DNA of 64,000 nucleotides, from contig NZ_PKMZ01000002.1 of NCBI RefSeq assembly GCF_002893625.1, positions 248,001 through 312,000 of the forward strand, in the 5' to 3' direction. Source of the DNA: Mangrovicella endophytica. Lineage in GTDB: Bacteria > Pseudomonadota > Alphaproteobacteria > Rhizobiales > Rhizobiaceae. The notes beneath the pieces are model-generated. The model saw only the letters and a list, made by a program, of their open reading frames with translations. It was not told the DNA's origin and ran no database searches. This document shows positions 1 through 64,000 of the stretch, in pieces. Each line of letters begins with the position of its first letter. The stretch's first letter is position 1. A program made the position numbers and the translations under genes.

Positions 1-530
1 GTCACCACATGCGATGGCCGCATCAGGAAGCGCCGCAGGATCGCAAACTCCGTCGATGTCAGCTCGACGCCGCGGCCATCGAAGGTCGTCGTGTGCTGGG
101 CCGGATCGAGCGTCAGGCGCCCGTGGCTGATTGCGGGAGCCACCGGCTCGGGCTCCGCCGTCCCCGGCTGCAGACGCCGCAGGATGACCTTCACCCGCGC
201 CACCAGCTCACGCGGGCTGAACGGCTTGGTGACATAGTCGTCGCCGCCGATCTCGAGACCGAGGATGCGATCGATCTCCTCGTCGCGCGCCGACAGGAAG
301 AGAATCGGCACAGTGGAGGTCTTGCGCAGCTCCCGGCAGACGTCGAGCCCGTCGAGCTCGGGCATGCCGATGTCGAGCACCACGAGGTCGGGCCGGCGGC
401 GCTGGACCTGCCGCAGGGCGGAGGCGCCGTCCGGTGCGGTCTCCGTCTGCATGCCCGCCTTTTCCAGAGCGAAGCAGATCACGTCGCGGATGTGCGGGTC
501 GTCATCGACGACGAGGATGCGCGGTGCCAT
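1..530 (-). CDS. OmpR-family response regulator (3' end cut off by window edge)
   Basis: This is a two-component response regulator whose phosphorylated receiver would control a DNA-binding output domain. Translation from the ATG at 530 starts MAPRILVVDDD, giving the acidic pocket, then VVLDIGMPELDG with the phospho-acceptor Asp near residue 52 and the conserved Lys in YVTKPFSPREL. The beginning of an OmpR-type winged helix follows (VELTSTEFAILR) before the window ends at about residue 176. It starts 16 bases after the stop of the DUF4173 gene on the same strand, so the two are probably cotranscribed. A partner kinase would be expected beyond the edge, but this is not visible. The family call is firm; the signal is unknown. 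Confidence 0.93.
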   Translation of the reverse strand, partial: MAPRILVVDDDPHIRDVICFALEKAGMQTETAPDGASALRQVQRRRPDLVVLDIGMPELDGLDVCRELRKTSTVPILFLSARDEEIDRILGLEIGGDDYVTKPFSPRELVARVKVILRRLQPGTAEPEPVAPAISHGRLTLDPAQHTTTFDGRGVELTSTEFAILRRFLMRPSHVV

Positions 531-545
531 CGTCTGCGTGCTCCG

Positions 546-2138
546 TCACCATGGGAAGGGCGTCCAGCGTCGGCCGCCGAGCCTGCTGAGCTCTAGATAT
601 CGAGAGAGGCGCTCGCTGCGAAAGGTCCAGGATCGCCAGCGTAGCGCTCGGGCTCTGTGACGAGAGAGGAGGATATCTCGCGCAGACTGGACATCGATCA
701 TCTTGCGAGCTTCCCAGCCGCCCTGAGGGATCGGGCGCGATCTCATAGCCTCGAGCAGCGTATCCAGCGCTGGCAGGGCGGATGGTCCGAGCGCGGACAG
801 ATGGTCGATGTCGAGGAATGCGCCCGTGCCGGTCATCTCACGGCTGTGCTCGACGTTGAAGCGGGCGATCAGCGCGTCGAAGTCGGCGAAGGCGCAGCCA
901 TAGATCATTCCGGCCGCCACGGTCAGGTTGGTCATGACGAGCCAGTCGTTCGATCGGGCGAGCGCGATCCTGGCCACGATCAGAACCAGCCCCACCATCA
1001 CGAGCGCCATCCACAGGAAGGCCGCCACCCGCCAGTGCGTCAGGGCATAGACATCGACATAGAGGTCGAGGCGCCGCATCGCGGACAGGACAAGGACGAC
1101 CGTCTGCGCCGTCCAGAGGTAGACCAGCGCCCGGATCCAGCGATCCGATGCGGCTGCCGAGCCGGGTCGCATGGCGAGGAGCACGAAGGCGGCGGCGCAG
1201 AGGGCGGTGGCGACCAAAGTGTAGGCGCCACGATGGGCATATTCGGCATAGGTGATGCCGTCTGGCAGCGCCTTTCCGCCCCAGAGATAGAGACTGTCGA
1301 GGACGGTCTGCACCGCGAAGACCGCATTGAAAAGGACAAGGGCGCGCAGGATCGAGTCGGCGCCGAAAAGCGTGCTGGAAAAGCCGGAGGGCAGGGCGGG
1401 CGGTTCGTCCGAGGCGCGGGCTGCGGGCTCGGATGGCCGTATGGCTCGACCACTGAGATGGCGCAGCCGCGGACGCAGGAACGGCCAGATCAGCACGAAG
1501 GCCAGTATCCAGAAGATCAGCCGCGCCGGCTCCAGGAGGTCGATAAGGGCAGAGAGGTCGATCAGCCACAGCCAGTGCTCGACGATCGGATTGCCGGCGC
1601 CGAGCAGGATGATGAAGCCTCCTGCCAGGATGAGCGGCATGATCCAGACCGTCCATCGGACAAGCCGGCCAGCCGACATGCGCCGGGCGTCGCGCAGGCT
1701 TTTTGCCGCGCGGCGACGGCGGACCTCGTCCAGACAGAACGCAGCTGGACTCGTGACCAGGAAGCGCAGCACCGCCCTTGCTGCGGCAGGTCCATGAGGC
1801 AGCCGCCCGGCAGCCGCGAGCGCGAAAGCCGCCAGACAGGTCAGCCCGACAACGACCTGAAGCCTGCCCACCGTCTCTGCCAAGGCAAGCGCCGCGCCGG
1901 TCAGAAGTATCGCCGTCGGTATAGCCGAGACACCCAGCGACCGGCGATTGCAGAGGACGACGCCCAACCCGACCGTCAGCAGAAGAAGCGGCACCGGTAG
2001 CCCGATCGGTTGCGTGAGGGTGAGGCCGCCCGGTCGCTCGAAGGAGCGGAACAGAAGGAAGTCCGCCGCGGTGGTCAGAAGCAGTGCGGCCACGGCGTAG
2101 TCGCGGAGCCGCGGGGCGGCGAAACGGGCGGGTGTCAT
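546..2138 (-). CDS. DUF4173 (DUF4153-type) multi-pass membrane protein
   Basis: This is a predicted integral membrane protein of about 530 residues with roughly ten to twelve hydrophobic segments and a short soluble C-terminus. Its overall character, with a central segment of the type SSTLFGADSILRALVLFN followed by a tyrosine-rich loop containing EYAHRGAYTL, fits the DUF4173 family, whose function is unknown. I chose the ATG at 2138 because the reading frame continues upstream only as Arg/Pro-rich sequence with no membrane character. The start overlaps the stop of a doubtful small ORF by ATGA. It precedes a response regulator by 16 bases, which suggests a link to a two-component system. The family call is good; the role is not known. 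Confidence 0.8.
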   Translation of the reverse strand: MTPARFAAPRLRDYAVAALLLTTAADFLLFRSFERPGGLTLTQPIGLPVPLLLLTVGLGVVLCNRRSLGVSAIPTAILLTGAALALAETVGRLQVVVGLTCLAAFALAAAGRLPHGPAAARAVLRFLVTSPAAFCLDEVRRRRAAKSLRDARRMSAGRLVRWTVWIMPLILAGGFIILLGAGNPIVEHWLWLIDLSALIDLLEPARLIFWILAFVLIWPFLRPRLRHLSGRAIRPSEPAARASDEPPALPSGFSSTLFGADSILRALVLFNAVFAVQTVLDSLYLWGGKALPDGITYAEYAHRGAYTLVATALCAAAFVLLAMRPGSAAASDRWIRALVYLWTAQTVVLVLSAMRRLDLYVDVYALTHWRVAAFLWMALVMVGLVLIVARIALARSNDWLVMTNLTVAAGMIYGCAFADFDALIARFNVEHSREMTGTGAFLDIDHLSALGPSALPALDTLLEAMRSRPIPQGGWEARKMIDVQSARDILLSRHRARALRWRSWTFRSERLSRYLELSRLGGRRWTPFPW

Positions 2139-2332
2139 TGCGGATTGTCCTCGGCTGGTCGAACGGAGTGGCTCGGCTCGCGGACGATCGGCGGCGGGCT
2201 CGCAGCCGGCCGGAGCGGGTCGACCAGCCACCAGCCGTCGCGGCGGAGGCGATCGGGGATCGGGGAGCCCGGCGGCGGGACAGGGCGACGTCGGATCGTT
2301 CGCATGCCCCGTTCTCGCAGGGCCGCCAGCAT
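2135..2332 (-). CDS. Doubtful 65-residue ORF overlapping the DUF4173 start
   Basis: This short Arg/Pro-rich frame ends with a TGA that overlaps the ATG of the DUF4173 gene in the ATGA arrangement typical of translational coupling. The product contains a segment DRLRRDGWWLVDPLRP that is less biased than the rest. There is no recognisable domain and no convincing ribosome binding site. It may be a real leader cistron, or just an open frame in high-GC DNA; only the coupling geometry argues for it. Confidence 0.25.
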   Translation of the reverse strand: MLAALRERGMRTIRRRPVPPPGSPIPDRLRRDGWWLVDPLRPAASPPPIVREPSHSVRPAEDNPQ

Positions 2333-2709
2333 CGCCTTTGCGCGACCTGCGCAGGCTTTTAGGATTTTCGTGCAGGATGTGTGCAGGCGACCGGCCCGCG
2401 CGGATCAGCGGGACGGGCTGCGATGCGGGTCGAAGCGGCGCGACCGTCCTCAGCGGCTGACCGCTCGCCATTGACCCGCTGCCTCTGACCGTCGCGGTCA
2501 TCGAGCAGGGGGCATTAGTGAAGGACGGGTCGTGGACGCCGCAAGCCTGGCGGGCTGAACGTTGCCGGAGGGCTACTCGGCCCCAGCCTTTGCCGGCATG
2601 AGGGACGGCTGGTATCGGCTGATCGAAGCGCTCTCGCGCAAGGCCTCTGCAGGCGTGCCGTCAGCAACGGTGCGGGCGCGCGTCCAAAGGAAAAGATCGC
2701 TGACCTTCG
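2333..2709. other. Intergenic stretch, no gene recognised
   Basis: This region lies upstream of the DUF4173 transcription unit and downstream of the NTF2-like gene. The open frames here are Arg/Ser-rich and look like high-GC shadows. The promoter for the DUF4173/response-regulator unit should lie in it, but I could not identify -35/-10 elements with confidence. Confidence 0.5.
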
Positions 2710-3102
2710 TTACGCCGCGATCTGGCGTTCGACGGCAGCCTTGTCGATCACCGACCGGACTGAGACGATCTTCGATCCCCCGAATTGGTAGAAGACGTTC
2801 TCCGCAAAGGAGATCCTGCGGCCGTTGACCGGCAGCCCGAGAAACGCGGCCCTTGGATGGCAGTCGAACACGAGTCGTGCCGCGACGTGCGGCGGCTCAC
2901 AGACCAGTGTGTCTATCCGGAAGTGCAGGTCCGGAATGTCCGCAAAGTCCTTGACCAGCATGGCGCGATAGCCAGCCAGGCCGAGCGGTCTGCCATTATG
3001 CTCAACATCGTCGTCGACATGCAAACCGAGGTTCGGCCAATCCTGCCGATTGAGGCAGTCGATATAGGCGCGGTACTGGTCGGCTAACGGGCGAGGGGTC
3101 AA
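2710..3102 (-). CDS. SnoaL/NTF2-like ester cyclase-family protein
   Basis: This is a 130-residue NTF2-fold protein. After the start it reads through a helix typical of the SnoaL-like ester cyclase group (YRAYIDCLNRQDWPNL), then VEHNGRPLGLAGYRAML, and ends in beta strands (RRISFAENVFYQF). Members act as small-molecule cyclases, isomerases or hydrolases, and the substrate here is unknown. I chose the TTG at 3102 because AAGGAG sits 8 bases upstream and the conserved family N-terminus begins right there; the earlier in-frame ATG at 3198 would add about 30 low-complexity residues. It lies downstream of the HxlR gene on the same strand, so regulation with that gene is possible. Confidence 0.75.
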   Translation of the reverse strand: MTPRPLADQYRAYIDCLNRQDWPNLGLHVDDDVEHNGRPLGLAGYRAMLVKDFADIPDLHFRIDTLVCEPPHVAARLVFDCHPRAAFLGLPVNGRRISFAENVFYQFGGSKIVSVRSVIDKAAVERQIAA

Positions 3103-3235
3103 TGCGGCGGCTCCTTGCTCCGGCGGGTCAATCGAGGGGCGTTGCGGTTCGCCGGATGAGGCAGCCCTGATCGGCACCGCGCCGGCCGCGCTTGGCAAGC
3201 CACCTCAAAGCCGTACCGATCATCGCCCGTGATTG

Positions 3236-3613
3236 TCACGCCTTGGCGTCTGCCCAGTCTTCCCGCTGCTGCAGGACGTGCGTGACCTCGGCGACATGCT
3301 CCGTGCCCCAGTTGCAGAGTGGCGTGAGCGCCTCGGCAAGCGAGCGCCCCAGCGGCGTCAGCGCATAGTCTACCCGCGGCGGCACCTCGTGATAGTCGGT
3401 GCGCATGACGATGCCGTCGGCTTCCAGCTCCTTCAACTGCTGGATAAGCATCTTGTCGCTGACGCCACGAACCGCCCGCTTCAGCTCGCCATAGCGGTTC
3501 GGGCCTTGCAGCAGGAAGTACAGGATCAGCGGCTTCCACTTGCCGGCAATGACGCGCAGCGTTGCGTCGAGTCCGCAGCTGAATCCGGGCGGTGGTGCAA
3601 GGGTCGAGGACAT
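3236..3613 (-). CDS. HxlR-family winged-helix transcriptional regulator
   Basis: This 125-residue protein is a single HxlR domain. A Cys (CGLDATLRVI) precedes the GKWKPLILYFLL helix, then NRYGELKRAV, SDKMLIQQLKELEADGIV and the wing with YHEVPPRVDYALTPLGRSL. HxlR proteins are usually homodimeric repressors that sense aldehydes, quinones or thiol stress, often through the N-terminal Cys. It is divergently transcribed from an SDR gene 84 bases away, the classic arrangement for a local regulator and its oxidoreductase target. The family is certain; the effector and target are inferred from position. Confidence 0.95.
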   Translation of the reverse strand: MSSTLAPPPGFSCGLDATLRVIAGKWKPLILYFLLQGPNRYGELKRAVRGVSDKMLIQQLKELEADGIVMRTDYHEVPPRVDYALTPLGRSLAEALTPLCNWGTEHVAEVTHVLQQREDWADAKA

Positions 3614-3697
3614 GATCGGGTACTTACCAAAAGGTGCATACTTGTCTATAGGTGTGTAGCCAGCCAGCTATAGGCCACCTTAACAAGGAGGCGTGAC
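3614..3697. promoter_or_regulatory. Divergent promoter/operator between HxlR and SDR genes
   Basis: This 84-bp intergenic region holds two copies of CTATAGG, at 3646-3652 and 3668-3674, spaced 22 bases apart. It also holds an imperfect inverted repeat around GTACTTACC-aaaa-GGTGCATAC near 3630-3651, with six of nine positions matching. It ends in AAGGAGG, the SD of the SDR. These are plausible HxlR binding elements, but binding is inferred from position only. Confidence 0.5.
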
Positions 3698-4432
3698 ATG
3701 AACAGGCTGGACGGCAAGACGGCAGTGATCACGGGCGGCGGAAGCGGCATCGGCCTTGGTGCCGCCCAGCGCTTCATCGAGGAAGGCGCATTCGTTTACA
3801 TCTTCGGACGGCGGCAGGATGCGCTCGACGCCGCGCTGGAGCAACTCGGACCGAACGCCCGCGTCGTGCAGGGCTCGGTGACCGACCTTGCCGATCTCGA
3901 TCGGCTGTTCGAGACGGTGAAGGCGGAGCGCGGCACGCTCGATGTCCTATTTGCCAATGCGGGCACCGGTGATCTTGCACCTCTCGGCGAGATCACGCCT
4001 GAGCAGTTCGACCGCACCTTCGGCGTCAATGTCAAAGGTGTGCTCTTCACAGTTCAGAAGGGCCTGCCGCTGATGACGAAGGGCGGCTCGATCATCCTGA
4101 CGGGATCGACCGCGGGATCGATGGGCACGCCGAGCTTCAGCGTCTACAGCGCTACCAAGGCCGCGGTCCGAAACTTCGCACGCAGCTGGGCACAGGATCT
4201 GCGCGGCACGGGCATTCGCGTCAATGTTCTGTCTCCTGGACCCACCCGCACGGAGCTGGCGATGGACGTCGTGGGCAGCGAGGTGATGGAGTCGCTCGGC
4301 GGTACGACGCCGATCGGTCGCCTCGGCGAGCCGTCGGAAAACGGCGCGGTCGCAGCGTTCCTCGCCTCCGATGACAGCAGCTTCATGACGGGCAGCGAGG
4401 TCTTCGTGGACGGCGGTCTCGCGCAGATCTGA
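3698..4432 (+). CDS. SDR-family NAD(P)-dependent oxidoreductase
   Basis: This is a classical short-chain dehydrogenase/reductase of 244 residues. It has the Rossmann dinucleotide motif TGGGSGIG near residue 12, NAG in the fourth strand, the catalytic Ser in ILTGSTAGS, YSATK as the YxxxK pair near residue 150, and a C-terminal GSEVFVDGG. The start follows AAGGAGG by 6-7 bases. It is divergent from the HxlR gene, which probably represses it. An Arg after the first beta strand (FGRR) suggests NADP(H) preference. The substrate is unknown. Confidence 0.93.
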   Translation: MNRLDGKTAVITGGGSGIGLGAAQRFIEEGAFVYIFGRRQDALDAALEQLGPNARVVQGSVTDLADLDRLFETVKAERGTLDVLFANAGTGDLAPLGEITPEQFDRTFGVNVKGVLFTVQKGLPLMTKGGSIILTGSTAGSMGTPSFSVYSATKAAVRNFARSWAQDLRGTGIRVNVLSPGPTRTELAMDVVGSEVMESLGGTTPIGRLGEPSENGAVAAFLASDDSSFMTGSEVFVDGGLAQI

Positions 4433-4522
4433 TGCGCTGACCTGGCGAGGTCGAACGTCGAGAGACGATGGCGGCGTCTGGGCAGTTCTGCTTGGTGACA
4501 TTGCTGGGGTGCCGCAAAGACA

Positions 4523-4554
4523 AAGGCCCTGCTTCCGTCGGGAAGCAGGGCCTT
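4523..4554 (-). terminator. Rho-independent terminator of ompW
   Basis: The hairpin arms AAGGCCCTGCTTCC and GGAAGCAGGGCCTT match perfectly over 14 bp with a 4-base loop. Read on the minus strand it is followed by a T-rich stretch (TTTGTCTTT), so it terminates the OmpW gene. The plus-strand side lacks a T tract. Confidence 0.85.
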
Positions 4555-4581
4555 CTGCATGTCGCTCAGGTCCGCCGCGGA

Positions 4582-5265
4582 TCAGAACCGGTAGGTGATA
4601 CCGGTACCGATCAGCCAGGGATTCAGCTTGGCCTTGCCGGAGAGTTCTGTGCCGCCGAGATTGGCGGTCCAATCTGGCGCCAGGAAGACCTTCTTCACGT
4701 CGGCGTTGAAGCCCCAGTGATCGTCGATCATGTAGTCGAAGCCGACCTGGAGGGCCGCGCCCCATTCGTTCTCGATGTCCATGTCAGAGAACGCGCCGGA
4801 GTCGTGCTGGTTGTAGAAGATCGTGTAGTTCACGCCGGCGCCGACATAGGGCTTGAAGGCGCCGAAGTCGGTGAAGTGGTACTGCAGGGTCAGCGTGGGC
4901 GGCAGCACCCAGGTCTTGCCGACTTTGCCGAGGCCGGCGATCGAGTCGTCCGTCCAGACATTGGCATAGGTCGTGCCAAGGATCAGCTCCGCCGCGATAT
5001 TGTCGGTGAAGTAGTAGCTGATGTCGAGCTCGGGGATGACGGTGTCGGAGTAGGTCAATCCGGAATCATCGATGCCGTCGACATAGCCTTCATCGTCGGT
5101 GATGACGCCGAGCGCGCGCAGGCGTACCTGCCACGGGCTCTTTGCCGTCTCTACCACCGTGGCTTCCGGCACGTCGTTCGCAACCGCCAGGTCGGCGGCG
5201 ATCGCCTGGCCCGCAGTCAGCAAGAGGCCGGCCGCTGCGGCCCAGCCCAACGCTGTCGTCTTCAT
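4582..5265 (-). CDS. OmpW-family outer membrane beta-barrel protein
   Basis: This is an eight-stranded outer membrane porin of the OmpW family, 227 residues long. It has a signal peptide (MKTTALGWAAAAGLLLTAGQ then AIA-ADLA), then strands such as WQVRLRALGV, PELDISYYFTDNIAAEL, VLPPTLTLQYHF, FKPYVGAGVNYT, and the terminal aromatic residue of the last strand (GITYRF). The ATG at 5265 is preferred over the one at 5271 because AAGGAG lies 6 bases upstream of it. OmpW proteins form narrow hydrophobic channels and are often induced under stress or low oxygen. The upstream FNR-type box fits that. Confidence 0.93.
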   Translation of the reverse strand: MKTTALGWAAAAGLLLTAGQAIAADLAVANDVPEATVVETAKSPWQVRLRALGVITDDEGYVDGIDDSGLTYSDTVIPELDISYYFTDNIAAELILGTTYANVWTDDSIAGLGKVGKTWVLPPTLTLQYHFTDFGAFKPYVGAGVNYTIFYNQHDSGAFSDMDIENEWGAALQVGFDYMIDDHWGFNADVKKVFLAPDWTANLGGTELSGKAKLNPWLIGTGITYRF

Positions 5266-5336
5266 CGTCATCTCCTTCAACGTCCACCGGCGTCTCAGCC
5301 GCAGGCGGACCATGGGGAGGAGGGGACGCTGACTGT

Positions 5337-5350
5337 TTGCGCTAGATCAA
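5337..5350. promoter_or_regulatory. Candidate FNR/FixK-type box upstream of ompW
   Basis: The sequence TTGCGCTAGATCAA keeps the TTG-N8-CAA skeleton of the CRP/FNR family, with one FixK/FNR half (ATCAA) and one NnrR-like half (TTGCG). It lies about 72 bases upstream of the ompW start. FNR control of ompW is known in enteric bacteria; here the site is a sequence match only. Confidence 0.5.
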
Positions 5351-5355
5351 TGCGC

Positions 5356-5387
5356 GGCTAATCATTAGCCAATCACGGCGCCGTGAT
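5356..5387. repeat. Two adjacent perfect palindromes upstream of ompW
   Basis: GGCTAATCATTAGCC (5356-5370) is a perfect 6-3-6 inverted repeat. ATCACGGCGCCGTGAT (5372-5387) is a perfect 16-bp palindrome one base further on. They sit next to the FNR-like box in the ompW promoter region and could be operators, or could form a cruciform. No regulator can be assigned. Confidence 0.6.
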
Positions 5388-5515
5388 CGAGCACTGTGAC
5401 GAAAATGCAACGGAACTGCCGCCTGGGTTCTACTCCTGCTGCCTGTCCGGATCGTAGTCCCCATAGGCTGACGCCGGAACTAGTCGATTCCCGATCATCG
5501 CGAGTCGCTTGGCCG

Positions 5516-6031
5516 TCAAGTCCGCGCAGTCTTGGTGCGTGACCACCGCAGCTGCCGCAGCGCTTCGCCGGCGGTCATGCCGACGGAGACGGCCAGGTTT
5601 AGCGAGCGGCTGCCGGGCTGCATCGGGATCAGCAGCCGTGCATCGGCATCGTCATGCACCGCATCCGGCACGCCGGCGCTTTCCCGACCGAACAGCAGCA
5701 CGTCGCGGTCCTCGAAGATGAAGTCCGTGTAGGGGCACGCGCCCTTGGTGGTGAGGAGCACCAGCCGCCGCCCGGCGGCGCGTCGCGCCTTATCAAAGGC
5801 GGTATAGTCGACGTGACGGCGGAGCGCCGCCTGCTCAAGGTAATCCATGCCGGCCCGCTTCAGGGCGCGGTCGGAGAGGTCGAAGCCCGCCGGCTCGATC
5901 ACTTCGACGGGAAGGCCGAGGCAGGCGCCGAGTCTGAGGATCGTGCCGGTATTGCCGGCGATGTCGGGCTGGAACAGCGCGATGGACAGGTCGCCTGCCT
6001 CGGCGGCAGCCTCGTGATCGGTGGCGGTCAT
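5516..6031 (-). CDS. trmL: tRNA (cytidine(34)-2'-O)-methyltransferase TrmL
   Basis: This is a SPOUT-class RNA methyltransferase of 171 residues that methylates the 2'-O of the wobble base in certain tRNA-Leu isoacceptors using SAM. The sequence shows ALFQPDIAGNTGTILRL near the N-terminus, LLFGRESAGVPD (SPOUT motif 2), and the C-terminal knot PMQPGSRSLNLAVSVG. The length is normal for TrmL. It is divergent from the ABC exporter pair. The trmL-petABC neighbourhood is common in rhizobial genomes. Confidence 0.95.
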   Translation of the reverse strand: MTATDHEAAAEAGDLSIALFQPDIAGNTGTILRLGACLGLPVEVIEPAGFDLSDRALKRAGMDYLEQAALRRHVDYTAFDKARRAAGRRLVLLTTKGACPYTDFIFEDRDVLLFGRESAGVPDAVHDDADARLLIPMQPGSRSLNLAVSVGMTAGEALRQLRWSRTKTART

Positions 6032-6141
6032 TGCTGCTTGTCCCCATGACGCGGCGCCTACAGCTGCCTATATCGGAGACCTATTGCATGGCGCGAGTGC
6101 CTCCCCGGCACGGCCGCCTGCCGCCGATTGGAAGCGATTAC

Positions 6142-8042
<1,901 letters not shown>

Positions 8043-8046
<4 letters not shown>

Positions 8047-9941
8047 TGGACCGCTTTCTGCAGCGCTTCGAAGGCGTCATCGATCCATTCGGAGACGATG
8101 GCGAGACGCCAGAGGAGGCGCGTGCCAACCGCACCGGCCATCTGAAGGCGCTGCCGTCGGAGACCAACCGCTTCATCTGGCACTTCGCCAAGGCGGCCAA
8201 GTGGCCGCTCGCCGGCCTCCTCGTCACTGGCGGCCTCACCGGCGGAGTAGAGGCGGCGATCTATACGGGCGTCGGCTGGCTGATCGACGCGCTGGAGAAG
8301 GGCTCGCCGGCCACGCTCTTTGCCGAGCACGGCTGGCTCCTTCTCGGTCTCGTCGTGCTGACACTGGTGGCGCGCACGCTGGTGCTGGCCGCCGCCTCGA
8401 TCCTCGAGGAGCAGGTGATCTCGCCGAGCTTCTACAATCTTATCCGCTGGCAGAGCTACCGCCGGCTCATGGACCAGTCCTACACCTTCTTCCAGAACGA
8501 TTTCGCCGGGCGGCTCGCCCAGAAGGTGCAACAAGTCGGCCAGGCGACGGGCGACTTCATCACCACCACGCTGCAGACCTTCTGGTCCTTCGTCACCTTC
8601 ATTCTTCTCAGCATCACCATTCTCGGCGCCCTCGATGTCTGGATGGGCGTGGTGCTGGGCGTATGGTCGCTCGGCTACTGGTGGATCGTGCAGAACCTGC
8701 TGCCCGAGATCCGCGAGCGCGGCCGCGAGCGCGCCAATGCCAACTCGGTCTGGACCGGCCGTGTCGTCGACAGCTTCACCAACATCCTGTCGGTCAAGCT
8801 CTTCGATGCCACGCGCAGCAACGACGCCTTCGTGCGAGACGGCTTCGAGCGTTTCGTGGAGGCCAGCCGACGCATGACCCGTTCGCTGACGAGCGTGCGC
8901 ACGGCCGTCGCGCTGCTCAACGGGCTCATGATGGTCGGCGTCGGTGCCGTCGCCGTCATCGGCTGGCGCGCCGGCAGCATCTCCACCGGCGGTGTTGCGA
9001 CAGCGCTCGGCCTGGTGCTGCGGCTGAACCAGATGTCAGGCTGGATGATGTTCAACATCAACGCGCTGGTGCGCAACTACGGCACCATCCAGGATGCCGT
9101 CACCACGGTTTCGGCGCAGCCGACGCTGGTGGACAGGCCCGATGCCGCCCCGCTCGTAGCCGGCCAGGGTGCCGTCACCTTCGACCGCGTGACCTTCCAC
9201 TATGGCAAGGGCGGCGGCGTCATCGACGAGTTCAGCCTGACGATCCAGCCGGGCGAAAAGGTCGGGCTCGTGGGTCGCTCAGGCGCCGGCAAGACGACGC
9301 TCGTCAACCTGCTTCTGCGCCTCTACGAGCTGGAGGGCGGGCGCATCCTGATCGACGGGCAGGACATTGCCGGTGTGACGCAGAGCTCGCTACGCGCTGC
9401 GATCGGCGTCGTCACGCAGGACACCTCGCTTCTACACCGCTCGATCCGCGACAACATCGCCTATGGCCGAGTTGGTGCCGATGAGGGCGACATCCTGTCG
9501 GCCGCCGAGCAGGCGAGCGCCGACGACTTCATCCCGACCTTGCGCGATCCAAAAGGGCGCTCCGGCTACGATGCCTATGTCGGCGAGCGCGGCATCAAGC
9601 TCTCCGGCGGGCAGCGCCAGCGCATTGCCATCGCCCGGGTGCTCCTGAAGGACGCGCCGATCCTGATCCTCGATGAAGCGACCTCGGCGCTGGACTCGGA
9701 AGTCGAGGCGGCGATCCAGGAGAACCTGACCACGATGATGGAGGGCAAGACGGTGATCGCCATCGCGCATCGCCTCTCCACCATCGCAGCGATGGACCGC
9801 CTTGTGGTCATCGACAAGGGGCGCATCGTGGAGGAGGGGCGCCACGCCGACCTCATCGCGAAAGGCGGCCTCTATGCCGCTTTGTGGAACCGGCAGTCCG
9901 GCGGCTTCCTCGATTCGGCCGCAGCGGAAGCGGCCGAGTAG
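8043..9941 (+). CDS. ABC exporter half-transporter, subunit 2 (TMD-NBD fusion)
   Basis: This 632-residue half-transporter is clearly paralogous to the preceding gene and overlaps it by 4 bases (ATGA), so the two are translationally coupled. The N-terminal soluble segment FLQRFEGVIDPFGDD mirrors that of subunit 1. The ATPase domain again has a full set of motifs (GRSGAGKTT, LSGGQRQR, ILILDEATSALD, IAHRLSTI), so both sites of the predicted heterodimer look catalytically competent, unlike asymmetric exporters with one degenerate site. The family (MsbA/multidrug type) is clear; the cargo is not. Confidence 0.93.
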
Positions 9942-10422
9942 GGGCGCCTGCTCGTCCGTCACGACTGCGAGGCAACATCCAGCCAAAACGCAGCGCATCA
10001 CCAGCATGACGGCTCTGCGGACAATCCTGGGCCGGCACTAATTGCGGCGACGCCTACCGGCTTGCCGGGTGCTGCGAGAGACAATCAGAACGTTGGCGAG
10101 CCGGAACTCTCGCCTGCCGCCGCAGCAATCCTGCCCCTCTTGAAGCAGGTCATTCGGCCGCACGGATGAGAGGAAGTTCCACCCTCCTGCGCCCCGCCGT
10201 CGCAGCGACGCGCGAAGCTTGCGCAAAGGCTGCGTATTCCGGCGCTCTTAGACTTGTTCCAGTCTGGACAAGGGACGACCCTCCACCTAAGAAGTCGCGA
10301 ACGATCGACCATGGTCGCAGTCGCGCCGCATTTTCGCGTCTGCCGGCCACTTGCCGGTCGATGCGGATTTCGCGAAAGAGCGTGGCCGGCAAGCACGGCA
10401 GAAGTGCAAGGAGAGTGTTCCC
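9942..10422. other. Intergenic region upstream of petABC
   Basis: No gene is supported here; the open frames are shadows. The bc1 operon promoter must lie in this 481-bp stretch. The only clear structure is the near-perfect inverted repeat at 10253-10272, listed separately. Confidence 0.6.
10253..10272. promoter_or_regulatory. Imperfect inverted repeat upstream of petA
   Basis: CTTGTTCCAG and CTGGACAAG pair across a single T with one bulged base. The element lies about 150 bases upstream of the petA start. It could be an operator for the bc1 operon or part of the leader RNA. No regulator is identified from sequence. Confidence 0.35.
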
Positions 10423-10983
10423 GTGAGCGCGAACGAAACCCTCGAACCGACCCGCCGGGACTTCTTGTACATCGCGACCGGCGCCGTCGCGGCCGTTGGC
10501 GCCGCGTCCGTCGCATGGCCGTTCATCGACCAGATGAACCCGGATGCGGCGACCCTCGCGCTCGCCGAGATCGAGGTCGACGTCAGCCAGGTTGCCGTTG
10601 GTCAGTCGATTACCGCCAAGTGGCGCGGCAAGCCGATCTTCATCCGCCAGCGGACGCCGGAAGAGATCGAGGCGGCCAAGACCGTTTCGCTCGACGAGCT
10701 GAAGGATCCGGTCGCGCGTAATGCCAATCTCGGCGCCGACGCGCCGGCGACCGACGAGAACCGCTCGGCCAAGGGTAAGGAAGCCTGGCTGGTGATGGTC
10801 GGCGTCTGCACGCATCTCGGCTGCATCCCGCTCGGCCAGTCCGGCGACTACAATGGCTGGTTCTGCCCCTGCCATGGCTCGACCTACGACACGTCCGGCC
10901 GCATCCGCAGCGGCCCGGCGCCCGAGAATATGGCGATTCCCGCCTTCGAGTTCATTTCCGACACGACCGTGCGCATCGGCTGA
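10423..10983 (+). CDS. petA: Ubiquinol-cytochrome c reductase Rieske iron-sulfur subunit
   Basis: This is the Rieske [2Fe-2S] subunit of the cytochrome bc1 complex, 186 residues, anchored in the inner membrane with its cluster domain in the periplasm. It has a twin-arginine signal-anchor (PTRRDFLYIATGAVAAVG) and the two cluster loops CTHLGC and CPCHGS. The GTG at 10423 is chosen because AAGGAGAG sits 7 bases upstream and the Tat motif then lies at the usual distance. It is first in a tight operon with petB and petC. Confidence 0.97.
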   Translation: MSANETLEPTRRDFLYIATGAVAAVGAASVAWPFIDQMNPDAATLALAEIEVDVSQVAVGQSITAKWRGKPIFIRQRTPEEIEAAKTVSLDELKDPVARNANLGADAPATDENRSAKGKEAWLVMVGVCTHLGCIPLGQSGDYNGWFCPCHGSTYDTSGRIRSGPAPENMAIPAFEFISDTTVRIG

Positions 10984-11004
10984 TCCGGGAGAAACGATAA
11001 AGTC

Positions 11005-12321
11005 ATGGCTGGTCATTCCTCCTACGTTCCTTCCAACGGCTTCACGCGGTGGATCGACGCGCGTCTGCCGCTGCCGCGCCTCGTCTACGACTCCTTCGTT
11101 GCCTACCCCGTCCCGCGCAACCTGAACTACGCCTATACCTTCGGCGGCATCCTGGCGCTGTTCCTGGCGGTCCAGATCCTGACTGGCGTCGTGCTCGCCA
11201 TGCACTATGCGGCGGCGACGGGCCTGGCCTTCCAGTCCGTCGAAGCGATCATGCGCGACGTGAACTGGGGCTGGCTGCTGCGTTACATGCATGCCAACGG
11301 CGCGTCCTTCTTCTTCATCGCCGTCTACCTGCACATGTTCCGCAACTTCTACTACGGCTCCTACAAGGCGCCTCGCGAAGTGCTGTACATCCTGGGCGTG
11401 ATCATCTTCCTCCTGATGATGGCGACCGCCTTCATGGGCTATGTGCTCCCCTGGGGCCAGATGAGCTTCTGGGGCGCCACCGTGATCACCGGCTTCTTCA
11501 CCGCCTTCCCGATCATCGGCGACCCGATCCAGCAGCTGCTGCTCGGCGGCTTTGCCGTCGACAACGCCACGCTGAACCGCTTCTTCTCGTTGCACTATCT
11601 GCTGCCGTTCATGATCGCCGGCGTCGTGATCCTGCACGTATGGGCGCTGCATGTCGTCGGTCAGACCAACCCTACCGGTGTCGAGGTGAAGTCGCCGCGT
11701 GACACCGTGCCGTTCACCCCGCAGGCCACCGTCAAGGACGGCTTCGCGATGGTGGTGTTCCTGTTCGTCTTCGCCTGGTTCGTCTTCTACATCCCGAACT
11801 TCCTCGGCCATCCGGATAACTACACCCCGGCCAACGCGCTGAAGACGCCGGCTCACATCGTGCCCGAGTGGTACTTCCTGCCCTTCTACGCGATGCTGCG
11901 CGCCATCACCTTCAACATCGGACCCATTGATTCCAAGCTCGGCGGCGTGCTCGTCATGTTCGGCTCGATCATCGTCCTCTTCTTCCTGCCCTGGCTCGAC
12001 ACCTCGCGGGTGCGCTCCACCGCCTTCCGGCCGATCTACAAGATCTTCTACTGGATCCTCGTGGCGGACTGCATTCTCCTGGGCTGGCTCGGCTCGCGTC
12101 CGGCAGAGGGCATCTATCCGACGCTGTCGCTGATCGGCACGATCTACTACTTCGCGCATTGGCTGATCGTTCTGCCGGTGGTCGGTCTCATCGAGACGCC
12201 GCGCAAGCTGCCGAACTCCATCGCCGAGGCGGTGCTCGGGCCGGACCGCGGACTGGGAACCGGCACCGGCCATGGTGCGGCTCCGACCGGAGCCGTGACG
12301 GCGCCGCAGGTCAAGGGCTGA
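11005..12321 (+). CDS. petB: Cytochrome b of the bc1 complex
   Basis: This 438-residue integral membrane protein carries the low- and high-potential haems and both quinone sites of the bc1 complex. The sequence shows [13 protein letters not shown] and [13 protein letters not shown] (haem-binding region), [18 protein letters not shown] of the Qo site, the second His set in FSLHYLLPF and [11 protein letters not shown], and [14 protein letters not shown], the PEWY motif of the Qo site. It starts 21 bases after petA and is followed 22 bases later by petC. A Gly/Thr-rich tail of about 30 residues ends the protein. Confidence 0.98.
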
Positions 12322-12343
12322 GCGCGGACTGAGGGGAACATCC

Positions 12344-13303
12344 ATGAAAACGCTACTCTCAGCCGTCCTCGCAGCCGGCCTTCTCTCGACAATGCCGCTG
12401 GCGAATGCCCAGCAGGACGCGGTCACCCCGGCGCCGACCCAGCCTGAGGCCGGGGCTGCGGCTCCTGCCGCACCTGCAGGCGAGGCCGTAGCGCCCGACG
12501 CGGCCGGTGGCCACGGCGGCGAAGCGGAGGAGCACCACACGGTGCACTATCCGCTGAAGCATCCCGCCAGCCTCGACTGGTCCTTCGCGGGCATGTTCGG
12601 CCACTGGGACGTCGCCCAGCTGCAGCGCGGCCTGAAGGTCTACAAGGAGGTCTGCTCGGCCTGCCACTCGATGAACCTCGTGGCGATGCGCAGCCTCGGC
12701 GCGCTCGGCTACAGCGAGGAGCAGGTGAAGGCGTTCGCCGCCGAGTACACCGTGCAAGACGGACCGAACGGCGACGGCGAGATGTTCGAGCGCAAGGCGA
12801 TCCCGTCGGATCACTTCCCGGCGCCGTATCCGAACCCCGAGGCGGCCGCTGCCGCCAACAATGGCGCGGCTCCGCCGGACCTGTCGCTGATTGCCAAGGG
12901 GCGCGCGGTGGAGCGCGGCTTCCCCACCTTCATCTTCGATATCTTCACCCAGTATGCCGAGAGCGGGCCGGACTATGTCCACGGGCTTCTCACCGGCTAC
13001 GGCCAGGAGCCGGCCGCCGACGTGGTGATCCAGCCGGGCACCTACTACAACCCGTACTTCATCTCAGGTCCGGCGCTGGCGATGCCGCCGCCGCTCTCGG
13101 CCGATCAGGTCACCTATGATGACGGCACGCAGCAGACGGTCGACCAGTATGCCCGCGACGTCTCGGCCTTCCTGATGTGGGCCGCCGAGCCGCATCTCGT
13201 GGAGCGTAAGCAGACCGGCTTGATCGTCATCCTGTTCCTCGCTGTATTCGCCGGTATGCTCTACATCGTGAAGCGACGCGTCTGGGACGGCATCGCCCAC
13301 TGA
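12344..13303 (+). CDS. petC: Cytochrome c1 of the bc1 complex
   Basis: This 319-residue cytochrome c1 accepts electrons from the Rieske protein and passes them to soluble or membrane-bound cytochrome c. It has a signal peptide ([22 protein letters not shown]), an Ala/Pro-rich mature N-terminus of about 40 residues, the haem motif CSACH, the axial Met region, and a single C-terminal anchor ([19 protein letters not shown]) followed by a basic tail. The Ala/Pro-rich linker makes it longer than many c1 proteins. It is the last gene of the operon before a strong terminator. Confidence 0.97.
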
Positions 13304-13333
13304 GGCGGCGTCACGGATCGAAAACTCGGAAGC

Positions 13334-13355
13334 GGGGGGCTGCGGCCCCCCTTTT
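13334..13355 (+). terminator. Rho-independent terminator of petABC
   Basis: GGGGGGC and GCCCCCC pair perfectly across a TGCG loop and are followed by TTTT. It lies 30 bases after petC and before apt, so it ends the bc1 operon. Confidence 0.9.
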
Positions 13356-13388
13356 CATGTCTGCGGGCTGGAAGAGGGAGACAGGATC

Positions 13389-13931
13389 ATGAGCGAGACA
13401 GCCGAAGACTTCGCCGCAGCGATCCGCACGATTCCGGACTATCCGAAACCCGGCATTCTCTTTCGCGACATCACCACGCTGCTCGCCGATGCCGCTGTCT
13501 TCCGCAGTGCGGTTGACCGTCTGGTCGACCCCTTCAAGACGAGCGGTGTCGACAAGGTTGCGGGTATCGAGGCGCGGGGCTTTATCCTCGGCGGCGCTCT
13601 GGCGCACCAGCTGCAGGCTGGCTTCGTTCCCATCCGCAAGAAGGGCAAGCTGCCGCACGAGACGATCCGCATCGCCTATTCGCTCGAATACGGCCTCGAT
13701 GAGATGGAGATGCACCGTGATGCGGTGAAGCCGGGCGAGCGCGTGCTCCTGACTGACGATCTCATCGCCACCGGCGGGACGGCAGAAGGCGCAGTGAAGC
13801 TGCTGCGCGAACTCGGCGCCGACATCGTCGCCGCCTGCTTCGTCATCGACCTGCCGGATCTCGGCGGCCGCCGCAGGCTCGAGGCGCTCGGCGTCGAGGT
13901 GCGAACTCTGGTGGAATTTCCCGGGCACTGA
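13389..13931 (+). CDS. apt: Adenine phosphoribosyltransferase
   Basis: Apt salvages adenine to AMP using PRPP in the cytoplasm. The 180-residue product has the family N-terminus [18 protein letters not shown], the [10 protein letters not shown] segment, a basic loop (PIRKKGKLP), and the PRPP-binding signature [17 protein letters not shown]. The length is standard. bluB follows 14 bases downstream on the same strand, so the two may be cotranscribed. Confidence 0.97.
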
Positions 13932-13945
13932 GCGAGACCATCGTC

Positions 13946-14608
13946 ATGACGGCACGCAGCGACCAGCCGGACGCCGAGCCGATCTTCGATGAAGCCTTCC
14001 GCAGGACACTGACGCAGCTTCTGGCATGGCGGCGGGACGTGAGGTCCTTCGATCCACGGCCTGTCGATCCGGCGGCTTTGGCGGCGGCCTTGTCCTCCTT
14101 CGATCTGGCGCCCTCCGTGGGCAACAGCCAGCCCTGGCGCCTCGTCACGGTGAACGACCCAGAGCGGCGGGTGCGGATCCGCGACAGCTTCGAGCGTTCG
14201 AATGCATCGGCCCTGCGGGCGCAGGCGACGGAGCGGGCAGGACTCTATGCTTCTCTCAAGCTCGCCGGGCTCGACCAGGCGCCGGTGCATCTCGCCGTCT
14301 TCTGCGACGAAGATTGCGAGCAGGGGCATGGTCTGGGCACCCGAACCATGCCGGAGACGCTCGCCTATTCCACCGTTGCGGCGCTCACCACCTTCTGGCT
14401 GGCCGCCCGCGCACACGGGATCGGCGTCGGATGGGTCTCCATCATCGAACCCGATGTTGTCAGCGCCGTTCTCGACGTTCCTGCGGAGTGGCGGCTGATC
14501 GCCTATCTCTGCGTCGGCTATCCCGCCGCTGCCGACGACGTGCCGGACCTGGAACGGCGCAGCTGGCAGGCGCGGGCGCCTTTGGCATCGAAACTCATCC
14601 GCCGCTGA
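13946..14608 (+). CDS. bluB: 5,6-Dimethylbenzimidazole synthase BluB
   Basis: BluB destroys reduced FMN with oxygen to make the lower ligand base of vitamin B12. This 220-residue nitroreductase-fold protein has LLAWRRDVRSFDPRPV near the N-terminus, APSVGNSQPWR, the Asp-containing segment of BluB enzymes, and GIGVGWVSIIEP. The C-terminal ERRSWQARAPL is also typical. No other cobalamin genes and no B12 riboswitch were seen nearby, so B12 synthesis genes must lie elsewhere. It sits 14 bases after apt. Confidence 0.92.
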   Translation: MTARSDQPDAEPIFDEAFRRTLTQLLAWRRDVRSFDPRPVDPAALAAALSSFDLAPSVGNSQPWRLVTVNDPERRVRIRDSFERSNASALRAQATERAGLYASLKLAGLDQAPVHLAVFCDEDCEQGHGLGTRTMPETLAYSTVAALTTFWLAARAHGIGVGWVSIIEPDVVSAVLDVPAEWRLIAYLCVGYPAAADDVPDLERRSWQARAPLASKLIRR

Positions 14609-14685
14609 GCAATCGGTCGCGATGGGCTTGCCTGAAGTTCCCGGATAGGCTGCAGTGGGCCGGTACCTCAGCCGGAGCGAAGGCC

Positions 14686-15579
14686 ATGCAGCCGAAGATC
14701 GTCGTCTTTGCCATCATGGCTGCCGTCACACCCGCAACCTGCGTCTTGGCACAGGAGCCGGCGGCAGAAGTGGCGCCAGCGGCGGCGGCTGCGGTGCCGG
14801 ACGCAGCTGCGCGGGCTTCGCCGAACGACCTCCTCAACGCCGCGCTCTGGATGCAGTCGTCCGTTGAATACAAGGCCACTGCCATCGGCATCTATGCGCT
14901 GGCGCGATCCAAGCTGGACGCGGCGATCGCAGACAAGGCCGCCAGCGCCCTCGACCAGAACGGCGCAGCTGAGCTGCCGCCGGCCATTATCCTCGATCTC
15001 GACGAGACGGTGCTCGACAACGCTGCCTATGAATCCGGCCTCGTCACCAGCAACCACGACTACAGCTCCAAAACGTGGGGTCAGTGGGTCGATGCCAAGG
15101 CGGCCAAGGCCGTGCCGGGCGCCTTGGACTATCTCACCTATGCCGATTCCAAGGGCGTGAAGATCTTCTACGTCACCAATCGCAATGCGAACCAAGAAGA
15201 GGCGACGCGCGCCAACATGCAGGCCCTCGGCTTTCCCATGGGCGGCAATGTCGACACTTTCCTGATGTCGCGCGAGAAGGGCTGGCGCTCGGCCAAGAAG
15301 ACGCGGCGCGACTTCGTGGCGAAGGACTACCGTGTCGTCGCGCTTGTCGGCGACAACTTCAACGACTTCTCCGATGCCGCCTCCGGCACGCCGGCGGAGC
15401 GCCTCTCCGCCTTCGACGGGGTGAAGGCGCATTTCGGCACCGACTGGTTCATGCTGCCCAACCCGACCTACGGCTCGTTCGAATCGGCGCCCTACGGCAA
15501 CGACTTCCGTCTGCCGGCTGAGAAGAAGCGGCAGGCCAAGATCGAGGCGCTGGAGCCATGGGTGCCGACGGGGGAGTAA
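14686..15579 (+). CDS. HAD-family acid phosphatase / 5'-nucleotidase of the e(P4) type
   Basis: This is a 297-residue secreted phosphatase of the HAD class B/e(P4) family. A signal peptide (MQPKIVVFAIMAAVTPATC with VLA-QEP) is followed by a helical region and then the catalytic motif ILDLDETVLDNAAYE, where the first Asp is the nucleophile. The later motif VALVGDNFNDFSD supplies the distal acid pair. It probably dephosphorylates nucleotides in the periplasm. A Cys near the cleavage site does not form a canonical lipobox, so lipidation is doubtful. Confidence 0.88.
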   Translation: MQPKIVVFAIMAAVTPATCVLAQEPAAEVAPAAAAAVPDAAARASPNDLLNAALWMQSSVEYKATAIGIYALARSKLDAAIADKAASALDQNGAAELPPAIILDLDETVLDNAAYESGLVTSNHDYSSKTWGQWVDAKAAKAVPGALDYLTYADSKGVKIFYVTNRNANQEEATRANMQALGFPMGGNVDTFLMSREKGWRSAKKTRRDFVAKDYRVVALVGDNFNDFSDAASGTPAERLSAFDGVKAHFGTDWFMLPNPTYGSFESAPYGNDFRLPAEKKRQAKIEALEPWVPTGE

Positions 15580-15611
15580 GGTGTGTGCCGCGGTGACGTG
15601 GCGAAGTTACG

Positions 15612-16082
15612 TCAGTCCGTCGAGCAGAAGGCCGCGCCGTCGCAACTGAACACTGGCTCGCCCCGCTGGTTCACCGCCTCGACATGCGTCTCGACAATGC
15701 CCCAGCCCGGACGGCTGGCGGAAAGGCGCTTGCCCGTTACCGTTCGATGATACGTTACGCTGTCGTCCGCCATTACCGGCTTCGGCCAGCGGATGTTGCG
15801 GATGCCGGGCGAGGGGCCGAAGTTCGGTGCAGCGTTACCGCCGGCGATCCACGCGGCCGCGATCCGGTCGCGATGATCGACATTGAGGCGCATGTAGATC
15901 GCCGCCGTATGCCAGCCCGAGGCGCAGAGGCCGCCGAGCAGCGAGACCTTGGCGGCCTCCTCATCGAGGTGGAACGCCTGCGGGTCGTACAGCGCGGCAA
16001 AGCGCTTGATCTCGGCGGCTTCGAAGAGATGCGTTCCAAGGCCGGCGGTTTCGCCCACGACGATGGCGTCGAAGAAGCTCAT
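15612..16082 (-). CDS. MaoC-family dehydratase, second of an overlapping pair
   Basis: This 156-residue hot-dog-fold protein belongs to the MaoC group, acting on enoyl or 3-hydroxyacyl thioesters. The hydratase signature is visible as FAALYDPQAFHLDEEAA, followed by GGLCASGWHTAAIYMRL. It overlaps the upstream MaoC gene by four bases (ATGA), so the two are coupled and may form a heterodimer or two-domain-like enzyme. The substrate is unknown. Confidence 0.9.
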   Translation of the reverse strand: MSFFDAIVVGETAGLGTHLFEAAEIKRFAALYDPQAFHLDEEAAKVSLLGGLCASGWHTAAIYMRLNVDHRDRIAAAWIAGGNAAPNFGPSPGIRNIRWPKPVMADDSVTYHRTVTGKRLSASRPGWGIVETHVEAVNQRGEPVFSCDGAAFCSTD

Positions 16083-16579
16083 ACCGCGCCTCCCGTCGCG
16101 TCGGCCACAACGCCGCTGGACGGTTGCCCGATGCCATCGCGCGTCAGCAGGAGCAGCGTGTATTCGCTATCCATAACGGTCTCGCCGCGCTGGTTTGCGA
16201 CCTCGGCGCGCAGCTTGGCGATGCCGAGCGCCGGCCGCGACGCCGAGCGCCGCGCCGACAACACCGTCGCCGTGCCTGTAAGGCGATCGTCGGGTCGCAC
16301 CGGCTTCAGCCAGCGGACGAAGTCGACGCCCGGCGACCCTTGCGAGGTGGAGTCCCGCAGGAAACCGTCGAACATCATCCGCATCATCATGGCGCAGCTA
16401 TGCCAGCCGGAGGCGGCAAGACCACCGAGCATCGTCGCCGCTGCAGCCTCATCATCGACATGAAAGGGCTGCGGGTCGAACTCGGCGGCAAAGGCGACGA
16501 TCGCCTCGCGCGTCACATCGTATGGCGCGAGCGGCAGCACCGTCTCGACGGTGAAATCCTCGAATGTCCGCATCGCCAT
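16079..16579 (-). CDS. MaoC-family dehydratase, first of an overlapping pair
   Basis: This 166-residue MaoC-like protein shows the hydratase motif FAAEFDPQPFHVDDEAA and then GGLAASGWHSCAMMMRM. It is clearly paralogous to the downstream gene, with the same motif order and spacing, so the pair arose by tandem duplication. Both copies keep the D-x-x-x-x-H motif region. It is the first gene of the pair on the minus strand; ychF lies beyond it, further upstream in the same direction. Confidence 0.9.
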   Translation of the reverse strand: MAMRTFEDFTVETVLPLAPYDVTREAIVAFAAEFDPQPFHVDDEAAAATMLGGLAASGWHSCAMMMRMMFDGFLRDSTSQGSPGVDFVRWLKPVRPDDRLTGTATVLSARRSASRPALGIAKLRAEVANQRGETVMDSEYTLLLLTRDGIGQPSSGVVADATGGAV

Positions 16580-16651
16580 GCCTCCTCAGTCTTCGACCGG
16601 CATGCCATCGACCGAGCGCGAGACGAGACAACCCTCGCTGGGGTGGGGCAA

Positions 16652-17755
16652 TCAGGTGTTGAACTTGAACATCATGATGTCGCCGTCCTGGACGACATAT
16701 TCCTTGCCCTCGTCGCGCGCCTTGCCGGCCTCTTTGGCCGCCACTTCGCCGCCGAGCGTCACGAAGTCATTGTAGGCGATCGTCTGGGCACGGATGAAGC
16801 CGCGCTCGAAGTCGGTGTGGATCACGCCGGCGGCGCGCGGCGCCTTCCAGCCGCGGTCGATCGTCCAGGCCCGGGTCTCCTTCGGGCCGACGGTAAAGTA
16901 GGTGATGAGGCTGAGGAGGTCGTAGCCGGCGCGAATCAGCCGGTCGAGGCCGGGCTCGGTGAGGCCCATCGCCTCCAGATAGTCGCCGACCTCGTTCTCG
17001 GGCAGCTGGGCGATCTCGGCTTCGATGGCGGCGGAGATGATCACGCTGCCGGCGCCCTGGCGCGCCGCCATCTCCTCCACCGCGCGGGAATGCGCATTGC
17101 CGGTGGCGGCATCTGCCTCCGCAACGTTGCAGACATAGAGGACGGGCTTCGACGTCAGCAGGTTGAGGCCGCGCAGGATGGCGAGCTCGTCGGGCGCCAG
17201 CGTGGGAAGGAGCGTGCGCACCGGCTGGCCGTCGGTCAGCTTGGCAAGCGCCGCCTCCATCACCGGCAGCACGGCGAGCGACTCCTTGTCCTTGGCACTG
17301 GCACGCTTGCGCGTCGCCACGACACGTCGCTCGAGGCTCTCAAGGTCGGAGAGCATCAGCTCAGTCTCGACCGTATCGGCGTCGGCGACGGGGTCGATCT
17401 TGCCCTCGACATGGGTGATGTCGTCATCCTCGAAGCAGCGCAGCACGTGGACGACGGCGTCCACCTCGCGGATGTTGGCGAGGAACTGATTGCCGAGGCC
17501 TTCGCCCTTCGACGCCCCGCGCACCAAGCCAGCGATGTCGACGAAGGTGATGCGTGTCGGAACGATCTGGGCGGACTTGCCAATCTTGGCGATGACCTGC
17601 AAGCGCGGATCCGGCACGGCGACGTCGCCCGTGTTCGGCTCAATGGTGCAGAACGGGTAGTTCGCCGCCTGCGCCGCCGCCGTCTTGGTAAGCGCGTTGA
17701 AGAGCGTCGACTTGCCGACATTCGGCAGCCCGACGATGCCGCATCTGAAACCCAT
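16652..17755 (-). CDS. ychF: Redox-regulated ATPase YchF (Obg-related)
   Basis: YchF is a ribosome-associated P-loop NTPase of the Obg group that prefers ATP. The 367-residue product starts [17 protein letters not shown] (G1), has [20 protein letters not shown] (G3 and switch), a coiled-coil insert around residues 130-200, and a C-terminal TGS domain ([12 protein letters not shown], then [14 protein letters not shown]). The degenerate G4 motif is typical of YchF. It lies 51 bases downstream of pth on the same strand, a very common pairing. Confidence 0.97.
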
Positions 17756-17806
17756 GGAAAATCGTCCTGTTGCTGTCTTCGGCCGAGCCTCGCGCCTCGA
17801 TGGGCG

Positions 17807-18562
17807 TCAGTCCTTGCGACCGAACATCGTCTTCAGAATGTCCGCCAGCGGCCCTTTGGCGGGCGCTGCCGGCGCCGTCTTCGGCGCGCGAGCCTGACGG
17901 ATGTGGCTTTGGCCCTTCGGCGGCTTTGCGTCTGACGCAGCACTGCCAGCGCGTGCCGGCGCACTGCCGGAGCCCTTGGCGCCAGCGGGCTCGGTCGAGC
18001 CGGTGGCGAGCGCAACGCGTGTCATGAACAGCGCATCATCGCCCTTGGCGATGGCGTCGATGTTGCGGCTGACGGCGTCGAGCAGCCCGTCCACCCAATC
18101 GCGATCCGCCTTGGCAAAGTCGGAGAGGACATGCGGGTTCACCCGCTCCTTCGAGCCGGGATGGCCGATGCCAAGACGCACGCGGCGATAATCCTTGCCG
18201 ATATGAGCATCGATCGATTTCAGACCATTGTGGCCTCCATGGCCGCCGCCGGTCTTCACCCGCACCTTGCCCGGTGCAAGGTCGAGCTCGTCATGAATGA
18301 CGACGACCTGTCCAGGCTCCAGTTTGTAGAAGCGGGCAGCTTCGCCCACTGACTGGCCCGACAGGTTCATGAAGGTGAGGGGCTTCAGGAGAAGCACCTT
18401 CTCGCCGGCGATCTGGCCCTCGGCGATCTCGCCGCTGAACTTCTTCGTCCAGGCGGAAAAGGAGGCGTCCTTCGCGATGCGATCAAGCGCCATGAAGCCG
18501 ATATTATGCCGGTTGCCGGCATAGCTGGGGCCGGGATTGCCCAATCCTGCGATCAGCAACAT
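17807..18562 (-). CDS. pth: Peptidyl-tRNA hydrolase
   Basis: Pth releases peptides from prematurely dropped peptidyl-tRNA. The catalytic region is clear: [18 protein letters not shown] with the active-site His, [12 protein letters not shown], and [14 protein letters not shown], then [12 protein letters not shown]. At 251 residues it is about 60 longer than the usual 185-200; the extra part is an Ala/Pro/Lys-rich C-terminal tail. It is downstream of rplY with a hairpin between them and upstream of ychF. Confidence 0.97.
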
Positions 18563-18588
18563 CGTCCCGGCTCCCTCATGTCAGAAGA

Positions 18589-18612
18589 TCCCTGGCGTTA
18601 GGCCGCCAGGGA
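18589..18612 (-). terminator. Hairpin between rplY and pth
   Basis: TCCCTGGCG and CGCCAGGGA form a perfect 9-bp stem with a 6-base loop just after rplY. On the minus strand it is followed by ATCTTCT, only weakly T-rich. It probably acts as a partial terminator that lowers pth/ychF expression relative to the ribosomal protein gene. Confidence 0.6.
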
Positions 18613-18623
18613 GCTGCGCGTCT

Positions 18624-19235
18624 TTAAGCCTCGGCGCCTTCGCCATCCTCGTCGGCCTCGGACTGTCCGGCAGCCGTGGAGGCGATGGTGGCGATGGTGA
18701 AGTCGCGATCAGCGATCGTCGGACGCACGCCCTTCGGCAGCTTGACGGCCGAAATGTGGACGGAGTCGCCGATCTGGAGGCCAGTCAGGTCGACTGTGAA
18801 GGCTTCCGGAATGCTGCCGGCCGGGCAGTGGACCTCGACCTCATGGCGCACGATGTTCAGCGTGCCGCCGCGCGTCAGGCCGGGCGCTGCATCCTCGTTC
18901 TCGAAGTGGACCGGCACCTGCACCGTGACTTCCGTGCTCTCGGAGACACGGAGGAAGTCGACGTGGACCAGGAAGTCACGGACCGGATCGAGCTGGTAAT
19001 CCTTGGGCAGGACCTTGATCTGCTCGCCGTTGAGTTCGATCGTTGCGATCGTCGTCAGGAAGCCGCCGGCATGCAGCTTCAGGAACGTTTCCTTGTAGGG
19101 GATCGCGATCGGCTGGGGATCTTTCTTGTCGCCGTAGATCACGGCGGGAATCATTCCGTTGCGGCGAAGATGTCTGGCGGCCCCCTTGCCGACCTGCTCG
19201 CGCGCCTCGGCCTTGACCGTGTAGGTCTCGCTCAT
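18624..19235 (-). CDS. rplY: 50S ribosomal protein L25/general stress protein Ctc
   Basis: This 203-residue protein is the long L25/CTC form that binds 5S rRNA. The N-terminal L25 domain begins [20 protein letters not shown] and contains IPAVIYG; the C-terminal TL5-type beta domain follows and ends in an acidic tail ([11 protein letters not shown]). The ATG at 19235 is chosen because AAGGA lies 7-8 bases upstream and the conserved domain starts there. It leads an rplY-pth-ychF group, which is widely conserved. Confidence 0.96.
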
Positions 19236-19588
19236 GGCAATGTCCTTTGACTGGGTTGAGGTGGCCGCAACCGGATCATGGATCCGGAAACGACGAAAAG
19301 CGGTCCACATGGAACCGCTGTCCTCCGCGCTGCCTCCAAGGGTGTCTGCGCGGACGTCGACCGTATAGCCGAGGGGAATGGCAGGGGCAAGTTGCGGATG
19401 CAGCTTGATGACCCAGCGTCAGCCGAGACCTCATTCACGGATCGAGGGCAGGCGCTCCATGACACATGCACCGGAGCGGGCCGGAGCATTCGCAGGCGAT
19501 CGAATGCACGCTGCGGCGACGACGAAAAGGCGATGCCGTCGCACGCAGCCTATAAGGAGCTTGGCCTCGGCGAGGCCGATACCGCTCG
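19236..19588. other. Intergenic region upstream of rplY, no gene recognised
   Basis: This 353-bp stretch should contain the rplY promoter and separates it from the LuxR-type gene. Open frames on the plus strand have no recognisable features. I saw no terminator or RNA gene in it. Confidence 0.5.
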
Positions 19589-19780
19589 TCAGATCAGGCC
19601 AAGGACGATCGACTTCGCCACCGCATGAGTGCGGTTCATCGCCTGCAGTTTGTCGACGGCAGCTGCGATATGATTGTCGACCGTGTAGCGGGAGAGATTG
19701 AGCCGACCCGCTATCTCGTCACTCGTCAGACCTTGCGAGACCAGGGCCAGGCATTCCGTCTCGCGCGGCGTCAATGTCAT
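19589..19780 (-). CDS. Orphan LuxR-type HTH DNA-binding protein
   Basis: This 63-residue protein is essentially a single LuxR/GerE helix-turn-helix: LTPRETECLALVSQGLTSDEIAGRL is the conserved core, then LSRYTVDNHIAAAVDKLQA is the recognition helix and dimer helix. No sensory or receiver domain precedes it; the frame upstream is closed by a TGA before the preceding gene ends. It lies 25 bases after a hypothetical gene on the same strand, with an inverted repeat upstream of that gene. It may act as a stand-alone regulator of the pair. The start at the ATG has only a weak ribosome binding site. Confidence 0.85.
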   Translation of the reverse strand: MTLTPRETECLALVSQGLTSDEIAGRLNLSRYTVDNHIAAAVDKLQAMNRTHAVAKSIVLGLI

Positions 19781-19805
19781 TGCTATCGCGCCACGCTCGG
19801 CCTCA

Positions 19806-20258
19806 TCAGAGAACGATCCTCTGGCTGCCGTTCAGGTAGCTCAACAAGCTGCTGAAGATGGCTATCCCGGTATCGTCACTGCTCTTCTTCGCGTGGAGCA
19901 GCCCGGCGGCCGCCTCTGCAGCCGCCTGATCGCCGTACTGGGAGCGAAGGAACTCGGCCGCTCGCGCCGTCCGATCCCTCGCCTCGGCAAGCGATTCTTC
20001 GGGAAAGCGCTGCCAGTTGATCAAGGCTTGATCGCCGTCGCCGCGGCCCGAGCTAGTGTCGGCACCGTCGCCATCCACGGTGGCATGACCGTCCATACCG
20101 TCGTGTCCGTCGACTGTAGCGGCACCGTCCGGGCGAATCTCGCTCGAGCCGTCGCCGTGTGGCCGCATCACGTAGCCGGCTCTGCCGACGATGCCGCTCC
20201 CGCCGCTCCAGGCGTTTGCTGCCGCTTCGGCATCTTTATCGGTCGGTCCAGTGTTCAT
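19806..20258 (-). CDS. Hypothetical protein with Asp/Gly/His-rich N-terminal half
   Basis: I do not recognise this 150-residue protein. Its first half has a loose repeat of DG-x-A/H-T-V-DG type units (residues about 40-75), and its second half is predicted helical (FPEESLAEARDRTARAAEFL, then AAAEAAAGLLHAKK) and ends hydrophobic (IAIFSSLLSYL). No signal peptide is visible. It precedes the orphan LuxR-type gene and follows an inverted repeat that could be its operator. An ATG 12 bases further upstream is an alternative start. Confidence 0.6.
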   Translation of the reverse strand: MNTGPTDKDAEAAANAWSGGSGIVGRAGYVMRPHGDGSSEIRPDGAATVDGHDGMDGHATVDGDGADTSSGRGDGDQALINWQRFPEESLAEARDRTARAAEFLRSQYGDQAAAEAAAGLLHAKKSSDDTGIAIFSSLLSYLNGSQRIVL

Positions 20259-20297
20259 GCATTGCAGCATGCGCTGGCAAGTCTACGAATGCAATAA

Positions 20298-20313
20298 CTT
20301 GCATCAGTGCAAG
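20298..20313. promoter_or_regulatory. Perfect inverted repeat upstream of the hypothetical/LuxR-type pair
   Basis: CTTGCATCAGTGCAAG is a perfect 6-4-6 inverted repeat located 40 bases upstream of the hypothetical gene. A further TGCAA lies just before it at 20290-20294. Its form is compatible with a binding site for a dimeric regulator, such as the LuxR-type protein encoded two genes down. This is inference from symmetry and position. Confidence 0.5.
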
Positions 20314-20383
20314 ACTACAAACCCAGATCGACGGTTTGCCGTGGGGTAAAATTCGAATATCTACAGGATCCAGGCTCTGGTAA

Positions 20384-21316
20384 TCAGTCGAACAGGCTGG
20401 ACACCGACTCTTCGGTGGCGGTGCGCTGGATGGCTTCGCCGAGAAGGTTCGCGGTCGTGACGACCCGGATGTTCTCTGCCGCGGTGATCGCCTTGGTCGG
20501 CTGGATCGAGTCGGTGATGACCAACTCCTTGAGGCTCGAGGCGCCGATACGTGCCACGGCGCCGCCGGACAATACGCCATGCGTGATATAAGCGGTGACG
20601 CTGCTGGCGCCTTGCTCCATCAGCGCGTCGGCCGCATTGCAGAGCGTGCCGCCGGAATCGATGATGTCGTCGATCAGGATGCAGTTGCGGCCGTCGACGT
20701 CACCGATGATGTTCATGACCTCCGACTCGCCCGGCCGGTCGCGGCGCTTGTCGACGATGGACAGGGGCGCGTCGAGCCGCTTGGCAAGGGCGCGGGCGCG
20801 GACCACGCCGCCGACGTCGGGGGAAACGATCATCAGGTTCGACAGGTCCTGATGCTCCTTGATGTCGCGCGAGATCAGCGGCACGGCAAACAGATTGTCG
20901 GTCGGGATGTCGAAGAAGCCCTGGATCTGTCCGGCATGAAGATCCAGCGTCATGACGCGATTGGCGCCGGCCTCGGTGATGAGATTGGCGACCAGCTTCG
21001 CCGAGATCGGCGTGCGCCCGCCGGCTTTGCGGTCCTGTCGGGCGTAGCCGAAGTAAGGGATCACCGCAGTGATACGCCGGGCGGATGCGCGCCGCATCGC
21101 GTCGATCATGATGAGCAGTTCCATCAGGTGATCGTTGGCGGGATAGGAGGTCGACTGGACGATGAAGACGTCCTCGCCGCGCACATTCTCCTGGATTTCG
21201 ACGAAGATCTCCTGATCGGCGAAGCGCCGAACCATCGCCTTGCCCAGCGGCAGTTCCAGATAGCGGCCGATCGACTCGGCCAGCATGCGATTGGAATTGC
21301 CGCTGAAGAGTTTCAT
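20384..21316 (-). CDS. prs: Ribose-phosphate pyrophosphokinase
   Basis: Prs makes PRPP from ribose 5-phosphate and ATP for purine, pyrimidine, His and Trp synthesis. The 310-residue product shows [18 protein letters not shown], the flexible-loop and catalytic region [27 protein letters not shown], and the PRPP-binding motif [15 protein letters not shown]. The length is normal. It is monocistronic as far as can be seen, with the lipoprotein gene upstream on the same strand. Confidence 0.97.
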
Positions 21317-21497
21317 CGCGTTTTTCTCATCGGAGCCGGGGGCAGAAGGGCAGTGTCGCCACAGGGCCTATCGCAGTGCAGCATAGATGGGGCCGTCCTT
21401 CTTCGCAGCGCTCCTTAACACCGTCCGAAGAAGATTCAAGGCGGATCGCGGCAGGCACACCCTGCAAGCTGCGACCGCCTTCAAACAGGGTAAAGCC

Positions 21498-22073
21498 TCA
21501 GCCCTGCGCTGCCGCGATACGTGTCGTCTCGCTTAATGTGCGTGTGGCGATGGCGTCGAGGACCGCAGGTCCGACCGCCGTCCAGGGGTCACCGCCGCCG
21601 CTGCCGGCAGCCAACTCCTTGCCCTGGATACGATCAATGCGGCGGTCGTTCTGATCCAGAACGTCCCAGACGAAGACGACAGCCGTGCGCCCGCCCTCGT
21701 CCAGTGCGGAGAGGTAGCCCTTCAGCCGCAGAGGGGCGCTGGGCCCGCCGGAGGGCCTGATGGTGATCCCTTGCGAGACCGCTGCGCGCGACAGCGCTTG
21801 CGCCATCGCGCCTGCCGTTTCCGGCGGCGCACCCACCAGCGGCAAGAACTGGATTTCGGTTGAGACGCCTCCAGCGCGAAGCTCCGGCTCTGCGGCTGCG
21901 CTTCTGTTGCTGGACCCGCCGGGCATCTCCATCGGCGGCATGCTGCCGGCGCCGCCGCTCGCCATGTCGCCCGGCGGCGTCATCCCCATGCTCGTATCCG
22001 AGCTGCGGCAGCCCGACAGAAGCAGGAGGACGAGGCAAAGCGAACGGCCCGCTCGCGCGCCAGTCAACATCAT
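21498..22073 (-). CDS. Putative outer or inner membrane lipoprotein, unknown function
   Basis: This 191-residue protein begins with a lipoprotein signal peptide (ARAGRSLCLVLLLLSGC), with LLSG-C as a canonical lipobox. A Met/Gly/Pro-rich linker follows, then a compact domain of about 120 residues (TEIQFLPLVGAPPETAGAMA, LRLKGYLSALDEGG, VVFVWDVLDQNDRRIDRIQG). Similar lipoproteins occur next to prs in other alphaproteobacteria as far as I can judge, but the role is not known. Two adjacent ATGs (22073 and 22070) are equally possible starts. Confidence 0.75.
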   Translation of the reverse strand: MMLTGARAGRSLCLVLLLLSGCRSSDTSMGMTPPGDMASGGAGSMPPMEMPGGSSNRSAAAEPELRAGGVSTEIQFLPLVGAPPETAGAMAQALSRAAVSQGITIRPSGGPSAPLRLKGYLSALDEGGRTAVVFVWDVLDQNDRRIDRIQGKELAAGSGGGDPWTAVGPAVLDAIATRTLSETTRIAAAQG

Positions 22074-22300
22074 CGCTCGCGATCCTCTTCGTCTAATGAT
22101 CCTCCTGCCGGGAGTGCTGCTGCTGAGCATAGCCTCACCGGCGTCGAGCGATCCGCGGATTGCCGAAGAGCATCATTGTCGCGATTTCCGCAACAAAGCC
22201 TTAAGAACTGGCCGCGCGAGGGCCGACCGGAAGCCTCGGATCACGCGGCCGCTTTCGCGCCGATCGAATTCCGGCGGCGCAGCGCATGACGACGCGGTGA

Positions 22301-23452
22301 TCAGGAAACGATCGACAGCTCCAGCGGCAGACGCGACAGCGGCTCCGGATCGCCGTCTGTGGTGAGGTATGTGCGCCCGAGCGTCATCGCCGTTCCCGTG
22401 TCGGAGTCCATGATGATCATGTGGGCGAAGAGCGTCATGGCGGGCTGGATCGGTTCGGCATTGCCGGATACGAACATCGGCATGTCCATCCAGGATGGCG
22501 CGTAGCGGGCACCGAGCGAATAGCCGCAGGCGCTCAGCCGGTGGCGCACCAACTCGTGCTTCTCCATCACCGCAGCATGCGCGTCGAACACGTCGCCGAA
22601 GGTCTGGCCCGGCCGCATCATCGCTTCGACGGCCCGCAGGGCTTCGCTGGCGGCTGCGTGCAGTTCCAGATGCCGGTCGCTCGGACGTCCGATCACCACG
22701 GTGCGCATCAGTGCCGCGTGATACTGTGCCTTAACGCCGGCCCATTCGAGCGTCAGCTGGTCGTCCTCGTCCAGACGGCGCCTGCCGGACTTGTAGCGGC
22801 AGAGAAGGGCATCGTTGCCGGACCCGATGATAAAGGGATTGGCGGGATAATCGCCGCCGGCCTTCAGGATCGATCCCTGCAAGGCGTGCAGGATGTCGGC
22901 CTCGTCGGCGCCCGGCTTGATCAGCGGTAGCGCCGCCTCGAAGGCGTCGTCGGCCAGCCGCGCCGCTTCACGTACATAGGCAATCTCGGCGTCGCTCTTG
23001 ATCGCGCGCAGCATCGGCACGAGCGTCGAGGCGTCCTTCAGGGACGCGAAGGAGCCAAGCCGCTCCTCGACGAGCTTGCCGTTGGCTGCGGTCAGTCCAT
23101 GCGTCGCCCATTCAACGCCGATCTTGGCGCCGAGCAGGCCCATGTCGTCCAGCATGTCGCGCAGGTCGAGACCTGGATCGGCGGCGCCACGATCGCGCCA
23201 GACCACGATGGTCTCGAGAATGGACGTGTGCCGCGCCTGCCGTAAGTCGGCCGAACGGGTGAGGAGGCGCATCTCGCCATCGGCCTTCACGGCAAGGCAC
23301 TGGAAGAAGCAGAAGCCAAAGGAGTCATAGCCGGTCAGCCAGTACATCGACTCCTGCGCGAACAGGAGCATGGCGTCCAGTTTGCGTTCGCTCATCTCGA
23401 GGATCAGCCGGTCGCGCCTGGCCTCGAATTCCTCGCGGGTAAAATGCAGCAT
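22301..23452 (-). CDS. M24-fold protein of creatinase/ectoine-hydrolase (DoeA) type
   Basis: This 383-residue protein has a creatinase N-terminal domain and a pita-bread C-terminal domain. The metal ligands of true M24 aminopeptidases are not conserved: the usual D-x-G...D-x-T-R segment reads LEWAGVKAQYHAALMRT, the GHGIG His position reads GYSLG, and the terminal Glu pair is absent. This pattern resembles creatinase and the ectoine hydrolase DoeA, which cleave C-N bonds without being peptidases. It is therefore probably an amidohydrolase of a small nitrogen compound. It follows pgeF with a 6-base gap. Confidence 0.8.
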   Translation of the reverse strand: MLHFTREEFEARRDRLILEMSERKLDAMLLFAQESMYWLTGYDSFGFCFFQCLAVKADGEMRLLTRSADLRQARHTSILETIVVWRDRGAADPGLDLRDMLDDMGLLGAKIGVEWATHGLTAANGKLVEERLGSFASLKDASTLVPMLRAIKSDAEIAYVREAARLADDAFEAALPLIKPGADEADILHALQGSILKAGGDYPANPFIIGSGNDALLCRYKSGRRRLDEDDQLTLEWAGVKAQYHAALMRTVVIGRPSDRHLELHAAASEALRAVEAMMRPGQTFGDVFDAHAAVMEKHELVRHRLSACGYSLGARYAPSWMDMPMFVSGNAEPIQPAMTLFAHMIIMDSDTGTAMTLGRTYLTTDGDPEPLSRLPLELSIVS

Positions 23453-23458
23453 CGTCTC

Positions 23459-24268
23459 TCAGGCCCTGATGGCGATTGCGGCGAGCTGCCGGCCATAGTC
23501 CGGCTCGCTGCGATGCGTGGTGCGCCGGAAGGAGAAGAAGCGATCCTCCTCGGCATAGGTGCAGCGGCCGACGAAGCTCGCCTGAACGCCCGCTGCCTCC
23601 AGGCGCGCGACGATGAAGGCCGGCAGGTCGAGCTGGCGCTTGTCATCCGAGACGCCGGCGCTGAAAAAGCGGCCATAGGAGGAATCCGCTTCGACGAAGA
23701 CGGCCTCGCGATCGGCGCCGATCTCGTAATTGGCGGCCGTGATGGTCGGGCCAAGCACCGCGACAATGTTTTCGCGCCTCGCGCCACAGCGTTCCATCGC
23801 ATCGATGGTCGATTCGAGCACGCCGCCGAGCGCGCCCTTCCAGCCCGCATGGGCGGCGCCGACGACGCCGGCCTTCTCGTCGGCGAAGAGCACCGGTCCG
23901 CAGTCAGCCGTCACAACGCCGATGGGAAGGCCGGGCGTCGCGGTGACGATGGCGTCGACCTTCGGCCGCTCCGGCCCGAACGGCGCCTCGACGATGACGG
24001 CATCCGGCGAATGGATCTGCCACGGTGTGACGACGTCCGATCCGGTGCTGCCGAGATAGGCGGCCGCGCGCCGGCGGTTCTCGCGCACATCATCACGCCG
24101 GTCCTCTGAGCCGAGCCCGGCGTTCAGCCCAGCATAGATGCCGCTGGAGACGCCGCCGCGGCGGGTGAAGAAGGCATGGCGGATGCCGGCCATGCGGGAG
24201 AGGGGGCCGGCCGAGAGGACGTCATCCTCGGTCAGCGGCCGGTCAGCCGTTTGCGTATCGTCGAACAT
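23459..24268 (-). CDS. pgeF: Peptidoglycan editing factor PgeF (laccase-domain)
   Basis: PgeF removes mis-incorporated amino acids from peptidoglycan precursors; members were formerly called polyphenol oxidase. The 269-residue product has HAFFTRRGGVSSGIYAGLN, the ligand His in WQIHSPD, the ligand Cys in VVTADCGPVLFAD, and AAHAGWKGAL. The C-terminal CTYAEEDRFFSFRR is also typical. An ATG 24 bases upstream is an alternative start but adds only low-complexity residues. It follows midA in the conserved order lgt-midA-pgeF. Confidence 0.93.
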   Translation of the reverse strand: MFDDTQTADRPLTEDDVLSAGPLSRMAGIRHAFFTRRGGVSSGIYAGLNAGLGSEDRRDDVRENRRRAAAYLGSTGSDVVTPWQIHSPDAVIVEAPFGPERPKVDAIVTATPGLPIGVVTADCGPVLFADEKAGVVGAAHAGWKGALGGVLESTIDAMERCGARRENIVAVLGPTITAANYEIGADREAVFVEADSSYGRFFSAGVSDDKRQLDLPAFIVARLEAAGVQASFVGRCTYAEEDRFFSFRRTTHRSEPDYGRQLAAIAIRA

Positions 24269-24315
24269 GGCGCGGGATGGTGGTGGAGCCACTCGGTGAA
24301 GTCAATCACTGGACA

Positions 24316-25407
24316 TTAGCGAAAAGGCGGCAGTTCCATTGGCTGCGACGCGGCCGCCAAGACCTTGAAAAGGCGGCCCATCTCGCCTTCGCCGCTGCCA
24401 GCGAGACGGCGTGTCGCAGTCTCGATCGCGCGACCCTCGTCAGCGCCGCCGCGGCGGGCCAGAGCCTCGGCGCGGTCGAGGAGGCCTAGGGTGGCAAGGA
24501 ATGCCCCCTGCTCGGCGATTGGCGCGACCGCCAGACCACTCGCGGCGAGGATCCGTGCGAGCCGGCTGAAGTCAACATGGCTCGTGATATCGACGAGGCC
24601 CGGCTGTGCCAGCGGGTCGGCAAAGGCATGGCGGCGCAGCGCCTGAAGCGTGTCGCCATAGCCGGGCGCGGCGTGGCCGTAATCGATGAAGAGCGCCGCA
24701 CCGCCTACCGACGCGATGCGGCGGCCGATCGTCGAGGCGAGCGCGTCCCGCTGCGGGGAGAGCTCCAGGATCCCGCCCTCCGGCGGTAGCGGCCAGCGCG
24801 CCAGCTCGGCCGAGATCGGATCGCCTTGAAGGTCATGCGGCACGAAAACGAAGCGGCTATCCGGAGCCAGGGCGACGCGGCGCTCCTGCCAGCGCCCGTC
24901 ATGCGAAACGAACTGGCGGATCGGCGCGGCGTCGAAGAGCTCGTTGCCGACGATGATCGTCGGCATGGCCTCCAGTTCCTCGATCCGGCGCACCCGTCGC
25001 AGCGGCAGGTCGAAGCGGTCGAGCGCCTGCAGCTGCAGCGCGGCGAGTCGGTCGCTGGTTTCCACCAGCCGCACCTTCGCAGCCTTGATGAAGTCCGGTT
25101 CAAGCCGCAGCACGGTCCGGATCATGTCGATGGCGAGTGTGCCGCGGCCGGGCCCGATCTCGACAAATACGAACGGCGAGGGGCTCCCCAGCGCGCGCCA
25201 GGCCGCAACGCACCAGGCGCCAATGATCTCGCCGAACATCTGACTGATGTCCGGGGCGGTGACAAAGTCGCCGGCGCGGCCGAAGGGTTCTGCCTGCGAA
25301 TAGTAGCCGTGCTCGGGATCGAAGAGCGCGACCGCCCAGTAGCGCTCCAGGGTGATTGGCCCGTCGCGCCGGATCGCTTGCGTGATCTTGGCCGCAGCGC
25401 CTGTCAC
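24316..25407 (-). CDS. SAM-dependent methyltransferase of the MidA/NDUFAF7 family
   Basis: This 363-residue protein matches the protein-arginine methyltransferase NDUFAF7 (MidA) family, which in mitochondria methylates a complex I subunit. Features are ITLERYWAVALFDPEHGYYS at the N-terminus, GDFVTAPDISQMFGE, the SAM motif FVEIGPGRGTLA, and VGNELFDAAPIRQF. The GTG at 25407 overlaps the lgt stop by GTGA, which decides the start. It lies between lgt and pgeF, the usual alphaproteobacterial order. Confidence 0.93.
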   Translation of the reverse strand: MTGAAAKITQAIRRDGPITLERYWAVALFDPEHGYYSQAEPFGRAGDFVTAPDISQMFGEIIGAWCVAAWRALGSPSPFVFVEIGPGRGTLAIDMIRTVLRLEPDFIKAAKVRLVETSDRLAALQLQALDRFDLPLRRVRRIEELEAMPTIIVGNELFDAAPIRQFVSHDGRWQERRVALAPDSRFVFVPHDLQGDPISAELARWPLPPEGGILELSPQRDALASTIGRRIASVGGAALFIDYGHAAPGYGDTLQALRRHAFADPLAQPGLVDITSHVDFSRLARILAASGLAVAPIAEQGAFLATLGLLDRAEALARRGGADEGRAIETATRRLAGSGEGEMGRLFKVLAAASQPMELPPFR

Positions 25408-26276
25408 GGGGCCGTCGGTGCGGCGCCCGGCGTCGCGGGCGCGGCATAGCTGCGCGGCTTGGCGGTGATGATGCCCCAGGCTGCGACGAGCAGCATCGGC
25501 ATCGACAGCACCATGCCCATGGTCAGCCAGCCGCCATAGAGATAGCCGAGCTGGACGTCGGGGATGCGCACGAACTCGACGAGAATCCGGGCGATACCGT
25601 AACCGCCAATAAAGACGGCACCGACAAAGCGGGGTTTTCGGAGCATCTTGAAGTGATGCGTCAGGATCCGCAGCACCAGCCAGAGGATGACGCCTTCCAT
25701 CAGCGCCTCGTAGAGCTGGCTCGGATGGCGCGGTTCTGGACCGCCGGTCGGGAACACCATTGCCCAGGGCACGTCGGACGGTGCCCCCCACAGCTCGCCA
25801 TTGATGAAGTTGGCGATACGGCCGAAAAACAGGCCGAAGGGCACGGAGGCCGCGACGACGTCGATCAGGCTGAACAAGGGCACGCGATACTGCGCGCAGA
25901 AGATGATGATGGCGATGACGACGCCGACGAGGCCGCCATGGAAGGACATGCCGCCTTCCCAGACGCGCAGTGCCGCCCATGGATCGTCGACGTAGCGCGG
26001 GAAGTCGTAGAACAGGATGGAGCCGAGCCGGCCGCCAAGAATGATCCCGCCGGTGATCCACAGGATGAAGTCGTCGATGTCAGTCTCTTTGATCGGCGAG
26101 ACGCCGCCTGGCCAGAGCCTCGGATTGCCGACGAGGGCGCGCCCGTAGAGCCAGCCGCACAGGATGCCGGCGACATAGGCGAGGCCATACCACCGGACCG
26201 CGATCGGCCCGAGGTGGATGAGTACGGGATCGATGGAGGGATAGGTGAGAATGCCGAGAGTGGCGATCGGGAGCAT
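25404..26276 (-). CDS. lgt: Prolipoprotein diacylglyceryl transferase
   Basis: Lgt attaches diacylglycerol to the lipobox Cys of prelipoproteins at the inner membrane. The 290-residue product has about seven membrane segments. The signature GRIANFINGELWG with the essential Arg and the Asn residues is present, as is GGMSFHGGLVG and the HPSQLYEALMEG segment. I start at the ATG at 26276 (MLPIATLGI); an ATG 12 codons earlier is possible. It is translationally coupled to midA and divergent from ubiK. Confidence 0.97.
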   Translation of the reverse strand: MLPIATLGILTYPSIDPVLIHLGPIAVRWYGLAYVAGILCGWLYGRALVGNPRLWPGGVSPIKETDIDDFILWITGGIILGGRLGSILFYDFPRYVDDPWAALRVWEGGMSFHGGLVGVVIAIIIFCAQYRVPLFSLIDVVAASVPFGLFFGRIANFINGELWGAPSDVPWAMVFPTGGPEPRHPSQLYEALMEGVILWLVLRILTHHFKMLRKPRFVGAVFIGGYGIARILVEFVRIPDVQLGYLYGGWLTMGMVLSMPMLLVAAWGIITAKPRSYAAPATPGAAPTAP

Positions 26277-26464
26277 CAGGGCCTGATCCGGAGAATGGCG
26301 CCGGGCGCCCATTGCGAAGCGGCGCGACCTTGGCTCCTTGGCCCCGGCCGGTCAAGCGCAGACAGCCTGACTTCTGTCTGAAGACGGCCCCGGCTCGACC
26401 TGCCATTGCCTTTGCGGATCGGCCTCACTAACTCGAAAGTCTGATCGCTATCCGGAGAGACGCC

Positions 26465-26782
26465 ATGAGCAACCGAGGTCCGAACCGCTTTCTCGACGAG
26501 TTCGCGCGGCTGATGACCGATGCCGCCGGTGCCGCGCAGGGCATGCGCAAGGAGGTTGAAGGCGTCTTCCGTGCCCAGGGCGAGCGTCTGCTCAATCAGA
26601 TGGACCTCGTGCAGCGCGAGGAGTTCGAGGCGGTGCGCGATATGGCGCTGAAGGCCCGCGCTGAGAATGAAGCGCTGAAGAAGCGCATGAGCGACTTGGA
26701 AGCCAAGGTCGGTGCGGGAACGCCCACGACGCCGGTGAGCGAGCCCACCATGGGTGACGGTCCGAACATCCCGATGGCGTGA
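26465..26782 (+). CDS. ubiK: Ubiquinone biosynthesis accessory factor UbiK
   Basis: This 105-residue BMFP/UbiK-family protein is a small helical factor that assists the ubiquinone biosynthesis complex. The sequence reads NRFLDEFARLMTDAAGAAQG, then GVFRAQGERLLNQMDLV and REEFEAVRDMALKARAENEALKK, a coiled coil at about residues 55-82, and ends in a disordered Thr/Pro tail. A GGAGAGACGCC ribosome binding region precedes the ATG. It is divergent from lgt, a conserved arrangement. Confidence 0.92.
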   Translation: MSNRGPNRFLDEFARLMTDAAGAAQGMRKEVEGVFRAQGERLLNQMDLVQREEFEAVRDMALKARAENEALKKRMSDLEAKVGAGTPTTPVSEPTMGDGPNIPMA

Positions 26783-27157
26783 GTCCGGATCGGGACCCGG
26801 ATCAGCTTCGCCTGTCGTGCCGAGCAGCGCAACTGAACAGGCGGAGCAGCCGAGTGGCGGATGGTGTGTCCTCGCCCGCCTGCTTTGTCGTGCCGTCCGA
26901 GCACCTACTCAGGGGTTTTTCGCCCTTCGTCAGGACGAGGGGCGGCCTGCTGCGCTCTGCCGAAGATGACCTCGTCCGATCTTCAATAAAATGCAGGAGA
27001 CTCCGGTAATAGATTGTTAACCATACCTTTGCTGAACGGGCCATTTAGAGCCTCTTGTAAAGGTTTTCTTAACCCTGGCGCTTGCGCCGACTGCCGTCGC
27101 TGCGGCTAATCCTTCCGTCGCGGGAGGATCCTCGCCGCTCAACAGTCGGGTATCGTC
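26783..27157. other. Intergenic region between ubiK and FkbM genes
   Basis: No gene is supported in this 375-bp stretch. GTTAACCAT at 27016-27024 matches the TTAACCAT half-site reported for CtrA-controlled promoters, and a second CTTAACC lies near 27069. It is noticeably AT-richer around 26985-27075, consistent with the promoter of the FkbM gene. Confidence 0.45.
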
Positions 27158-27922
27158 ATGGCTCTCGCTTCACTGGTTCGTTCTGCTGCGCGCATTGCGC
27201 TCGGTGCGGCGTTGCCGCCTGCAATCCTGATGCGTGCTCCCGCACTGGCCGGAACCCGCCTCCTCGCCCGCTACTGGATCGAAGCACTGCTTGGCCGGGG
27301 TAGCAGAACGCTGGTCAATGTTGGCGCGTGCGACGGTCAGAAGTTCGATGACGTCACGCCTTGGTTCCGGCGCATTCGCAACGGTCGGGCGCTGCTGGTT
27401 GAGCCGATCCCCTACAACCTCGAACGGCTACGCGCGAACTTCCCCGACCGCTCGCGCTTCATGATCGAGCCCGTGGCTATCGCCGACAAGGCGGGGCGGA
27501 TCACCATCCGCTCCTTCGACGAGGCGGCCCTGGAGGCCGGCACCCTCCCGGCTGAGCTGCAGGGCTGCTCCTCCATCACCTCCACCAACCTCATGCACGG
27601 GCGGACCGCCTGGGGCGAGGCGGACAACAACTTCCACTCCTTCGCCGCCTTCCTGCGCGACATGGAGATCGATGCCGAGCGACTGCAGACGGTGCTCGAC
27701 CGCAACGCCATTGATCGCATCGACGTGCTCCTGATCGATGCAGAAGGCGCGGACTGGATGGTGTTCAGCCAGTTCGACTTCGCGCGCTATCATCCAGACA
27801 TGATCAAGATCGAGATCGGCGCGCTGGAGGCGGCGGACATCGGGGCGACGGTGCTGCGGCTGAAGCAGAACGGATACAGGATTGGGATCACCGAGGAAGA
27901 CATCTGGGCTTTCGCGTCATGA
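27158..27922 (+). CDS. FkbM-family methyltransferase
   Basis: This 254-residue protein is a SAM-dependent methyltransferase of the FkbM family. The SAM site is LVNVGACDGQKFDDV, followed by LLVEPIPYNLERLRANF, and the later IDRIDVLLIDAEGADWMV and PDMIKIEIGALE are family hallmarks. An N-terminal hydrophobic stretch (residues 5-30) could associate it with the membrane. FkbM enzymes O-methylate polyketides, sugars or glycans; the substrate here is unknown. It appears monocistronic. Confidence 0.92.
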   Translation: MALASLVRSAARIALGAALPPAILMRAPALAGTRLLARYWIEALLGRGSRTLVNVGACDGQKFDDVTPWFRRIRNGRALLVEPIPYNLERLRANFPDRSRFMIEPVAIADKAGRITIRSFDEAALEAGTLPAELQGCSSITSTNLMHGRTAWGEADNNFHSFAAFLRDMEIDAERLQTVLDRNAIDRIDVLLIDAEGADWMVFSQFDFARYHPDMIKIEIGALEAADIGATVLRLKQNGYRIGITEEDIWAFAS

Positions 27923-28241
27923 CGGGCGCGTTTCACCCGGCTGACGGTGCTGCGGTGGCGGCAATCAACAGCTTATCCACTGCTTCGTGCCGCCTTTAAG
28001 GATTCGGAAAGGCCTTTTCGCAGAGTCGCTTAACCGGCCGCCGGACTCGGTCCATCGACCGGCGGGATGGCTTCCCCATGAATATTCCCGGCTTCCCCTT
28101 AGCGTCATGACTCCGTGCCTATAGACTGATTCTTAACGGTGATTCGCCGCGAGGCGGGTGCGGACCCACCGTTAGGATGCCGGTGCAGCCGCTCGCAGCA
28201 GTGCGCTCCGCGCCGGTTCGGCACGAGGAATTGGACAGGGA
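27923..28241. promoter_or_regulatory. GANTC-dense promoter region upstream of the YbjN-proC unit
   Basis: This 319-bp intergenic region contains six GANTC sites within 145 bp (28001, 28023, 28044, 28109, 28128, 28141), two CTTAAC motifs (28029 and 28133 areas) and one DnaA-box-like TTATCCACT at 27973-27981. GANTC is the CcrM methylation site in alphaproteobacteria. The density suggests control linked to DNA methylation state or the cell cycle, but this is inference. Confidence 0.5.
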
Positions 28242-28742
28242 ATGAGCTTCAGCCATACACATGCCGAGCGGCAATCCCACCCCGTCGACGTGGTGGAGCT
28301 TGTGGCGTCGGCGCGCGACTGGGCATTCGAGCGATCCTGCGAGGACGAGATCGCCATGTCCGTTGCCGGCCTGTGGGCGGATTACTCCGTGTCCTACTCC
28401 TGGCTGGAGGATTGCGAGGCACTGCATCTCGGCTGCGCCTTCGACATGAAGATCCCGGAGCATCGCCTGATCGAGGTGCTGAAGCTCCTGTCCAAGATCA
28501 ACGAGCAGCTCCTTGTCGGTCACTTTGACCTTTGGATGCACCAGGGCGCTGTGATGTACCGCAACACGCTGCTCCTGTGCGGCGGGGCCGAGCCGACTGG
28601 CGAACAGGCGGAGCGGCTGATCTCTGCAGCGCTCGAAGCCTGCGAGAAGTACTATCAGGCCTTTCAGTTCGTCATCTGGTCCAACAAGGACGCAGACGCA
28701 GCGATGGCCTGTTCGCTGTTCGAGACGGTGGGTGAAGCGTGA
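28242..28742 (+). CDS. YbjN-domain protein
   Basis: This 166-residue protein matches the alphaproteobacterial YbjN family, which has a type III secretion chaperone-like fold and no established biochemical role. Features include the Trp/Tyr-rich SVAGLWADYSVSYSWLED, LHLGCAFDMKIPEHRLIEV, and YYQAFQFVIWSNKDADAAM. Its stop overlaps the GTG start of proC by GTGA, so the two are translationally coupled, an arrangement shared widely in Hyphomicrobiales. Confidence 0.9.
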   Translation: MSFSHTHAERQSHPVDVVELVASARDWAFERSCEDEIAMSVAGLWADYSVSYSWLEDCEALHLGCAFDMKIPEHRLIEVLKLLSKINEQLLVGHFDLWMHQGAVMYRNTLLLCGGAEPTGEQAERLISAALEACEKYYQAFQFVIWSNKDADAAMACSLFETVGEA

Positions 28743-29554
28743 GCACCAGGCTCGGCCGCATCCTGCTGCTCGGCGGCGGGAACATGGGCGGCGCGATGCT
28801 TGGCGGCTGGATCGCCGCGGGTATCGATCCCTCTGACGTCCTGATCGTGGACCCCAATCCGGGCGAGGCGGTGCGTCCGCTGATCGAGGAGCGGGGCGTC
28901 CGTCTTGCTGCAAGTGTGCCCGCAGAACCGGTGGATGTCGTGGTCGTCGCGGTGAAGCCGCAGGTAATGGCAGACGTGCTGGCAAGCCTCCAGCCCGCTT
29001 TGAAGCCCTCGACGCTCGTCATCTCGGTCGCCGCCGGCAAGACCATCGCTTTCATCGAGGCTCGGCTTGGTGCTCGTCCGGTCGTGCGAGCCATGCCGAA
29101 CACCCCGGCGCTGATCGGACGCGGCATCACCGGTTGCTATGGCAACGAGGCGGTGATTCCTGCTCTGCGGGACGCGACAACGACGCTTCTCTCGGGGAGC
29201 GGTCCTGTCGAATGGGTCGACAGCGAAGCGTTGATCGACGTCGTCACCGGCGTTTCCGGCAGCGGCCCTGCCTATGTCTTCCTGCTCGCCGAGGCACTTG
29301 CCGCCGCAGGCGCGGCGGCCGGGCTGGAGCCGGACCTCGCGATGCGGCTTGCCCGGCATACAGTCGCCGGCGCCGGCGAACTGATGATCCGCTCCGACAA
29401 GGTGCCGGCAGAGCTTCGTCGCGCCGTGACCTCGCCGAACGGCACGACACAGGCCGCCCTGGAAATCCTGATGGCGGACGACGGCCTCAACGCGCTGATG
29501 ACACGCGCCGTCGCCGCGTCGGTCAACCGAGCACGTGAACTCGCGAAGGATTGA
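28739..29554 (+). CDS. proC: Pyrroline-5-carboxylate reductase
   Basis: ProC performs the last step of proline synthesis, reducing pyrroline-5-carboxylate with NAD(P)H. The 271-residue product shows the Rossmann motif [40 protein letters not shown] and the C-terminal signature [15 protein letters not shown] with [13 protein letters not shown]. It starts with GTG at 28739, overlapping the YbjN stop. csaA follows within 3 bases, giving a three-gene unit. Confidence 0.97.
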
Positions 29555-29556
29555 AG

Positions 29557-29919
29557 ATGGCAGGGGCGGCAAGCGAGGCGGTGGAGCGGATCGGTTTCGA
29601 CGACTTCCTGAAGGTGGATATCCGCGTCGGCACAATCGTCGAAGCTGAACCCTTTCCGGAGGCTCGCAAGCCCGCCATCAAGCTGCGCATCGATTTCGGC
29701 GCACCGATCGGTATCAAGCGATCCTCGGCGCAGATCACGGTGCACTACAGGCCTGAGGACCTCGTCGGTCGTCAGGTGATCGCGGTGGTGAACTTCCCGC
29801 CGCGCCAGATCGGGCCAGTGATGTCCGAGGTGCTGACGCTCGGCGTTCCGGATGAGCGCGGCGAGGTGGTGCTGCTCGCGCCGTCCCAGAACGTTCCAAA
29901 CGGTGGACGGATGTTCTGA
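29557..29919 (+). CDS. csaA: CsaA-type tRNA-binding protein
   Basis: This 120-residue protein consists of one tRNA-binding (EMAP/Trbp111-like) OB-fold. The core reads [21 protein letters not shown], then [29 protein letters not shown] and [10 protein letters not shown]. CsaA is thought to act as a chaperone or tRNA-structure binder. The ATG at 29557 is chosen since GAAGGA lies 6 bases upstream; a TTG six bases earlier is the alternative. It closes the YbjN-proC-csaA unit. Confidence 0.93.
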
Positions 29920-29970
29920 GCGCCTGAGCTGGGCGTGGCCATCGGCCATTGATGGTCGACAGCCGACGGG

Positions 29971-31371
29971 TCAGGCCGGCACGCGCACCACGGCGCGAAG
30001 GCCACCGAGGGGGCTTTCGGAAAGAAGGATGTCGCCGCCGTGGCTGCGGGCGATGTCGCGGGCGATCGACAGACCCAGCCCGGTTCCGCCCGCATCAATG
30101 TTGCGCGCCGTATCGAGCCGCACAAATGGCTTGAAGACCTCCTCGCGATGCTTGGCAGCAATACCAGGCCCGTCATCCTCAACGCTGACGGTCAGCCAGC
30201 GGCCCTCATGACGGGCCATGATGCGCAGCCGCGCCGCATGCCGCATCGCGTTTGACACGAGGTTGGTCAGAAGCCGGGTGAAGGAGTCCGGCCTCACGGT
30301 GATCCGCGGGTCGCCTGAGAAGCTCGTCTCGATCCGCTTCCCTTTCAGCTGCGCCTCGGTCTCGAAACGGGTCAGCAGGCGCTCCAGGTCGAGTTCGCCG
30401 ACGTCCTCCGCTGCCTCGCCCTTGGCGAAGGCGAGATAGCCTTCGAGCATGCGCTGCATCTCGTCGACGTCTTCGTTCAGCTCCTTCTGGTCCTCGCCGT
30501 CGCCCAGCAACGCGAGCTGAAGGCGGAAGCGGGTGAGGATGGTGCGCAGGTCGTGGCTGACGCCGGCGAGCATGGCGGTGCGCTGCTCGATCTGGCGCTC
30601 GATGCGGTCACGCATCTGAATGAAGGCGAGCGAGGCACGCCGCACCTCCGAGGCGCCGCGTGGGCGGAAGTCCGGCGGCATCGGCTGGCCGCGACCAAAG
30701 CCTTCGGCGGCCGCCGCTAGCGCCTGGATCGGGCGGATCTGATTGCGCAGGAAGAGAATGGCTATGGCCAGAAGCACCAGCGACGTGCCCACCATCCAGA
30801 CGAGGAAGATGTGGGTGTTCGACGCATAGGCGGAGTTTCTCCGGGCGAGCACCCGCAGCACCCGATCATCCAGCTGGATGCGGATTTCGACGATCTTGGA
30901 ATTGCCGACCGTGTCGATCCAGAAGGGGCGCTTGATCTGCCGGGTGATCTCGTCGCCGAGGATCCCGTCGAGGATGTTGAAGAAGGGGCGTGGCGCCGCC
31001 TGTGGTAAAGGCTCGGGCGGCAGGACGCTGACATTCAGGTCCAGCGTGTCGCGCGCGATGGCGGTAATGGTCGCGTAGCTCGGATCCTGCGGATAGGCGT
31101 CAATCAGTTCGATCACCGCCGCAATGTCCTGCACGACGGCCGCCGACAGGCGTTGCGTAACGAGCTGCCAGTGCCGCTCCATGAAGACGAAGGCGACCAC
31201 CGACTGCAGCAGCACCATCGGCGCGATGATGATGATCAGCGAGCGGGCATACAGCCCCTTCGGCAGCCAGCGCGTGGCGACGCGCGGCAGCGGGCGCAGC
31301 GGACCCTGGAAGAGGTTCAGCCGTGGCCAGCGCTGCGGGATGCCGGCGCGCAGCCTGTCGATGAGCGTCAC
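29971..31371 (-). CDS. EnvZ-like sensor histidine kinase
   Basis: This 466-residue inner membrane kinase has a first membrane segment near residues 45-65, a periplasmic domain, a second segment near 185-205, a HAMP domain, and HisKA plus HATPase domains. The H-box is SHDLRTILTR, lacking the usual Pro after RT, a variant common in alphaproteobacterial EnvZ-like proteins. The N-box is NLVSNAMRHA, and the G boxes are DDGPGI and GTGLGLSI. It lies 12 bases downstream of its presumed partner response regulator on the same strand. The signal is unknown. Confidence 0.95.
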   Translation of the reverse strand: MTLIDRLRAGIPQRWPRLNLFQGPLRPLPRVATRWLPKGLYARSLIIIIAPMVLLQSVVAFVFMERHWQLVTQRLSAAVVQDIAAVIELIDAYPQDPSYATITAIARDTLDLNVSVLPPEPLPQAAPRPFFNILDGILGDEITRQIKRPFWIDTVGNSKIVEIRIQLDDRVLRVLARRNSAYASNTHIFLVWMVGTSLVLLAIAILFLRNQIRPIQALAAAAEGFGRGQPMPPDFRPRGASEVRRASLAFIQMRDRIERQIEQRTAMLAGVSHDLRTILTRFRLQLALLGDGEDQKELNEDVDEMQRMLEGYLAFAKGEAAEDVGELDLERLLTRFETEAQLKGKRIETSFSGDPRITVRPDSFTRLLTNLVSNAMRHAARLRIMARHEGRWLTVSVEDDGPGIAAKHREEVFKPFVRLDTARNIDAGGTGLGLSIARDIARSHGGDILLSESPLGGLRAVVRVPA

Positions 31372-31383
31372 GGCCGCGAGCCG

Positions 31384-32109
31384 TCAGTCGACATTGAGGC
31401 GGTAGCCGATGCCGCGCACCGTCTGCAGCCACAGCGGGTTGGCGGGATCGCCCTCGATCTTGCGCCGAAGGCGGTTGATCTGCACGTCGACGGTGCGCTC
31501 GCCGACCTCGCCCTCGCCGTTGAGGAGGTCGAGGCGCGGAATAGTCTGGCCGGCCTTGGCGGCGAACTGCGCCATGATCTCCTGTTCGCGCTCGGTGAGG
31601 CGGATGATGTCGGCGCCGCGGCGCAGCTCCCGGCGTGAAAAGGAGAAGGTAAAGGGCCCGAAGCGCACATGCTCGACCTTGGGCGTCGTCGGCTGCCCGC
31701 CACGCTTCAGGATCGCGACGATGCGCAGCAGCAACTCGCGCGGATCGAAGGGCTTGGCGAGATAGTCGTCGGCGCCGGCCTCGAGCCCGGCGATCCGGTC
31801 CTCGGTTTCGGCTCTGGCGGTCAGCATCAGCACCGGCGCCTCGCGCTCGGCCCGGAACGAGCGCACCAGCTCGATGCCGCTCTCGCCCGGCATCATGACG
31901 TCGACGACGAGGAGGTCGAACTCGAGGCCGCGCAAGATCTTGCGTGCCTCCGCCGCATCGGCGGCCGTCGAGACCCTAAAGCCCCTGTCGGAGAGGAAGC
32001 GGGACAGTAGCGAGCGGATGCGGCGGTCGTCGTCAACGACGAGGAGGTGAGGGGAGTCGTCGCCCGGCCGCGACGCCGCGCCATCGAGCAGTGCTTCAAC
32101 CTCGCTCAT
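31384..32109 (-). CDS. petR: OmpR-family response regulator, PetR-like
   Basis: This 241-residue regulator has a receiver domain (LLVVDDDRRIRSLLS; phospho-acceptor Asp in LLVVDVMMPGESG; Lys in YLAKPFDPREL) and an OmpR winged-helix output (LTEREQEIMAQF, GERTVDVQINRLRRKI, TVRGIGYRL). I chose the ATG at 32109 because GAGGA lies 8 bases upstream. The order MarR-OmpR matches petP-petR of Rhodobacter, where PetR is linked to cytochrome bc1 expression; the symbol is transferred on this basis and is tentative. It overlaps the MarR gene and precedes the kinase. Confidence 0.9.
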   Translation of the reverse strand: MSEVEALLDGAASRPGDDSPHLLVVDDDRRIRSLLSRFLSDRGFRVSTAADAAEARKILRGLEFDLLVVDVMMPGESGIELVRSFRAEREAPVLMLTARAETEDRIAGLEAGADDYLAKPFDPRELLLRIVAILKRGGQPTTPKVEHVRFGPFTFSFSRRELRRGADIIRLTEREQEIMAQFAAKAGQTIPRLDLLNGEGEVGERTVDVQINRLRRKIEGDPANPLWLQTVRGIGYRLNVD

Positions 32110-32653
32110 TGACGCCATCCTCTTCGATGCCCTGGCGTTCGAACCATTCGCGGGTGCTGCGGCGATCGTTGCCCATCTGCCGCAGGAACTCCGTCACCGA
32201 AACATACGGGCCCTGCGTTGCCGCCGCCAGCGCCTGGTCGATGCGGCGGACCTGCGCATGCGAAAGGTCAAGCGCCAGCTTCCGTCCCCTCTCCGTCGGG
32301 TAAAGGCGACGCTGCCGCTTGTCCTCCGCTCCGGGCATCACACGCACGAAGCCGCCGTCAACGAGTTGGCGCAGCACCCGCGAGAGCGACTGCTTGGTGA
32401 TCTGCAGGAGGTCTAGGATGTCGGCAATCGTCATGCCGGGACTGCGGTTGACGAAGTGGAGGATGCGGTGGTGCGCGCGGCCGAAGCCATAGGTCTCCAG
32501 GATCGAGTCCGCGTCGGCTGTAAACTCGCGATAGGCGAAGAACATGAGTTCGATCATGCGGAAGTCGATCTCGCCGCGGGTCGGCAGCGGCGTGGAGACG
32601 ATCGTCTTGGTATCGTCTCCCTCATGATCAGGCGGCACGCGGAGATCCATCAA
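32096..32653 (-). CDS. petP: MarR-family transcriptional regulator, PetP-like
   Basis: This 185-residue MarR protein has the winged-helix core THE/ADILDLLQITKQSLSRVLRQL, then GFVRVMPGAEDKRQRRLYPTERG, the wing. The N-terminal helix FFAYREFTADADSIL and YGFGRAHHRILHF are typical of the PetP group. It overlaps the start of the OmpR-type regulator by 14 bases, so the MarR-OmpR-EnvZ genes form one unit, and it is divergent from ilvE. The symbol rests on the petP-petR gene order known in Rhodobacter and is tentative. Confidence 0.85.
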   Translation of the reverse strand: MMDLRVPPDHEGDDTKTIVSTPLPTRGEIDFRMIELMFFAYREFTADADSILETYGFGRAHHRILHFVNRSPGMTIADILDLLQITKQSLSRVLRQLVDGGFVRVMPGAEDKRQRRLYPTERGRKLALDLSHAQVRRIDQALAAATQGPYVSVTEFLRQMGNDRRSTREWFERQGIEEDGVNERG

Positions 32654-32937
32654 AATAGGTCAGCACCATTGACGTAATTTCCCTCTATTGTTACACCTCC
32701 GAGCCGCAGGAGGAACAGTCTGTCGGCATTCGCATCGTTCCCGAGCGCTCGGCCGTGATCTACGGTCGGTGCCGCGATGCACTGTCTTATCCGCTGCTCC
32801 AATCCGGCGACGCCTAGAAGCCGCATCGGCGCGGCGACGGCGTCGGATCACCCGACCGGTCGCATGATGCGGCAGGCCGAGCGTCTGCTCTGTATCGTCA
32901 TCTGTCAGGGAGGGCGCCGTCCGGGCGCTGAAGCAGC

Positions 32938-33828
32938 ATGAGCAACGTTCCATTCGATCAACTCGACGGCTGGATCTGGTTCAACGGCGAGTTCGTGCCG
33001 TGGAAGGACGCCAAGATCCACGTTCTGACCCACGGGCTCCACTACGCAAGCTCGGTGTTCGAGGGTGAGCGGGCCTATGGTGGAACGATCTTCAAGCTGC
33101 GCGAGCACACCGAGCGCCTGATCGAGTCCGGCCGGATCCTCGGCTTCCAGGTTCCCTATTCGGTCGATGAGATCGACGCCGCCTGCAACGAGCTCCTCCA
33201 CCGCCAAGGCTTTACCGACGCTTATGTCCGGCCGATCGCCTGGCGCGGCAGCGAGATGATGGGCGTCGCAGCGCAGAAGAACCGCATCAACGTCGCGATC
33301 GCGATCTGGCAGTGGCCAAGCTACTTCGATCCGGAGCAGCGGATGAAGGGCATCCGCCTCGACCTTGCCGAGTACCGCCGTCCCGATCCACGCACCGCGC
33401 CATCCAAGGCGAAGGCCAGCGGCCTCTACATGATCTGCACCATCTCCAAACACGCGGCCGAGGCGAAGGGATATGCCGACGCTCTGATGCTGGACTGGCG
33501 CGGGCAGGTGGCCGAGGCAACCGGCGCCAACGTCTTCTTCACCAAGAACGGCGTCATTCACACGCCGACGCCGGACTGCTTCCTCGACGGCATCACCCGT
33601 CGCACGGTGATCGAGCTCGCCAAGCGGCGCGGCTATGAGGTCAATGTGCGTCCGATCATGCCGGAGGAGCTCGACGGCTTCGAGGAGTGCTTCCTCTGCG
33701 GCACGGCTGCGGAAGTGACGCCGGTGTCGGAGATCGCCCACTGGCGCTTCACGCCGGGCGCGATCACCCGCCAGCTGGTCGAGGACTACATGGCCGAGGT
33801 GCAGCCGAAGCGGATGGCTGCGGAGTAG
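32938..33828 (+). CDS. ilvE: Branched-chain amino acid aminotransferase
   Basis: IlvE transfers the amino group to and from Leu, Ile and Val with PLP. The 296-residue fold-type IV protein starts with WIWFNGEFVPWKDAKIHVL, has HYASSVFEGERAY, YVRPIAWRGSEMMG, the PLP-Lys region SKAKASGLYM, and the C-terminal GTAAEVTPVSEI. It is divergent from the petP-like gene with a 284-bp spacer. A stable hairpin follows it. Confidence 0.96.
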   Translation: MSNVPFDQLDGWIWFNGEFVPWKDAKIHVLTHGLHYASSVFEGERAYGGTIFKLREHTERLIESGRILGFQVPYSVDEIDAACNELLHRQGFTDAYVRPIAWRGSEMMGVAAQKNRINVAIAIWQWPSYFDPEQRMKGIRLDLAEYRRPDPRTAPSKAKASGLYMICTISKHAAEAKGYADALMLDWRGQVAEATGANVFFTKNGVIHTPTPDCFLDGITRRTVIELAKRRGYEVNVRPIMPEELDGFEECFLCGTAAEVTPVSEIAHWRFTPGAITRQLVEDYMAEVQPKRMAAE

Positions 33829-33843
33829 GATTTGATTGCGATG

Positions 33844-33864
33844 GGCCGGCGTCATTCGCCGGCC
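33844..33864 (+). terminator. Hairpin after ilvE without a T tract
   Basis: GGCCGGCG and CGCCGGCC pair perfectly across TCATT, 15 bases after the ilvE stop. There is no T run after it, so it is either a weak terminator or an intercistronic stabilising hairpin before the MBL gene. Confidence 0.5.
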
Positions 33865-33896
33865 TGCCGCCGCCGTCGAGGGCAGGGAGTGCCAGC

Positions 33897-34538
33897 GTGA
33901 CACAGCTCAATGCCGTCATCGTTCCCGTCACGCCGTTCCAGCAGAACTGCTGCCTTCTCTTCGATCAGGAAGAGAAGGTCGGCGTCGTCGTCGATCCCGG
34001 CGGCGACGTCGAGCGCATCCTCGCGGCGGTTGGAAAGTCGGAGCTCACCATCAAGGCGATCTGGCTGACGCACGGCCATATCGACCATGCCGGGGGCGCG
34101 ATGGAGCTGAAGGAGGCGCTCGGCGTGCCGATCCTCGGCCCGCATGTCGATGACGAGCCGCTGCTCGCCAACATCGAACGACAGGCCAGCATGTATGGGT
34201 TGGCCGGCAACTACCGGAACGTCGTGCCCGATCGCTGGCTCTCCGAGGGAGACGTCCTCAAGATCGGCCACCACAGCTTCGAAGTGCTGCACACGCCAGG
34301 CCATGCACCAGGACACGTCGTATTCTACAACAGAGACGCTGCCTTCCTGCATGCCGGCGACGTGCTGTTTTCGGGATCGATCGGCCGCACTGACCTTTTC
34401 GGCGGCGATCATGCGACGTTGATTCGCTCCATCAAGGAGAAGATCCTGCCGCTCGGCGACGAGGTCGGCTTTATCTGCGGCCATGGTCCCGGCAGCCGCA
34501 TCGGCGTCGAACGCCGCACCAATCCGTTCCTGTTGTAG
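33897..34538 (+). CDS. MBL-fold metallohydrolase, glyoxalase II-like
   Basis: This 213-residue protein has the metallo-beta-lactamase fold with the metal motif LTHGHIDHAGG, a later His in HTPGHAPGHVVF, an Asp ligand in HAGDVLFSGSIGRTDL and a final His in ICGHGPGS. The length and SIGRTDL motif match the YcbL/small glyoxalase II-like group, so a thioester such as S-lactoylglutathione or a persulfide is a plausible substrate. The GTG start follows GGGAG. It lies 68 bases downstream of ilvE and may be cotranscribed. Confidence 0.9.
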   Translation: MTQLNAVIVPVTPFQQNCCLLFDQEEKVGVVVDPGGDVERILAAVGKSELTIKAIWLTHGHIDHAGGAMELKEALGVPILGPHVDDEPLLANIERQASMYGLAGNYRNVVPDRWLSEGDVLKIGHHSFEVLHTPGHAPGHVVFYNRDAAFLHAGDVLFSGSIGRTDLFGGDHATLIRSIKEKILPLGDEVGFICGHGPGSRIGVERRTNPFLL

Positions 34539-34774
34539 CCGCAGCTGTCTTCGCGTCGGTCCGCTGCGCGGGCTTTGACGTGCCTGAATCGCCCTGCGGA
34601 CGTTTGCTTCCGCCCGCAGTGCCATTGCGCTAGACTGTGAGTCCGGCGCCGCCCGCGCCGCCCACCCTCCGCTGGGGAAGTAGATTTCATACAGGGCAAC
34701 TGACCATCGATCCGACTGTTCGAGCGAACGCACAAGGAGGGACTGCGGCCGCGCTTGTGACAGGAGGTTTATCG

Positions 34775-35482
34775 ATGAAGCTGTCTGCACCGATCTACCG
34801 GTTGAAGCGTGAAGCGCGATTGTTGTCGCGCTCGCAGGCGATCCCCTTGCATGATGCGCTCGATCGCATCGCCCGCGGCCAAGGGCATTCCGCATGGAGT
34901 TTGCTGGCGGCGAAGCATGCCGAAGCATCGCCAGCCGCGGCGCTGTTCGGCCGACTGGCGCCGGGCGATCTGGTTTTGATCGCCGCGCGCCCAGGTCAGG
35001 GCAAGACGCTGATGGCACTCGAGCTTGCCGTGGAGGCCATGAAGGCGGGCCGGCGCGGCTTCTTCTTCACCCTTGAATATACCTTGGCCGAAATCCTTGA
35101 TCGCCTTCGGGCGATCGGTGCCGAGCCCGGACTCTACGAGGGGCTGTTCGACTACGACTGCTCGGATGCGATCAGTGCCGACCACATCATCGGTGCACTG
35201 ACGTCGCAACCGGCCAGTACCTTGGCGGTCATCGACTACCTGCAATTGCTGGATCAGCGTCGGGACAATCCGCCTTTGGCCGAGCAGGTAAATGCGCTGA
35301 AGGCGTTCGCACAAAGGCGGGGCATCGTGATCGTCTGCCTCTCGCAGATCGATCGAGCCTATGACCCGGCATTGAAGCCGTTCCCCGACCTTCAGGATGT
35401 GCGGCTTCCAAATCCGGCCGATCTCAGCCTTTTCGACAGAGCGTGCTTCCTCAACGCCGGCAGCGTTCGCGTGCACGGCTGA
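34775..35482 (+). CDS. DnaB-like RecA-fold ATPase (stand-alone)
   Basis: This 235-residue protein resembles the C-terminal ATPase domain of replicative helicase DnaB without its N-terminal domain. Walker A is AARPGQGKTLMALE, Walker B is LAVIDYLQLLDQ, and IVIVCLSQIDRAYD matches DnaB motif H3/H4. A 50-residue helical N-terminus (LSRSQAIPLHDALDRIARGQG) precedes it. The ATG follows AGGAGG with a 9-base gap. Its partners and role are unknown; it is not next to replication genes. The alternative reading is a KaiC/RadA-like ATPase. Confidence 0.8.
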   Translation: MKLSAPIYRLKREARLLSRSQAIPLHDALDRIARGQGHSAWSLLAAKHAEASPAAALFGRLAPGDLVLIAARPGQGKTLMALELAVEAMKAGRRGFFFTLEYTLAEILDRLRAIGAEPGLYEGLFDYDCSDAISADHIIGALTSQPASTLAVIDYLQLLDQRRDNPPLAEQVNALKAFAQRRGIVIVCLSQIDRAYDPALKPFPDLQDVRLPNPADLSLFDRACFLNAGSVRVHG

Positions 35483-35536
35483 GGCGAAACGGGACGGGTC
35501 GACGGTGCTCCGTCATCCTTGCTGATTGGACGGGAC

Positions 35537-35565
35537 CCACTCCGCTGCATACTACAGCAGAGTGG
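35537..35565 (+). terminator. Hairpin downstream of the DnaB-like gene
   Basis: CCACTCCGCTG and CAGCAGAGTGG pair with one mismatch across a 7-base loop, 55 bases after the stop. No T tract follows, so termination is uncertain. Confidence 0.4.
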
Positions 35566-35667
35566 ACCATGCACTGGTGCCAGCAAGCAAGACCACGTCG
35601 TTCGGTATCTTAGGCTGCCAGCCGAGGCGGTGCCTGAGGCACCCCGGCGGCTTCGCCGACACCGGCC

Positions 35668-36492
35668 TCAGTCGGCTGCGCAGAAGCGCTGCCGCCCGTC
35701 GCTGTCCGTAAACGTCCCGAGATCGGTAGCGAAGTCGGCATGAGCATCCATGCAGTGCCGAAGCCACTCGCGTGACCAGGGCTGCAGATATCCCGCCGAC
35801 GGACGGGGTTCAGCCGCAGCGGTTCGCAGCGAGTAGTCCGGCTTGATCCGGATGATCCGCGCACCGCCCGTGTTGATGACGTCGATCCCGGACAGTCCGA
35901 TCGGACGGCGGTCGAGCCGTTCGGCCGCGACATCGATAATATGGACGCCGCCGGTCGGGATGGCGGCGATCGGACCGGGTCCAGCCGCCGCACCGCCGAA
36001 GCCATGGTACTCGTAGTCGTCGACCCCGCGATACGTGATGCCGGTCTCGCCCGCACCAGCCCCTCGCAGTTGCTTCTCGGCACGATCCAACAGGCGATCC
36101 TCCACGCTGTCGCGAACATGGAGAACCGAACGTTCGACTTCGAACCTGTACCGTGCCTTCTTCAAGTCGTGAAAGGCCCGCTGGTCGTACCCATCGTACC
36201 CTTCGAAGTCGTCGTAACGCCGGTCGGAAGTGCTGGAACGGACGCTGATTGCGCCGCCATCGTTCCGGCGCATGTGGCTGCCGGCAACGCCGTGCCAGCC
36301 GCGTCCGCTGCCTCGTGCCTGCCACCGGTTGCCACCGGTTCGCCCGATCGTCTGGAATGCGCTGTGGCCGTGGTCCGCCCTGGCACCGTGGTGATTACCG
36401 CCGCCGCGATCTTCGGCAAGGGCGCTGTCCGTGGCCGCCAGGATGGCAACCGTGCAGGCGAGAACGTGCAGAAGTGAGGTTCGAGGCGCCAT
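35668..36492 (-). CDS. Secreted protein with BA14K-like C-terminus
   Basis: This 274-residue protein has a signal peptide (MAPRTSLLHVLACTVAILAA ending ALA-EDR), a His/Gly/Arg-rich region, and an unrecognised middle. The last 40 residues read YLQPWSREWLRHCMDAHADF then TGT-type GTFTDSDGRQRFC, which closely follows the BA14K family pattern (W-x-x-E-W, two Cys, DG before the last Cys). BA14K proteins are rhizobial secreted lectin-like immunoreactive proteins. The two Cys probably form a disulfide. The function of the long N-terminal part is unknown. Confidence 0.7.
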   Translation of the reverse strand: MAPRTSLLHVLACTVAILAATDSALAEDRGGGNHHGARADHGHSAFQTIGRTGGNRWQARGSGRGWHGVAGSHMRRNDGGAISVRSSTSDRRYDDFEGYDGYDQRAFHDLKKARYRFEVERSVLHVRDSVEDRLLDRAEKQLRGAGAGETGITYRGVDDYEYHGFGGAAAGPGPIAAIPTGGVHIIDVAAERLDRRPIGLSGIDVINTGGARIIRIKPDYSLRTAAAEPRPSAGYLQPWSREWLRHCMDAHADFATDLGTFTDSDGRQRFCAAD

Positions 36493-37306
36493 GGCAAAAT
36501 ATCCTTTCGAATTCCTTAACGGATTTCAACAAGGATGCCGAGCATGAAGCGTGCCAGTGTGGTTGTGTCAGCTTGGGACGCGCAACTGACATGGTGATGA
36601 GGTACGTCGTCCGTCGCCGATGTGGCAGCAGTGCTGGCTATGCGTTAGCAGGCACTTCGATCCGGATAACCGTGCGCCGGTGGTGCGGGAGCCGCTGTGG
36701 CAGTCTGAGCGATGCCAAATCGGGACGTCCTATTCGTCCGCGGCAGGCGTGACCATCACGCCAGGAGCGCTGGCTGGCCGCGTGGCGGCGTCGCATGGTC
36801 CAATTACGAGCGCGACGTTGGATCCTTTGCAGCCGGCACGCACCAGAGCAGGTCAAGCTTCAAGAGGGGCAATTTGGATCTCGGAGCAGGAGCCGGCGGG
36901 AGGCCGCTTGCTCAACAGTGCCTACCCGCGACATCACACGCTCGGCAGCTCGCGATGCCTCATCTCGCAGAGCTTGGTCTGTGGGACGGCGTGGCGTCGA
37001 AGGCCAAAACCTGAATGACCTGGCTTGTGATGGCAGCAGAACCCGTTGGCCCGGTCGGCTCTGACAGCGATCCGACTGCCTCCCGACGCACGGTGAGAGC
37101 ATGGCGGCCGCTCCAAAGTCGTGTGAGCTTCTGTCGGTGGCCGGTGCTTCAAGAGCTTTGCGCGGAAGGCTGGCGCTGATCGTCAACGCGCCACCGCGGC
37201 AGTTTGCGGTCGATGTGCAAAACCCGCCGCGGCGAAGCCGGGCGGGGTCGCGTCATCGTAAGACCGGTGTGGTCAGCCCGCCTAGCCTAGGCCAGGCAAA
37301 GCGAAA
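36493..37306. other. Long intergenic region, no gene recognised
   Basis: This 814-bp stretch holds several short overlapping open frames on both strands, none with a recognisable domain, signal peptide or convincing ribosome binding site. Its composition is less GC-biased than the coding DNA around it. It may contain decayed coding sequence or an RNA, but I see no supported feature. Confidence 0.45.
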
Positions 37307-37522
37307 TCAGTCAGCGGTCTGGAGATTGACGGCCTTCGGGCCCTTGCCGCGCTTGTCCGGCTCGGTGTCATAGGAGACCTTCTGGTTCTCCTGCAGGCCG
37401 GGAAGGCCCGACGCCTGGACGGCCGAGATGTGGACGAAGATGTCCGCACCGCCGTTGTCCGGCTTGATGAAACCGAAACCCTTCTCGGTGTTGAAGAATT
37501 TGACCGTGCCGGTCTGCGCCAT
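37307..37522 (-). CDS. Cold-shock protein, CspA family
   Basis: This 71-residue single cold-shock domain has both RNA-binding motifs: GTVKFFNTEKGFGFI (RNP1 region KGFGFI) and DIFVHISAV (RNP2). It binds single-stranded nucleic acid as an RNA chaperone. It is one of two csp genes in the window. A 300-bp AT-richer region upstream, starting CAATTATC-like, could include a long 5' leader, as in many csp genes, although no structure was established. Confidence 0.96.
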   Translation of the reverse strand: MAQTGTVKFFNTEKGFGFIKPDNGGADIFVHISAVQASGLPGLQENQKVSYDTEPDKRGKGPKAVNLQTAD

Positions 37523-37822
37523 TATCGGAATCCCTTTTCCTTGGCTATACGTGTCGCCGTCGAGGCGGTGGCAGGCAAGTCTTGATTCAAGGACAGGAAC
37601 CGATACATCGCGATGCCGCTCTCACGAGACCGCCCGAAGGATGCGCCTTCGATACGCAATTCGTCCATCACCTGTGTTCGCGAATTTGCCCGAACATGAA
37701 ATCATTGCTATCACGCGCGTCACTTTGCAAGTAAAACTTTTAGAGGACCTTTCACGTTTCATTTCGGAACAGGCCTCTCGACCGCGCGGCGGCGATCCAC
37801 ACGTAAAGCGCTCCGAGTTTGC

Positions 37823-38446
37823 ATGACGATCCTGATCGCAGGTTTCTCCGCGTTTCCTGGTGCACCGGTCAATCCGACGGAGAGGCTGGTCGAGTCTCTA
37901 TCCGGAACAGCAACTCCGGGTGGCGACACTGTATCGACGGTGGTGCTTCCAGTTTCATGGACCGAAAGCTGGCCGAGGCTGCGGGCAGCGATCGACGTTG
38001 CGAAGCCGGCGGCGGTGCTGCTGTTCGGGCTGTCGTTACGATGCGAGCGCCTGCATATCGAAATGTTGGCGCGCAACCACAGGCAGCTCGGCCGCGCTGA
38101 CGCGAGTGGCGCTTTTCCGTCCGGTCCGGCCGTTCTGGACGGTCCCGAGCAGTTGCCGGTGCGCATCCCGATCGCTGCGACGGCGACTGCTCTGCGCTTG
38201 GCTGGTCTCGATTTTGCCTGGTCGAAAGATGCCGGCACATACCTCTGCAATGATACGCTCTACAGGTTGGCCTTTCATGCCGACGCACTTGGCATCGACC
38301 GGTTCGGCTTCGTCCACTCACCGTTGACCGATGAGCTCGTCGATTCTTACCTAGTGGCCGAGCAGCTGCCATCGCTTGTCCGTACGGTGCCGGAGCACAC
38401 GCTTGCGGCCGCTGCGGCAGCCATCATAGGTGCATGGTGCGACTGA
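37823..38446 (+). CDS. pcp: Pyroglutamyl-peptidase I (C15 family)
   Basis: This 207-residue cysteine peptidase removes N-terminal pyroglutamate. The start ILIAGFSAFPGAPVNPTE matches the family (GF-x-P-F-x-x-x-x-NPS/T). The catalytic Cys lies in AGTYLCNDTLYR near residue 147, the His in GFVHSPL near residue 170, and a Glu in LSLRCERLHIE could be the third residue. The length is typical. It stands alone between a csp gene and secreted-protein genes. Confidence 0.88.
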   Translation: MTILIAGFSAFPGAPVNPTERLVESLSGTATPGGDTVSTVVLPVSWTESWPRLRAAIDVAKPAAVLLFGLSLRCERLHIEMLARNHRQLGRADASGAFPSGPAVLDGPEQLPVRIPIAATATALRLAGLDFAWSKDAGTYLCNDTLYRLAFHADALGIDRFGFVHSPLTDELVDSYLVAEQLPSLVRTVPEHTLAAAAAAIIGAWCD

Positions 38447-38585
38447 GCGCCTTTCACTCTCAGCGCTGAGGACCACGAACTTCGCCGTGGCTCGGCGGCA
38501 GACCCTGCATGGAACAGGCCGGCGCTCAGCCTGTTGACTCCTGAATGGCGCGGCCGGTCCGCGCCTCATCATCGGGAGATATGCC

Positions 38586-38957
38586 ATGACCATGAAGAGG
38601 CTCCTCGCTGCCGCAGCGCTGACCGCATTGCTGTCCGGGGCTGCGGCAGCACAGACAACGGGCGGCGACGCGCCGGCGAGCGCCCCGGTGCCGAAGGATG
38701 GCACGCTGGTTCAGCAGGGGGCGGGAACACCGATTGAGGATCAGGTCCCAACCGGCGGGCTGCCAGGTGTCGGCGACACGGCTGCAGACAACTCCACCGC
38801 TGACGGCGAAGGCGAAAGCGGTCCCGGAGGGCTGCAGAACGGCGTTGGCGCCGTCGGCACGCTGACGCCTTCAGCCTCCGGCGAAAATCCGGTGCCGGTC
38901 GAGCCAGGAAGCGACACGACCGGTATCCCGCTCGGTACGCCTGCTACCGCACAGTAG
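38586..38957 (+). CDS. Small secreted low-complexity protein
   Basis: This 123-residue protein has a signal peptide (KRLLAAAALTALLSGAAAA-QTT) and a Gly/Pro/Thr/Ala-rich, acidic mature part with no recognisable domain. It resembles the next gene in composition but lacks the C-terminal VPGQ motif, having GGLPGVG internally. GGGAG lies upstream of the ATG. It is probably periplasmic and disordered. Function unknown. Confidence 0.7.
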   Translation: MTMKRLLAAAALTALLSGAAAAQTTGGDAPASAPVPKDGTLVQQGAGTPIEDQVPTGGLPGVGDTAADNSTADGEGESGPGGLQNGVGAVGTLTPSASGENPVPVEPGSDTTGIPLGTPATAQ

Positions 38958-39123
38958 AGCGCAGAATTGCACTCCGCTCCGGCATCGATGATCAAGGAGC
39001 TGTGAACTTTCTTAAGCAACCTTTTACGTCGACACCCCGTTGTTCAATCCGAGACTGGAATGATCCGGTCACCCGCAACAGACCTGTCGCAGGCGGCCGG
39101 TCGCAGATGACAAAGGAAAAACC

Positions 39124-39540
39124 ATGAAGAAGACCCTGATCGCAGCCGCTGCTCTTGCTCTCCTCGCTGGCCCCGCTCTTGCTCAGTCGGCCGGCTCCGG
39201 CACCGGCGTGAAGCCGCTTCCGGGCCAGGATGGTACGGGCAGCGCGGACGCGACCGGCACCAGCGACACCATGTCGACGACCCCGGGCGCAACGAACGGC
39301 TCCTCGTCCATGAGCACGGATTCGTCCGCCATGGGCACGATGGGCACCGACTCCACCTCGACCAGCAGCACCACCGCTGGTGAGATGTCGCCGGACGGTC
39401 AGTCGAACACGGCGAACGGCACGGTCCTGCAGCGTCCGCAGTCCGGCGCAACATCCAACTCGGAGGGCCCGTCCTCGACCACCAACCAGAAGGAGCAAAC
39501 TCCTTCGGCCGGCGTGGTCCCGGGCCAGGACGCCAACTAA
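39124..39540 (+). CDS. Small secreted Ser/Thr/Gly-rich protein with C-terminal VPGQ motif
   Basis: This 138-residue protein has a clear signal peptide (KKTLIAAAALALLAGPALA-QSA) and a mature part that is almost entirely Ser, Thr, Gly, Asp and Met. It contains PLPGQD near the new N-terminus and ends QTPSAGVVPGQDAN. The terminal motif TPSxG(L/V)VPGQ recurs in two further small secreted proteins within 2.2 kb. It is monocistronic, ended by a strong terminator. Function unknown; likely an extracytoplasmic disordered protein. Confidence 0.75.
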   Translation: MKKTLIAAAALALLAGPALAQSAGSGTGVKPLPGQDGTGSADATGTSDTMSTTPGATNGSSSMSTDSSAMGTMGTDSTSTSSTTAGEMSPDGQSNTANGTVLQRPQSGATSNSEGPSSTTNQKEQTPSAGVVPGQDAN

Positions 39541-39580
39541 AAAGCTCTTGATGGCGCCTCCAGCGCCGTCATCGACACAG

Positions 39581-39607
39581 AGGCCGCTCCCCTGGAGCGG
39601 CCTTTTT
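39581..39607 (+). terminator. Rho-independent terminator
   Basis: GGCCGCTCC and GGAGCGGCC pair perfectly across CCT and are followed by TTTTT, 40 bases after the VPGQ-motif gene. On the opposite strand it also lies just beyond the YkvA gene end and could serve both convergent genes. Confidence 0.92.
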
Positions 39608-39626
39608 CGTAGGTGGGAGGCGTCTT

Positions 39627-40043
39627 CTAGATGGCCGGTGTCGGCATCCATCTGGCAGAGCCCAGCCAGCCCTCCCAAAGCGGCCACAACCACCAGATCA
39701 AGCAGCCCGCGGCCAGAGCCCATATCATGATGACTGCCGTCATGCCGGCCTTGCTGACGGGCCGCGGATGAGCAGCCGCAGCACTTCGAAACTCTCGCAT
39801 CAACTCAGGAGGGATCATCCTGACGATCAGCGCGATCGCGATGGGGAGGAGGAGCGCCTCGTCCAGCAATCCGAGGATGGGGATGATGTCGGGGATCAGA
39901 TCGATAGGGCTGAGCGCATAGGCGGCGGCCGCGCCGGCGGTTGCCTTCACATACCAGCGCGTTCTCGGATCGCGGGCGGCGATCCAGAGCGCGAGGACGT
40001 CCCGCTTGATCACGCGCGCCCATTCTTTGATCCTGTCCAGCAT
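39627..40043 (-). CDS. YkvA/DUF1232 membrane protein
   Basis: This 138-residue protein carries the DUF1232 core: LWIAARDPRTRWYVKATAGA, AAYALSPIDLIPDIIPILG and LLDEALLLPIAIAL, a motif set shared by YkvA proteins of unknown function. A second hydrophobic segment (AVIMIWALAAGCLIWWLW) follows near the C-terminus. The ATG at 40043 is chosen as the conserved domain starts directly after it. It is convergent with the preceding secreted-protein gene. Confidence 0.88.
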   Translation of the reverse strand: MLDRIKEWARVIKRDVLALWIAARDPRTRWYVKATAGAAAAYALSPIDLIPDIIPILGLLDEALLLPIAIALIVRMIPPELMREFRSAAAAHPRPVSKAGMTAVIMIWALAAGCLIWWLWPLWEGWLGSARWMPTPAI

Positions 40044-40148
40044 GCAAGAGCGTTTCTGCTTCGAGGCCCACGCGGTGGGTATGATAAGCACGGCAGCAAA
40101 GAAGTGTCCTGCAAAGCGGGGCCGATGCATGAGACTTGAGGCAAAGCG

Positions 40149-41000
40149 ATGAGCATCATCGACGACGAGCGGCTGGCGGACGCCTATAACAAGGGCTTGT
40201 CTCTGGAGCGGGCCGGCGACCGCGACGGCGCTGCGACAGCCTACCGCCAATGCCTGACGCTCGATCCCGCCGACCATGGCGGTGCGGCGGTGCGGCTTGC
40301 CGCGCTCGGCCTCGGCGACGTGCCGGACAAGGCGCCGGATGCCTATGTCGCCACCCTGTTCGACCAGCATGCCGATGTCTTCGAGGACATGCTCGTTCGG
40401 CAGTTGCGCTACGAGGTACCCAGCCGTCTGGCAGCGCATCTGCTGAAAGCGGGACCATTCAACCGCGTGCTCGATCTCGGCTGCGGAACCGGGCTGGTCG
40501 GCGAGGCCTTGCGCGACCGCTCTGAGGAGATAGTCGGCGTCGACCTGTCCGAGTCGATGGTCGAGCTGTGCGACGAGAAGGAGATATACGATCACCTCTT
40601 CGTGGGCGAAGCGGTGTCCTTTCTCGGCGACGACGACGGGAGCGGCGACGAAGATGAGGATGGCGGCGGCGGGCTGTTCGACGTCGTGACGGCTGCCGAC
40701 GTGCTCCCCTATCTCGGCGATCTCGATCCTCTCGTCGGCGGCGTCGCCCGGCGCCTCGTCCCCGGTGGACGGTTCGGCTTTTCCACCGAAACGATGTCGG
40801 AGGAACGTCTGGCGGGCCGCGCGTTCACCGTCGGGCCGGGCCAGCGCTTCCACCACAGCGATGGCTACGTGCGCGATTGCCTCGACCGGCACGGCTTCGA
40901 CATCGAGACGTTCGAGCCCATCACCGTGCGCCTGCAGGAGGGCGAGCCGGCACCGGGTCACCTAGTGGTGGCACAGCGGCGGGGCGGCGGCGGCGCCTGA
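40149..41000 (+). CDS. SAM-dependent methyltransferase with N-terminal TPR-like segment
   Basis: This 283-residue protein starts with one tetratricopeptide-like unit (LADAYNKGLSLERAGDRDGA) and continues as a class I methyltransferase: VLDLGCGTGLVGEAL (motif I), IVGVDLSESMVELC, then FDVVTAADVLPYLGDLDPL. A Gly/Asp/Glu-rich insert (around residues 160-175) interrupts the domain. TPR-fused methyltransferases of this type are common in rhizobia, with unknown substrates. It is divergent from the YkvA gene. Confidence 0.9.
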   Translation: MSIIDDERLADAYNKGLSLERAGDRDGAATAYRQCLTLDPADHGGAAVRLAALGLGDVPDKAPDAYVATLFDQHADVFEDMLVRQLRYEVPSRLAAHLLKAGPFNRVLDLGCGTGLVGEALRDRSEEIVGVDLSESMVELCDEKEIYDHLFVGEAVSFLGDDDGSGDEDEDGGGGLFDVVTAADVLPYLGDLDPLVGGVARRLVPGGRFGFSTETMSEERLAGRAFTVGPGQRFHHSDGYVRDCLDRHGFDIETFEPITVRLQEGEPAPGHLVVAQRRGGGGA

Positions 41001-41092
41001 TTGCGGCGGCCGGTGCGTGGCTGCCGAAGTCGGCCGCAACCTTCGGAGAGAATGCCTCGTTCGGGTTCAAGGAAGCCAACAAGGACCCCTGC

Positions 41093-41242
41093 ATGCGGAC
41101 CCTCCTCCTCGCCTCAGCCGCTCTCGCCTCCCTGCTTGCCGCGTCGGCCTGCACCACTGCCGGCCGGACAAACCCCGGCGCCGCCACCGACACCGGGGAG
41201 ACCCCCTCGGGAGGGCTGGTCCCGGGCCAAAGGCGGCTGTGA
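41093..41242 (+). CDS. 49-residue secreted peptide/lipoprotein with VPGQ motif
   Basis: The ATG at 41093 is preceded by AAGGA at 7-8 bases. The product has a signal peptide (MRTLLLASAALASLLAASAC) with a possible but non-canonical lipobox (ASA-C), then a short mature part ending ETPSGGLVPGQRRL. The motif matches those of two neighbours. The upstream region GAAGCCAACAAGGA closely resembles GGAGCCAACGAGGA before the gene at 41385, indicating tandem duplication of the pair. Function unknown. Confidence 0.65.
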   Translation: MRTLLLASAALASLLAASACTTAGRTNPGAATDTGETPSGGLVPGQRRL

Positions 41243-41384
41243 AGGTCTGCCGGTCGGATCGAGCACAGGCGGGCGGAGCGGCTGCAACCCGGATCCTGTC
41301 CCGCTCGTTTCCTCCTCAGAGCCCTGCCTGCTGATCGTCCTACAACACGATCCTAAGCCCGTTCGGAGCCAACGAGGATTTTTC

Positions 41385-41702
41385 ATGACCCGCATCGCAT
41401 TGGCCCCCGCTTTGGTCCTCACCCTCCTGGCCGCCACACCGGCGCTCGCGGACTATTGCGGCGGCTCCCAGAATGACGGGCCGGTGATCCTGTCGCCGCG
41501 CGAGCGGGAACGGGCGCGGCGGGTGCAGCTGCCGGACGGGCGGATCGCCGCCTATGCGGAGAACCGCGGCATCCCCTGGCTCTACGGGTTTGGCGACAAT
41601 ACCGGCAAGGCCTCGGCGCTGCCGCTGCGCAACGGCCGCACCCCGTCCGAAGAGGCCTCGACCCCGTCCTGCGGGCTGGTGCCGGGTCAGGAGCCGCACT
41701 GA
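41385..41702 (+). CDS. Small secreted protein with C-terminal VPGQ motif
   Basis: This 105-residue protein has a signal peptide (TRIALAPALVLTLLAATPALA-DYC) and a mature part with PVILSPRERERARRVQLPDGR, an Arg-rich helix, and NRGIPWLYGFGDNTG. It ends STPSCGLVPGQEPH, sharing TPSxGLVPGQ with its neighbours. Two Cys could pair. GAGGA lies 6 bases before the ATG. It is not similar to any family I recognise. The motif suggests a shared C-terminal recognition or attachment signal. Confidence 0.65.
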   Translation: MTRIALAPALVLTLLAATPALADYCGGSQNDGPVILSPRERERARRVQLPDGRIAAYAENRGIPWLYGFGDNTGKASALPLRNGRTPSEEASTPSCGLVPGQEPH

Positions 41703-41820
41703 CGATCGCCCACCGGCACCGCTAGCGTGGTCCACGCGCCGAGGCTTGCCTTGCCGGGGCCGAGCGGCGAGGGTGCCGGCGACCATAGTCGAACCCTTTG
41801 GCAACCGAGACTATCCGCCC

Positions 41821-41949
41821 ATGCGCATCCTGACCGCCATCGTCCTTCTCGCCACGCTTGCCGGCTGTGCCGAGATCAACAAGCCGATCAAGCCGAACGA
41901 CACCTGGGGCTCCGACGCGGAAGCCGCCAACGCGCAGATCTTCAACTGA
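41821..41949 (+). CDS. 42-residue putative lipoprotein
   Basis: The ATG at 41821 encodes MRILTAIVLLATLAGC, a signal peptide with a canonical lipobox (LAG-C), followed by a 26-residue hydrophilic tail (AEINKPIKPNDTWGSDAEAA...). Tiny lipoproteins of this kind are often missed. The ribosome binding site is weak. It is preceded by two other secreted-protein genes on the same strand. Confidence 0.55.
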   Translation: MRILTAIVLLATLAGCAEINKPIKPNDTWGSDAEAANAQIFN

Positions 41950-41965
41950 GTGCGGCAGCGGCGGC

Positions 41966-42316
41966 TCATTGCCCGTCGCTGCAATCCTCCTCCTTGGCAT
42001 TGCGCGGCCGCCATTCGACCGTCGCGATGCAGCTGGCCCTGAGATGCACGACGGGCTTGGAGTAGCATTTCGGGTCGGTCAGCGGGTTCTCGTTCAGCTC
42101 GGCGAGGAAGGCACCGTCCCTGGCGGCCTTCTCGATGGTCCGGAGAATGTCCTCCGCCCCGTCCTCGTTGCCGGGGCAGAGATCGTTCATGTATCTCGCG
42201 AAAGACCCGTAGCCGTAGGTGGGGCCGGTGCGGTTGGCGCCCTTGTGGTCGATGATCGACCCGCCGGCCTCCCGCATGGCGTCCCAGGCGCGTTTGGCTC
42301 TCCCGTCCTTGACCAT
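41966..42316 (-). CDS. Hypothetical protein, 116 residues
   Basis: I do not recognise this protein. The sequence is not low-complexity: it has AKRAWDAMREAGGSIIDHKG, a Tyr/Gly-rich YGYGSFARYMNDLCPGN, helical EDGAEDILRTIEKAARDGAFL, and two further Cys. No signal peptide or membrane segment is visible. It is convergent with the small lipoprotein gene, and the codon use looks coding. Confidence 0.6.
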   Translation of the reverse strand: MVKDGRAKRAWDAMREAGGSIIDHKGANRTGPTYGYGSFARYMNDLCPGNEDGAEDILRTIEKAARDGAFLAELNENPLTDPKCYSKPVVHLRASCIATVEWRPRNAKEEDCSDGQ

Positions 42317-42341
42317 AATGCGCTCTCCCGCATGACGACGA

Positions 42342-42947
42342 TCACCACCTAACGCTGGGTAAGCTGCGCGGTTGCGAGCGCGTCACGGCGGGCGGCTCGG
42401 GCGGCTGCGCCGGCGTTGCCGTTTGATGGGGCTGCGGGCGCCAGCGCTCGGGCAGCGGCTCGCGCGCTGCGGGATCGCCCGCCGGACCGGCCTCCGCCAG
42501 CGCGGCATGGGCGGCGCGGATCGCCTCTGCCTCGCGGCGGGCGACGGCGGGATCGCGGAACATCTCGGGATGGTGACGCCGCATCATGGCGAGCGGCAGA
42601 GCGAGCTGCACCGCCTTCGGCAGCGCCTCGAAGCAGGGCGCCCGCAGGCGCTCCGGCAGGGGCGGACCGTCGGTGCGGCGGTCGCCGTGGCAGCAGCGGC
42701 GGCGCCGGCGGCAATCGCCGCGCTTGCAGACCGCGACCAGCAGCCAGGCAATGGTCGGGAGAAACCGCTCCGGCCGATCGTCGTCGCCGGGCAGCCGCGC
42801 CGTCTGCCGGCCGGCCTCGCGGTTGCGGCGGCGCGCGGGGAGGGGAAAGCCGGCCAAGGCCTTGCGCACGATGGCGAGATGGGCGCTGGCGATCCCGTGG
42901 CTTTCGGCGATCTCCTCCGGCGTTGGCGGCGCGTCGCTGATCTCCAT
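42342..42947 (-). CDS. Hypothetical protein with Cys/Arg-rich central motif
   Basis: This 201-residue protein is uncharacterised. A helical N-terminus (PPTPEEIAESHGIASAHLAI) is followed by a Cys/Arg cluster, CKRGDCRRRRRCCHGD, near residues 80-95, then helices (ALPKAVQLALPLAMMRRHH) and a Pro-rich tail. The Cys/Arg cluster recalls similar small motifs in other rhizobial hypothetical proteins and could bind metal or nucleic acid. The ATG at 42947 is preferred over 42968. It is immediately upstream, on the same strand, of the gene at 41966. Confidence 0.6.
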   Translation of the reverse strand: MEISDAPPTPEEIAESHGIASAHLAIVRKALAGFPLPARRRNREAGRQTARLPGDDDRPERFLPTIAWLLVAVCKRGDCRRRRRCCHGDRRTDGPPLPERLRAPCFEALPKAVQLALPLAMMRRHHPEMFRDPAVARREAEAIRAAHAALAEAGPAGDPAAREPLPERWRPQPHQTATPAQPPEPPAVTRSQPRSLPSVRW

Positions 42948-43090
42948 GCATGCTTCTCCGTATTCCATGGGGGGCGGGCGCGCGGAAACGGCGCCGCGCC
43001 CGAAGCCGGGCCGGCGGTGTGGTGGTTTGCAATTCCGGCGGCGCTGCGCGCTCTCGCTGGAATTGCGGGGTGCCGCCCGATGAAGGGCGA

Positions 43091-43149
43091 CGGATCGCCG
43101 AGGGCATGCCCTCCTGATGTGTTTGGTGCGGCACGCCCTCGGCGATCCG
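43091..43149. repeat. Long inverted repeat with nested palindrome
   Basis: CGGATCGCCGAGGGC (43091-43105) and GCCCTCGGCGATCCG (43135-43149) are a perfect 15-bp inverted repeat with a 29-base spacer. A second perfect 14-bp palindrome, GAGGGCATGCCCTC (43100-43113), overlaps the left arm, so two mutually exclusive structures are possible. Another palindrome, CGGATCGATCCG, lies at 43321-43332. They occupy a gene-free region beside the AT-rich island. Confidence 0.75.
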
Positions 43150-43180
43150 CGCGGTGTTTGTGCGACCCGTGGGGTTTTCT

Positions 43181-43281
43181 GCCCCGCCCTTAAGCTTCGC
43201 AGCGTGCGCTGCTCGCTGGTGGAGACGGAGCTTTTGCCCCACCCTTAAGCTTCGCAGCGTGCGCTGCTCGCTGGTGGGGAC
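43181..43281. repeat. Two 46-bp direct repeats, period 55 bp
   Basis: The segments 43181-43226 and 43236-43281 are identical except for two positions. Each contains CTTAAGCTTCGCAGCG followed by TGCGCTGCTCGCTGG. There is no coding gene here. They may be remnants of a repeat family or binding-site iterons. They lie between the inverted repeat and the AT-rich island. Confidence 0.85.
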
Positions 43282-43500
43282 CCCGTGTGGCTACCGGCGC
43301 TTCACCCTTGCGGGCTTAAGCGGATCGATCCGCAGCCCCCTCGTAGTGGGGGACGGGCCGGCGAGGCCGTTGGGCCGTCCGGGACGGCGCCTCTCCGGAA
43401 GAGGCCGCGCCGCGGACACCGCCCGCCGGCCCTCGAATGATCCCGGTGATCAATCGTGCCCTTCAAGGGCCGGCGGTGAGGGCAGTATGGGGCGGGCGGA
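43282..43500. other. Gene-free GC-rich tract before the island
   Basis: This segment carries no supported gene. It includes a palindrome at 43321-43332 and a Gly/Ala-coding-like GC-rich run. Together with the preceding repeats, 42969-43500 is a non-coding, repeat-rich zone ending abruptly where AT-rich DNA starts. Confidence 0.5.
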
Positions 43501-43876
43501 GAGGGCGGGGATAAGGTTTATAAGCTAAGTAGGTATTTAGAACGCTAGTCTTCTAGTTTGCTGCTCCCGCAGAACAGAGGGATGAGCATTTTAGCGCATG
43601 GCCCCAGAATCATCTTGTTGCCTAGGATAAATCCAACGACGTTAACCGACACTGTCGTTACGAAAATTTTGAAATAACTCTTATGATGTCTAAAAAAGTT
43701 CAATGTATGAAACACAATTGCTTTGTTGGCCCGCTACAAATCTAAGGCAGGATGCCTGATGCGTGTGTACTCGAATAGGTATGCGTGTAGGTGCCGAAAA
43801 CATAGTCCTATCGTTGACTTCCCTACTAAGTTAGCTTCATCTCAGTGCCGCAACCGCCAGTAGAGAGCCTAACGAA

Positions 43877-45235
43877 GTGTCGAGACCGACGTTCTTTCGC
43901 GACCCGATCCATCTTCAAATAAGATTTGACAAGGTAGATACCAAGCTTCCAGCTACGAGCATCGAGCGATCTAAGTTAGCAAGCTGGGCGCTTCAGAAGA
44001 TTATCGATACAGATCAATTTCAACGCTTACGCCTCATTCGTCAGAATGGCCTCGCAAACTTTGTATTTCACGGAGCTGAACACTCCCGCTTTTCACATAG
44101 TATAGGCGTACATCATGTGGCTAATAGGATGTTCGAGCGAATTTGCCGAAATATGGGTTTTGAGGAGAGCGCTGAGACGAGATTAGAGGTCTTAGTTGCC
44201 GCTCTTATTCATGACATCGGACACGGGGCGTTCTCTCACACACTTGAAGAAATATTAAAGGACAATCACATTCCATTTCACCACGAAACTATGACTGAAA
44301 GATACATTATCGAGGAAGGATCTGAATTAAACGCGATTTTGAAAGAGGCTGATCTACAGCTTCCTTCTAATGTTGCCGCCTATTTCGACAAGAAAAAGCG
44401 AGGAAATGATCATTGGAAGTACAAGATCGTGTCGAGCCAGATGGATGCAGATCGTCTTGACTATGTTCAGCGTGATGCTCTGTTTGGTGGCATCAAGGGG
44501 CACGGATTCGATTTTGAGCGGTTGTTGGACCTGCTGTCTGTTCATGATCAAAGAAGTATAGGCGTTGACAGGGGCGCCGTAGAGGCTGTGGAAGCGTACT
44601 TGGTAACAATTGACCAGATGTATAGAGCTATTTACTATCATCAAGGAGTAAGGGCGGCTACGCAAATGCTGCTGTCGGTGTTCAAGAGGGCGACTTTGCT
44701 CTGGAAGGAGGGTGACAGAAACGTATTCCCTGCTTTCGGAAGCAGTGTTCATCCCATTGAAGTGTTGCTGAAGGAAGGCTCATATATTGACTTAAAATAT
44801 TATAATTCTATTACCGATCCAATGATCTGGATGTTAATTGATTTTTGGAAGAATCATAAAGACAGCTCTCTTTCTGATCTGGCCTCGAGGTTGCTGCGGA
44901 GAGATCTGCTAAAGACGATGCCTATAACGGATGTTGCTTTCTCCAATATCTCGTCGCTGAGGGGGCGTGCAATAGAACTGACGTCAAAATTTATATCAGA
45001 CCAAAAGTGTGCAGAACTATACGTTGCGGTCGATGACCCGTCTCGCACCAGTTATAAGGGCTATAACTACACTCCGGAATCACCAGACGAATCAATCTGG
45101 TTGACGGGTGGCGGGGAGCGGGACTTGCCTTTGGAAGACGTGTCAAACAGCGCTATCGTCAACGCTTTCAAGCAAAAAACATATTTCCCTCGTCTGGTCG
45201 TGCTTCCGGAAGTGCGCGATCTGATGATGGCGTAA
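43877..45235 (+). CDS. SAMHD1-like HD-domain protein (predicted dNTP triphosphohydrolase type)
   Basis: This 452-residue protein aligns by motif with the SAMHD1/EF1143/YwfO group of HD-domain dNTPases. A conserved N-terminus (FFRDPIHLQIRF) is followed by DTDQFQRLRLIRQNGLANFVF, the first His in EHSRFSHSIGVHH (residue 74), the HD pair in LIHDIGHGAFSHTLE (residues 112-113) and the distal Asp in MDADRLDYVQRD (around residue 192). The remaining 250 residues are unassigned. It starts with GTG at 43877, which keeps the conserved N-terminus. It is in the AT-rich island, 59 bases upstream of a YwgA-like gene, a pairing also seen with ywfO-ywgA of Bacillus. Confidence 0.85.
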   Translation: MSRPTFFRDPIHLQIRFDKVDTKLPATSIERSKLASWALQKIIDTDQFQRLRLIRQNGLANFVFHGAEHSRFSHSIGVHHVANRMFERICRNMGFEESAETRLEVLVAALIHDIGHGAFSHTLEEILKDNHIPFHHETMTERYIIEEGSELNAILKEADLQLPSNVAAYFDKKKRGNDHWKYKIVSSQMDADRLDYVQRDALFGGIKGHGFDFERLLDLLSVHDQRSIGVDRGAVEAVEAYLVTIDQMYRAIYYHQGVRAATQMLLSVFKRATLLWKEGDRNVFPAFGSSVHPIEVLLKEGSYIDLKYYNSITDPMIWMLIDFWKNHKDSSLSDLASRLLRRDLLKTMPITDVAFSNISSLRGRAIELTSKFISDQKCAELYVAVDDPSRTSYKGYNYTPESPDESIWLTGGGERDLPLEDVSNSAIVNAFKQKTYFPRLVVLPEVRDLMMA

Positions 45236-45294
45236 ATGTTCCTCTTTCGTTCGGTTGATGGTAGGCTTACCTAACTCAGGAGGGCGGTGCGATA

Positions 45295-45831
45295 ATGAAG
45301 GCGTCTTTGGTTTTGGGCATCTTAAAAATCCTAGATGCGTCGGACGGCCAGATCGACACTCGCATCAGGTTGCAGAAAGAAGCCTTTCTGCTGGCGGCTC
45401 AGAGATTGCCTTATTTTAATCTTCTAGACTTTGAGTACCATCATTATGGTCCTTATAGCCGTTCGTTGTCTGATGCTCTTAGTTTTGCAGTGTCGACTGG
45501 ATTGGTCGAGGAGGTTGCGCATCTGGCTGAGGATAACCTTGGCAGCCCTATTCGATATTCGTATAATCTTTTAGAGGATGGCCGGAAATTTTTGGAGGAT
45601 GGTGGAGAGGACGACCACGTCCTTCGCGATTTTGTTGAATTTATGCGCTTCAAGCCTTGGCGTTCTCTTGAACTAGCCTCGACAGTCAGGTTCTTACAGC
45701 TTCGTGAAGGCTGGAATGACTATGCTGCAGCGTTCGAGGAAGCTCTGCGTTTGAAGCCAGCCACAGCTTCATACGCTTCTCAGGCACAAGAGGTGATAAG
45801 CAAAATGGAATCGTTTTCGCAAGCCCGGTAA
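45295..45831 (+). CDS. YwgA-like protein paired with the HD-domain gene
   Basis: This 178-residue protein resembles the YwgA family: RIRLQKEAFLLAAQRLPYF near residue 24, then FEYHHYGPYSRSLSDALSF near residue 46 and GLVEEVAHL. The pattern R-LQK...Y--YGPYS also occurs in GepA/SocA-like phage-associated proteins, which have a winged-helix-like fold. The C-terminal helix region (WRSLELASTVRFLQ) is unassigned. AGGAGGG lies about 9 bases upstream of the ATG. It probably acts together with the HD protein; regulation or partner binding is an inference. Confidence 0.75.
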   Translation: MKASLVLGILKILDASDGQIDTRIRLQKEAFLLAAQRLPYFNLLDFEYHHYGPYSRSLSDALSFAVSTGLVEEVAHLAEDNLGSPIRYSYNLLEDGRKFLEDGGEDDHVLRDFVEFMRFKPWRSLELASTVRFLQLREGWNDYAAAFEEALRLKPATASYASQAQEVISKMESFSQAR

Positions 45832-45969
45832 GATGTACCTGTAAAGTTAATCAGTCGACCTCCAGAAACGCGAGGTTTAGCGGGTTCCATTGGGTATCTG
45901 TGATAAGGCTCTCTTCATAGATTGAATGCCTAACACTTGTAGATGTAAGTAGCGACGTCCCTGTAGGAC

Positions 45970-46380
45970 AATCTCCGCGCGGCGGTCCAGGTGCTGCGCG
46001 AGCACAAAGGCTGCATCGTGAACACTTCCTCGGTCTCCGGCCTCGGCGGCGACTGGAACCACAGCTTCTATTGCGCGGCCAAGGGCACGGTGACCAACTT
46101 GACCCGTGCGCTGGCGCTGGACGAGGCGAAGGCCGGTGTGCGCGTGAACGTGGTGAACCCGACGCTGGTCTATACGCCCTTCACCGCCGGTATGCAGGAC
46201 CAGCCGGAGCTGGTGAAGGCCTTCGAGGAGCGCATCCCAATTGGGCGCGGCGCCCAGCCGGAGGACATGATCGGCGCCTTCCTGTTTCTCGCCAGAGAGG
46301 ACGCACGTTTCGTCGCCGGCGTAAACCCGCCGGTGGATGGCGGCCTCTCCGCCTCCAACGGCCAGCCGAAGCTGAGCTGA
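45970..46380 (+). pseudogene. 5'-truncated SDR-family dehydrogenase
   Basis: From 45970 the frame reads NLRAAVQVLREHKGCIVNTSSVSGLGGDW, then FYCAAKGTVTNLTRALALD and RIPIGRGAQPEDMIG ending VDGG. This is the C-terminal half of a classical SDR (Ser of NTSS, Tyr-Lys of YCAAK, final VDGG), but the Rossmann nucleotide-binding half is missing. An in-frame TAG at 45964 lies just before, at the island border. A GTG at 45991 could start a 129-residue remnant. It cannot bind NAD(P), so it is almost certainly non-functional. Confidence 0.85.
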
Positions 46381-46421
46381 GCGCAGGCGCCTGGGGCGGG
46401 GCGGGGCGGGCGCGAGGCGGC

Positions 46422-49571
<3,150 letters not shown>

Positions 49572-49898
49572 GGCGCGAATATGGGCCCGCGGGCCGGATT
49601 CGAGAAGAGGCTCTTCATCCTTCGCTTACCAGTTGGCCTTAGCATCCTTATTGCCCGCTCGAGTTCCCGCGGGCACCCCGCCGCCCCTTGTCTCGCGTAT
49701 CCGGCGGCGGCGCATGCGGCGGTGGCTGCCGGCGTTTCGCGGCGGCCACCACCGGCCGCCCGTCCGCCCCCAGACTGAGGCTGGCGGCGGCCAGCCTCCC
49801 GCCAGCCCGATCCCCTAGTCTCCGCCGATTGACAGCGCCGGGCGAAGCGCCGAGAAGCGCGCGGCGACGCGCTTGGGCCGAGGCCGCCGGAGATCACG
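49572..49898. other. Intergenic region between uvrB and the SemiSWEET gene
   Basis: No gene is supported in this 327-bp divergent promoter region. A rhizobial SOS box (GTTC-N7-GTTC) upstream of uvrB was sought; only one GAAC half-site near 49663 was found, so LexA control is not supported. Confidence 0.5.
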
Positions 49899-50150
49899 AT
49901 GAACATCGAATGGGTGGGAAGCCTCGCGGCCGTCATCACGACGTTCTGCTGGCTGCCGCAGATCGTCAAGCTGATGCGCACGCGCCAGACCGCGGGCATC
50001 TCGCTCGCCAGCAACGCCTTCTTCGCCACCGGCGTGGCGCTGTGGCTGGTCTATGGCCTCGCCATCGGCTCGCTGCCGCTGATCGGCGCCAACATGCTGA
50101 CGCTGGTCTTCGTGCTGATCATCGTCGGCTACAAGCTGAGATACAGCTGA
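49899..50150 (+). CDS. SemiSWEET sugar transporter
   Basis: This 83-residue protein has three transmembrane segments and the PQ-loop (TTFCWLPQIVKLMRTRQTAGIS), as in bacterial SemiSWEETs that dimerise to carry small sugars. A Trp/Tyr-rich third helix (ATGVALWLVYGLAIG) follows. The stop shares a base with the ATG of the next gene (TGATG), so the two are coupled. Substrate unknown. Confidence 0.92.
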   Translation: MNIEWVGSLAAVITTFCWLPQIVKLMRTRQTAGISLASNAFFATGVALWLVYGLAIGSLPLIGANMLTLVFVLIIVGYKLRYS

Positions 50151-50509
50151 TGCTCGCTTTCATTGCCCGGCCGAGCGTCGCGCCGATCCTGCTGCTGGTG
50201 GCCTCCAACATCTTTATGACGCTGGCCTGGTACGGCCACCTGCGCTTCAAGGGCGTGGCGCTGCCGATCGTGGTCGCGGTGAGCTGGGGCATCGCGCTGG
50301 TGGAATACTGCCTGGCAGTGCCCGCCAACCGCATCGGCTCGGCCTACTATTCGGCGGCGGAGCTGAAGACCATCCAGGAGGTGATCACGCTCGCCGTCTT
50401 CGCGGTGTTCTCGGTGGTCTATCTGAAGGAGCAGCTGACGCTCGCGCACCTCGCCGGCTTCACGCTTATTGCTTGCGGGGCGGCGCTGATTTTCAAGAAC
50501 CCGTTTTGA
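50150..50509 (+). CDS. DUF486 (DMT superfamily) membrane protein
   Basis: This 119-residue protein has four hydrophobic segments and matches the DUF486 family: MTLAWYGHLRFKG, SWGIALVEYCLAVPANRIG, and YSAAELKTIQEVITLAVFAVFSV. The family is small and uncharacterised, distantly related to drug/metabolite transporters. It is translationally coupled to the SemiSWEET gene. Confidence 0.92.
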   Translation: MLAFIARPSVAPILLLVASNIFMTLAWYGHLRFKGVALPIVVAVSWGIALVEYCLAVPANRIGSAYYSAAELKTIQEVITLAVFAVFSVVYLKEQLTLAHLAGFTLIACGAALIFKNPF

Positions 50510-50601
50510 GGGTTCTTGGCCATTAAGAGGCGAGAGCGGACCAGTAGCTTGCGGCATAGATCGCATCGATCAGCGCTCCACTTCTTAGGTCGCTGCGGCA
50601 T

Positions 50602-50652
50602 AGTGTAGGGCGAGACGATCAGGTCCTTGTCGAGATCGTAGAGCCTGCGCCC
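50602..50652 (-). pseudogene. TIGR02300-like fragment
   Basis: Translated on the minus strand, this segment reads GRRLYDLDKDLIVSPYT. The intact TIGR02300 gene at 54344 has GRKFYDLGKDPAVSPYT, with 12 of 17 residues identical. No start codon or full-length frame is evident around it, so it looks like a decayed or partial paralogue. Confidence 0.5.
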
Positions 50653-50730
50653 GGCGGCGGGGCGCCGGCCGGAATTCAGCCGACGCCGTTGCGCAGGGCG
50701 GTTGTGGTGCTCCGGGCGCGGTTTATCCGT

Positions 50731-50779
50731 CGCTCGTCGCTCGTCGCTCGTCGCTCGTCGCTCGTGGCTCGTGGCTCGC
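50731..50779. repeat. Heptanucleotide tandem repeat
   Basis: Seven 7-bp units follow one another: five CGCTCGT, then GGCTCGT and GGCTCGC. It lies 70 bases beyond the histidine kinase 3' end. Such repeats can vary in copy number by slippage. Confidence 0.92.
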
Positions 50780-50849
50780 AGAGCGGGAGCGCACGGCCGT
50801 CGGCGGCGACGGCCTGCGCCGCGAGCCGCCGGGTGTCGCGGCTGTCTGC

Positions 50850-53800
50850 TCAGAAGCCGGGGGTGGAGGCGGAGATCGGCACGCTGATCGTGCAGTGGAC
50901 GCCGTCGGGCAGGAATTCGTAGCGGGTCTTGGCCTTCAACTGGTAGGGCAGGGCGTGTTCGATCAGCTCGCGGCCCTGGCCGGTTCCGTCCGGCGCCGCG
51001 CCCGGCTCCGGCATGACGACGCCGCGCTCCCGCCAATCGATATGGATCAGGGGCTGCGCGCCATCGCCGGGCGGCTCCAGGCGCCAGGTGACCTCCAGAC
51101 GCCCGGTAGCCTGGCGCAGCGCGCCGTATTTGGCGGCATTGGTGGCCAGCTCGTGCAGCGCCATGGCGAGCGTCTGCACCGTGCCCGAGCGGAGGCGGAT
51201 GCCCGCCGGCCCCTGCAGCACCACTCGGTCGGCCGCGCCATCGAAGACGCCGAGGCTGGCCATCTCGGTGCGGGTCAGCTCGTCGAAGGTGACGCGGTCA
51301 TGCTCCTGGAGGCGGGACAGCAGCCCCTGCACGCGCGCCAGCGCCGCCAGGCGGTCCCCGAAACTGTCGCGGAACTCCGGGAGATCGGCGGCGCGCCGCA
51401 TGGTCCTGTCGGCCATGGAGCTGACCACCGTGATGAGGTTGCGGGTGCGGTGCTGGAGCTCGGCGACGAGGACGGTCTGGCGCTCCTCCCACTCCCGCCG
51501 CACGGTGGTGTCCGTCATCGCGCCGACCATCCGGACCGCCCGCCCGGCCTCGTCATAGAAGAAGCGGCCGCGGCCGTGCAGCCAGCGGACCGCGCCGTCG
51601 GGATGAAGCGTGCGGAACTCGTGATCGAACTCGTGCCCGCCGTCCCGCGCCTGGCGCAGCGCCGCTTCGGCGCCGGCGCGGTCGTCCGGGTGGATGCGCG
51701 AGGCCCAGGCCTCGTAGCTCGGCGTCACCTCGCCGACCGCATAGCCCTCCATGCGGAAATGCTCGTCCGACCAGTGGATCTCCCCGGTGAGGACGTTCCA
51801 GTCCCAGAGCCCGAGCCGCCCGACCTCGACCGCGCTGCGCAGCCGCTCCTCGCTCTGCTCGAGCCGTTCCGTGGTGAGCTTGGCCGCGGTGATGTCGGAG
51901 CCGATGCCGCCGATGAAGTCCACCGCCCCGCCGTCGGCGACGATGGGGAAATCGGTGTCGCGCAGCCACCGGATCTTGCCGTCGGCGGGGCGCCTGATGC
52001 GGTATTCGAAGGCGACGTGCTGCCCCTTGCGGACGCGGCGGATGTTCTCGATCGCGCGCGGCCGGTCCTCCGGCACGATCAGCTCCAGCCAGGAGCGGAA
52101 ATTGTCGCGCGTCAGCGCCTCCTCGCGGCTGAGACCGTAGATCGTCTCGAAGGCGGGGGTGAGATAGGTCCATCGCAGCGCCTGCGCGTCGCGGATCCAG
52201 AGGATGTCCTGCGAGGCCTCGCCGAACTGGCGCAGCCGCTCCTCGCTCTCGCGCAGCGCCTGTTCCGCGCGCGCGCGCACGACCTCGGCCCATAGGCGCT
52301 CCGAGACCTCCTGCACCAGCGCGACCTCATCGTCGGTCCAGTGGCGCGGCTTGTCCTGGTGGATGCTGACGTTGAAGGCCAGCTTCCCGTCGACGAGCAG
52401 CGCCGGACTGAGCAGCGCCTGCACCTGCACGCTCGCGATGGCGGCGTAGCCGGACCCGGCGCCCAGCCGGCCGACATCGTCGACGCGCACGACACGCCCT
52501 TCGCGAAGGTCGTTCAGAACCTCGCCTTCGAAGTTCTCGAGCTTCACCACCGACGGGAAGGGTTGCGCCCCATCAGCCAACCAGCCGTTGAAGATGTGGG
52601 CGAGGCCCTTCTCGTGATCATATTCGGCATAGAGCACGCGGGACGCGGCGAGCTTCTCCCCGAGCAGCCGCGCGGCGACCTCGATCTTGTCCTCGGCGGC
52701 GGGCTGCGCCCGCATCGCGTCGCCCAGCGCGAGCAGGAACGCCTGCCGCTCCTCGCTCTCGCGCAGGGCGCTTTCGGTCCGCTTGCGCTCGCTGATGTCG
52801 TCGAACAGGATGGCGACGCGGCGCCGCTCGGGCTCGTCGACGCGGAAGGCGTAGACGCTGTACCAGCGGCCGAGCGCCTCCGCGCGCGCCTCGAAGCGCT
52901 TCGGCTCGCCGGTCAGCGCGATCTCCCCGTAGATGTCGAACCAGTGCTGCTCAAGCGCGGGCTCGAGCGCGCGCATCAGCTTGCCGGCGGCATCCTTCAG
53001 GCCGGTCTGGCGCTCGAAAGAAGCGTTCGCTTCGACAAAGCGGTAGTCGACGGCGCGGTTGGCATCGTCGAACAGCACCTCGACGATGCAGAAGCCCTCG
53101 TCGATCGTATCGAACAGCAGGCGGTAGTTGGCTTCGCTCTCGCTCAGCGCCTCCTGCGTGCGCTTCTGCTCGGTGACGTCGAGCGAGGAGAGCAGGATGC
53201 CGTCGCCCGCCTTGGCGATCGTCTGTGCGAACCAGCCGTCGAACTGCTCGTGGGCATAGTAATGCTCGTGCATGAGGGGTGGCCGGACTCCATCACCTGG
53301 ATGAACCTGTCCCAGACGCCCGATTCCACCACGGCGGGGTTTTCGGTCAGCAGCCGCCGGCCCGTCATCGGGCCCCAGCGGTCGTTCCACTGCTTGTTGG
53401 TCAGCACCCATTCGAAGTCGACGATGGTGTCGTTGTCGTCGCGCACCGCCTTGAAGAGCTGGATGATCTGCAGCGAAGCGTCGAAGGTCGTGCGCAGGAG
53501 GGAGATGATCCGCAGGAACTCCATCTCCGCTTCCTTGCGCTGATGGATGTCCTTGAAGGAGACGGAGAAGCTCTCATTGGCGGAGTGGAGGTCGGCGAAC
53601 ATGCGCTCCCGTACCGCGCTGCGCTCCTCGACCAGATACAGGCGGTCGATCACCGGGCCGAGGATGGTGGCATAGGTGCGCAGGAACTGGATCTCGTTCT
53701 CGCCGAACTCCCGCGGACTGGTATCGTCGACCTGAAGGATGCCGTAGGGGCGCTCGCCGGGCACGAAGATCGGCACGTTGACCAGCGCCACCACGCCGGC

Positions 53801-54142
53801 CTCCTTCATGAAGGCGGGAACGTCGAACCTGTCTTCCTTGGCGATGTCCTGCGAGATGACGGGCTCGCCGGCCCGGATCGAATAGGTTTCCGACGAGCGC
53901 TCGTCCATCGGCAGGCGAACCCGTCCGACGACGTCCGGCCCCCATCCGACCCCGGCCCGCAGGAAGAGCTGCTGCCGATCCTCCTCGATCTCGAAGACCT
54001 TGGCCCGTCCCGTTCCGAGCGCCTCGCCCACCAGACGGCAGGCCTCCATGAGCACCTCGTCGAGATCCTGCGAGCGAATGGCGAATTCGCCGAAATCGGC
54101 GAGCACCTGCTGGCGCTTCATCAATTCGTCACGGTCGGGCAT
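50850..54142 (-). pseudogene. Multi-domain HWE histidine kinase, single-base frameshift
   Basis: Joining two frames gives a 1097-residue sensor kinase: an N-terminal GAF domain (VLADFGEFAIRSQDLDEVL, VPIFVPGERPYGILQVDD), PAS domains (FEWVLTNKQWNDRWGPM, then YRLLFDTIDEGFCIVEV), a second GAF, two more PAS/PAC units, and the kinase core (ELQHRTRNLI, MALHELATNAAKYGAL, HIDWRERG with the W-x-E of HWE kinases). The frame breaks at a G4 run, 53276-53279: one extra G would restore ESGHPLMHEHYY. The total length plus one base divides by three. It is either a true disruption or a sequencing error. Confidence 0.85.
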
Positions 54143-54343
54143 CGCATCTCCGGAAGCGGCCAGGGCTTGCGACCAGGACCCGCGATGGGGTCCGATCAGC
54201 GGACACACACCGGTACACACTATCGGGGAGCGGGCCCATGGCAAACGGTCCGGCGCGCCCGGCGTTGAACCTCTCGCGGCGCATCCGGCCGGCAACCGGA
54301 TCGCCGGGGACCCTGCTCGCTTTGGCTGTGCCGCCCTGACGGC

Positions 54344-54772
54344 CTACTCGTCGTCGTCGCGGGTCGGGATGATCTCGTCGAGATTGTCGTCCTCATCGTC
54401 GTCGTCGAGCGCCAGGACGCGGTCGTCGTCCGCATCGTCGTCATCGTCATTGACGTCCTCGTCGTCGCCGACACCGTCGACATCGGCCACCGAGGACTGG
54501 GCGTCATCCTCGACATCGGCGAGGGACACCGTCTCGGCATCATCCTCGTCCTCGTCCTGCGGCTCGACGACAACCTCGTCCTCGGGCTTCTCGTCCCGTT
54601 TCACGTAGCGGGTCGCGGTGCCGTAGCGCGACTGCGTCGCCGGCGGATCGAAGAAGGAGAGGGGATAGGCCGTGCCCGTATAGGGCGAGACGGCCGGATC
54701 CTTGCCGAGATCGTAGAACTTGCGCCCGTTTTCCGGATCGGTGCGCTTGGTGCCGAGTTCGGGTCTGCCCAT
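54344..54772 (-). CDS. TIGR02300-family protein with long acidic tail
   Basis: This 142-residue protein has the TIGR02300 N-terminus (RPELGTKRTDPENGRKFYDL, then VSPYTGTAYPLSFF) and a C-terminal two-thirds made mostly of Asp and Glu. The family is found in alphaproteobacteria, and its function is not established. The ATG at 54772 gives the standard N-terminus MGRPELG. A partial copy of its motif lies at 50602. Confidence 0.9.
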   Translation of the reverse strand: MGRPELGTKRTDPENGRKFYDLGKDPAVSPYTGTAYPLSFFDPPATQSRYGTATRYVKRDEKPEDEVVVEPQDEDEDDAETVSLADVEDDAQSSVADVDGVGDDEDVNDDDDDADDDRVLALDDDDEDDNLDEIIPTRDDDE

Positions 54773-54905
54773 GGATGGCTCCTTGTCGGCGGGATTGGCG
54801 CCGGGGTTGATTGGCGGGGCCGCCGGCCGGGTGGCCGCGCGGGACATGCGGGGCGGCACGGCGCCGCGCCGGGCGGGCCGATGAGGCGCCGGCCGCGCAT
54901 ACGAA

Positions 54906-54941
54906 AAGGCCGCGGCGCGCTGAAAAGCGAACCGCGGCCTT
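54906..54941 (-). terminator. Rho-independent terminator of the csp gene
   Basis: AAGGCCGCGG and CCGCGGCCTT form a 10-bp perfect stem around a 16-base loop. On the minus strand it is followed by TTTTCGT. It lies about 100 bases downstream of the cold-shock gene. Confidence 0.8.
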
Positions 54942-55044
54942 GCCGATCGTGCCGAGGACGCCGCCGCTGCGCCGCGCCCGCCTGCCAGTACATCCGTGGT
55001 CAGGCGGGAGCAGCAAGGGGCAGCGTCGCTCGGCTGAGACGCTG

Positions 55045-55257
55045 CTAGTTCAGCAGCTCGAGATTGGAGGCGGAGAGCTTGCCCGTCCGCTGATCCGAGA
55101 CGAGGTCGAAGCTGAGCTTCTGGCCCTCGCGCAGATCGCTGAGGCCGGCGCGCTCGACCGCGCTGATATGGACGAAGGCGTCATGGCTGCCGTCGGCCTG
55201 CTCGATGAAGCCAAAACCCTTGGTGTAGTTAAACCACTTTACGGTTCCCTGAGACAT
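55045..55257 (-). CDS. Cold-shock protein, CspA family
   Basis: This 70-residue cold-shock domain protein starts SQGTVKWFNYTKGFGFIEQ (RNP1 KGFGFI) and has DAFVHISAVERAGL (RNP2). It binds single-stranded RNA/DNA. The ATG at 55257 follows GAAAGGT-type purines. About 140 bases of AT-richer DNA upstream may form a leader. It differs from the csp at 37307 in about half its residues. Confidence 0.96.
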   Translation of the reverse strand: MSQGTVKWFNYTKGFGFIEQADGSHDAFVHISAVERAGLSDLREGQKLSFDLVSDQRTGKLSASNLELLN

Positions 55258-55517
55258 GGGAGACCTTTCTACATAGAAAATCCGTCGGCCCGCACGCATT
55301 GCAGGGCCGTTATCGATCGAAACAATAGAATGAAGCGAGATGAACAGACGCTCAGGCGAGCGAAAAGCCAAATGATCAGGCTGTCTTCGATGAGTTCTAT
55401 ATGCGCCTTTGCGGCGGATTTATCAAGGAGCGGCCGGCGATATAATGAACAATACGCGGCGGCGGGCCGCCAGGAGCTGATTTCGACTGGCGGGACTTGG
55501 CGCCGCTCTGGCGCGGC

Positions 55518-56411
55518 TCAGGCCGGCTGGGATCGCCGCTTGCCCCATAGCGGCACCAGCTCCACGGCAAGGATGGCCGCGAAGATGAGGGCGCAGCCGA
55601 GGAAGCCGAGGGCTTGCATGCGCTCGCCGAGGACGAGGGCGCCGAAGAGGGCGGCGAACAGCGCCTCCGAGGACAGGAAGATCGCCGCCTGCGGCGCGCT
55701 GGTCCAGCGCTGGCCGATCGTCTGCAGCGAGAAGGCCAGCCCCGAGGAGAAGATGCCGGCATAGGCGATCTCCTTCCACACCGCGCCCAAGGCTTCGAGC
55801 GAGATCGGCTCCAGGAGGACAGCGCCAATAAGGGCGATGACGGCGGTGGTGGCGAACTGCACGGTGTTGAGGAGGAGCGGCCGGCCGGAGCTTTGCGCAT
55901 ATTTGCCGACGAGCAGGATCTGCAGCGACCAGAACAGCGCGCAGACGACGGTGAGGCCATCGCCGACCGTCAGGGCCGCCAGCGTGCCGCCGCCGAGAAG
56001 GGCGATGCCGATGAGGGCGGCGAGCGCCGCCGGCCAGACCACCCAATGCGCGCGGTGGCGCATGAGGACGAGGGCGAGCAGCGGCGTGAACACGACATAA
56101 AGGCCGGTGAGGAAGCCGGAGTTCGTGACGCTGGTGGTGAGAAGGCCGACCTGCTGCAGGATCGCGCCGGCAAACAGCACCAGCCCGGTGAGGACGAAGC
56201 CGCGCCAGGCGCCGGCCGGCATCGGCGTTGCGGCGGGTTTGCGCCCCTCCAGCCAGGCGAAGGGTGCGACCGTGGCGGCGGCGATGAGGAAGCGCGCGGC
56301 GACGAAGGTCCACGGCCCGACGCTCGCCATCGCCGCGGACTGGGTGACGAAGCCCATGCCCCAGATGGCGCCGGCGAGCAGCAGAAGGAGATTGGCGGCG
56401 GATCGGGTCAC
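55518..56411 (-). CDS. EamA-family (DMT) transporter
   Basis: This 297-residue inner membrane protein has ten hydrophobic segments in two EamA repeats. The N-terminal repeat reads LLLLAGAIWGMGFVTQSAAM, and the second contains AYAGIFSSGLAFSLQTIGQ and EALFAALFGALVLGE. The GTG at 56411 is chosen since the frame upstream is Pro-rich and non-membrane. Likely an exporter of metabolites; substrate unknown. Confidence 0.92.
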   Translation of the reverse strand: MTRSAANLLLLLAGAIWGMGFVTQSAAMASVGPWTFVAARFLIAAATVAPFAWLEGRKPAATPMPAGAWRGFVLTGLVLFAGAILQQVGLLTTSVTNSGFLTGLYVVFTPLLALVLMRHRAHWVVWPAALAALIGIALLGGGTLAALTVGDGLTVVCALFWSLQILLVGKYAQSSGRPLLLNTVQFATTAVIALIGAVLLEPISLEALGAVWKEIAYAGIFSSGLAFSLQTIGQRWTSAPQAAIFLSSEALFAALFGALVLGERMQALGFLGCALIFAAILAVELVPLWGKRRSQPA

Positions 56412-56658
56412 GGGCGGGGCTTTCTCAGGATGTGGGCCCGTGGCTAGCGGGACGGCCGGGCGAGGGCAAGCGGGCGCGGCGGCATCGGGCGAGGAGGGAC
56501 GCGGGGGCGGGTGATCTGGGGCGCGGCACGAGGGGGGGCATGAGGGGGCGGCATGAGGGGGCGCGCGCGGCATTCACGTCGGCGTGGCCCGGTGGTTTGC
56601 CGCGAACCGATCCGGCGCCCGGGCATTACGCTGAGGCAACCCTTTGGAGAGCGACCCC

Positions 56659-57348
56659 ATGATGCTGACCCGACGCACGATCCTTGCCGCCGGCGCCGCC
56701 ACCGCCGCGGCCGGCTTCCTCCACCGCCCGAACATCGCCCGCGCCGCGGCGCCCTTCACCCAGCCCAAGCTGCCCTTCGCCGAGGACGCGCTGGCGCCGG
56801 TGATCTCGGCGAAAACCGTGGGCCTGCACTACGGCAAGCACCACAAGGCCTACTTCGACAAGCTCAACAAGCTGGTGGAGGGCACGCCCTATGCCGAGAT
56901 GGAGCTGGAGAAGGTCGTGACGGGCGCGGCCGGCAAGCCGGCGGACAAGGCGATCTTCAACAACGCCGCGCAGGCCTGGAACCACGTCGCCTATTTCGAC
57001 CAGTTCAAGCCGGGCGGGCCGAACCGGCCGGAGGGCGAGGCGAAGCGCGCCATCGACGAGGCCTTCGGCGGCTATGACGGCTTCGTGGAGAAGACGGTCG
57101 CGGCCGCCGACACGGTGTTCGGCACCGGCTGGGTGTGGCTGACCCGCGACGACGCCGGCAGCATCGCGCTGGTCGGCTACGAGGACGGCAACAACCCGGT
57201 CGCCGTCGGGCGGCCGGCGCTGCTCGGCATCGATATCTGGGAGCACGCCTACTACCTCGATTACGAGAACCGGAAGGCCGAGCACATCAAGGCCGTCTTG
57301 GACAAGCTCGTGAACTGGCAGGTGGTGGCCGAGCGCATGAGCGCCTGA
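56659..57348 (+). CDS. Tat-exported Fe/Mn superoxide dismutase
   Basis: This 229-residue protein has a twin-arginine signal peptide (MLTRRTILAAGAATAAAGFL ending ARAA) and a full Fe/Mn SOD domain. Ligands are visible: GLHYGKHHKAYFD (first His), NNAAQAWNHVAYF (second His), and GIDIWEHAYYLDYENRKAEH (Asp and third His). Export in folded form fits a periplasmic SOD. GGAGAG precedes the ATG at 56659 by 7 bases. The metal (Fe or Mn) cannot be told. Confidence 0.93.
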   Translation: MMLTRRTILAAGAATAAAGFLHRPNIARAAAPFTQPKLPFAEDALAPVISAKTVGLHYGKHHKAYFDKLNKLVEGTPYAEMELEKVVTGAAGKPADKAIFNNAAQAWNHVAYFDQFKPGGPNRPEGEAKRAIDEAFGGYDGFVEKTVAAADTVFGTGWVWLTRDDAGSIALVGYEDGNNPVAVGRPALLGIDIWEHAYYLDYENRKAEHIKAVLDKLVNWQVVAERMSA

Positions 57349-57404
57349 GGGCGGCGGCCGCTTCGGCGCGGCCGCGCCCGTCCGTCCGGCTCAGTCGGGC
57401 GGAC

Positions 57405-58028
57405 TTAGGCCGGCTGGGCGGGCAGCCAGTCGATCGGCTGGAAGCCCGGCAGATGCTCGATGCGCTTTAGCCACGCCGTGATGCCCGGAAAGGCGGAAAG
57501 ATCGAAGCCGCCCTTGTCCGCCATATGGGTATAGGCATAGAGCGCGATGTCGGCGAGGCTCGGCCCGTCGCCGACCAGGAAGGGGCGTTCGTGCAGGCGC
57601 TGCTGCATGACGCCGAGCGCCTTGTTGCCGCCTTCGAGCGTTTGCGCGAGGCGTTCCGGCGTCGCCCCGGCGCGGCGCTCGGGATAGACATGGAGGGCGC
57701 GGCGCACGGCGATGTTCGGCTCGTGGCTGTATTGCTCGAAGAACATCCAGGCGAGCATCTCGGCGCGCTCGAAGGGGTCCTGCGGCACGAAGGACGAGCC
57801 CTTGCCGAGATAGAACAGGATGGCGTTCGATTCCGGCAGGCGGCGACCGTCCTCCAGCTCCAGCAGCGGCACCATGCCGTTGGGGTTCTTGGCGAGCCAT
57901 TCGGGCTTCTTCGTCGAGCCGTCGATGCTGTCCACCTCGACATGGCGGAACGGGCGGCCGGTGAGCGCCAGGAGGAGGCGCGGCTTGTAGCAGTTGCCGC
58001 TGGAATGCATGCCATAGAGGGTGATCAT
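57405..58028 (-). CDS. Glutathione S-transferase family protein
   Basis: This 207-residue protein has the GST thioredoxin-like N-domain (ITLYGMHSSGNCYKPRLLLAL, with the Ser/Cys active-site area and the cis-Pro NPNGMVPLLEL, then ESNAILFYLG) and the helical C-domain (GDGPSLADIALYAYTH). Typical of uncharacterised GSTs of rhizobia. The ATG at 58028 is the natural start. Convergent with the SOD gene. Confidence 0.93.
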   Translation of the reverse strand: MITLYGMHSSGNCYKPRLLLALTGRPFRHVEVDSIDGSTKKPEWLAKNPNGMVPLLELEDGRRLPESNAILFYLGKGSSFVPQDPFERAEMLAWMFFEQYSHEPNIAVRRALHVYPERRAGATPERLAQTLEGGNKALGVMQQRLHERPFLVGDGPSLADIALYAYTHMADKGGFDLSAFPGITAWLKRIEHLPGFQPIDWLPAQPA

Positions 58029-58275
58029 CGGGGTCTCGTCTGCGCTGCGTCGCGGCGCTGAAGGCAGCACACGACGTGGAAGCGTCGCCTGCCGGCTCGG
58101 CACGGCGCATCCTGACGCGCCCGACCGCGCCGTTCCAGCGCAATTTCCTGAAGCGTCTCATCAGCCGCGTTGATCACAGCTCCCACAATTGCGCGCTTGC
58201 GAGTGCGGGAGGGTGCGACTAGGGTCCGCGCGCCTCGCGGAGGTCCTTCGCGCGGGCATATCCCGTCAATCGTGA

Positions 58276-59496
<1,221 letters not shown>

Positions 59497-59529
59497 GCCC
59501 CCCCCCCGCAGGAGGCGACGATATGATGG

Positions 59530-59549
59530 CGGCGGGCTCTGGCCCGCCG
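59530..59549 (+). terminator. Hairpin terminator after the aminotransferase gene
   Basis: CGGCGGGC and GCCCGCCG pair perfectly across TCTG and are followed by TCTTCGTTTC. A run of ten C lies just after the stop at 59498-59507. The T tract is imperfect, so it is a moderate terminator. Confidence 0.65.
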
Positions 59550-59613
59550 TCTTCGTTTCGGTGGGGGGCGGGGTGCCGAAGACGAAGGCGCCCGGGGCGC
59601 CGGGACACTTTTC

Positions 59614-60033
59614 CTAAAGCGTCTCGAGGCTCCGCGAGACGATGGCGACGGGGACGCCCGCCCGCAGCGAGTTGGACACCATGCAGGTCGCCTTGGCGGC
59701 CTCGATGATGGCTGCGGGGTCCGATCCGTCGAGCGTCTCGCAGGACACCGTCATCGTTGCCCCGGTCGCCAGCAGGGGCTCACCCTCCAGCTCGACGGTG
59801 ACGGAAATGGCGATCCGGCCAAGGCCGACGCCGGCTGCCTCAGCCGTGTAGCGCAGGTCGTTGCAGAAGCACCCGCCGATGGCGAGCGCGAGCAGCTGTG
59901 CGCCGTTGAAGCCGAGCCCCAAGCCCCCTGCCTTACCGAGCGGACGATCCACCACGATCGTGTGGCCGCCGGCCCAGCCGAGAGCGGCCTGCGTGCCTTC
60001 CACATTGCGAAGCTCGACTGTCGCAGCAACCAT
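59614..60033 (-). CDS. OsmC-family peroxiredoxin-like protein
   Basis: This 139-residue protein has the OsmC/Ohr fold with both reactive Cys: ALAIGGCFCNDLRYTA and EAAKATCMVSNSL. These act on organic hydroperoxides. The length matches OsmC-type (not the shorter Ohr), and the N-terminus LRNVEGTQAALGW is typical. Convergent with the aminotransferase gene. Confidence 0.9.
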   Translation of the reverse strand: MVAATVELRNVEGTQAALGWAGGHTIVVDRPLGKAGGLGLGFNGAQLLALAIGGCFCNDLRYTAEAAGVGLGRIAISVTVELEGEPLLATGATMTVSCETLDGSDPAAIIEAAKATCMVSNSLRAGVPVAIVSRSLETL

Positions 60034-60304
60034 GACTTCAGCCCTCCGACCATCCCAGACGAGCCTATCCGACGGCTGAGCGGAAGGGGAGACGCCGGGT
60101 GCAGGCGGGACGATGCAGGTTGCCTTCGGCGAGCGGCGTCACGCAAGGAAAACGAACCGGCGCGTCCCGATCGACGGTCGCCGGCCCGCTTCGGAACCTT
60201 TGCATCCGCCGGGGTTGTCGACGACAGGGCGGGGCGGGACCGCGGCCACTCCGCCGTCGACAGAAAGCCGCCAACCGCCCGCCTGGGCAGCGATGACCAG
60301 ACGG

Positions 60305-60559
60305 TCAGCCTTTCAGTGGCAGCAGGGTGCCGTCCGCGGCCCGACACCCGGTCCGGATCCCTACCTCGATCTCCGCGAGATGGCGCTGGTGATCTGCCTC
60401 GGATGTGACGAACTGAGCCAGCAGAGCGGTCGCCTCCTTGAGCAAAGGCGAATGTGTCTCTCTGAGATGTGCGACGAGTTCACGTTGCCTGCGCACGTGC
60501 CCCGCTCCCTCGCGCACATGCCTCCTCGCCATCTCCAGGAGGGTTTCATCTTGTGTCAT
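60305..60559 (-). CDS. Short helical hypothetical protein
   Basis: This 84-residue protein begins MTQDETLLEMARRHVREGA and is nearly all helix (GHVRRQRELVAHLRE, then AEIEVGIRTG). Small proteins of this pattern, with an Arg-x-x-REG-type repeat, are common and uncharacterised in rhizobia. No domain assigned. The ATG at 60559 avoids a non-conserved Ser/Arg-rich prefix. Confidence 0.7.
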   Translation of the reverse strand: MTQDETLLEMARRHVREGAGHVRRQRELVAHLRETHSPLLKEATALLAQFVTSEADHQRHLAEIEVGIRTGCRAADGTLLPLKG

Positions 60560-60759
60560 GCGCGAAGAGTAGGTTGTCCGGCGCCAACTGCCAATGCCCG
60601 CAGATCGAAGGCCGACGGCCTGAACGACGGGGGAAGGATGGACAGGAGATGGCCCGTCCCGGCGCACCGATCAGCCGAAGCTGCCGATGAGCCCAGCATG
60701 GCTGAGATAGTCGGCGCGTGCCCGTTCGACACCGAACAGAGTTCGGTTAAGCTGCCGTC

Positions 60760-61500
60760 ATGAGGATCGGTATCATCGCTGATGTCCATGGGAACCTGAT
60801 CGCGCTGGAGGCTGTTCTGGCCGACCTTCGCGCGGCGGCTCCCGACATGATCGTGAACCTGGGCGATCTCGTCTCCGGACCTTTCGATCCGGCCGGAAGC
60901 GCCGATGCCCAGATGGCGCTCGCCTGCCCGACATTGGCGGGCAACCATGAGCGCCAACTTCTCGAGAGGGGATCAGGCCCCTCCGACGTGATCGCACGCG
61001 CTGTCCTGTCGCAATCACATCTCGACTGGATCAGCGGCCTTCCCGCGACGCTGTCCCTGGCCGAAGGGCAGGTATTCGCCTGCCATGGAAGCCCTCGGGG
61101 CGGCGACCTGGACTATCTCCTGGAGGACATCAGCACAGGCCGGGCCCGGCTCGACACGCTGGACGCGATCAAGCCCCGGCTCGACGGCATTGGCGCGGCA
61201 CAGGTCGTCTTGTGCGGACATACCCATATGGCACGTGCGGTCAGCGTCGGCGGCGTGCTCGTCGTGAACCCGGGCAGCGTGGGCTTGCCGGGCTATGCTG
61301 CGGGTGACCCGATGCCCCACGTCATCGAGGCCGGATCGCCTCACGCTCGCTACGCCCTCATCGACCGTCGCGGCGGCGACTGGAGCGTCGAGTTGCGGGC
61401 GGTACCGTATGACTACGAAGCGGCGGCGCAGCAGGCCGAGGGTCATGGACGCCTGCAAGCCGCGCACGTGGTCCGCACCGGCTGGTGGCCATCAGCGTAG
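60760..61500 (+). CDS. YfcE/YmdB-type metallophosphoesterase
   Basis: This 246-residue protein has the calcineurin-like fold with GIIADVHGNLIALEAVL (metal site 1), IVNLGDLVSGPFDP, LAGNHERQL, and LCGHTHMARAV followed by VVNPGSVGLPG. Metal ligands are all present. It likely acts as a cyclic-nucleotide or phosphodiester phosphatase of broad specificity. Confidence 0.92.
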   Translation: MRIGIIADVHGNLIALEAVLADLRAAAPDMIVNLGDLVSGPFDPAGSADAQMALACPTLAGNHERQLLERGSGPSDVIARAVLSQSHLDWISGLPATLSLAEGQVFACHGSPRGGDLDYLLEDISTGRARLDTLDAIKPRLDGIGAAQVVLCGHTHMARAVSVGGVLVVNPGSVGLPGYAAGDPMPHVIEAGSPHARYALIDRRGGDWSVELRAVPYDYEAAAQQAEGHGRLQAAHVVRTGWWPSA

Positions 61501-61538
61501 CCCGCAATCAGGGTGCGGATGTCCGTCGGAGCGGACGA

Positions 61539-62177
61539 TCAAACAGCCGGTCTATAGCGAGCCAGCTTGTAGCCGAAACCGAGGAAGACGAGACCCGTCG
61601 CTCCTTTGAGGTACCGCTGGAAGCCGCCGGAGCGCGTGAACGAAGCAAGCCGGGCGAAGAGCAGGATCACCAAGCTGAACCAGGCGACATTGATAAGAGA
61701 ATGAATGCCCACCAAGGCATATGCCGACAGGACCGCGTCATTGTTGGCCGGGAGGAAATGCGGGAAGACCGCCAGGTAGAACATGGAGACCTTCGGGTTC
61801 AGCCCATTGGTCACCAACCCCTCCCAGTAGGCCCGGCCGAGCGTGCGGGGACGGTGGTAAGGCGCCGCATCGGCCCGCACCTTCTTCTGAACGACAGCCT
61901 CGTAGAGGCACCTGGCGCCGACCCAGCAGAGATACGCGGCTCCCACATATTTGACGATCGCGAAGGCTGTTGCGGACTGCATCACCAGGACCGACAGGCC
62001 GAAGACCGACAGGGTCCCGTGGATCCAGAACGCTGTGAAGAAGCCGGCAACATTCGCAAAGGCGGCTCCGACGCCGGACACCGGAACGGTCTTGGCGATC
62101 AGCGCTCCGTTCGGTCCAGGAGACGCCACCAGGACGAATGCGGCGACAGCGAATGCCAAGAGGTCCGAGTAACTCAA
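61539..62177 (-). CDS. LysE-family translocator
   Basis: This 212-residue inner membrane protein of the LysE/RhtB family has six hydrophobic segments, the start LAFAVAAFVLVASPGPNGALI with the G-P-N motif, and GLNPKVSMFYLAVFPHFL. Such proteins export amino acids or derivatives. The TTG at 62177 has GGGGAG upstream by 8 bases; an ATG at 62228 is the alternative. Confidence 0.9.
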   Translation of the reverse strand: MSYSDLLAFAVAAFVLVASPGPNGALIAKTVPVSGVGAAFANVAGFFTAFWIHGTLSVFGLSVLVMQSATAFAIVKYVGAAYLCWVGARCLYEAVVQKKVRADAAPYHRPRTLGRAYWEGLVTNGLNPKVSMFYLAVFPHFLPANNDAVLSAYALVGIHSLINVAWFSLVILLFARLASFTRSGGFQRYLKGATGLVFLGFGYKLARYRPAV

Positions 62178-62473
62178 GGTCGCATCTCCCCGTCGGCACT
62201 TGCTACGCGCGAAGCCTATATCGAGCATAAGCGCATGGGGCGCGTAAACGGGCCGAGAGCCCCGTTCGCTCCGAGGATGGCACGGCTACGTCGATTGCAT
62301 CCCAGCGGGTCGGAAGCCGCTGGACGCTTCGCAAACGGTTGCGTTCGCCAGGGCCGTTGGCGACAGGGCGGGTGGCTTCGGATCGTCCGCTGGCGCCGGC
62401 TCGAAGCGGCGATTGACCGGTCGATGCGTTCCGCCGATCCTGCCTCCTATCCGCAGGAGCTGGGAGACATCTC
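62178..62473. other. Intergenic region, no gene recognised
   Basis: This 296-bp divergent spacer separates the LysE and GNAT genes and should hold both promoters. No supported gene or structure. Confidence 0.5.
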
Positions 62474-63268
62474 ATGGCGGGTTACTTCGGCACTGCCGTG
62501 CAGCAGCGTCTTCAGGCCCGCGCCGAGGACGCCGCCGCATTCATCGCCGCAACGCCAGGGGCGTGCCAGGTGGGCCGCATGATGGGATGTGACGACCCCG
62601 ACCGGCTCGGCTGGGATCACATCGGAGAGGTCCTGCGGCACGATCTGGCGTTCGGCTTTCGCCTGATCGACCGGGACAGGGTGGACGACCTGCGCTCGCG
62701 CCTCGCGGAACGAGGCTGCCGCCTCGACACCTGGCAGGTCTTCCTTGCCGACCGCGCGAGCGCGCTGGCGGCCTCGCAGACCATCCTCTCGAGAGGGTTG
62801 CCCGCTGGCCTCGCCGAACTGGAACGAGCGCGCGATCCGGACGGCGACGGGATCCGGCGCATTCAAGCCCACATGGCCGCCGCCGGCATCGCGCCGTTCT
62901 CGGGCTCGATGCTGACCGGCGCGTGCGGTCCTGCGGTGACGGTCGGGTTCAAGGATGCCGAGGGAGGAATCCTGGCGACCGCGCATGGATACCTGCCGCA
63001 CTCCGTCCACAGTCCCTATCAGCGCTACGCCTGGGGCGGACTGGTTGCGGTGGCCGCGGAGGCGCGGGCCCAGGGCCTGGGGAGCCTCGTCAATGCCCGT
63101 CTGATCGCCGAAGTTTTCCGCGAGCTGGAAGCGACCCACATCTACGAGCTCGTTTCGGACACGAATGTCGCCTCCCGGCGCATGGTGGAAGCGTGCGGGC
63201 TGCGCGCGGAACCCGGCCTCGTCTGCGGCGTGGGGGTGGCGGAGGACAGTACGCGCTTCACGCGCTAA
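62474..63268 (+). CDS. GNAT-family N-acetyltransferase
   Basis: This 264-residue protein has a C-terminal GNAT domain: WGGLVAVAAEARAQGLGSLVNARL is the acetyl-CoA motif A (Q-x-x-G-x-G type), then YELVSDTNVASRRMVEACGL. The N-terminal 130 residues are an extra helical region of unknown role. Substrate unknown. GCAGGAGC precedes the ATG. Confidence 0.88.
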   Translation: MAGYFGTAVQQRLQARAEDAAAFIAATPGACQVGRMMGCDDPDRLGWDHIGEVLRHDLAFGFRLIDRDRVDDLRSRLAERGCRLDTWQVFLADRASALAASQTILSRGLPAGLAELERARDPDGDGIRRIQAHMAAAGIAPFSGSMLTGACGPAVTVGFKDAEGGILATAHGYLPHSVHSPYQRYAWGGLVAVAAEARAQGLGSLVNARLIAEVFRELEATHIYELVSDTNVASRRMVEACGLRAEPGLVCGVGVAEDSTRFTR

Positions 63269-63406
63269 CGCCTTCGAGGAGTGGGCCGCGGCTCGGACGC
63301 CCATCGCCAGTGGCTGCTCCCGACCAACTGATGCGAGTCTACCCGGGGCCGGGGACGTCGGTCGCCGCGGCGTCTCCCGCTCATCGCGTTCCCCTTTAAG
63401 CCCGAT

Positions 63407-63829
63407 CTATCCCTCCCGTCTGTCGAAGTCGGCCTGGGCCTGCTGGAGTTCGGGACCCCGCTCAAGCGCCCAGGCGTAAAGCGCCTCGAACGGCTCGCGC
63501 AGGGAATGGCCGAGCGGGGTGATCGTGTATTCGACGCCGACCGGCGTCGTCGGCAGGACCGTGCGCTTGACGAGGCCGTTCCGCTCCAGCCGCTTCAGGG
63601 CGTCCGCCAGTGCCTTGTGGGTGATGCCGTCGAGACGCCGCATGATCTCGTTGAAGCGCGACGGTTGCGTGCACAGGACCGTCAGGATCAGCACCGACCA
63701 TTTGTTGGCGATGTGCTCCAGGATCGGCCGCGTCGTGCGCGCGTCGATCAGCGCTTCGTCGGTCGCGTCACAAACCGGCGCACGGGGGCGTTGCCGGGAG
63801 GGGCGCATCTGCGTCGTCGTCTCGGACAA
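63407..63829 (-). CDS. HxlR-family regulator, second of two in the window
   Basis: This 140-residue HxlR protein has HIANKWSVLILTVLC, SRFNEIMRRLDGITHKAL, RLERNGLVKRTV and the wing PVGVEYTITPLGHSL. The start is TTG at 63829, which has GGAG 7 bases before it; the ATG at 63808 is a plausible alternative. It is divergent from an SDR gene, mirroring the pair at 3236-4432. Confidence 0.93.
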   Translation of the reverse strand: MSETTTQMRPSRQRPRAPVCDATDEALIDARTTRPILEHIANKWSVLILTVLCTQPSRFNEIMRRLDGITHKALADALKRLERNGLVKRTVLPTTPVGVEYTITPLGHSLREPFEALYAWALERGPELQQAQADFDRREG

Positions 63830-63878
63830 AGGTATACTCCGCGATATCTGCGCTAAACATAGTGCGTAATTGACCGTA

Positions 63879-63895
63879 GATATAGAATCTATATC
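63879..63895. promoter_or_regulatory. Perfect inverted repeat between HxlR and SDR genes
   Basis: GATATAGAATCTATATC is a perfect 7-3-7 inverted repeat, 32 bases from the SDR start. It is a plausible operator of the HxlR protein, by position and symmetry. Confidence 0.6.
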
Positions 63896-63926
63896 GCTGC
63901 GTCCATCGCTATCAGGTGGATGAGAC

Positions 63927-64000
63927 ATGACCAGACTCCAAGACAAGACAGCCCTCGTCATCGGCGGCTCGGGCGGAATCGGAGGCGCGATCGCCCATCG
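63927..64000 (+). CDS. SDR-family oxidoreductase, cut off by window edge
   Basis: The ATG at 63927 encodes a Rossmann N-terminus, with KTALVIGGSGGIGGAIA as the G-x-x-x-G-x-G motif, before the window ends. It is a classical SDR, only 24 codons of which are visible. It is divergent from the HxlR gene. Confidence 0.9.
   Translation, partial: MTRLQDKTALVIGGSGGIGGAIAH

Follow-up and report, generated by a model that had tools for sequence, protein, structure and literature searches.

The question raised by this locus is what two adjacent genes in a strikingly AT-rich island, one for an HD-domain protein and the other for a small YwgA-like protein, are doing beside uvrB, and whether they constitute, as the original prediction proposed, a horizontally moved pair with a possible role in defence against phages. 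The whole stretch of DNA that was analysed, 64 kb in length, is referred to here as the window, and its relevant features are as follows.

43364 to 43517, no strand assigned: left-hand flank of the cargo, also present in G705 and G788
43518 to 45974, no strand assigned: AT-rich cargo of about 2.46 kb, probably horizontally acquired, whose flanks recur in relatives
43877 to 45235, forward strand: HD phosphohydrolase, an EF1143/SAMHD1-like predicted dNTPase (452 aa, GTG start)
45277 to 45284, forward strand: Shine-Dalgarno-like CAGGAGGG ahead of the partner gene, read directly from the sequence
45295 to 45831, forward strand: YwgA-like partner (178 aa), by sequence and predicted fold a homologue of the DarG C-terminal domain that inhibits DarT
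45975 to 46380, forward strand: 3' fragment of a short-chain dehydrogenase gene, its N-terminal half missing (adh_short_C2 profile positions 119-236 of 236)
46422 to 49571, reverse strand: uvrB, convergent, with the cargo site as its 3' flank (NCBIfam UvrB at 1071.8 bits, cut-off 743)

The GC content of positions 43520-45967 is 46.2% as against 66.3% in the remainder of the window, and the lowest value among 1131 other segments of 2448 nt (taken in 50-base steps, none touching 43400-46000) is 62.0%. At third codon positions, the values for the HD and partner genes are 0.50 and 0.49, compared with 0.92 for the neighbouring uvrB. The sharp change in composition that was originally noted is confirmed. 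The two genes are also, as described, codirectional and 59 bp apart, the ORFs at 43877-45235 and 45295-45831 being separated by 45236-45294. Only one other ORF of at least 70 aa lies wholly inside the island and it is antisense to the HD gene. No tRNA was found in the window and no recombinase was recognised among its ORFs, Rfam gave no match for 42000-47000 at E values up to 0.1, and the promoter and terminator scans showed no clear excess over shuffles. The repeat pairs spanning the island are short ones only (e.g. 15 nt at 43461 and 46443). The foreign composition, together with the sporadic presence of the pair (2 of 61 genomes of the same family, its own included), supports the suggestion that it has moved horizontally.

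The first of the two proteins was stated to carry the full H...HD...D motif set of the SAMHD1 group. It matches the Pfam families HD (6.2e-8) and HD_assoc_2 (2.4e-8), phmmer gave 2o6i at 1.3e-44, and its predicted model (pLDDT 87.2) aligns in VIA-align with EF1143 (4lrl; Z 44.6, rmsd 2.2, 412 residues) and also with human SAMHD1 among the entries listed (Z 31.6-33.5). The residues H74, H112-D113 and D192 are invariant across 59 aligned rows, inclusive of the window, and the EF1143 metal ligands, given as H66, H110, D111 and D183 in the accessible part of PMC8177086, align onto H74, H112, D113 and D192 in a mapping that uses an inferred 24-residue numbering offset of that chain. Both the motif set and the placement within the SAMHD1 group are thus upheld. 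The same accessible part of PMC8177086 lists D137, Q142 and R145 as residues of allosteric site 1 of SAMHD1. A D-x4-Q-x2-R stretch (viz. D44, Q49 and R52) is present in the HD protein as judged from an alignment to fungal SAMHD1. The match of these three columns to the human D137, Q142 and R145 is presumed, leaning partly on the human SAMHD1 sequence as we take it to read. Its sequence, its metal ligands and its predicted fold all place the HD protein with the dNTPases of the EF1143/SAMHD1 type, and dNTP hydrolysis is predicted for it. It shares with EF1143 and SAMHD1 the fold, the metal ligands and the active-site motifs; however, it is 31% identical to EF1143, is encoded with a partner and lies inside an AT-rich island. 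In the tree of HD proteins it forms a long isolated branch of unsure placement. Scans with the single HD sequence yielded one weak viral locus and no locus in genomes, and the viral fold library gave one match below an E value of 0.001 (a Sulfolobus virus protein at 9.9e-4).

The second protein carries both R-LQK and YGPYS, the motifs by which it was originally picked out, and it matches no Pfam family at E values up to 1. Its predicted model (pLDDT 92) gave 7yk3_B in Foldseek at 6.8e-5, and the PDB fold ranked highest for it in VIA-align is that of DarG from the DarTG complex (165 residues, Z 13.3), as against Z 8.8 for the next fold family. At the sequence level, an initial four-sequence profile found DarG in G580 unprompted (1.6e-8), that DarG being above the NCBIfam cut-off. 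The profile used for detecting partners at HD loci contained one DarG domain, and the DarG test was repeated without it; a profile of 30 free-standing YwgA-like proteins, inclusive of no DarG, matched the C-terminal half in 13 of 13 DarG frames (E values of 5.5e-16 to 3.3e-3 in a 13-sequence search), and hhalign of this profile against the 13 DarG C-termini gave a probability of 98.3 and an E value of 2.5e-14. These 13 come from 15 DarG loci, L300 and L303 being N-terminal matches only. The partner is thus, by sequence and predicted fold, homologous to the C-terminal domain of DarG, which is the part that blocks DarT, and this domain, in the accessible text of PMC11481870, occludes the DarT active site. 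The homology to DarTG covers most of the length of the partner; however, the island is without DarT and macrodomain (neither is found by Pfam in its two proteins), the domain is here a separate protein and its presumed target is a dNTPase. The claim that the YwgA-like protein regulates the HD enzyme is rendered plausible by this homology to a DarT-inhibiting domain. The window partner is acidic (pI 5.1, net charge -7), but mimicry of DNA is not claimed, as the computed free-standing members span pI 5.1-9.2. The conserved GPY of YwgA proteins also recalls the GPV carried by Panacea antitoxins (PMC8832971, accessible part). In hhalign, the YwgA-like proteins matched 13 Panacea frames with a probability of 47 and an E value of 2e-4 over 55 columns only, the same being seen for the DarG C-termini, and with two off-target frames still included the probability was 12; the resemblance is suggestive and a Panacea link is not claimed.

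Further information is provided by the site in which the island lies. The left flank is 82.2% identical over 157 columns to G705, and 43289-43519 is 71.4% identical over 245 columns to G788; the similarity ends at 43517 and 43519, respectively, after which each of these two genomes has a different AT-rich cargo. On the right, the similarity begins at 45975 with the dehydrogenase gene of G788, where it is a full-length reading frame, and at 46009 with that of G705, where it is another 3' fragment. The left flank is common to these two relatives only, is not found beside uvrB in G673, and similar dehydrogenase DNA occurs away from uvrB in G939 and G836. The stretch that separates this left flank from uvrB contains a full-length AriAB in G705 (PARIS, 1.4e-197) and, in G788, a DarT-like gene (2.7e-9) that matches nothing in NCBIfam at 1e-5, and the AT-rich cargo at uvrB in the family also includes a dCTP deaminase and three retron-type reverse transcriptases. 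The cargo site of the island holds known defence genes in relatives.

The extent of this association was determined from the uvrB matches in 40 of 41 same-family genomes (G659, which lacks such a match, was left out of both the uvrB and recA sets). For the UvrB of the window, the best named matches in the plasmid collection are from Sinorhizobium and Shinella (82-83%), which points to the Alphaproteobacteria and hence the Pseudomonadota. In 14 of the 40 genomes, the window included, AT-rich ORFs occur no further than 6 kb from the 3' end of uvrB; at recA this is so in 4 of these genomes. PADLOC matches among such ORFs are present in 8 of 39 genomes at uvrB (window excluded) versus 0 of 40 at recA (Fisher p 0.0024), in a comparison that has this single gene as its control and covers AT-rich ORFs only. 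The uvrB negatives include four genomes with short 3' flanks (L195, L197, L213 and L222), and in the recA set the 3' flank of L241 and L248 extends for about 3.2 kb. The genome G788, found via its dehydrogenase DNA, is outside this count, and its cargo scan covered two of three ORFs (leaving out L192:11881-12825). The uvrB 5' flank also shows PADLOC matches in 4 genomes, in a scan of all but one ORF (L215:12289-12762), and due to this the whole neighbourhood may be permissive. The known defence systems found at this site in relatives lend indirect support to the defence idea, and because related bacteria keep different known virus-defence genes at this spot, the two genes may form an anti-virus module that has not been described before. 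A second pair, in G020 from another family, is likewise found at the 3' end of uvrB. However, it should not be interpreted as showing an ancient linkage of the pair with uvrB, as the two pairs are only 31% (HD) and 33% (partner) identical and, within the DNA examined, 9 of the 11 pairs in the phylum of the window were not seen at uvrB (2 were; G658 was judged by its contig). A shared cargo site fits better.

Based on these results, we tentatively favour, at a little short of an even chance, the explanation that the pair is an antiphage module exchanged by horizontal transfer, in which the YwgA/DarG-like protein binds a putative dNTPase and keeps it in check. The island would be a two-gene cargo module without its own integrase, occupying a site of exchange beside the 3' end of uvrB. 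Its first gene would specify a metal-dependent dNTP triphosphohydrolase of the EF1143/SAMHD1 type, and its second a free-standing DarG C-terminal domain, viz. a winged-helix domain with a helical tail, which most likely restrains the HD enzyme by binding to it, as the DarG domain does with DarT. By analogy with DarG, this would make the pair a toxin neutralised by direct binding (type II toxin-antitoxin). On infection, the enzyme would be set free by a shift in the dNTP pool or by the partner being lost, and would then drain dNTPs so that phage DNA synthesis stops. The close coupling of YwgA matches to HD genes (described below) counts in favour of this explanation. Against it count the sharing of the left flank with two relatives only, the presence of just 2 of the 11 pairs of the phylum at uvrB, the PADLOC matches in the uvrB 5' flank, the single control gene, the lack of an NCBIfam match for the DarT-like gene of G788 and the weak PADLOC matches of the pair.

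The chief rival, in our view rather unlikely, is that the pair is instead an acquired housekeeping unit which balances dNTP pools, its partner tuning the enzyme to the growth state, with phages irrelevant and the uvrB site merely tolerating foreign DNA. The distribution of the pair bears on this point. As predicted, the two genes are conserved neighbours, the HD-YwgA order recurring in Bacillota, Rhodothermota, Planctomycetota and the phylum of the window. Searches with YwgA queries matched 12 genomes (own included), in 9 of which the match adjoins an HD gene and in one of which it is DarG, whereas the other two are weak matches in long other frames (a 648-residue frame at L149 of G664, and L004 of G167). 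The genes ywfO and ywgA of B. subtilis were originally described as neighbours, and the pair is found in Bacillus mojavensis (L083) and in Priestia, where it is among housekeeping genes. The Priestia pair is ywfO-ywgA-like, and ywfO-ywgA may likewise balance dNTP pools in Bacillaceae. Both families and their order are identical to those of the window, but the housekeeping setting in Priestia differs from that of an AT-rich cargo at uvrB. Partner-bearing HD loci are mostly labelled Bacillaceae (15 of 21), and this label is clustered on the HD tree (6 changes versus 26.1 in shuffles). Further, the pair of G658 lies amid genes resembling those of central metabolism, which we named by recognition. 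The Priestia and G658 settings and the clustered Bacillaceae label favour a housekeeping role; however, the known defence systems carried as cargo at the same site, the pair of G291, which adjoins HmaB-like and PbeA-like genes, the sporadic occurrence in the family and the long isolated branch of the window HD protein all argue against it. Of 80 related HD loci, 59 showed no partner (at L050 and L055 the contig stops before its presence could be judged), and hence the enzyme can exist without it. This result and the Priestia setting speak against a purely defensive reading of the pair.

The possibility that the partner is a PadR-like DNA-binding repressor of its own operon, which makes no contact with the enzyme, is considered improbable. 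Its N-terminal half does resemble PadR/MarR winged helices (Z up to 8.8), and weak matches to Replic_Relax were found in 13 of 22 members of the partner family (best 1.3e-4), HTH_34, HTH_27 and PadR being each matched by one member (best 0.0026 to 0.013). However, the window partner matches none of these four families and is acidic, its best match by far is to the whole DarG domain, the next-ranked PadR rows covering about 80-95 residues, and across the pairs the partner gene is downstream of the HD gene, in most cases overlapping or nearly touching it. More improbable still is a plain addiction module, in which an HD toxin and its antitoxin stabilise the island with no antiphage benefit, as would suit a small two-gene unit of foreign composition with homology to an antitoxin domain, since no partner was detected at any of the 14 Lactobacillaceae-labelled and 14 Paenibacillaceae-labelled HD loci, so that the HD family is not inherently lethal, and several of the genes carried at this site belong to known antiphage systems.

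The favoured reading, a dNTPase restrained by a bound protein, can be compared with two known kinds of defence. The HD protein matched 9mr6 and due to this Clover was considered, in which the CloA dGTPase is accompanied by the CloB nucleotidyltransferase. The two-gene logic of a dNTPase and a restraining partner would be the same (PMC12265719, a preprint, accessible part). CloB makes an inhibitory nucleotide, but the window partner is similar to an antitoxin domain that binds protein, and no nucleotidyltransferase family matches it. As the 9mr6 match is to fungal SAMHD1 and the partner is DarG-like, membership of Clover was rejected. The antiphage dGTPases (PADLOC dGTPase, NCBIfam NF041026) share with the HD protein the HD superfamily and the probable substrate class, but its PADLOC match is partial (24.2 bits, 78 of 395 positions) and it scores 14.9 bits against the NF041026 cut-off of 400, so that membership of this family was also rejected. 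Against PADLOC, the pair shows weak matches only (dGTPase 4.8e-6, DarG 4.2e-9). In the literature, mostly that open without subscription, nothing was found on the HD-YwgA pair, on DarG together with YwgA, or on a cargo site at the uvrB 3' end, the papers on ywfO or ywgA are, judged by their listing, not about the pair, and literature on COG1078 or COG3465 did not mention COG3465.

A wider proposal, possible but doubtful, is that evolution has used the YwgA/DarG-C-terminal domain as a portable off-switch for effectors of unrelated chemistry, viz. the DNA ADP-ribosyltransferase of DarTG and, here, a SAMHD1-type dNTPase. The pair would then be an antiphage system not described before, with a bacterial SAMHD1 kept inactive by a bound protein and not by a nucleotide signal, and the uvrB 3' end would be a place, so far overlooked, at which this bacterial family exchanges small defence systems, in which case its unnamed cargo genes would be further candidates. 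If true, this would join two well-studied fields, viz. the SAMHD1-type dNTPases and toxin control of the DarTG type, and the nucleotide-depletion defences known so far would gain a form that is switched by a protein. It would also suggest a role for the YwgA protein beside YwfO in Bacillaceae, and the unnamed cargo genes at uvrB make up a short list for screening.

The AT-rich island (2.46 kb) lies inside GC-rich DNA, and its GC content is 46.2% vs 66.3% for the surroundings; the lowest value among 1131 other 2448-nt windows is 62.0%. The island contains two codirectional genes, separated by 59 bp, whose third codon positions have GC contents of 0.50 (HD protein) and 0.49 (its partner) vs 0.92 for the adjoining uvrB. 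The features concerned are as follows.

43518-45974, AT-rich island
43877-45235, plus strand, EF1143/SAMHD1-like HD protein, 452 aa
45295-45831, plus strand, YwgA-like partner protein, 178 aa
46422-49571, minus strand, uvrB

To the right of the island, a short-chain dehydrogenase gene is represented by its 3' part only (profile positions 119-236 of 236), and the 3' end of uvrB follows. The closest named matches of UvrB within the plasmid collection are in Sinorhizobium and Shinella (82-83%), which is indicative of Alphaproteobacteria. No tRNA gene was found in the window, the island gave no match to Rfam, no recombinase was recognised by eye among its ORFs, and the repeats bounding it are only short pairs. 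Just to the left of the cargo site, a 50-nt direct repeat is present in two copies (43177-43281; 55 bases apart, 94% identical). Further, three small ORFs of the window (39124-39540, 40877-41242 and 41001-41702) share a VPGQ motif near the C-terminus, and the first of these starts with a signal-like sequence.

The same site holds different cargo in relatives. In one genome of the same family (G705), the left flank (window 43364-43517) can be identified, as can the dehydrogenase fragment and uvrB, but the AT-rich insert between them is a different one and encodes an AriAB protein of 697 aa, i.e. the PARIS defence system in its fused form (PADLOC 1.4e-197, nearly the whole profile). In another genome, G788, a third AT-rich insert lies between this left flank and uvrB; it carries a DarT-like gene (PADLOC 2.7e-9; unmatched by NCBIfam at 1e-5), and the dehydrogenase of G788 is a full-length frame located on the far side of uvrB. 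On the left, similarity ends at 43517 in one of these comparisons and at 43519 in the other, i.e. two bases apart. Similar dehydrogenase DNA is found away from uvrB in G939 and G836, and the left flank is absent from the stretch of G673 that was compared.

To determine how common such cargo is, uvrB and its flanks were taken from the family sample, in which uvrB was found in 40 of 41 genomes. AT-rich ORFs (GC at least 0.08 under the local median, within 6 kb) are present at the uvrB 3' end in 14 of the 40 genomes, the window included, vs 4 of 40 on the 3' side of recA (Fisher p 0.014), where the same procedure applied to the same genomes gave none on the 5' side. The PADLOC defence profiles (1e-5) recognise the uvrB 3' cargo in 8 of the 39 other genomes, vs 0 of 40 for recA (Fisher p 0.0024), none of the five AT-rich ORFs at recA being matched. 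The types recognised are AriAB, a dCTP deaminase (2.8e-163), an NsnA-like DUF262 protein, a PDC-S33 protein, retron II-A, retron III-A, RT-TIR XII and capP with beta. When 500-base windows lying 0.10 under the median GC were counted instead, the numbers were 17/41 (3', G788 included) and 8/41 (5') for uvrB, and 5/40 and 1/40 for recA. The contrast is softened by PADLOC matches on the uvrB 5' side in four genomes (Dsr1, Old-like, PDC-M28B and PDC-M70), by its dependence on one control gene, recA, and by the scanning of AT-rich ORFs only. The composition of the island is foreign, and the site that it occupies is defence-rich. Some AT-rich cargo at the uvrB 3' end is unmatched by PADLOC at 1e-5, viz. 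a 462-aa P-loop-like protein (G673, L196:8070-9455), a pair of 262 and 329 aa (G664, L216:6923-8681) and a 161-aa protein (G676, L198:8141-8623), and these are candidates for unnamed defence genes.

The HD protein has the Pfam domains HD and HD_assoc_2. By sequence, its nearest relatives of solved structure are EF1143 from Enterococcus faecalis (1.3e-44), two further bacterial HD proteins, a fungal and a worm SAMHD1, and mammalian SAMHD1. When a model built from 59 sequences (pLDDT 87.2) was compared with known folds, EF1143 could be superposed over 412 residues at a Z score of 44.6, and human SAMHD1 entries scored 31.6-33.5. The metal ligands of EF1143 are given as H66, H110, D111 and D183 in PMC8177086, and their counterparts here (H74, H112, D113, D192) are invariant in 59/59 rows. 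The match in sequence and fold, together with the retained ligands, indicates that the protein is very probably a dNTP triphosphohydrolase.

The partner matched no Pfam family, and its matches in PADLOC and NCBIfam were weak ones to the C-terminal region of DarG, the antitoxin of the DarTG toxin-antitoxin system. Its model (22 sequences, pLDDT 92) has one standout PDB match, namely DarG as present in the DarTG complex 7yk3 (Z 13.3, 165 residues), the next row being a PadR winged helix (Z 8.8 over 89 residues). DarG is present in 18 of 299 genomes, and a YwgA-like profile of 30 proteins, made without any DarG, matches its C-terminal half in 13/13 members of a comparison set covering 13 of the 15 loci given (E 5.5e-16 to 3.3e-3, 13-sequence search); profile-profile comparison of the two gave a probability of 98.3 (E 2.5e-14, single comparison). 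In the genome G580, a four-sequence YwgA profile matched (1.6e-8) a 421-residue frame which is DarG by NCBIfam (286.8 vs a 250-bit cut-off), and upstream of it is a DarT-like gene with 89 bits, under its cut-off of 150. The partner is homologous to the C-terminal antitoxin domain of DarG, and this holds with the DarG-free profile. For a possible likeness to Panacea, profile comparison is no more than suggestive. The C-terminal domain of DarG is a DNA mimic that occludes the active site of DarT and so neutralises it (PMC11481870), and it is a natural inference from the homology that the partner may touch the HD enzyme directly, inhibiting or regulating it.

The original prediction had suggested a defence or nucleotide-pool system. 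In the antiphage reading, which we favour tentatively and at somewhat under an even chance, the partner would bind the HD enzyme and hold it quiet, phage infection would lift this restraint, and the released enzyme would cause dNTPs to drop. Precedent for restrained dNTPases in defence is provided by Clover, according to a preprint (PMC12265719); there, however, CloB makes a nucleotide that acts as the restraint, whereas here it would be a protein partner.

Searches with the YwgA query covered overlapping sets of 299, 385 and 61 genomes, each including the window's own genome. Matches were found in 12 genomes: nine adjoin an HD gene, one is DarG and two are weak (5.5e-4 and 1.7e-4; the frames have 442 and 648 residues, respectively). 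Among 80 HD loci selected for likeness to the window HD protein, a YwgA gene is directly downstream in 21 (gaps of -55 to +219 bases, starts picked automatically) and was undetected at 59, two of which have <320 bases of contig left. Strong matches to the HD protein (E up to 2.6e-20) occur in 23 of 385 same-class genomes. In nine of the 23 a YwgA-like gene adjoins the HD gene, one of them reversed in order and with a weak score. When the YwgA label (30 rows) was mapped onto a tree of 99 HD proteins, 6 changes were required vs 26.1 in shuffles; the branch of the window protein is long and its placement is unsure. The Priestia pair has housekeeping surroundings (pta, hemQ, gerQ, speE). From these results, the pair is widely distributed and probably old; in Bacillaceae it has the look of ordinary metabolism, and in the window's class its presence is sporadic. 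That the island carries an acquired housekeeping pair is the second most likely reading, which we regard as rather less probable than the antiphage one. A further HD-YwgA pair, 31% and 33% identical to that of the window, is located at the uvrB 3' end in G020, which belongs to another family, and the pair in G291 (L103:1-7000) adjoins DUF1156/HmaB-like and PLD/PbeA-like genes. In G658, of the same family, an in-frame stop splits the HD frame of the pair (L148:1997-3406).

Relatives of the HD protein also occur in other arrangements. On plasmids of Rhizobium, Methylocystis, Sphingobium and Desulfosarcina (L110, L111, L112 and L113), an HD protein, in most cases a larger one, is immediately preceded by a gene of ~140 aa. 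In Sinorhizobium meliloti psymA (L114:1-7332), a member of the same HD protein family is encoded in one gene row together with a DncV-like nucleotidyltransferase, a ThiF protein, a radical SAM protein and an exonuclease, and no YwgA gene was detected in this row. The conjugative Acaryochloris plasmid pMB06 carries a relative (L008:5977-7176; 37.5% identity) in broken pieces, with an integrase gene adjoining.

Two other readings were considered: that the partner is an autoregulator is improbable, and that the genes form a plain addiction module is slightly more improbable again. PADLOC 2.0.0 gave weak partial matches only for both island proteins, and our literature search, which covered paper listings, found no description of the HD-YwgA pair or of the uvrB site. 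The component families of the pair are already known; it is their combination, and the partnering of a SAMHD1-like enzyme by a DarG-like domain, that appear new.
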